This document shows, in pieces, positions 1-25,044 of a DNA stretch of 25,044 bases. This stretch comes from a virus. The DNA is taken from positions 1 to 25,044 of IMG/VR virus record IMGVR_UViG_3300005613_000392. One strand, given 5' to 3'. Each line of letters opens with the position of its first letter. Position 1 is the first letter of the stretch. A program made the position numbers and the translations under genes. The notes beneath the pieces were generated by a model that did not search any database, was not told where the DNA came from, and saw only the letters and a list, made by a program, of their open reading frames with translations.

Positions 1-871
1 TAATTGGAGTTTGTACTGCCTGTTGTAATCCACGAAGTTCATAACCACCCTCAGAAATCACAGATGAGCAAACTTGTTTGAATGTACTTGAACTTGTAGT
101 AATACCAGTATTTGCAATTTCCAATCTCAAAGGTAATGATGCTGTTGTGATATAAGTTGATTGGATAATATTTGCGTGATGGAATGAGTGGCAGTGAACA
201 AAGTTTCCATCAATTACAAAACCAACTCTAACAGTTCCAAGTCCCAACCACTCAATATCCATATAAAGAATTTGTGCTTTGGAAATGTCTAGTGTATATC
301 CAGAAACACCAGTTCCATCTAACTTATCAATATTCCATTCTGTTTGTGGAACTACAGTCTCCGTTCCAGTTGATAGACTTCTTTCTACAAAACTTACCGA
401 TGTGCTTCCAATACCAGAAACTTGGAGATACATTCCATTATCGGCACCAAAGTATCCAACTCTTTGTCTTAAATTTTCCTTTGGGGAATTCATTACAAAT
501 GTATTCAACACCAACAGAGATTTTCCTGGTTGATAGGAGAATACCTTTGTGGTTTCTCTAATTGCAGAACAACCAGCAGTAGTTCCAATACCAATATTAA
601 CCAAACCTTGTGCGGTCATAAATCCAACCGTAGCACCAGTTCCTACAATCAAACTCTCCCAGAGATTATTGTCTCTATACCTATGAGAACTATCAAACAA
701 TGTAAGTGGATTTGATACTCTTGTTCTTCCAAAAGCATCAGGATTTACAGCAACAGGAAATCTGTTGATATTGTCTACTATTCTCCCATCTCTTGTGGCA
801 GCACCAAAAACTTCGAATAGTGATCTTTCTTGATTTAAATAATCTTGTGTTGTTATATTCCACTGAGCCAT
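1..871 (-). CDS. Virion structural protein, 3' end cut by window edge
   Basis: The frame opens at ATG 871 (MAQWNITTQDYL...) and stays open for 290 codons to the window edge, so the C-terminus is missing. The N-terminal third is polar, with a run around residues 15-60 (LFEVFGAATRDGRIVDN, then FPVAVNPDAFGRTRVSNPL) that I recall from conserved structural proteins of marine T4-like phages. A GIGTT turn near residue 98, like those in the other virion proteins here, and alternating polar and hydrophobic stretches suggest a beta-rich fold. There is no signal peptide or membrane segment. It starts five bases after the TAA of the 102-aa gene, with a GGAG-like sequence about 14 bases upstream. The family assignment is from memory and context; the exact place in the virion is unknown. 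Confidence 0.75.
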   Translation of the reverse strand, partial: MAQWNITTQDYLNQERSLFEVFGAATRDGRIVDNINRFPVAVNPDAFGRTRVSNPLTLFDSSHRYRDNNLWESLIVGTGATVGFMTAQGLVNIGIGTTAGCSAIRETTKVFSYQPGKSLLVLNTFVMNSPKENLRQRVGYFGADNGMYLQVSGIGSTSVSFVERSLSTGTETVVPQTEWNIDKLDGTGVSGYTLDISKAQILYMDIEWLGLGTVRVGFVIDGNFVHCHSFHHANIIQSTYITTASLPLRLEIANTGITTSSSTFKQVCSSVISEGGYELRGLQQAVQTPI

Positions 872-876
872 AATTA

Positions 877-1185
877 TTATTCACTCCAAGTTAGTTTTTC
901 TGGTTGATATCTTTGTACATTTTTAATTTTAGAAGTTTGATTTGTTGATGGATAAATGTTATGAACAATTGCTCCAGGATATTCTCCCTGCAAATGTTCC
1001 GCAAGTTCATTTTTATTCATCATACTTCCCTCAACTTCCATCCTATAAATTTTACCTTCCCAGACAACATCAGCAAAAAATGATTCTTTAGCAACTTCTG
1101 GTTCTGAACTATTGATATAAAGATTTCCGTTGAAATCTCCAGAGATATTTACTGACTCTGATAAAAATTGTTTAAAACTTTTCAT
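877..1185 (-). CDS. Small protein with capsid-targeting-like leader, candidate internal head protein
   Basis: This 102-residue protein begins MKSFKQFLSES. The pattern is M-K-S/T-aromatic-x-x-F-L/I-x-E. From memory, T4 internal proteins carry this type of capsid-targeting leader, which the prohead protease gp21 cuts after L/I-x-E. A cut after Glu10 would leave a 92-residue mature protein. Residues 36-80 form a small domain with Trp42, Gly44-Lys45, Tyr47 and Tyr69-Pro-Gly-Ala72. The same pattern occurs in the 484-aa protein encoded just upstream. One base separates its ATG from that gene's TAA, so the two are probably translated together. Packaging in the head is an inference from the leader. 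Another possibility is that MKSFKQF is only a common N-terminus of small cyanophage proteins with some other role. Confidence 0.8.
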   Translation of the reverse strand: MKSFKQFLSESVNISGDFNGNLYINSSEPEVAKESFFADVVWEGKIYRMEVEGSMMNKNELAEHLQGEYPGAIVHNIYPSTNQTSKIKNVQRYQPEKLTWSE

Positions 1186-1186
1186 T

Positions 1187-2641
1187 TTAGTTGCAGTTCC
1201 AACGACGAAGTGCTTTATTGATTCTTGAATCTGGATCTCTCGCAGTTTCTGCAGAAGTTAATCTCTTTTTCATTCCTTTCATACGACTACAAAACGATTT
1301 TCTTCTTTTTGCTCTTTTGCCTTCTGGATTTTTTTCAGTTACAGCAGTCTGTAACTTTGAACCTGGATTTTCACGACGATATGCTTTGACTGCTGCTTTG
1401 CTTAATCCATCAGTTTTATCTTGACGATTGACTTTCTGCCAATCTTCTGTTTGTAAAAACTGCTCACCTGGTTTGATTTCTGAAATATTATATGCTAAAA
1501 CTCTTGCTCCAGGATAAACTTTTTCAATTTGATCCTGAACATCTCTTCTATTAGGCACAGAAACTTGGGGAAAGAACATCTTAATAGCATAATACTTACC
1601 TCTCCAGGTCAAAGTCACGAGAATGATATTTCCTGTTTTTGATGGAATACGAATTGCTTCCTCCAAAGGACATTTATCTATACCATGAATTGGACATTCT
1701 TTACCTTTCTTCGTATTATTGCACTGAACTTCTTCCTTTTTAACACAGTTTGGATATTTTTTTCCAAACATAGTTTTCATTCCTTTTTTTTCATAACCAG
1801 GCCAACATTTCTCATCAATATTAGTTTCTTCACTCTTAGTTCCCCAGTTAGAAGCACCAACTTTACGACACTTTACAAGTGCTCCAGATGCATATGCAGA
1901 AGGCCAGACACTATATCTTGACTTTACCTTATGGTAACAAGCATCTTTCTTACCACTACTTTTTCCTTTAATGTCTTTTGTTGCTTCTTCAATATCATGT
2001 TCACCGCTATCAATATAATCCGCAGCAGAATCAATATAATCGGCAGCTTTGGTAATTTTTGATTGCACCCAAGCCTCTACATTCCCTTCACCTTTCATTT
2101 TCGATTTAAGGCGATCAACTGCTTTTTGTATCGTTGCAAGTTCAGAACGAATCATTGAGTGTTCGTGATCTTTTGCTTCTGCCATTTCCTTCAATCCTGG
2201 TTCTGGTTTTACGTAATCTTTACTTTTTTTTCCTTTCGCAAAAGTTTTTACATTTGTTGGTTTTGCTGCCCCAGACTTTTGCTGCTGTCCAGGATCTTCT
2301 TGACGCTTACGGCGAACTGCGGAACGAATGATTGCCTCACCTTTTTTACCTTTTCTTTTTAATGCAGCGAGTCTTGCACTACTAAAACATTTTGGAGTCT
2401 TGGTTTCTCCTGGTTCATTAGCACATGGAGAACCATCTGCTTGAACCCATCCAGGTTTTCCACCTTTAGATTTAGAACCTTTAAACCAGTGATGAAGACT
2501 TCCCGCTTCATCAATTGAAGCACCATTCTCTTTACGGAGCATTCCCTCTGGATCAACCATAAATCCTGCTGGAATGGATTTACATTCCTTGTTGGTATAG
2601 CAGTAGTAATGTCCTGCAGGGCAACGTCCGTTCTTTTTCAT
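1187..2641 (-). CDS. Basic, cysteine-rich multidomain protein (DUF5872/DUF6321-like segments)
   Basis: This 484-residue protein looks like a chain of small phage modules. Residues 5-35 are a Cys-rich head (Cys7, Cys14, Cys20). Residues 48-137 are Lys/Arg-rich, with GWVQADGSPC and CFSSARLAALKR, resembling DUF5872. Residues 160-212 are helical (MIRSELATIQKAVDRL, then WVQSKITKAADYIDS) and end in a tandem AADYIDS pair. Residues 233-268 contain ACYHKVKSRYSVWPSAYASG. Residues 279-324 have five cysteines; Cys307, Cys316, His319 and Cys324 could hold zinc. Residues 338-388 are the WRGKYY...YPGARV domain shared with the 102-aa neighbour. Residues 409-484 (YRRENPGSKLQTAV, KRRKSFCSRMKGMKKRL, ALRRWNC) resemble DUF6321. 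The DUF names are from memory. Its ATG overlaps the stop of the 51-aa gene (ATGA). A packaged nucleic-acid-binding role is plausible but not shown. Confidence 0.85.
   Translation of the reverse strand: MKKNGRCPAGHYYCYTNKECKSIPAGFMVDPEGMLRKENGASIDEAGSLHHWFKGSKSKGGKPGWVQADGSPCANEPGETKTPKCFSSARLAALKRKGKKGEAIIRSAVRRKRQEDPGQQQKSGAAKPTNVKTFAKGKKSKDYVKPEPGLKEMAEAKDHEHSMIRSELATIQKAVDRLKSKMKGEGNVEAWVQSKITKAADYIDSAADYIDSGEHDIEEATKDIKGKSSGKKDACYHKVKSRYSVWPSAYASGALVKCRKVGASNWGTKSEETNIDEKCWPGYEKKGMKTMFGKKYPNCVKKEEVQCNNTKKGKECPIHGIDKCPLEEAIRIPSKTGNIILVTLTWRGKYYAIKMFFPQVSVPNRRDVQDQIEKVYPGARVLAYNISEIKPGEQFLQTEDWQKVNRQDKTDGLSKAAVKAYRRENPGSKLQTAVTEKNPEGKRAKRRKSFCSRMKGMKKRLTSAETARDPDSRINKALRRWNCN
2010..2051 (-). 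repeat. 21-base tandem repeat inside the 484-aa gene
   Basis: Two adjacent 21-base units (2010-2030 and 2031-2051) share the plus-strand sequence TCAATATAATC followed by one changed base and GCAGC. They encode the doubled AADYIDS at residues 199-212. It looks like a short in-frame duplication within a helical stretch. Confidence 0.7.
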
Positions 2642-2793
2642 TCAACTGGTTTTGATTTAGTTTCTTCACCTCTTGCTCTTTTCTTTCTTCCAGCACAATG
2701 CGCTTTCTGAGAGAATCCTTTGGGATTAGAACAATCGATGTTCTTTTTATATTTATTACTCCACTCTTCTTGAAACTGCTTGAATGATTTCAT
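2638..2793 (-). CDS. 51-aa MKSFKQF-leader basic protein
   Basis: This small gene reads from ATG 2793 to TGA 2640-2638. Its product begins MKSFKQFQEEW, then has a Cys motif, CSNPKGFSQKAHCAGRKKRA (residues 21-40), and a short acidic/basic tail. I recall the CSNPKGFSQ...HC...GRKK motif from many small cyanophage proteins. The leader matches the first seven residues of the 102-aa protein encoded downstream, but here QEE replaces LSE, so the hydrophobic residue of the predicted protease site is missing. The start lies one base after the TGA of the 114-aa gene, and its own TGA overlaps the ATG of the 484-aa gene, so all three are probably translationally coupled. It may be a separated N-terminal module of the 484-aa protein. 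The coding call rests on the tight gene packing and the recognisable motifs. Confidence 0.8.
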   Translation of the reverse strand: MKSFKQFQEEWSNKYKKNIDCSNPKGFSQKAHCAGRKKRARGEETKSKPVE

Positions 2794-2794
2794 G

Positions 2795-3139
2795 TCAAGT
2801 GTTAATAGATGTTCTAATTGCTTTAAACGTTGTGGAATTTGATGATGCAGGAGTTACTAACAATCTAATATTTCCTCCAGAAATATCACTATTAAATGAT
2901 GCAAGAGAAGAACCAGTTTTTACAATTGCAAATTCGGTATTATATGTGTTACTGCCATCATGAACAACAATGAATTCTACAGTGTGATAATTACCTCCAC
3001 TAGTAACTTGTATTTGATATCTTGCGGAACGAAACTGATCTGAATCAAATACATCTAATGCAACCTCATCTATTGATGTGGTTGTTAAGCTAGAAACTGT
3101 TATATTTTGAAAGTTTTTTTGACTGATAAGTTTAGGCAT
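2795..3139 (-). CDS. Small beta-rich virion protein (114 aa)
   Basis: The 114-residue product begins MPKLISQKNFQNITVSSL and alternates hydrophobic and polar residues throughout (for example VALDVFDSDQFRSARYQIQV and YHTVEFIVVHDG), which predicts a single beta-sandwich domain. No signal peptide, cysteine or catalytic motif is visible. Its ATG overlaps the TAA of the 110-aa gene by one base (TAATG), and a GGAG lies about a dozen bases upstream. Similar short domains occur, as I recall, alone or at the ends of cyanophage structural proteins. The place directly after a large fibre-like gene suggests a fibre tip, decoration or adaptor protein, but I cannot choose among these. Confidence 0.75.
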   Translation of the reverse strand: MPKLISQKNFQNITVSSLTTTSIDEVALDVFDSDQFRSARYQIQVTSGGNYHTVEFIVVHDGSNTYNTEFAIVKTGSSLASFNSDISGGNIRLLVTPASSNSTTFKAIRTSINT

Positions 3140-3471
3140 TAGGTTGCTGTCTCCAAAATACTCAAAATCAGTTTTAGACTACTATTTGCACTTGCTGAAA
3201 TTTGAATAGAATCGCTTGTTTCTAAAACAAGTTTTCCGTCGAGAGGAATATATGCATCATTTGGAGGAACCGTTGCGTCTTTAATTATTTCCGTAGCAGT
3301 ACCACTTCTAACATGAGACATTGTAAAAGAGGTTGCACTTGTTGTAGTATTGGTTACATGTGCATATAAAACAATTGCAGTATATCCTGTTGGTGCAGTA
3401 TAAGCTGTCTGATTTCCATCTGTTAATTCTAAAGTTTCTGTTTGAAACCTATTAAGTGCTAGTTGTGCCAT
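3139..3471 (-). CDS. Small beta-rich virion protein (110 aa)
   Basis: The 110-residue product begins MAQLALNRFQTETLELTDG and has an Ala/Thr/Ser-rich core (TAPTGYTAIVLYAHVTNTTTS) that predicts beta strands with short turns. The PPNDAYIPLDGKLVLETSDSIQI stretch (residues about 69-91) looks like a beta-sandwich edge of the type seen in phage decoration and fibre-associated proteins. It has no cysteine, signal peptide or membrane span. Two bases separate its ATG from the TAA upstream (TAAGATG), and it overlaps the next gene by one base. It probably forms a structural set with the 1118-aa protein before it and the 114-aa protein after it. The exact function is not recognised. Confidence 0.75.
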   Translation of the reverse strand: MAQLALNRFQTETLELTDGNQTAYTAPTGYTAIVLYAHVTNTTTSATSFTMSHVRSGTATEIIKDATVPPNDAYIPLDGKLVLETSDSIQISASANSSLKLILSILETAT

Positions 3472-3472
3472 C

Positions 3473-6400
3473 TTAACTGAGTGCTAAAATAAAGGGTGTC
3501 ATTTCTGAAAATAAACTCCTGGAAAATGCTCTTCCACTAATTGTGCCAGTGTTCTGATTAATCTGCAAGTCATCTCCAATTCTAAAGTTACCAGATTGAT
3601 CGGTGCTAGTATAAACTACTTTACCGCCATTTGTTGTGACAACTTCATTTGCTTGAATTGGAACTCCACCTCTCAATGGAGTAGCAGTTGTAATATCATT
3701 ACCAGAACCAACATACTCAAATGTATGTGAACTAGCAACAATTTTGCTTTGTTGGAAGAAATGAACGGTTGTGCCGACACCAACAGAACTTATTAAGTTT
3801 TCGTCAAGAGTTAATGTAGTAATTCCAGTCGTAACTGGTGTTGAACTATTTATTGTATAGTAGATGGGCGTCATTACAGCAGTTGCAGTTGCTGTATTAG
3901 AACCAATTTGTGGGCTACTAATAGTGACAGTTGGAGTAGTTCTATATTGACTTCCACTACTAATAATAGTAATTTCAGAAACACTTTCACCATCTAAAGT
4001 TGCAAATGCTGTTGCGGTTTCTCCATTAGGTCCTGCAGGAGCATCAATTGTCACTGTTGGAGTAGAAGTATAACCAGTTCCACCAGAACCAACAGTGATT
4101 GTTTCTACAGATTCAAACAATTCTCCAAAATAAACAACTTGTCCATCATAAGGACGAATACTAGTTGATATTGAGACAACAACAGTATCTTGAGATGCAG
4201 CAGCACTGGTAGTTACAATTCCAGTAAATTGTTCATCACTCACACCATCAGAAACTAAACCATAAGTTCCAAAACTAGAATTACTATTTGTTAAATCGCA
4301 AGTAGAACCTTTATAACAAGTAATTGCTTCATTGCAGCAAATAGTAAATACAGAAACTAATTGGGCAAATCCTTGATTAGTAATTGCTACGCCAACTCCA
4401 CCCTGATTGTATTGAGTGTAACTATCACAAACAATCGATTTTAAACTTTCTGCTTGAGCACCATCAACCCTCAGTCCAGTTCCAGTTGTTGTATTGCTAG
4501 TACAATTTTGAATGTAAGGACTTTCCCATTTGCCGCCACCAACGTTTGTTGCAATTTCTGTTGTTGGGAATCCAATTGCAGCTGCTGGAGCAACATGATT
4601 TGTAAAAGTCATGTTTGCAATATAACAACCCTTTCTTACATGTAAGATATCCTTATATGCTGTATTTGGAGTTACTGTAACTGTTTTTAAATCATCTCCG
4701 ACAATAGAAACAAATGCAGGAACTTCAATTGGATTGTTTTCTGCATAATTTCCAGCAAGAACTTTAATAATAGTTCCCGTAGTTGCAATTCCAACAGCAC
4801 CTGCAATAGTTAATTTTGCATTATCAATTGAAGTTCCGTTATTAGAATCATTTCCATCTTTTGCAACATAAAGAACATTTGGTGCAGAGTTAATACCACT
4901 AGCACCCGCATTGATAGTTACATTATCACCAATAGTAACTGAAGAACCTGTAATAAAGACATCGCCTGCAGTAATTGTATTATTGTCACCATCAATTGTT
5001 ACCGATGCTCTACCTACAGTAAGAATACCAACAACTCTTGCGTTGCCATCAACGTATAATGCAGTTTCTCCAACACCAACTGTTACTGTTCCAATTCCAT
5101 TATTCGATCCAAGAGTAGTAACTCCTACTACAGAAAGATTTCTTCCAATTTGAACGTCAGTTCTAGCAGTAATAATACCAATAGAATCTACATTAGTTAC
5201 ATCATCATAAGTAACTGTTCCTGCAACAGATATATTTCCAGTAACAAATGCATCACCTCGAACGTAAAGTGAATAATCTTCTCTTGCAGTTGTTCCAATA
5301 CCAACATTTTTAGTTGTATGAATACCAGCAGAACCAACTGCCCACGTTCCTGCAGCACCAACTGAACCACCTCCACCTAAAGCAGTACTGGCAATACCAA
5401 CCCATTTGGAGTTTGCTTGATCGTAAATTAAAAGTTTACCATTACCTGTAGTTTGATCGAATTCAACATCATCAAGATCCTTAATGAATCCTGCACCACC
5501 ACCACCAATTGTTGAAATTTGTTGTTGAACTCTACTGATGAAAATTCTATAATGATTTGCTAAATCATCAAGAGTTGCAAATTTTTGATCCATCGGTGTC
5601 AATGGATCTTGTCCTGAACCTATATTTTGAGATTTATTTGTTGGTTCATTTACAATATCAACTTCTTCTTTTAGTTCTTTTTGAGAAGTTTTTATAATTT
5701 CTACTAATTTGTATAGTCTTTCTATATCAACTTGAGAAGACTTTATGTTTTCTCTAACAAATTCAACTTCCTCTTTTATCTGTTGAATATCTTCGTCATA
5801 ATATTTTACTTCGGGAAAATTGGAAATTTCTTCTCTTAAATCATTGAAATAACCCAAAAGAAGTTCATCAGTTTCTATACTTTGATTATTAACTACCTCA
5901 AGTTTTTCATGAATAGACTGTTTTAATTTATTGTATTCTCCTAGTATTTGTTTTTTTAATTTTCTATCATCATCTTTAAATTCTTTATGATATTCCCAAA
6001 TTTTTAAAGATGTCTCTTGAAGTTCTTTAAAAATTTTCTCTTTTGTTTTTGATATTTTTTCATCAAAATTTTTTCTATCGATATTCGCCTCAAAAGAGAG
6101 AATATCTTTTTCTTCTTGAAGTTTATTAATTTCTTGTTCAAATTTTTCTGATATTAATTGTATAGAATTTTTAACCTCTCCGAAATTTTCTCCAATATCA
6201 TTAAATGTTTTTTTTACGTTTATATACCATGAAAAATCAGGAACATCATTTGTTTCTTTAACCCAACGTGGAACTGATTTTTCTACAGATTCGATTGCAT
6301 TACGAAGGGATTCTAATTCTTCTTCATAATATCTAACTTCCGGAATATTTGATATTGTTTCCTTTAAAAAAGATAAATTTTCTTCTAATGAAAGAATTTC

Positions 6401-6829
6401 ATCATCATAATTTTTAACTTGAGGTATTTTTTCTAAAGAGTGTGAAATATATTCTTTAACTTTGTCAATTTGATCACAAATAACTTCTATTTCTACATCA
6501 TAGGATTTTACTTCAGGAATTTCTTCTCTAATTCCTTGAATTTCCTTACTTAATCTATCAAGTTCTTCGTCATACGATTTAATTTCTGGTATTTCGGGAA
6601 TATCTTTTCTTACATCACTGATGAGGCGTAAAACTTCGACTAAAATACCATCATTATTTGTTTTTTCTATATTCTTTTCTACACTTTTAACTTCATTTTC
6701 ATCAATTTCTAAATTAGATTCTTCTTCAGGAGAAATCGACTGTTCTAAAAATTCCTCAATTGAAGGCAAATCTTCATAATTTCCGGCGAAATCATTAATT
6801 GAAGGTAAGTTGCTATTGTTGTTCGCCAT
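3473..6829 (-). CDS. Large fibre-like virion protein: coiled coil, beta repeats, predicted beta-helix
   Basis: This 1118-residue protein has clear zones. Residues 1-45 are a linker with two PSI-x-(D/E)-F motifs. Residues 46-395 are charged and helical, predicted to form a long coiled coil; an 11-residue motif like IPEVKSYDxEI recurs at 80, 104, 135, 162 and 338. Residues 440-650 are Gly-rich beta repeats (VGIGTT, ITARTDVQIGRNL). Residues 650-870 begin YVAKDGNDSNNGTS and run through IKVLAGNYAE and VSIVGDD, which is typical of a right-handed pectin-lyase-like beta-helix. Residues 910-970 carry two GSGYT-type repeats, and the C-terminus is compact. The shape fits a trimeric fibre or whisker. A candidate late promoter lies about 50 bases upstream. 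It occupies the place after gp16 where T4 has gp17. An enzymatic role for the beta-helix is not supported by visible catalytic residues. Confidence 0.85.
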   Translation of the reverse strand: MANNNSNLPSINDFAGNYEDLPSIEEFLEQSISPEEESNLEIDENEVKSVEKNIEKTNNDGILVEVLRLISDVRKDIPEIPEIKSYDEELDRLSKEIQGIREEIPEVKSYDVEIEVICDQIDKVKEYISHSLEKIPQVKNYDDEILSLEENLSFLKETISNIPEVRYYEEELESLRNAIESVEKSVPRWVKETNDVPDFSWYINVKKTFNDIGENFGEVKNSIQLISEKFEQEINKLQEEKDILSFEANIDRKNFDEKISKTKEKIFKELQETSLKIWEYHKEFKDDDRKLKKQILGEYNKLKQSIHEKLEVVNNQSIETDELLLGYFNDLREEISNFPEVKYYDEDIQQIKEEVEFVRENIKSSQVDIERLYKLVEIIKTSQKELKEEVDIVNEPTNKSQNIGSGQDPLTPMDQKFATLDDLANHYRIFISRVQQQISTIGGGGAGFIKDLDDVEFDQTTGNGKLLIYDQANSKWVGIASTALGGGGSVGAAGTWAVGSAGIHTTKNVGIGTTAREDYSLYVRGDAFVTGNISVAGTVTYDDVTNVDSIGIITARTDVQIGRNLSVVGVTTLGSNNGIGTVTVGVGETALYVDGNARVVGILTVGRASVTIDGDNNTITAGDVFITGSSVTIGDNVTINAGASGINSAPNVLYVAKDGNDSNNGTSIDNAKLTIAGAVGIATTGTIIKVLAGNYAENNPIEVPAFVSIVGDDLKTVTVTPNTAYKDILHVRKGCYIANMTFTNHVAPAAAIGFPTTEIATNVGGGKWESPYIQNCTSNTTTGTGLRVDGAQAESLKSIVCDSYTQYNQGGVGVAITNQGFAQLVSVFTICCNEAITCYKGSTCDLTNSNSSFGTYGLVSDGVSDEQFTGIVTTSAAASQDTVVVSISTSIRPYDGQVVYFGELFESVETITVGSGGTGYTSTPTVTIDAPAGPNGETATAFATLDGESVSEITIISSGSQYRTTPTVTISSPQIGSNTATATAVMTPIYYTINSSTPVTTGITTLTLDENLISSVGVGTTVHFFQQSKIVASSHTFEYVGSGNDITTATPLRGGVPIQANEVVTTNGGKVVYTSTDQSGNFRIGDDLQINQNTGTISGRAFSRSLFSEMTPFILALS

Positions 6830-6877
6830 TGGACAAGTGTTATGAGTAAATAATACTTCGGGATTTTTCTCCCTGAT

Positions 6878-7303
6878 TTATTTATCTTCCTCTTTCAGTC
6901 CAGATTTAAGCATTTTTGCCAACTCTGCAGTTGATCCTACAAAAAGAGCATTATTTACAGTTGAAGGACCTTTAATTTGCTTTTCTTCTTCTACATCCTT
7001 AAGTTTTTTTTGCAATTCCATTAATTTGTCTGTAGCATCAGCAACGTTCTTAATTAATTGTCCTGCAACTTCATATGCTCTAGCCTGCTCAGTTTCTTGA
7101 GCCAATTCTAAAATACCATTAATTGCTTCTTGTCCCTTCTCTATTAATGAATAAAGATTACCTCTAGTATATTCATAGTCTTTTTTAATATCATTTTTTG
7201 AAGTTTCGGGTTCTTTATATATTTTTTCAACCTCAACAGGAACTATTTCTCCATCAACATCGAAAGTTTCATTTAATTTTTTATATTTTTTTGTCATTTT
7301 CAT
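6878..7303 (-). CDS. 16: Terminase small subunit gp16
   Basis: The 141-residue protein matches, from memory, the cyanophage version of T4 gp16, the small terminase subunit that recognises DNA and regulates the gp17 packaging motor at the portal. Diagnostic stretches are YTRGNLYSLIEKGQEAINGI (residues about 45-64), ARAYEVAGQLIKNVADATDK (about 74-93), a helical KLMELQKKLKDVEEEK segment, and the C-terminal NNALFVGSTAELAKMLK. The central region is predicted to be two helices in a hairpin, as in T4-type small terminases. T4 gp16 is slightly longer (164 aa). Two starts are possible, ATG 7303 and ATG 7297; I keep the longer one, which is two bases from the gp15 stop. gp17 does not follow within this window, which is unlike T4. 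Confidence 0.9.
   Translation of the reverse strand: MKMTKKYKKLNETFDVDGEIVPVEVEKIYKEPETSKNDIKKDYEYTRGNLYSLIEKGQEAINGILELAQETEQARAYEVAGQLIKNVADATDKLMELQKKLKDVEEEKQIKGPSTVNNALFVGSTAELAKMLKSGLKEEDK
6879..6886 (-). promoter_or_regulatory. Candidate T4-type late promoter before the 1118-aa gene
   Basis: GATAAATA on the minus strand matches the NATAAATA late-promoter core used by T4-like phages. It overlaps the gp16 stop codon and lies about 50 bases before ATG 6829, in one of the few real gaps. The motif is short and will also occur by chance in AT-rich DNA; its position is the main support. Confidence 0.5.
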
Positions 7304-7305
7304 AA

Positions 7306-8307
7306 TTATCCACTAAAACCAAAATCATCTCCGAACTCAATAAGTGCATTATCTGCAGTTGTTATGAGATTTACTGCAGTTCCTGAAACGTGAGATGCAA
7401 TAGTGGTTCCATCTTGTCCTCTTAAAACATATAATTCATTACCTTCTTTTCTATCAACGTAAATTTCTTCATTATCAATAGTAATGTATCTGTTTTCTGG
7501 AATACCAGAAGCGTCATTTACAACAATAACAGTATTGCTTGTTCCAATATCGGAAGAAAGATTTGTTACTATATTATTTGTATAACTCTTAATTGCCCTT
7601 GGTTCGATTGAATAAGTAATATCTCTTGTTGGTGGAGTTGTGACACCACCAGCAACATACCCAATAGACACTTTTTTGACAATATCTTTTGCAGTATCTG
7701 CTGCTGAAGCAACTGGTCCAAACAGATATGTTTTTGCGGTAAATCTAATAGTATAAATTAAAGATCTTCTTGTTGTAAAATCTCCCTCATAATCGTCTTG
7801 CATTGTAATATTTTCAATTACAACAGGAACGTCTCTTTTTTCTCCGATAGATTCTACTAAATCAACAGTTAGATTATATGCTGGTTGAAAATATGGTAAT
7901 ATTTGCTCCACAATTTGAAGCATATCGTCATTTAATTTTGTATAAATGGAAAGTTCAAATGCCATATTATATGGAACTGGCATATATGTTTTTCTAATTT
8001 CTGTTGCATCACCAGTAGATGCAGATTTAAATGTTTGAGTTGTCGTTACTTTTCTTGTAGAATCATATGATAAACCAACAAATTCAAAAGACATTCTTGG
8101 TAAGGTAATCTGAACAGGTTTGTTCAAATCTTGAGATTGTTCCAATCTCGCTAAAAACTTTTGAGTAGGACCATACGCAAGAGGAACTTTTACAACATTA
8201 AATGCGTTATCTGAGGAATCTGTTTGTTTTATTTCGATTCCATTAAAGAGACTTCCGAAAGCAATGATAGTTCTTCTTAAAATCTCATGGTAAAAATATT
8301 CAAACAT
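7306..8307 (-). CDS. 15: Tail completion and sheath stabiliser protein gp15
   Basis: The 333-residue protein begins MFEYFYHEILRRTIIAFGSL, the typical N-terminus of T4-like gp15 in marine phages. In T4, gp15 caps the finished tail as a hexamer, locks the last tube and sheath rings, and forms the surface that binds the head neck. The central part (LPRMSFEFVGLSYDSTRK, then YMPVPYNMAFELSIYTKLND at about 108-127, and ENITMQDDYEGDFTTRR) is strongly family-like. Residues about 245-310 (NDASGIPENRYITIDNEEIYV, LYVLRGQDGT) look like an added small beta domain, making the protein longer than T4 gp15 (272 aa). It lies between gp14 and gp16 as in T4. A weak late-promoter-like sequence occupies the 36-base gap upstream. 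Confidence 0.93.
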   Translation of the reverse strand: MFEYFYHEILRRTIIAFGSLFNGIEIKQTDSSDNAFNVVKVPLAYGPTQKFLARLEQSQDLNKPVQITLPRMSFEFVGLSYDSTRKVTTTQTFKSASTGDATEIRKTYMPVPYNMAFELSIYTKLNDDMLQIVEQILPYFQPAYNLTVDLVESIGEKRDVPVVIENITMQDDYEGDFTTRRSLIYTIRFTAKTYLFGPVASAADTAKDIVKKVSIGYVAGGVTTPPTRDITYSIEPRAIKSYTNNIVTNLSSDIGTSNTVIVVNDASGIPENRYITIDNEEIYVDRKEGNELYVLRGQDGTTIASHVSGTAVNLITTADNALIEFGDDFGFSG

Positions 8308-8335
8308 GGTTTTTACCCAACAAAAGCTTTAATTA

Positions 8336-8343
8336 TATTTAGG
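8336..8343 (-). promoter_or_regulatory. Weak late-promoter-like site before gp15
   Basis: CCTAAATA on the minus strand, directly after the gp14 stop codon and 28 bases before the gp15 ATG. It differs from NATAAATA at one fixed base (C for A). Placement matches that of the stronger sites. Confidence 0.3.
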
Positions 8344-9735
8344 TTATGGATTTCCAAAGGGATTTGATTCTGTAAAATCAAGAATATTATCTGCTTCCAA
8401 TTCAATCTCATCATTTTCTGGATATTGATTGACTATATTATCAGAATTTTCCACTCTAATTTGATATGATGCTCCACTTTCAGATCCTGTAACAACTTCA
8501 CCTATTCTAAAGTTTCCTGTAACATTTGATATATTAAGTGTATTTGTTGATGCATCCCAAGTCTTGACAATTGCGGTTATTCCACTTATTGAACCTGTAA
8601 TAGTTTCCGTTGGTATAAAGTTTCCAGTCCCTGAAGTATACGGGGAACCAATTGTAATTGTTGGTGTCTCTGTGTATCCTGCACCAGCGTTTGTAATGTA
8701 AATGTTTGAAATTGTTCCAGCAGAACTTACAACAGCAATAGCAGTCGCTGTTGTTCCAATTCCAGGAGAGCTAAATGTGACAGATGGTGCTGTAGTATAA
8801 CCAGAACCTCCAGATGTAATTGTAACTATACCAATAGATTGATTTGAAATCCTAGTTGTCGCGGCTGCCCCAGTTCCAGAATCATCTGAACCTGGTATAA
8901 ACACAATACCAGGATTTACCGTATACCCATATCCTGGATTTGTAATAAGAACACCCTGAACTTTAGATCCAATATCACTTCCATCGCAATTTACGATACC
9001 ATCAATTAAAGTTGAAATTCCAGATGCTGTTCCTCCTGAAGATGGAGAGGAAGAAATTGCAACTCTTGGTGCTGAAGTATATCTCTCCCCTCTACTTGTA
9101 ATAATAACACGACTAAGAACACCATTTAAAATTCCTGTTATAGCAGTTGCTGTGGTTCCTGAACCAACAAGAGTCAGTGTTCTAATATTTCCTTCAATAT
9201 CAAAACTATCATCAATTTCTTCTACCCCAGTATCAAGAACTTCATCTTCTGCTCTGAAGAGTTCACATGTCAATTCGTAAACATAATTTTTCTGCAATTG
9301 ATAAAATGGTTTTTCATGTTCTACAAATTTAATTTCAAATAGTCTGTCTCCCAATGGAAAATAAATTAAATCTCCTTCTTTTGGACGAGTTGCTAATTCT
9401 ATATTTGGAAGATTTTTAATTAAAGGAGTAATATACGTTTCAAACCTTTCTTTAGAAATAATAAGTTTTAATTCGTTAGTTGCCTGAATACCAAACTTTG
9501 AAAGAAGGACTGGATTAGCTGCATATCCATCAAAATTATCTATGTATGCCTCAATTGGATATGCATTATCAAATTTAGATTGAATCACTTCACTAATAAC
9601 AGTATTTTTTGTAAGATACTTTCTGGGCAAATAATAAACATCAACACCATACATCCTCAACTGTTCGTTGATTAAATCTTGTACTAAACTTTGTTCTCCT
9701 GGAGAACCTTGTAGAAAAAAAGGATTAAGTGCCAT
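8344..9735 (-). CDS. 14: Neck protein gp14 with inserted GSGYT repeats
   Basis: Residues 1-180 match the cyanophage form of T4 gp14, which closes the head after packaging and, with gp13, forms the neck that receives the tail. MALNPFFLQGSPGEQ, LRMYGVDVYYLPRKY and EGDLIYFPLGDRLFEI are the diagnostic stretches. Residues about 186-430 are different in style, being Gly/Ser/Thr-rich with four GSGYT-type repeats (near 213, 264, 306 and 347) and a 371-425 module ending ASYQIRV. The acidic C-terminal tail (about 440-463, ILDFTESNPFGNP) looks like the original gp14 end. The total of 463 aa compares with 256 in T4, so most of the excess is this insert. Its ATG overlaps the gp13 stop by one base (TAATG). 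Confidence 0.93.
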   Translation of the reverse strand: MALNPFFLQGSPGEQSLVQDLINEQLRMYGVDVYYLPRKYLTKNTVISEVIQSKFDNAYPIEAYIDNFDGYAANPVLLSKFGIQATNELKLIISKERFETYITPLIKNLPNIELATRPKEGDLIYFPLGDRLFEIKFVEHEKPFYQLQKNYVYELTCELFRAEDEVLDTGVEEIDDSFDIEGNIRTLTLVGSGTTATAITGILNGVLSRVIITSRGERYTSAPRVAISSSPSSGGTASGISTLIDGIVNCDGSDIGSKVQGVLITNPGYGYTVNPGIVFIPGSDDSGTGAAATTRISNQSIGIVTITSGGSGYTTAPSVTFSSPGIGTTATAIAVVSSAGTISNIYITNAGAGYTETPTITIGSPYTSGTGNFIPTETITGSISGITAIVKTWDASTNTLNISNVTGNFRIGEVVTGSESGASYQIRVENSDNIVNQYPENDEIELEADNILDFTESNPFGNP

Positions 9736-10577
9736 TATCCAATCATATCAAGAGGGGGAAGTTCGTAAGTATTTGACATTCTCTCCAGGATTGTATCTAT
9801 TTCTTTTTGAGCATCATCATATATTTGTCTGCCATTTAATTCAACTCCACCCGGAAGTTTAACGCCTTGGAATTTAATAAGATTTTGTCCCCATTGCCTT
9901 TTTACCAATGCTGTCAAATATCTTTTTAGGAAAGAATCATTCCAAACTCTACTATAATCATTTGGATCTAGTAGTCTATAGCAATCAATAACTAAGTAAT
10001 CGCCCACAGATAAGCTACCCCAATCAATATCTAAGTATAATCTATCTTGTCTTTGATTAAATCTAATTTGCTTTTCGGTTGTTAAAAGAAAGTCAATATC
10101 TTCGAGATAAGTTTTTACCATTGCATAGGTAAGTATTTCAGTTGAACCCCAATAATAGATATCATTTAAAAATAATTGATATTTTACACTGAACATATTA
10201 TTCGTAACAGTGTTTGTTCCGTCAAAGTGAAATATTTTATTCACTCCAATAACTGCCGAAGGAATTTGAAGATAGTTGCTGTTTTCTGTATATGAAAATG
10301 TAGTTGCTGTTCCTGCTATCGTGGTTGAAGCAGTTGTTGTTACGATACCCGCAGAAGTTCCGTATGGTGCTCTGCCTCTATCTATATCATCTTGGGTAAC
10401 TTGATACTTTAAGAAAATTTGAGTAACACCATCAAAATGTCTTTCATGAAAAAATTGTAGGGCATCATCGACTAAATCATCTATTTGTTCATCGGCAACG
10501 TTAATCTCCAGTACAGGAGCACCTAACTGTCTCTTACAGTAGTTTATTAGTTCTGTCCTACTTGTTGGTTGCGCCAT
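9735..10577 (-). CDS. 13: Neck protein gp13 (head completion)
   Basis: The 280-residue protein begins MAQPTSRTELINYCKRQLG, followed by ADEQIDDLVDDALQFFHERH (residues about 28-47), a signature of T4-like gp13. Near the C-terminus, YSRVWNDSFLKRYLTALVKR and GGVELNGRQIYDDAQKEID are also family-like. In T4, gp13 joins gp14 below the portal to seal the filled head and offer the tail-binding site. T4 gp13 is 309 aa, so length is close. A sequence AGGTG at 10590-10586 lies eight bases before the ATG, and a late-promoter match overlaps the stop of the gene upstream, so gp13 probably starts a late transcript that also covers gp14. Confidence 0.93.
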   Translation of the reverse strand: MAQPTSRTELINYCKRQLGAPVLEINVADEQIDDLVDDALQFFHERHFDGVTQIFLKYQVTQDDIDRGRAPYGTSAGIVTTTASTTIAGTATTFSYTENSNYLQIPSAVIGVNKIFHFDGTNTVTNNMFSVKYQLFLNDIYYWGSTEILTYAMVKTYLEDIDFLLTTEKQIRFNQRQDRLYLDIDWGSLSVGDYLVIDCYRLLDPNDYSRVWNDSFLKRYLTALVKRQWGQNLIKFQGVKLPGGVELNGRQIYDDAQKEIDTILERMSNTYELPPLDMIG

Positions 10578-10599
10578 TATTTTTTCACCTTTATAAATT

Positions 10600-10607
10600 T
10601 ATTTATG
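10600..10607 (-). promoter_or_regulatory. Candidate T4-type late promoter before gp13
   Basis: CATAAATA on the minus strand overlaps the stop of the 128-aa gene and lies 22 bases before the gp13 ATG. With the AGGTG ribosome site that follows, this is a compact expression signal for gp13-gp14. Confidence 0.55.
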
Positions 10608-10989
10608 GTGAAGTGGAAATTCCTGGTTTAACAATTAAATCTCCTTCCACAATTTTATAAACAGTAGATCCAGAACTAACTAGAACATCGTATACATATC
10701 TACCACCAGATAAATTTCTAGTTGAAGTTGAACCTAAAGATATTTTTAATTTTCCACCAATGGCACTGGTAAATCCAACATTAAATGTTGCAACAGCACC
10801 AAGAGTTGCTCCTATTGCAACACTTTTTGCCATTTGAGATGTTCCAGTGTATCCATCAAGATTAAAAGCATTGCCATTTGGTTGTTTAACTGTAAATGTG
10901 TTACTAAAATCAGAACCTCCATTAATTGTTAGATTAACGGCATAAGGAGTTCCAGATTCTGTATCAAATGTTATGTTTTGATTAGCCAT
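10603..10989 (-). CDS. Small virion protein, baseplate-upper-protein-like fold suspected
   Basis: The 128-residue product begins MANQNITFDTESGTPYAVNL and continues with NGGSDFSNTFTVK, FNLDGYTGTSQMAKSV and a strand-rich second half (GGRYVYDVLVSSG, KIVEGDLIVKPG). The order (a dipolar Gly turn, a 'NLDGYT' step, then strands ending in a KIVEGDLIV edge) resembles the N-terminal domain of BppU-type baseplate proteins, which holds adhesins. That likeness is my pattern judgement only. The ATG lies within the end of the 61-aa gene (eight-base overlap), and an AAGGA sequence sits about five bases upstream. Its stop overlaps the predicted gp13 promoter. No cysteine or catalytic motif is present. Confidence 0.8.
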   Translation of the reverse strand: MANQNITFDTESGTPYAVNLTINGGSDFSNTFTVKQPNGNAFNLDGYTGTSQMAKSVAIGATLGAVATFNVGFTSAIGGKLKISLGSTSTRNLSGGRYVYDVLVSSGSTVYKIVEGDLIVKPGISTSP

Positions 10990-11167
10990 CGATTCCTTTT
11001 AATCCCATTGATGCGACAACTTCTTGCTGTTTGTAATAAAGTTTGCAAAAAGACTTTGCAATATTTCTAAGTTCTTCACAATCATTACAACTATCTATTT
11101 CGTTAGCAATTTTTACGTATTGAAAACTCTTATTTAGATTTTCAAGTTCAATTTTATCAGGATTCAT
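10982..11167 (-). CDS. Conserved small cyanophage protein (61 aa)
   Basis: The 61-residue product is helical and charged: MNPDKIELENLNKSFQYVK, then EIDSCNDCEELRNIAKSFCK (residues about 24-43) and LYYKQQEVVASMG. Three cysteines (28, 31, 42) make a CxxC pair and one more. That could bind a metal, but a fourth ligand is not obvious. I recall similar small proteins just before gp13 in other T4-like cyanophages, with no known function. It overlaps the previous gene by 11 bases. A clear AGGAG eight bases before ATG 11167 supports both the start and the reality of the gene. Confidence 0.8.
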   Translation of the reverse strand: MNPDKIELENLNKSFQYVKIANEIDSCNDCEELRNIAKSFCKLYYKQQEVVASMGLKGIDG

Positions 11168-11381
11168 GAGTTAAACTCCTAAGTAGTTTTTTAATTTCAT
11201 CCAAATCATCCTTCATATTAGCAAATTCAGATTCTAATTTCTGTATCTTTTGTATTTCTTCTGTTTTTGTTTCTCTCCTAAAAATATATTCACGATACTG
11301 AGTAGTATTTTTGTTAATTATCGAATTTGTCTTTGAATCTCTATAGAGATGCGTGTGTCCATCAACTTTTAAATGATCCAT
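11157..11381 (-). CDS. Conserved small coiled-coil protein (74 aa)
   Basis: I start this gene at ATG 11381 (MDHLKVDGHTHLYRD), although the frame could be extended to a TTG at 11396. The ATG lies one base after the TGA of the giant gene (TGATATG), which fits coupled translation, and MDHLKVDGHTxLYRD is the N-terminus I recall for this family in T4-like phages. The second half (residues about 33-72, TKTEEIQKIQKLESEFANM and DDLDEIKKLLRSL) has a heptad pattern and should form a coiled coil, so the protein probably acts as an oligomer. It lies between tail and neck genes. Function unknown; an assembly factor or small structural part is possible. Confidence 0.82.
   Translation of the reverse strand: MDHLKVDGHTHLYRDSKTNSIINKNTTQYREYIFRRETKTEEIQKIQKLESEFANMKDDLDEIKKLLRSLTHES
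11176..11180 (-). promoter_or_regulatory. Ribosome binding site for the 61-aa gene
   Basis: AGGAG on the minus strand, eight bases before ATG 11167. It is one of the few textbook Shine-Dalgarno sequences in the window and lies inside the preceding reading frame, which supports a real overlapping start. Confidence 0.7.
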
Positions 11382-11382
11382 A

Positions 11383-14300
11383 TCAAGCAAGTGCAATAAC
11401 TCTTAAATCTTTCATTCTTGGTACATAAACCTGATTGGTTGAAGTCATAATGATTTTTATCCTATATGATTTGAATGAAGGAAGTTCATCTGCAGTGAAA
11501 GAATATTCTCTATAATCAATTTCATCAGATAAAAATCCGGAATTTTTAGAAACTGGGACATAAGTATCTGGCAATCCATCATTATTGGCAATATCAATAA
11601 CTTGTCCTCTATTATCTAGATTATTATATCCCGGAAATGGAATATAAACCGGTTCAAAATTATCACCTTCACTAATTGCATAGAAAGCTCTTATATCCGA
11701 ATAGGGATTTACGTGTGCATTAACCAAAATTTTCAGAGAAGATGCTGGATTTTCTAAAGTAATTTCTTTAGAAAGATATTGGAATGCAGTTGGATCTTCG
11801 GATATACTGTTAACTCTATTATCTGTTGCATAGTTTGTAACTACACTATTAACTCTATTTGAACTAAGTATCGCACTAACTCTTTGAGTATCGATAACAG
11901 GACTTAATCTGGAATCAAGACTGTTTAAATTGATTCTCATGTTCATGGATTTATTTCCAGGAAGTGTCGTCAACTTATTTGTCTCATTGATTTTGGAACC
12001 GACAATTCTTGGACTTTCAAGGTAATTGGTTTTATTAACTGAAATGGATTCAAAACCTTGATCAATAAATGGAATCTCATTGCCACTTATACTTGCTCCA
12101 CTGATAGTTCTTATTTCAGCGTTAATCGATGTCCCTTGAACTGTTAAATTCTGTACAATTGGAGTAATAATCTCAAAAGGAATATTCTGTGTTGCTTTTG
12201 TAGAACTTCCACCAGCAGACTTAGTTTGTCCCATATAAAGAACTGGGAAGCTCTCTCCGGTTGATCTCCCAACACCACTAGAACCCATATCTAATTTGAT
12301 GTTATACGAGTCAAATGTAATTGGATTTGTTACAGTTACATCTTCTAAATTATGAGTTTTGTTAATTCTTCTGAGAGATACTCCTCCCAATTCATACTTA
12401 TAAACTGGAGTCCCTGCAGGATAATTTTTAGAAGTTGTAGAATCTATAGATCTAGTAATTTCACCAGAAAGAGTTGAACCAGAAACAGAACTATATGAAA
12501 TAATTTCATCACCAATTTGGATATAACCAAGATTAGTTGTTCCAACACCGACATTTTCAAAATTAGAAAAATTTGCAACACTATCTAATATAATTGGAGA
12601 AGTTGATGTTGAATCTAATGAGTTAGTCAATTTAGTTGGAACAATATCGGACTGTACATCAGAAATAGTTACATAATTTTGATTAAAATACATACCATGA
12701 TTCTTATGATTTACAATAATATGCATTCCATCATTATCAACTTCAATTTCAGATATTTGAACATTTCCTCCAGAAGAACTATTTAATGTAGTTGTTACTC
12801 CAGAATTATTAATATATTGAACTGTATTTCCTACACCAGAAACTACAAAATCTCCTTGAACATTGTGAAGAATAAGTTCACTAGTATTTGCAATTGAGAC
12901 AACAGAAAGTCTTGCACTTAAACCAAGAGAATTTGCACCAATGGTTCCAATTCCAAGAACATCGCCAATAACATAACCAGTTCCAGACTCTGTAATAGTT
13001 GCAGCTGCTGCTACTCCATTGTTAATGGTAATATCTGCTTTTGCATTTCTGCCATTACCTGTAATGGTTGTGAGAGGCACACTACTGAACAATAATGTAC
13101 CTGAAGATGGTGTATATCCAATTCCAGAATTGATAACATTCAAAGTTCCGGTTGCAATTCCAGCATTTCCAACATAATCTCCTGTCGCATTTGTTCCTTG
13201 CTGAAGAACTGTATTGCCAAGAGTCAAATTATCATCTTGAAGTGTGGAGTTAATACCTACTCTAATCTCTCTAGAATTTAACCTTAAAGAATTTGGTAAA
13301 AGTCTAGCAATTCCTCTATTTCCTTCTGACAATTCTGGATTATAAAACTCAACGGAACCGCTACTAACAAAATCGGCTCTATAGAGAGTGAATTTAAGAT
13401 CTTCCCACTGACTTGGTTCCCAAGTAGATGCATTTTGAGATTTAAATAGAGAACCAAGATATGGTTGATTTGAAATAAATGTTTGTGTTATTAAATCAGT
13501 CTCTCCTATTCTAGAAATATAAACACTATACTTTGTAGAAATTGATGCTATACAAATAGCATATTCGCCGCCACCTTCAAGATAAACTGGTGATTTAAAC
13601 TGGAAAGTTGTTGCAACAGATCCATCTGAAGACACGTTAATCTGCGAAGGATCTAAAATAACTTCAGAGAAAGGAATAACTTTTTGAGTTGGGAATCCTC
13701 CTTGCATTGTTCTCAATTGGAAAGTGACTGGAATATCCATGTCATCTTTTGATGCAAAGAATACATCACACTTAGTTAAAAATATTCCAGTTTCATCATC
13801 AATCAAGAACGATTGTGCGAGAGGATCATACCATTGAGTAACTGTTCTTTGTCTTTCTTGAGTTGAAATAACATTTGAAGCAACTAATTGAGTTCCGGTT
13901 GTTCTTGCAACTGCTCTTTCGTCAAATTCTCTTTTATTTTCTATTCTAGCATTTCTAACAGAAATAATAGTTTCTTGAACTGTTTCTAGGGTTCCAGATG
14001 AAATAAATCCTTCTTCTGCTATAGAAGAAGCTTCATTTTGATTATTATCAATATTATTAACAAGAGTAAATACTTTATTTCCAGATTCAAATCTTGGATT
14101 TGAATTATTATTTGGATCTGGAATAAAGAAACTACCAATTAATGTTGCACTAATATCGGAAATTAATCTAACATTTGATATTGTTGCCTGTGCCCCACTT
14201 GTTTGTCCAACAAGTATCATTCCATTTTCAACATATCCAGAGAAATTTCCTTCTGGTTGATTTGATAATGAGAATGTATCTACGTTTAAAATACTTGAAG

Positions 14301-17300
14301 TTGATGAATAAGTGGAAGGCAATACTTGTCCAGTATATGGATTCGTGTTAAATCTTGTAGTTGGTGCGTTATAAGGACCTTCTTTATGATTTGATTGAGA
14401 TACTCTAAAAGTAATTCTTGGATCGGTTATTGTTGTATTTAATGGCAAAGAACCAATAGATCTAGTTCTTCCAACTACAGTTTCTCCAACTTCAAAAACA
14501 CCAGAAATCATACTAATTTCTAATAATTTTGGAACACAATAATTTGTGACATCAATACCATCAAAGAAAGCATACATCTGCGTGGACGGTTTTACCTTTT
14601 TAGCAACGAATTGAATGTTTCTTGATCTCATAAAAGAAATCAAGTTTCTACTTACAACTCTATCACCAGCAGAAGTTGTATCAAATTGTTCTGTGACAAC
14701 TGTTCTTGTTCCTGTTCTTGAAGTAATTCCGGTTTCTCTAATTTCAAGGAGAGTATCTTCAACAACCTGATCTATTACGGTTTCATTCCAACTTCTTGTT
14801 CTAGATCTTCCTCCTGGACCTTGTACATTAATATTTCCTCCACCAGAAATTGTTCTTGTTCTTACATCTTCAATTACATCTCTGCCTGTCCAATTAGTTT
14901 CCCAAGCTCCCCACACTGTTGGTGCAAATCCAGTCTGTGGATCTACATTAAGAGTTCTAGATGCAAGTTCAAGAGTTTCTGCATAATTACCTTCCGTGTT
15001 TAAAATTTTTGCTTCAAGCCTTACCGTATCTACCCATGTATCAGTTGCTGGGGTAAGTTCCATTGAACCTTGCCAGAAACTTACAAGAAAAGGTGTAACA
15101 CTTTCAGTTCTTGTAGCAAAAGTTTGTTTTAACCATTCAACTTCAGAATAATTGAGAGTTATGATATCTCCATTTTTTACGATATTATTTCCTTCAGGGG
15201 CGGAAAATGCAAGATCCTCATTTGGATTTACATTTTCGACTGGACCTGCAATTAAATCAATAGAATCTGTATGATGTTGAGGTCTAATCTCCTTATTTGC
15301 AATATCAATACTATTTTTAAACTCAACGCTTTCCTCTTGTGTTAAGAATGATGAGAAATTGTCTACAAAGAATCCAGATTTAAATCTATTCAAACCAGAA
15401 GAATCTGGAACAAAGAGATTTGAAGTATTGGTTTCTAAAAGAGATAAAGATGTATAATATTCAAGAGATTTAATTCTATTTTCAAGATTTTTAATATCAA
15501 CCATTCTATATCTCTTGTGATTTAAGAAACTGATAGATGCTTGAGATACATTATACAGATATGGAGGAAGTGATATATTAGCAATTTCTAAAGAATCATC
15601 TACAAAAACAGGTTTTTCTGGTTTTTCTGCAGGAGTTCCGTATTTAATTTGGAATTTTCCATCTTTTGTTAGAAAAACTCTATCAATTCTTCCAAGATAA
15701 AATGAAAAATTGGTAACAATTGATTCATTTGATGCTAAAATATTTGCAGCAGAATCTCCAGAAGAAGTAAAAATTCTTCCATAAAATTCAAATGGAGATC
15801 TTGAATTTTCAGAAACAGTATACGAAGAAACTCTAGGTCTAATATCAATAATATCTGTATTTCTAATAGAATTTACAGTTTGAATATCATTTGTATAATC
15901 AAATCCACTGTAAGAATTTACAGTTGTAATGTCGCCATTATCAGTTGATTGATAATAAGCACTTTCAAAATATACTTTTAACTTTTTATTTGGTTGTTTA
16001 ATTGCAGACTTTCTTGTAATATAACCATAGTTATAGAAAGATGAATTTTGTCCGTTACTAAAAGAATAATTTGATGATATATTAATACTAGGGGTATTAA
16101 TTGTAGTAATAATTGCTTGAATATTTGATTCTTCAAATACTACAATTTCTCCTTCCTTGAAGTTTTTATTATTTTTGTTTATAAAGGATATTGAAGAATC
16201 ACTTAATCTTTCGGCACAGATTGCAACAGCATTTGTTGTTTGTCCTGTAATTTTTTCTCCGATTACAATATCAGAAGTCTTTCCAGTAGGACCTGTGATT
16301 GATGAGAGTATAAAAGTTGGAGCAGATGGACTAGAAGTATCTACCGATTCATAAATTGCATGAATTCCTATAATATCTGGATAATTTAATGATATTTTTT
16401 CATCTTGAACTCTAGTTCCATATGGATAATTGCCATAAGAAAGTCCATCATTTAAAGTTGTGGAACCAATTCCAGATGAAGAAAGTTTTGATTTATCAAT
16501 TAATAATGTGTTAACTCTATTTTTTAGTTTTTCTTTTGCTTTTGGTTTAATTTTAGTTAATGTTGCAGTTAATGTGGCATCATCATTACCAGAACTTAAA
16601 TTATAAATTTGTAGAGAAGTTAATGATGAATTGAAAGACATTTTATCAGATGTCAATACTTCAATTGTTCCATCATTTTTAATCAATTCATACCTTTCTG
16701 GATCAAAGGGCAAGAAAGTTTCATTTTCTCCAGCATTAACAGCCAAAGAAAGTTGATTGTTCGTAATATTTACAGAATATGATTTTCTAATTGTTAAAGA
16801 TGCATCACTAAGATCCACATCAGAAATATTATCTTTTGGGAGTTTGGTATAAAATGAATTATCAATAGAACCTTGAAGATTGGTAGTTACTATTTTTAAA
16901 TCAGTAGCAGTGAAATCTGATGCCGGTAACTTACCATCACATATTCCAGAAACTGTTGTAACTCCAGTAACAGTTATAACGGAGGAACCAACACTAACTA
17001 CTGAGGCAAAAGCAGGATCTGATGAAGTTTGGTTGCTAAATTTAATAATATTATTTACCTTTACTTTCTCTAATAAAAGGGAATTAGTGCTAGAAATTGT
17101 ACTAATTCCACCACTGACTGCACTAATAGAAGAAACACCAATGTTTATAAAATCTGATTGAATGGTATCCGCAGTAAATGTTGCTGCTGCCCCTGCAATA
17201 GAGGAAACAGATTTTATGTCGGAAATACCATAAGTTGTTACTGCAACTGCAACTCTAGTATTTTCAATACCATTAAAAATAAATGGTTCATTCTTAACAA

Positions 17301-18852
17301 AATTGCCAACTCTATCATAAACTGTGAGAGCAGTTCCAGCTGATACAGAAGTGCTTAAAAATGCTGTAGCACCACTATATTGCCCTTTAATAAAAGTTGG
17401 AGTCGAAAGAGTGATCGGTTCATTTAAAGTAATTTCGGAAAATGTTTGAATATCATATAAAGAAATATTCCATTCATTTAAGTCCAAATTGGATGCGTTA
17501 TATGAACCAGAATCTAGTCTAAAATCATAAACTCTAGATAATCCTATTTCTTTTCCTGGCGATATTGTTTGTGCCGAACCAACTCTTGCATTTCTTAAAC
17601 TTAAAACAAAAGTATTTCCTATTCCTATAGTTGGAGAACCATATACTCTATTTAATTTTAAAGTGGAACCAGTTTGATAATTAATTGCCTGATTCGTTAA
17701 AGATTTTACAGTTCTTGTTTTCGGCACATCCAGAAATGTTGGACTAATAGTTTCAATTTCATATCCCTTTACAAATGCTTTTCCTGGAGAAACTTGATAT
17801 AATGCCAAATCTTCTGATGGTACTGAGCCACCATAAGTTTGTTGATTTGCGTTAAATACACCTCTATTACCAAGATTATTATTTAAAGATTCTTTAACTG
17901 TTAAGTCAAAAGGATTTACATAATAATCTCCAGACTCCGCATAAGTTCTTCTTGCTAATTCACTTTCAATAATATTATATTCTGTTGTTTTTTTCTGAGA
18001 TCTTAAAATTCCATTTGAAATAGTAGCCAGTTCAATAAAATTATTATCATCAAAATCATCCAACTCTTTTTTAAATAAAGATGTGGTAATTTTAAGTCTA
18101 TCTGCACCTGGAGCAGAATAGTTGTTAAATCCTTTTGAATTGTCGTTTAAGGAAGAATCTATATCCGAATTAATAATTTCTTCCGTAATCAGAAGTCCTA
18201 CTCTATAACTTGGAGTATTTGTATATTGATCCAAAAGAATAGTTTCATCATTAACATTCAAAAATTGACCCTTTGCAAAATAAATTCCATTTGATATAGA
18301 AAATGCAGATCCAGTAGCAGTAGAATTTGTTAAAATAGTTGATGCAAAAGGTTCTCCTGCAGCAATAATAGTATTTGCTGAAGAAATTGTAACATTTGAT
18401 GTTAATAATTCTCCATCAGAAAATTGTACAGTTGAGTTATCTTGGGAGTTCGAACCCAAATAACTTATGTAAAGTGTGGTATTTCCTCTTTCCGATTCAT
18501 TAGCAAGTATAATTTTATTTACTACGGCAGTTACTCCAGAAGTTTGTCCTGTTATTTTTGATCCAATAATTTGATTGATATAATCGGATACAGGAATTCC
18601 CAAATAACTATTTTCTAACTGAACCGCAAAATACGTTGTACTATATGCAGTATTTCCAGGAATGACTTTTGCGCCCTCTTTGAAGAAATGTTGTCCAAAT
18701 CTTTCAATTTGATTTTGTAATATAGATTGAAGAGTCGTTAGCTCTCTTGCCTGAACGGGATATCCAGGTTTAAATAAGACTTTGTAATAGTCATTGTTTG
18801 CATCAAAATCATCAAAATATGGTGCTACGTTAAGATTGGTTTCCTGAGACAT
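11383..18852 (-). CDS. Giant structural protein, DUF4815-like N-terminus (2489 aa)
   Basis: This protein takes up nearly a third of the window. Residues 11-53 (YFDDFDANNDYYKVLFKPGY, then ARELTTLQSILQNQIERFG) are the hallmark, from memory, of DUF4815 phage structural proteins. Residues about 1115-1140 hold a short helical piece (NLENRIKSLEYYTSLSLLE). Residues about 1230-1440 include GAWETNWTGRDVIED and MYAFFDGIDVTNYC. Near 1680 is WYDPLAQSFLIDDETG, followed by a domain (LTKCDVFFASKD, VTFQLRTMQGGFPTQ) common in marine phage tail proteins. GSGYT-type repeats lie near 1905 and 1960, and the C-terminus (YVPRMKDLRVIALA) is compact. It follows gp8, so a baseplate-periphery or fibre-base role is likely. 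It has no signal peptide or membrane span and no frame break over 7.5 kb. Confidence 0.88.
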   Translation of the reverse strand: MSQETNLNVAPYFDDFDANNDYYKVLFKPGYPVQARELTTLQSILQNQIERFGQHFFKEGAKVIPGNTAYSTTYFAVQLENSYLGIPVSDYINQIIGSKITGQTSGVTAVVNKIILANESERGNTTLYISYLGSNSQDNSTVQFSDGELLTSNVTISSANTIIAAGEPFASTILTNSTATGSAFSISNGIYFAKGQFLNVNDETILLDQYTNTPSYRVGLLITEEIINSDIDSSLNDNSKGFNNYSAPGADRLKITTSLFKKELDDFDDNNFIELATISNGILRSQKKTTEYNIIESELARRTYAESGDYYVNPFDLTVKESLNNNLGNRGVFNANQQTYGGSVPSEDLALYQVSPGKAFVKGYEIETISPTFLDVPKTRTVKSLTNQAINYQTGSTLKLNRVYGSPTIGIGNTFVLSLRNARVGSAQTISPGKEIGLSRVYDFRLDSGSYNASNLDLNEWNISLYDIQTFSEITLNEPITLSTPTFIKGQYSGATAFLSTSVSAGTALTVYDRVGNFVKNEPFIFNGIENTRVAVAVTTYGISDIKSVSSIAGAAATFTADTIQSDFINIGVSSISAVSGGISTISSTNSLLLEKVKVNNIIKFSNQTSSDPAFASVVSVGSSVITVTGVTTVSGICDGKLPASDFTATDLKIVTTNLQGSIDNSFYTKLPKDNISDVDLSDASLTIRKSYSVNITNNQLSLAVNAGENETFLPFDPERYELIKNDGTIEVLTSDKMSFNSSLTSLQIYNLSSGNDDATLTATLTKIKPKAKEKLKNRVNTLLIDKSKLSSSGIGSTTLNDGLSYGNYPYGTRVQDEKISLNYPDIIGIHAIYESVDTSSPSAPTFILSSITGPTGKTSDIVIGEKITGQTTNAVAICAERLSDSSISFINKNNKNFKEGEIVVFEESNIQAIITTINTPSINISSNYSFSNGQNSSFYNYGYITRKSAIKQPNKKLKVYFESAYYQSTDNGDITTVNSYSGFDYTNDIQTVNSIRNTDIIDIRPRVSSYTVSENSRSPFEFYGRIFTSSGDSAANILASNESIVTNFSFYLGRIDRVFLTKDGKFQIKYGTPAEKPEKPVFVDDSLEIANISLPPYLYNVSQASISFLNHKRYRMVDIKNLENRIKSLEYYTSLSLLETNTSNLFVPDSSGLNRFKSGFFVDNFSSFLTQEESVEFKNSIDIANKEIRPQHHTDSIDLIAGPVENVNPNEDLAFSAPEGNNIVKNGDIITLNYSEVEWLKQTFATRTESVTPFLVSFWQGSMELTPATDTWVDTVRLEAKILNTEGNYAETLELASRTLNVDPQTGFAPTVWGAWETNWTGRDVIEDVRTRTISGGGNINVQGPGGRSRTRSWNETVIDQVVEDTLLEIRETGITSRTGTRTVVTEQFDTTSAGDRVVSRNLISFMRSRNIQFVAKKVKPSTQMYAFFDGIDVTNYCVPKLLEISMISGVFEVGETVVGRTRSIGSLPLNTTITDPRITFRVSQSNHKEGPYNAPTTRFNTNPYTGQVLPSTYSSTSSILNVDTFSLSNQPEGNFSGYVENGMILVGQTSGAQATISNVRLISDISATLIGSFFIPDPNNNSNPRFESGNKVFTLVNNIDNNQNEASSIAEEGFISSGTLETVQETIISVRNARIENKREFDERAVARTTGTQLVASNVISTQERQRTVTQWYDPLAQSFLIDDETGIFLTKCDVFFASKDDMDIPVTFQLRTMQGGFPTQKVIPFSEVILDPSQINVSSDGSVATTFQFKSPVYLEGGGEYAICIASISTKYSVYISRIGETDLITQTFISNQPYLGSLFKSQNASTWEPSQWEDLKFTLYRADFVSSGSVEFYNPELSEGNRGIARLLPNSLRLNSREIRVGINSTLQDDNLTLGNTVLQQGTNATGDYVGNAGIATGTLNVINSGIGYTPSSGTLLFSSVPLTTITGNGRNAKADITINNGVAAAATITESGTGYVIGDVLGIGTIGANSLGLSARLSVVSIANTSELILHNVQGDFVVSGVGNTVQYINNSGVTTTLNSSSGGNVQISEIEVDNDGMHIIVNHKNHGMYFNQNYVTISDVQSDIVPTKLTNSLDSTSTSPIILDSVANFSNFENVGVGTTNLGYIQIGDEIISYSSVSGSTLSGEITRSIDSTTSKNYPAGTPVYKYELGGVSLRRINKTHNLEDVTVTNPITFDSYNIKLDMGSSGVGRSTGESFPVLYMGQTKSAGGSSTKATQNIPFEIITPIVQNLTVQGTSINAEIRTISGASISGNEIPFIDQGFESISVNKTNYLESPRIVGSKINETNKLTTLPGNKSMNMRINLNSLDSRLSPVIDTQRVSAILSSNRVNSVVTNYATDNRVNSISEDPTAFQYLSKEITLENPASSLKILVNAHVNPYSDIRAFYAISEGDNFEPVYIPFPGYNNLDNRGQVIDIANNDGLPDTYVPVSKNSGFLSDEIDYREYSFTADELPSFKSYRIKIIMTSTNQVYVPRMKDLRVIALA

Positions 18853-18858
18853 AATTCT

Positions 18859-20412
18859 TTAGAACTGCAAAATGACTTTAATATCTTCTTTTTGGTTTAT
18901 TGATCTTGTAATCGAAGGGCGATTGTCAACGTAAATAATATTTCCAGAATATTTTTCAACTTCTGGTTGAGCAACTCCTTGCGTAAATGACTGACCAAGG
19001 TAATATGTTCTACTATTTATTACGGTTGATACACCCGTAAACGATGTTTGAATTGCCAATGTTGTAGATCCGCCAAGAATATTTACCGAACCTCCAGAAC
19101 CTGGAGTTGCGGTAAAACGCTGCAATTTGAATCCATATACTGGCGTTGTATTTTGAGTTCCATCAGTATTAAATCCTACAAGAGATTTGTCTTGCCAATA
19201 TTTTAAAACTCCAGTCGTTGAGTCATAAGAAACAACTCTACCTACCGCAGTTGAACCAAGTCCTACAGTTTGAGTGATAAATGCATCTGAATCAAAAGTT
19301 GCAGAACTATATCCTGCTCCGGTTAATTTAAGAGAATAAACAGCACTTGCTTTATCTAAATCAAGATTTTCTGTGGAGTTATAAGCTTGTGGATTTTGAA
19401 CAATTCCAATCCTTGCAATTTGATTTCCAGTAATAAAATCCGGATTTTCCGTGTCATTTTCAATTCTAGAGTAAATTAAAGAATTTCTTGCTCCAAGTTC
19501 TCTATAGATATCCGCACCATGTCCTCCTTGGGGCGGAATAATAACATTAAATATTGGATTCGTAGAACCAGTAGGAGCACCACCGCCTGCTAAATCTACA
19601 GTTCCATAAGTATATCCAGAACCACCAGAAGAAATGGTAATTGATTCAACTTTAGAATTACTATTAATTACAACAGTTGCTTCTGCACCAGTTCCATCTC
19701 CCCTGATTGGAATTCTTGTATATGTTCTATTTGCTGTACCAAGTCCAACTCCTCTATTTGTAATGGTTACAATTTTAAGTTGCCCACTTGTTGCAGCATT
19801 GTTTCTAACTGCTGCATTTGTACTACTAGTTTCCCAATCAGCAGGAACTGGCATAAAGTTTGTAGAATCAAACTTAATAATGTCACTTGGACTAATAGTA
19901 TAAAGATATTTCCAAATATAACCGTCTCCACTTGTCCCTGCTTCTCTTGGTTCTAAATCAGTAAAAGTTGGTTCGTCAAGAGATGCTCTTCCTGAAGGAT
20001 TTTCTGGATCAGTTCCATTTTGAAGACAAATATAAACTCTATAATCCGAGTTCATTACATAATAATTTGCATCATACAAACTAATTGCATTTGAAGGTTT
20101 AGAAGGATTCTCTGCCTTGATATCATGCCTATACATGTCATAAGTGACACCAGATTGCCAAGTCACTTTTCTAACAACTTGCTTAACATCTGAAGAACCA
20201 ATTTTCTTCAGAGCAATCATTGTGTCCCAATAATTGTTCTCTTCATCAAAATTATCTCTAGGATCTGGTGGATCGGTATCCCAAGTAGAACTTACCTCAG
20301 TTGCATTAGGTAATCCCACAAATGCATAATAAGAATTGCTAGTGGATGCGACACTAGCAACAAACTCTTTTGCATTTAATATACGAAGTTGATCAGTTAT
20401 GATTGCTGACAT
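18859..20412 (-). CDS. 8: Baseplate wedge subunit gp8
   Basis: The 517-residue protein shares key stretches with T4 gp8, a dimer in each baseplate wedge. SGDGYIWKYLYTISPSD (residues 161-177) parallels the T4 GDGYVWEYLFEIPPD segment, and the C-terminus IIYVDNRPSITRSINQKED (492-510) parallels T4's IYMENRPPIIMAMDQTEE. N-terminal features (residues 1-205) and a middle block (GGHGADIYRELGARNSL, IARIGIVQNP, about 297-341) belong to the core. Residues about 206-290 (with a GGSGYT repeat at 263-268) and about 350-475 look like added beta material, explaining the excess over T4's 334 aa. A perfect late-promoter match lies 19 bases before the ATG, in a 34-base gap. Six bases separate its stop from the giant gene. 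Confidence 0.92.
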   Translation of the reverse strand: MSAIITDQLRILNAKEFVASVASTSNSYYAFVGLPNATEVSSTWDTDPPDPRDNFDEENNYWDTMIALKKIGSSDVKQVVRKVTWQSGVTYDMYRHDIKAENPSKPSNAISLYDANYYVMNSDYRVYICLQNGTDPENPSGRASLDEPTFTDLEPREAGTSGDGYIWKYLYTISPSDIIKFDSTNFMPVPADWETSSTNAAVRNNAATSGQLKIVTITNRGVGLGTANRTYTRIPIRGDGTGAEATVVINSNSKVESITISSGGSGYTYGTVDLAGGGAPTGSTNPIFNVIIPPQGGHGADIYRELGARNSLIYSRIENDTENPDFITGNQIARIGIVQNPQAYNSTENLDLDKASAVYSLKLTGAGYSSATFDSDAFITQTVGLGSTAVGRVVSYDSTTGVLKYWQDKSLVGFNTDGTQNTTPVYGFKLQRFTATPGSGGSVNILGGSTTLAIQTSFTGVSTVINSRTYYLGQSFTQGVAQPEVEKYSGNIIYVDNRPSITRSINQKEDIKVILQF

Positions 20413-20430
20413 TTCCAGTTGTTTTTTACT

Positions 20431-20438
20431 TATTTATC
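20431..20438 (-). promoter_or_regulatory. Candidate T4-type late promoter before gp8
   Basis: GATAAATA on the minus strand sits in the 34-base gap between the 476-aa gene and gp8, with 18 bases between it and the gp8 ATG. It would give a very short leader for gp8 and the giant gene downstream. Confidence 0.55.
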
Positions 20439-20446
20439 AAAGATTT

Positions 20447-21877
20447 TTATGATACTGTTGGATAAACAGTAATAGTGTTACCCATACCAGAATGAACAGT
20501 ACATTGATAGAATAATGTGTTTGGCGCATTCATAGGAACTTCAAATCTCAAAATATCATTTGTTCCATCCGTAGATGTACTAACACCCGCTGTCCACTCT
20601 GCTCCTCCATCAGAATCACGAATTACAAATGGATGAGATGAAGGTTGAGTGTTTACAAATTCATATACTCTTGCTCTTGCAAGATAAATTTTTGGATCTG
20701 TATTATTTCCAGATGTAATTCCAATTCCTGTAAATGTGTAGTTAGAACCATCTCCAGTCAATATCCATCTACCATCTACTGCATTTGAGGTATCTCCATA
20801 GTATGTAACAATACCAGATGATGCTGTGACAATACCTGTGACTGATATTCCATTGGAAGCAGTTTCAAATTTTTTAAAGTTATTATAATAAAGTTCTGTA
20901 GAAGAGTTTGGTTGTACTAAAAGTCCAGTCTTAGTAACCGAAGAATCTTTTACGGTGAGACTACCAGACCATATTTGAAAACCATGAGCGCCCACATCTT
21001 GAAGTACGTTTCCATAAACACTTGAATGATAGATGTAAAAATCACTACTATCGCCCATAATGATGCGAGGATATCCTGCATCACCATCTCCAAGTCTTAC
21101 ATTGTTTTGGAAAGTAGAAACACCAGAAACACTTAACTGATTTGTGGAGGTGACTCCAGTAACTATGACATTATTGCCAGAAAAATTATCTGCTGTAACT
21201 GTTCCGTTAAAATTTGCATTTCCGGTATTATACAATCCGAAAGTAGGACCACCACCAGCATAATTAACAATAGAATTGCAAAAGATATCCGTAACACTGG
21301 TAATATTTCCTGAGATTGTTACGCTACTATTAAGATTTGTAGCACCGTTTAATGTAGAAACACCAGAAACAACTAGTGTACTTGATGACACATTAGAAGT
21401 ATTTGCCAATCCAGTAATAGTTACATTACCAGTCGATCCACTAACGGAAATGTTATCGCCAGCAGTGATACTAGTGACAATGCCTGTAAGTTCCACACCA
21501 TCACCATAAAATGTAGTTGCCGTACAAACACCAGAAACACTTACATCACCAGAAACAGTTAAAGCACTTGATGCGGTTGTAGTTCCAATACCAATATTTG
21601 AAAGTGTGTGAATACCAGTGGAGTTTTGTGCCCAATAAGATTCTCCTCCTCCACCTCCTCCAGTAGCAGTAATAGTTACATTCCCTGTATTTTGATCAAC
21701 AGAAATGCCAGAACCGGCAGTAATATAAGTTACGCCTGCTCCAGTAAGATTAGTTCCGTCACCAAAGAAAGAATAAATTTCATCAAAGTTACTGTTTATT
21801 TTTACGGCACCACTTAATAAACTATCACCAGTTCCATCATTGGGAGTTGTGCCTGTAGTTATTCCTAACTTTGCCAT
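20447..21877 (-). CDS. Fibre-like virion protein with C-terminal cupredoxin-like domain
   Basis: The 476-residue product starts MAKLGITTGTTPNDGTGDSL; residues 14-45 include KINSNFDEIYSFFGDGTNL, which I recall as a common N-terminal anchor of marine phage fibres. Residues 46-380 are Ser/Thr/Gly/Asn-rich beta repeats (TVSGDVSVSGVCTATTF, VSGVSTFQNNVRLGDGD), suggesting a trimeric beta-stranded shaft. Residues about 390-476 differ: KIYLARARVYEFVNT, SSHPFVIRD, LRFEVPMNAP and LFYQCTVHSGMGNTITV follow the cupredoxin pattern. His415, Cys459, His462 and Met465 are placed as type 1 copper ligands would be. Whether copper binds is unknown; many phage copies may only keep the fold. It lies just before gp8, so it is probably attached at or near the baseplate. 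A weak late promoter lies upstream. Confidence 0.85.
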   Translation of the reverse strand: MAKLGITTGTTPNDGTGDSLLSGAVKINSNFDEIYSFFGDGTNLTGAGVTYITAGSGISVDQNTGNVTITATGGGGGGESYWAQNSTGIHTLSNIGIGTTTASSALTVSGDVSVSGVCTATTFYGDGVELTGIVTSITAGDNISVSGSTGNVTITGLANTSNVSSSTLVVSGVSTLNGATNLNSSVTISGNITSVTDIFCNSIVNYAGGGPTFGLYNTGNANFNGTVTADNFSGNNVIVTGVTSTNQLSVSGVSTFQNNVRLGDGDAGYPRIIMGDSSDFYIYHSSVYGNVLQDVGAHGFQIWSGSLTVKDSSVTKTGLLVQPNSSTELYYNNFKKFETASNGISVTGIVTASSGIVTYYGDTSNAVDGRWILTGDGSNYTFTGIGITSGNNTDPKIYLARARVYEFVNTQPSSHPFVIRDSDGGAEWTAGVSTSTDGTNDILRFEVPMNAPNTLFYQCTVHSGMGNTITVYPTVS

Positions 21878-21899
21878 TATTGGAAATCTGGTTTAAAAG

Positions 21900-21907
21900 T
21901 ATTTAGA
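21900..21907 (-). promoter_or_regulatory. Weak late-promoter-like site before the 476-aa fibre gene
   Basis: TCTAAATA on the minus strand overlaps the stop of the large upstream gene and lies 22 bases before ATG 21877. It has the same single change (C for A) as the site before gp15. Confidence 0.3.
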
Positions 21908-24900
21908 CTATGTAATTGGTATACTTAAGAGGGGAGAACCTTTTGAGTATAGATGATGTAGTTATTCCGGTAACACCATTATTTCCATAGAAACTAAATT
22001 CATTAGTTCCTGATCTTCCGGAAAGATTAATCTTACCCCAACTAAAGTTTCCAAAGTTATATGAGGTTGTTATTATTCCTGTATAGGAAGTGGTAAATCC
22101 ACTAATATCAAAGGTATAAACCCCAGAATCAAATGTAAGAAAAGTGGAACTAAAAGTAAAAGTAGAAATCCCAGATGTTCTTGCATAAACTCTTCTTAGT
22201 GTTGTTGTCCCAACTCCAACAACTTCATACTCAACATCAGTTACAGTATCTACTTGATATACATTATCAATAAACTCACTACCAATACCAATAATATTAT
22301 TATTCAAATCTCTAGAATATATTGTAGTTGATGCGGATCCAACATTTGATCCATAAACTACAAAATAATCTCCCACATCAATTGAACTCAGGGTTACAGC
22401 TGTACCAACAAGACTTGTTTGTCTCAAATAAGAGTCAAGAGGAATATGTAAATCAAGAATTAATTTATTTACAGAGGATACCGTAGTAGTTCCAAATCCA
22501 ACAATTATTCCAGAATCTCCGTAATAATTGGAAACATCATTTGTTTCTACTATTGATGTTGGTGGAGAAATAAGAACAACAGGTGGATTTGAAGTTGTAT
22601 ATCCAGTTCCAGAATTAGTTAGAGTTATCGTTGTAACAATGCCAGATGTTATAGAAGCAGTTGCTGTTGCTGTTGTTCCTAAACCAACAGATTGTAAGGT
22701 GCTTCCAATGGTCACTATTGGTGAAGAAATATAACCACTTCCGCCATCATTAATGACAATTGATGATATTGTCCCTGCGATGGAAACCACAGCAGTGGCA
22801 GAAGCACCTACTTTTTCATCTTGCGATATTAGTGTTACTTTATTTTGGAAAAATAAAGTAGTATCATTCTCATTTTTACCATCAAAAAGAGGTCTAATTC
22901 TATCTACATAGATTTCTGTAGATCCAATACCAACCGATTTAATCACATATGCAACTGGGTTTATAACAGGTTCATAAAGTTCTCTATCTTTACCAACTTC
23001 TTGTTCATCAATAATTCTATCCTCAGTTTGTCTACACCACAGAACAGGACGTAATAAAGTTTCATCAACTGTATTTCCAGGTCCAAAATATGGACTTGTG
23101 TTAACGAGATCTGTTGAATTTACACTAGTAACAGTTCTTGGGTTTTCTTGCAGGAAAGGACTTTGCCCAATAGAAGCATCATATCCAATAGTAAGATCGT
23201 CTCCAACTTTAACTGTTTCAATAATTTCTCTACTAATAACGTCAGTGTCTCCACTTCCCTTATAGAAAATAATCTTTACAGTGTCACCAATCTTTAGTGC
23301 TTCTGTGAATGTAAGAATGCTGCCTCCAGTAAATGTATATCCCTTACCAGGAATCTGTAAAGTATCATTCACAAAAACAAGTAAAACATCTTCTACATTA
23401 ATTTTAGATCCTTTCGATGCAACAATAGATACAGCATTTCCAGATAAAGAAAGTGGGAAAGCAGTTCTTTCTCCATCAATATATCTCTCTATATTATCTA
23501 AAACTTGAAGAGTTCCAATAGACCATCCAGTAAATTCATCTGTAAAAGTTTTGTCTATTGTGATCTGGAATTCTTTAAATGATCCCGAAGTTGTTGGTAT
23601 TCCAGTTGTTCCTCCAACAGGAATCGTCAATATTTCCCCAGGTTTATATCCATAACCAGTATTTTGTATTTCAAAATCAATAACACTGGACCCATTTCCA
23701 ACAACAACATTAACTGTTGCTTGAGATCCAACACCAGAAGATGATATTGATGCATACTCTAAAGGAATATTAAAATAACTTAAAGGATCATCAAAAACAA
23801 CATATGGTGGATTGGTTGAAGTATAACCAGATCCTGGATTTGTAATTGCCACACTAACAATATGTCCATTACTTACTGCTGCAGTTCCAATAAACTCAAT
23901 ATTTGGAGTTCCAGTGCTAAAAGTACCAACGCCAACATTAATTACAGTTTGAACTCCAGGTCTATATCCAGATCCGCTGTTTCCAATACTGATCGATTGA
24001 ATAGTTCCTGCAACAGAAACAATAGCAGTTCCTCCAGCAGACACCAATGGTTGGTATGCAAACCCTTCAGTAGATCCAACAGAAACGATAATTCCACCTT
24101 TAGGGAAACTTGATATGCCAACGTCACTTGTTAGTGTTTGGGCAACACCAACAAAAGAAATTGTTGTAATGCCTACACTTTCACTCAAGGTATAATCACT
24201 ACTTTGTCCAGGACCTTGGAATACGTCATTAATGAGTATAACTGCATTTTCTGTCGCAATTCCAGTGACATCTGATCCATTAGATTTCAGGATAAACTCC
24301 TTGTTTACTCCATTGAAATTCTGAGAGATATCATCAAAAATATAGTTTTTATAATATGTTTCATTGGAGGTATTTGGTACTCCAGAACGTAAGAATACTC
24401 TACCATTAAAACTGGATCCTGTGGATATCCCCAACCAATCTCTTTCATCTGGTGGGTTGGTACTAGTGCCAAGTGGGGTATTTCCGTATGGAGCTTCAAC
24501 AAAATTCAACACATTATCAACAATGTTATAATTACCAACAACTTTTGTTACAAGTGATCCCGTAGAATAACCTGCCAAAGATGTTCCTAACCACTCTCTG
24601 CGAACTCTAAGTTGATTTGTGCTACCAATACCAACTCCCTCAATAACCATAATTTCATTCCCAATCTTAATGAGATCTCCACCAAAAAATGATGTTATTC
24701 CACTAAATTTAACCAGATTATCTGTGGTAACAACTTCATCTGCCAGTGTTGTTGTAACTGCCGTAGATACAATAGGAGATTGAATAATATTATCAAGTGA
24801 AACAATAACTTTAGCATTTTGATTTGTAGAAACAAATCTATGAGAAGTTCCAATACCAACGCTTGTTATGTCAACTGTTTCGGGAACAGATTTCAATGCA

Positions 24901-25044
24901 TTTTCTGCACTGGTTGCAATTTTAATTTTATCTTCAGAAATCTTGACTGCAAATATATCTGTAGGAAGTTTATCAGTCGTTCCAATACCAACAAATGATG
25001 CTGATGCAATGCCAATAGCTTGGGTTGTACCTGCTCCAGCGTGA
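21903..25044 (-). CDS. Large structural protein at the gene 7 position, 5' end cut by window edge
   Basis: The frame is open from the right edge (first full codon at 25043) to TAA 21905-21903, giving at least 1046 residues. The TTG at 24896 should not be taken as the start, because 49 codons upstream are open and read in the same style (SASFVGIGTTDKL). Counting from that TTG, GSGYT-type repeats lie near 305, 351, 410, 716 and 761. Two copies of a fibre-type module (NFNGVNKEFILK... with ILINDVFQGPG; YIDGERTAFPLS... with LVFVNDTLQIPGKGYTF) lie at about 190-252 and 470-545. Residues 603-690 hold a distinct region (LLRPVLWCRQTEDRIIDEQE). It lies two genes before gp8, where T4 has wedge protein gp7 (1032 aa); I infer an analogous place but see no proof of homology. 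Confidence 0.85.
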   Translation of the reverse strand, partial: HAGAGTTQAIGIASASFVGIGTTDKLPTDIFAVKISEDKIKIATSAENALKSVPETVDITSVGIGTSHRFVSTNQNAKVIVSLDNIIQSPIVSTAVTTTLADEVVTTDNLVKFSGITSFFGGDLIKIGNEIMVIEGVGIGSTNQLRVRREWLGTSLAGYSTGSLVTKVVGNYNIVDNVLNFVEAPYGNTPLGTSTNPPDERDWLGISTGSSFNGRVFLRSGVPNTSNETYYKNYIFDDISQNFNGVNKEFILKSNGSDVTGIATENAVILINDVFQGPGQSSDYTLSESVGITTISFVGVAQTLTSDVGISSFPKGGIIVSVGSTEGFAYQPLVSAGGTAIVSVAGTIQSISIGNSGSGYRPGVQTVINVGVGTFSTGTPNIEFIGTAAVSNGHIVSVAITNPGSGYTSTNPPYVVFDDPLSYFNIPLEYASISSSGVGSQATVNVVVGNGSSVIDFEIQNTGYGYKPGEILTIPVGGTTGIPTTSGSFKEFQITIDKTFTDEFTGWSIGTLQVLDNIERYIDGERTAFPLSLSGNAVSIVASKGSKINVEDVLLVFVNDTLQIPGKGYTFTGGSILTFTEALKIGDTVKIIFYKGSGDTDVISREIIETVKVGDDLTIGYDASIGQSPFLQENPRTVTSVNSTDLVNTSPYFGPGNTVDETLLRPVLWCRQTEDRIIDEQEVGKDRELYEPVINPVAYVIKSVGIGSTEIYVDRIRPLFDGKNENDTTLFFQNKVTLISQDEKVGASATAVVSIAGTISSIVINDGGSGYISSPIVTIGSTLQSVGLGTTATATASITSGIVTTITLTNSGTGYTTSNPPVVLISPPTSIVETNDVSNYYGDSGIIVGFGTTTVSSVNKLILDLHIPLDSYLRQTSLVGTAVTLSSIDVGDYFVVYGSNVGSASTTIYSRDLNNNIIGIGSEFIDNVYQVDTVTDVEYEVVGVGTTTLRRVYARTSGISTFTFSSTFLTFDSGVYTFDISGFTTSYTGIITTSYNFGNFSWGKINLSGRSGTNEFSFYGNNGVTGITTSSILKRFSPLKYTNYIV

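Follow-up and report, generated by a model that had tools for sequence, protein, structure and literature searches.

The 102-aa ORF and its genomic neighborhood

The window, that is, the whole stretch of DNA analyzed here, is a 25,044-base linear fragment from an IMG/VR virus record. Its nucleotide matches in the phage collection are Synechococcus phages, cyanophages, and three marine viruses, and the isolate that best matches positions 1 to 1186 is S-SRM01. A block of head and tail genes is located on the minus strand and contains neck and sheath-stabilizer proteins, the terminase small subunit, a tail fiber, small ORFs, a 484-aa DUF6321 protein, a 102-aa ORF, and an incomplete virion structural protein (Table 1). 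The 102-aa ORF starts with ATG, and its sequence begins MKSFKQFLSESVNISGDF. Its coordinates, start codon, length, and N terminus, MKSFKQFLSE/S (the slash marks the predicted cut), agree with the original prediction, which had left the minus strand unstated. A Pfam search of the ORF returned no family.

TABLE 1 Features of the 102-aa ORF and adjacent genes in the window
Feature	Positions	Strand	Score
Virion structural protein, downstream of the 102-aa ORF, incomplete at contig end	2–871	−	phrog_1645, E 1.9e-110
102-aa ORF, phrog_1742, function not known; leader plus 92-residue predicted mature protein	877–1185	−	PHROG E 2.4e-41
Predicted beta-beta-alpha-beta core domain, residues 35–79 of the 102-aa protein	949–1083	−	block pLDDT ~76–89
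Leader MKSFKQFLSE, codons 1–10; predicted prohead-protease cut after Glu10, next residue Ser11	1156–1185	−	
484-aa protein, upstream of the 102-aa ORF, C-terminal DUF6321	1187–2641	−	
DUF6321 domain of the 484-aa protein	1199–1423	−	
Second copy of the core-domain family, within the 484-aa protein	1400–1651	−	
51-aa ORF, leader-like start MKSFKQFQEEW, noncanonical cut site	2638–2793	−	

The 51-aa ORF, MKSFKQFQEEWSNKYKKNIDCSNPKGFSQKAHCAGRKKR, lacks the canonical cut site and is conserved in relatives, where it also precedes the gene for the 484-aa protein; starts related to its own also turn up in the unconditioned viral-contig scan described below. No gp21 was found within the 25-kb window, which is a fragment of a genome. 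Of 11 related contigs, 6 had PF03420, the gp21-type protease family, as did S-SRM01.

Conservation of the leader

Homologs of phrog_1742 were found in 135 phage records of the phage collection, all of them cyanophages, and relatives of the 102-aa protein are encoded by at least 494 viral-contig stretches. In all 60 listed of the 135 records, the alignment to the 102-aa protein begins at residue 1. A homolog set was then assembled using a query stripped of its leader, which yielded 121 places and 90 distinct proteins. The motif M-K-[STN]-[FY]-x-x-F-[ILM]-x-E-[SA] was N-terminal in 90/90 of these proteins, so the leader is not a chance match; it sits at the most upstream ATG in 87, and the other 3 have a further in-frame ATG upstream. 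A degenerate form of the pattern occurred once in the window, at the leader itself; over 100 shuffles the average was 0.00.

In an alignment of 48 diverse members, M1, K2, F7, and E10 were invariant, position 4 was F or Y, position 8 was I, L, or M, and position 11 was S or A, with positions 5 and 6 variable among homologs. Synonymous codons vary freely across the leader, and both serine codon families are used at Ser3 and Ser11, indicating that selection acts on the protein sequence. According to mutations in T4 IPIII, positions 4 and 7 are the main determinants of targeting, and positions 8 and 10 govern processing (PMC9026906); these coincide with the constrained positions in the 102-aa family.

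The region past the cut site, SVNISGDFNGNLY, is conserved about as much as the leader, so the N terminus could serve another role. One such role would be that of a docking peptide for a different late phage structure or factor, with no part in capsid targeting. Conservation running beyond the cut site would fit such a peptide, as would starts of the leader type that have Glu at position 9 or none at all. We nevertheless consider it improbable, given that the pattern recovers two established internal proteins of T4, IPII and IPIII, and that the leader is associated both with gp21 and with proteins detected by mass spectrometry (MS).

Specificity of the leader pattern and its association with gp21

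Among 12 related records, the leader pattern gave 28 matches and the reversed pattern 0. The pattern was further searched in 13 named phages, across which the reversed-pattern control again had zero matches. Matches were found in 9 of the 10 tested T4-like phages that encode the PF03420 prohead protease (HTVC008M has gp21 and no match) and in 0/3 cyanophages without the gp21 protease (P-SSP7, Syn5, and P-SS2). The only matches in T4 were ipII, ipIII, and gp61.1. The last of these is a hypothetical protein of 54 aa (NC_000866, 18966-19130) that begins MKTFKEFIKE/D and, judged by this start, is possibly an unrecognized internal head protein.

Because earlier positional statistics were partly biased by loci that had been fetched with the leader, viral contigs were scanned under the sole condition of an MKTFxx[QE]F-type start. 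Among the matches listed, Glu was at position 10 in 72/121 and at position 9 or 10 in 107/121, whereas ~8% of other MK starts have Glu at position 10. Matching L-x-E sites also occur in the major capsid proteins of cyanophages (FLAE/A, LLTE/A, MLTE/A, and ILTE/T). The propeptide of T4 Alt does not fit the leader pattern, and some packaged proteins are therefore missed by it.

The proposed resemblance to the T4 internal-protein leader and gp21 cut site thus withstood these comparisons: the pattern finds IPII and IPIII, tracks gp21, and marks virion proteins. The prediction from sequence that MKSFKQFLSE is a capsid-targeting sequence of the T4 type and ends in a gp21 cut site is well supported.

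Leader-bearing proteins in virion proteomes

The MS proteome of S-CREM2 virions comprises 52 of 219 coding sequences (CDS) (PMC10665884), among them 5/5 of the annotated CDS that bear the leader: a SAM hydrolase, gp13, an APH-like kinase, gp136, and a cytidylyltransferase. The hypergeometric P of 6.5e-4 is post hoc and only indicative, since the leader regular expression was loosened after the sequences had been inspected. Detection of gp13 relied on a single peptide, and the authors warn that such proteins may copurify (PMC10665884). A virion-detected Cas9-like protein of the same phage (OR473000, 7704-10313; L236) has a leader-like FASFMAE/A about 20 residues past its annotated start. The leader-bearing NMNAT is virion associated by MS in S-SCSM1, S-SM1, and S-CREM2, and NMNAT/cytidylyltransferase is also reported in S-SZBM1 virions. 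The leader was found on many proteins, and most carriers that could be checked were virion associated rather than clearly nonvirion proteins.

The homologs of the 102-aa protein itself were not among the proteins detected in two published virion proteomes. In S-SCSM1, the only proteins with the strict leader are NMNAT and SSCSM1_30, the homolog of the 102-aa protein; that proteome (45 proteins, not deep) marks both neighbors of SSCSM1_30, namely, SSCSM1_29 and SSCSM1_31, as virion proteins but not SSCSM1_30 itself. SSCSM1_29, a virion protein by MS (PMC9602691), is the homolog of the 484-aa protein. Likewise, SSZBM1_191 is missing from the S-SZBM1 list of 30 proteins (not deep), which includes the neighboring product SSZBM1_190; the sequence of SSZBM1_191 offers several suitable tryptic peptides. 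For S-CREM1, the paper reports only 14 detected proteins. The S-SCSM1 and S-SZBM1 proteomes therefore give no direct support for the 102-aa protein itself, and the original claim of packaging stands in one part, the capsid-targeting type of the leader, and is not matched by detection of the homologs in the other.

An alternative is that the 102-aa protein acts in assembly, as a factor of the scaffold or core, which would enter the prohead by its leader, be digested or expelled at maturation, be absent from or rare in finished virions, and never be injected. Homologs that go undetected while neighboring gene products are found are what such a factor would produce; in T4, core proteins are cut up and most of the fragments exit the head (PMC9026906), and the gene is retained in the late structural block of many cyanophages. 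The leader, however, closes with one clean cut site near the N terminus, as expected where cleavage frees a mature protein, and NMNAT and other proteins with the leader are retained in virions. We regard an assembly factor as unlikely, though deserving of some weight.

A predicted core domain shared with the 484-aa protein

AlphaFold2 predicts a beta-beta-alpha-beta domain for residues 35 to 79 of the 102-aa protein, with low confidence for residues 8 to 31. This domain is common to the 102-aa and 484-aa proteins (hhalign probability 96, E 2.5e-9), and a distant copy is present in S-CREM2 gp137, which was detected by MS in virions. By direct count, the predicted mature protein is net acidic (8 K/R versus 13 D/E). 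The internal proteins of T4, in contrast, are characterized as basic (PMC9026906), a trait usual among them though not required of the class.

The first Foldseek match in the PDB was T7 Gp2 (E 0.066, probability 1.00), and YkzG, which interacts with RNA polymerase, was also listed. Alignment to T7 Gp2 with VIA-align gave Z 4.6 (49 residues, 2.5 A) and, for the sister domain of the 484-aa protein, Z 5.6, scores that unrelated chains, ribosomal and other, tie in both cases. These matches raise the possibility, compatible with packaging, that the mature protein is an injected binder of host RNA polymerase resembling T7 Gp2. Sequence identity is, however, ~10%, the domain also occurs within a 484-aa virion-type protein, and small cores arranged like this one are common; on the modeled structure, we consider such a function quite improbable. 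The reading as a Gp2-like RNA polymerase inhibitor was accordingly reduced, on account of the VIA-align ties, to a lead and not a function.

A diverse set of leader-bearing proteins

Across cyanophages and other viral contigs, the leader is present on dozens of unrelated proteins of many families. Pfam matches among them were GNAT acetyltransferase, DPBB/RlpA, HiPIP, ART-PolyVal, cytidylyltransferase, DUF6321, and DUF5661; one further protein matches a methyltransferase below the Pfam cutoff.

Several carriers merit individual mention. Five leader-bearing genes lie close together at L183:5915-9422 (minus strand); none has a PHROG match, and inspection by eye suggests an ART-like product, a product with an HExxH motif, and an HD-like product. 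A leader-tagged 67-aa protein that matches the HiPIP family occurs at L092:1501-1701 (E 4e-5), in L261, and in S-SRM01 at 47292 (L366). From its sequence it is a candidate packaged iron-sulfur protein, and a literature search found no cyanophage paper on such a HiPIP-like protein. A leader-tagged ADP-ribosyltransferase (ART) is encoded at L191:6037-6813 (ART-PolyVal, E 1e-23), and two more tagged proteins are ART-like by eye (L144:1211-1858 and L095:1501-2757); one of the three has an internal FITE/A site. These ART proteins are possible counterparts of T4 Alt.

DUF6321 also occurs alone behind a leader, in L174 and as the stand-alone protein SCREM1_179 of S-CREM1 (OP535465, 138886-139161; L375). 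The S-CREM1 gene sits two genes after the phrog_1742 homolog, which connects the locus with proteins of the head cargo or the core.

A model for packaging of the 102-aa protein

Overall, the 102-aa protein is probably one of the minor internal head (prohead-core) proteins of a T4-like cyanophage, cut after Glu10 and packaged. Evidence in favor of packaging includes the constrained positions that match T4 IPIII, the T4 matches IPII and IPIII, the association with gp21, the enrichment of Glu at positions 9 and 10, the five of five S-CREM2 proteins, NMNAT in virions, the capsid L-x-E sites, and the location in a head-tail block. Weighing against it are the homologs not found in S-SCSM1 and S-SZBM1 virions, the window without gp21, the conservation past the cut site, and an acidic mature protein where the T4 internal proteins are basic. 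On balance, packaging is likely.

In the model we propose, Phe4 and Phe7 would attach the 102-aa protein to the scaffold core, and the forming shell would thereby enclose it. A gp21-type prohead protease would then cut behind Leu8-Ser9-Glu10, leaving inside the head a product of 92 residues with a flexible N-terminal stretch (residues 11 to 34) and the small beta-beta-alpha-beta domain. This product would probably be ejected together with the DNA and might act early in the host.

The leader would, under the same model, be a portable tag common to many unrelated cargo proteins. There is a good case that one interchangeable ten-residue tag loads varied enzymes and effectors into the heads of T4-like phages of cyanobacterial and other aquatic hosts. 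The cargo would then likely include NMNAT, ADP-ribosyltransferases, acetyltransferases, proteases, RlpA-like and HiPIP-like proteins, a kinase, a SAM hydrolase, and the phrog_1742 protein. Since a single tag would precede such varied cargo, the cargo would be predictable from sequence alone.

T4 provides the known precedent for the tag, and the 102-aa protein is a new carrier of it. A literature search found no description of the tag in cyanophages; the sole paper that contained both terms was a T4 review, which proposes the tag idea for T4-like phages generally (PMC9026906). The wider tagged repertoire is of greater interest than the single protein. The proteins that marine phages carry into their hosts are largely unknown, and most genes of these phages have no function assigned. 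If head cargo can be predicted from such a tag, many "hypothetical" genes of cyanophages would become candidates whose packaging and injection can be tested.

Comparison with known systems

The cyanophage NMNAT/cytidylyltransferase (T4-GC190) carries the same leader in the same phages as the 102-aa protein. It belongs to an unrelated family and differs in size, and it has been detected in virions by MS, whereas the phrog_1742 homologs have not. T4 Alt, an ADP-ribosyltransferase, is trimmed by gp21, packaged, and ejected (PMC5694885), and its likeness here lies in the leader-bearing ART-like proteins of related viral contigs; the 102-aa protein is not an ART, and the Alt propeptide is six residues long and off pattern. 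The DUF6321 virion protein, represented by SSCSM1_29 and by the 484-aa protein of the window, is large, has no N-terminal leader in the window, and was detected in S-SCSM1 virions, but it has its core domain and locus in common with the 102-aa protein. The mature part of the 102-aa protein, net acidic and with a predicted beta-beta-alpha-beta core, has no similarity that we could see to T4 IPII and IPIII (capsid-targeting sequence MKTYQEFIAE). Its N terminus, in contrast, resembles theirs: the ten-residue leader has an aromatic residue at position 4, Phe7, a hydrophobic residue at position 8, and Glu10, and the residue that follows it, at position 11, is small.
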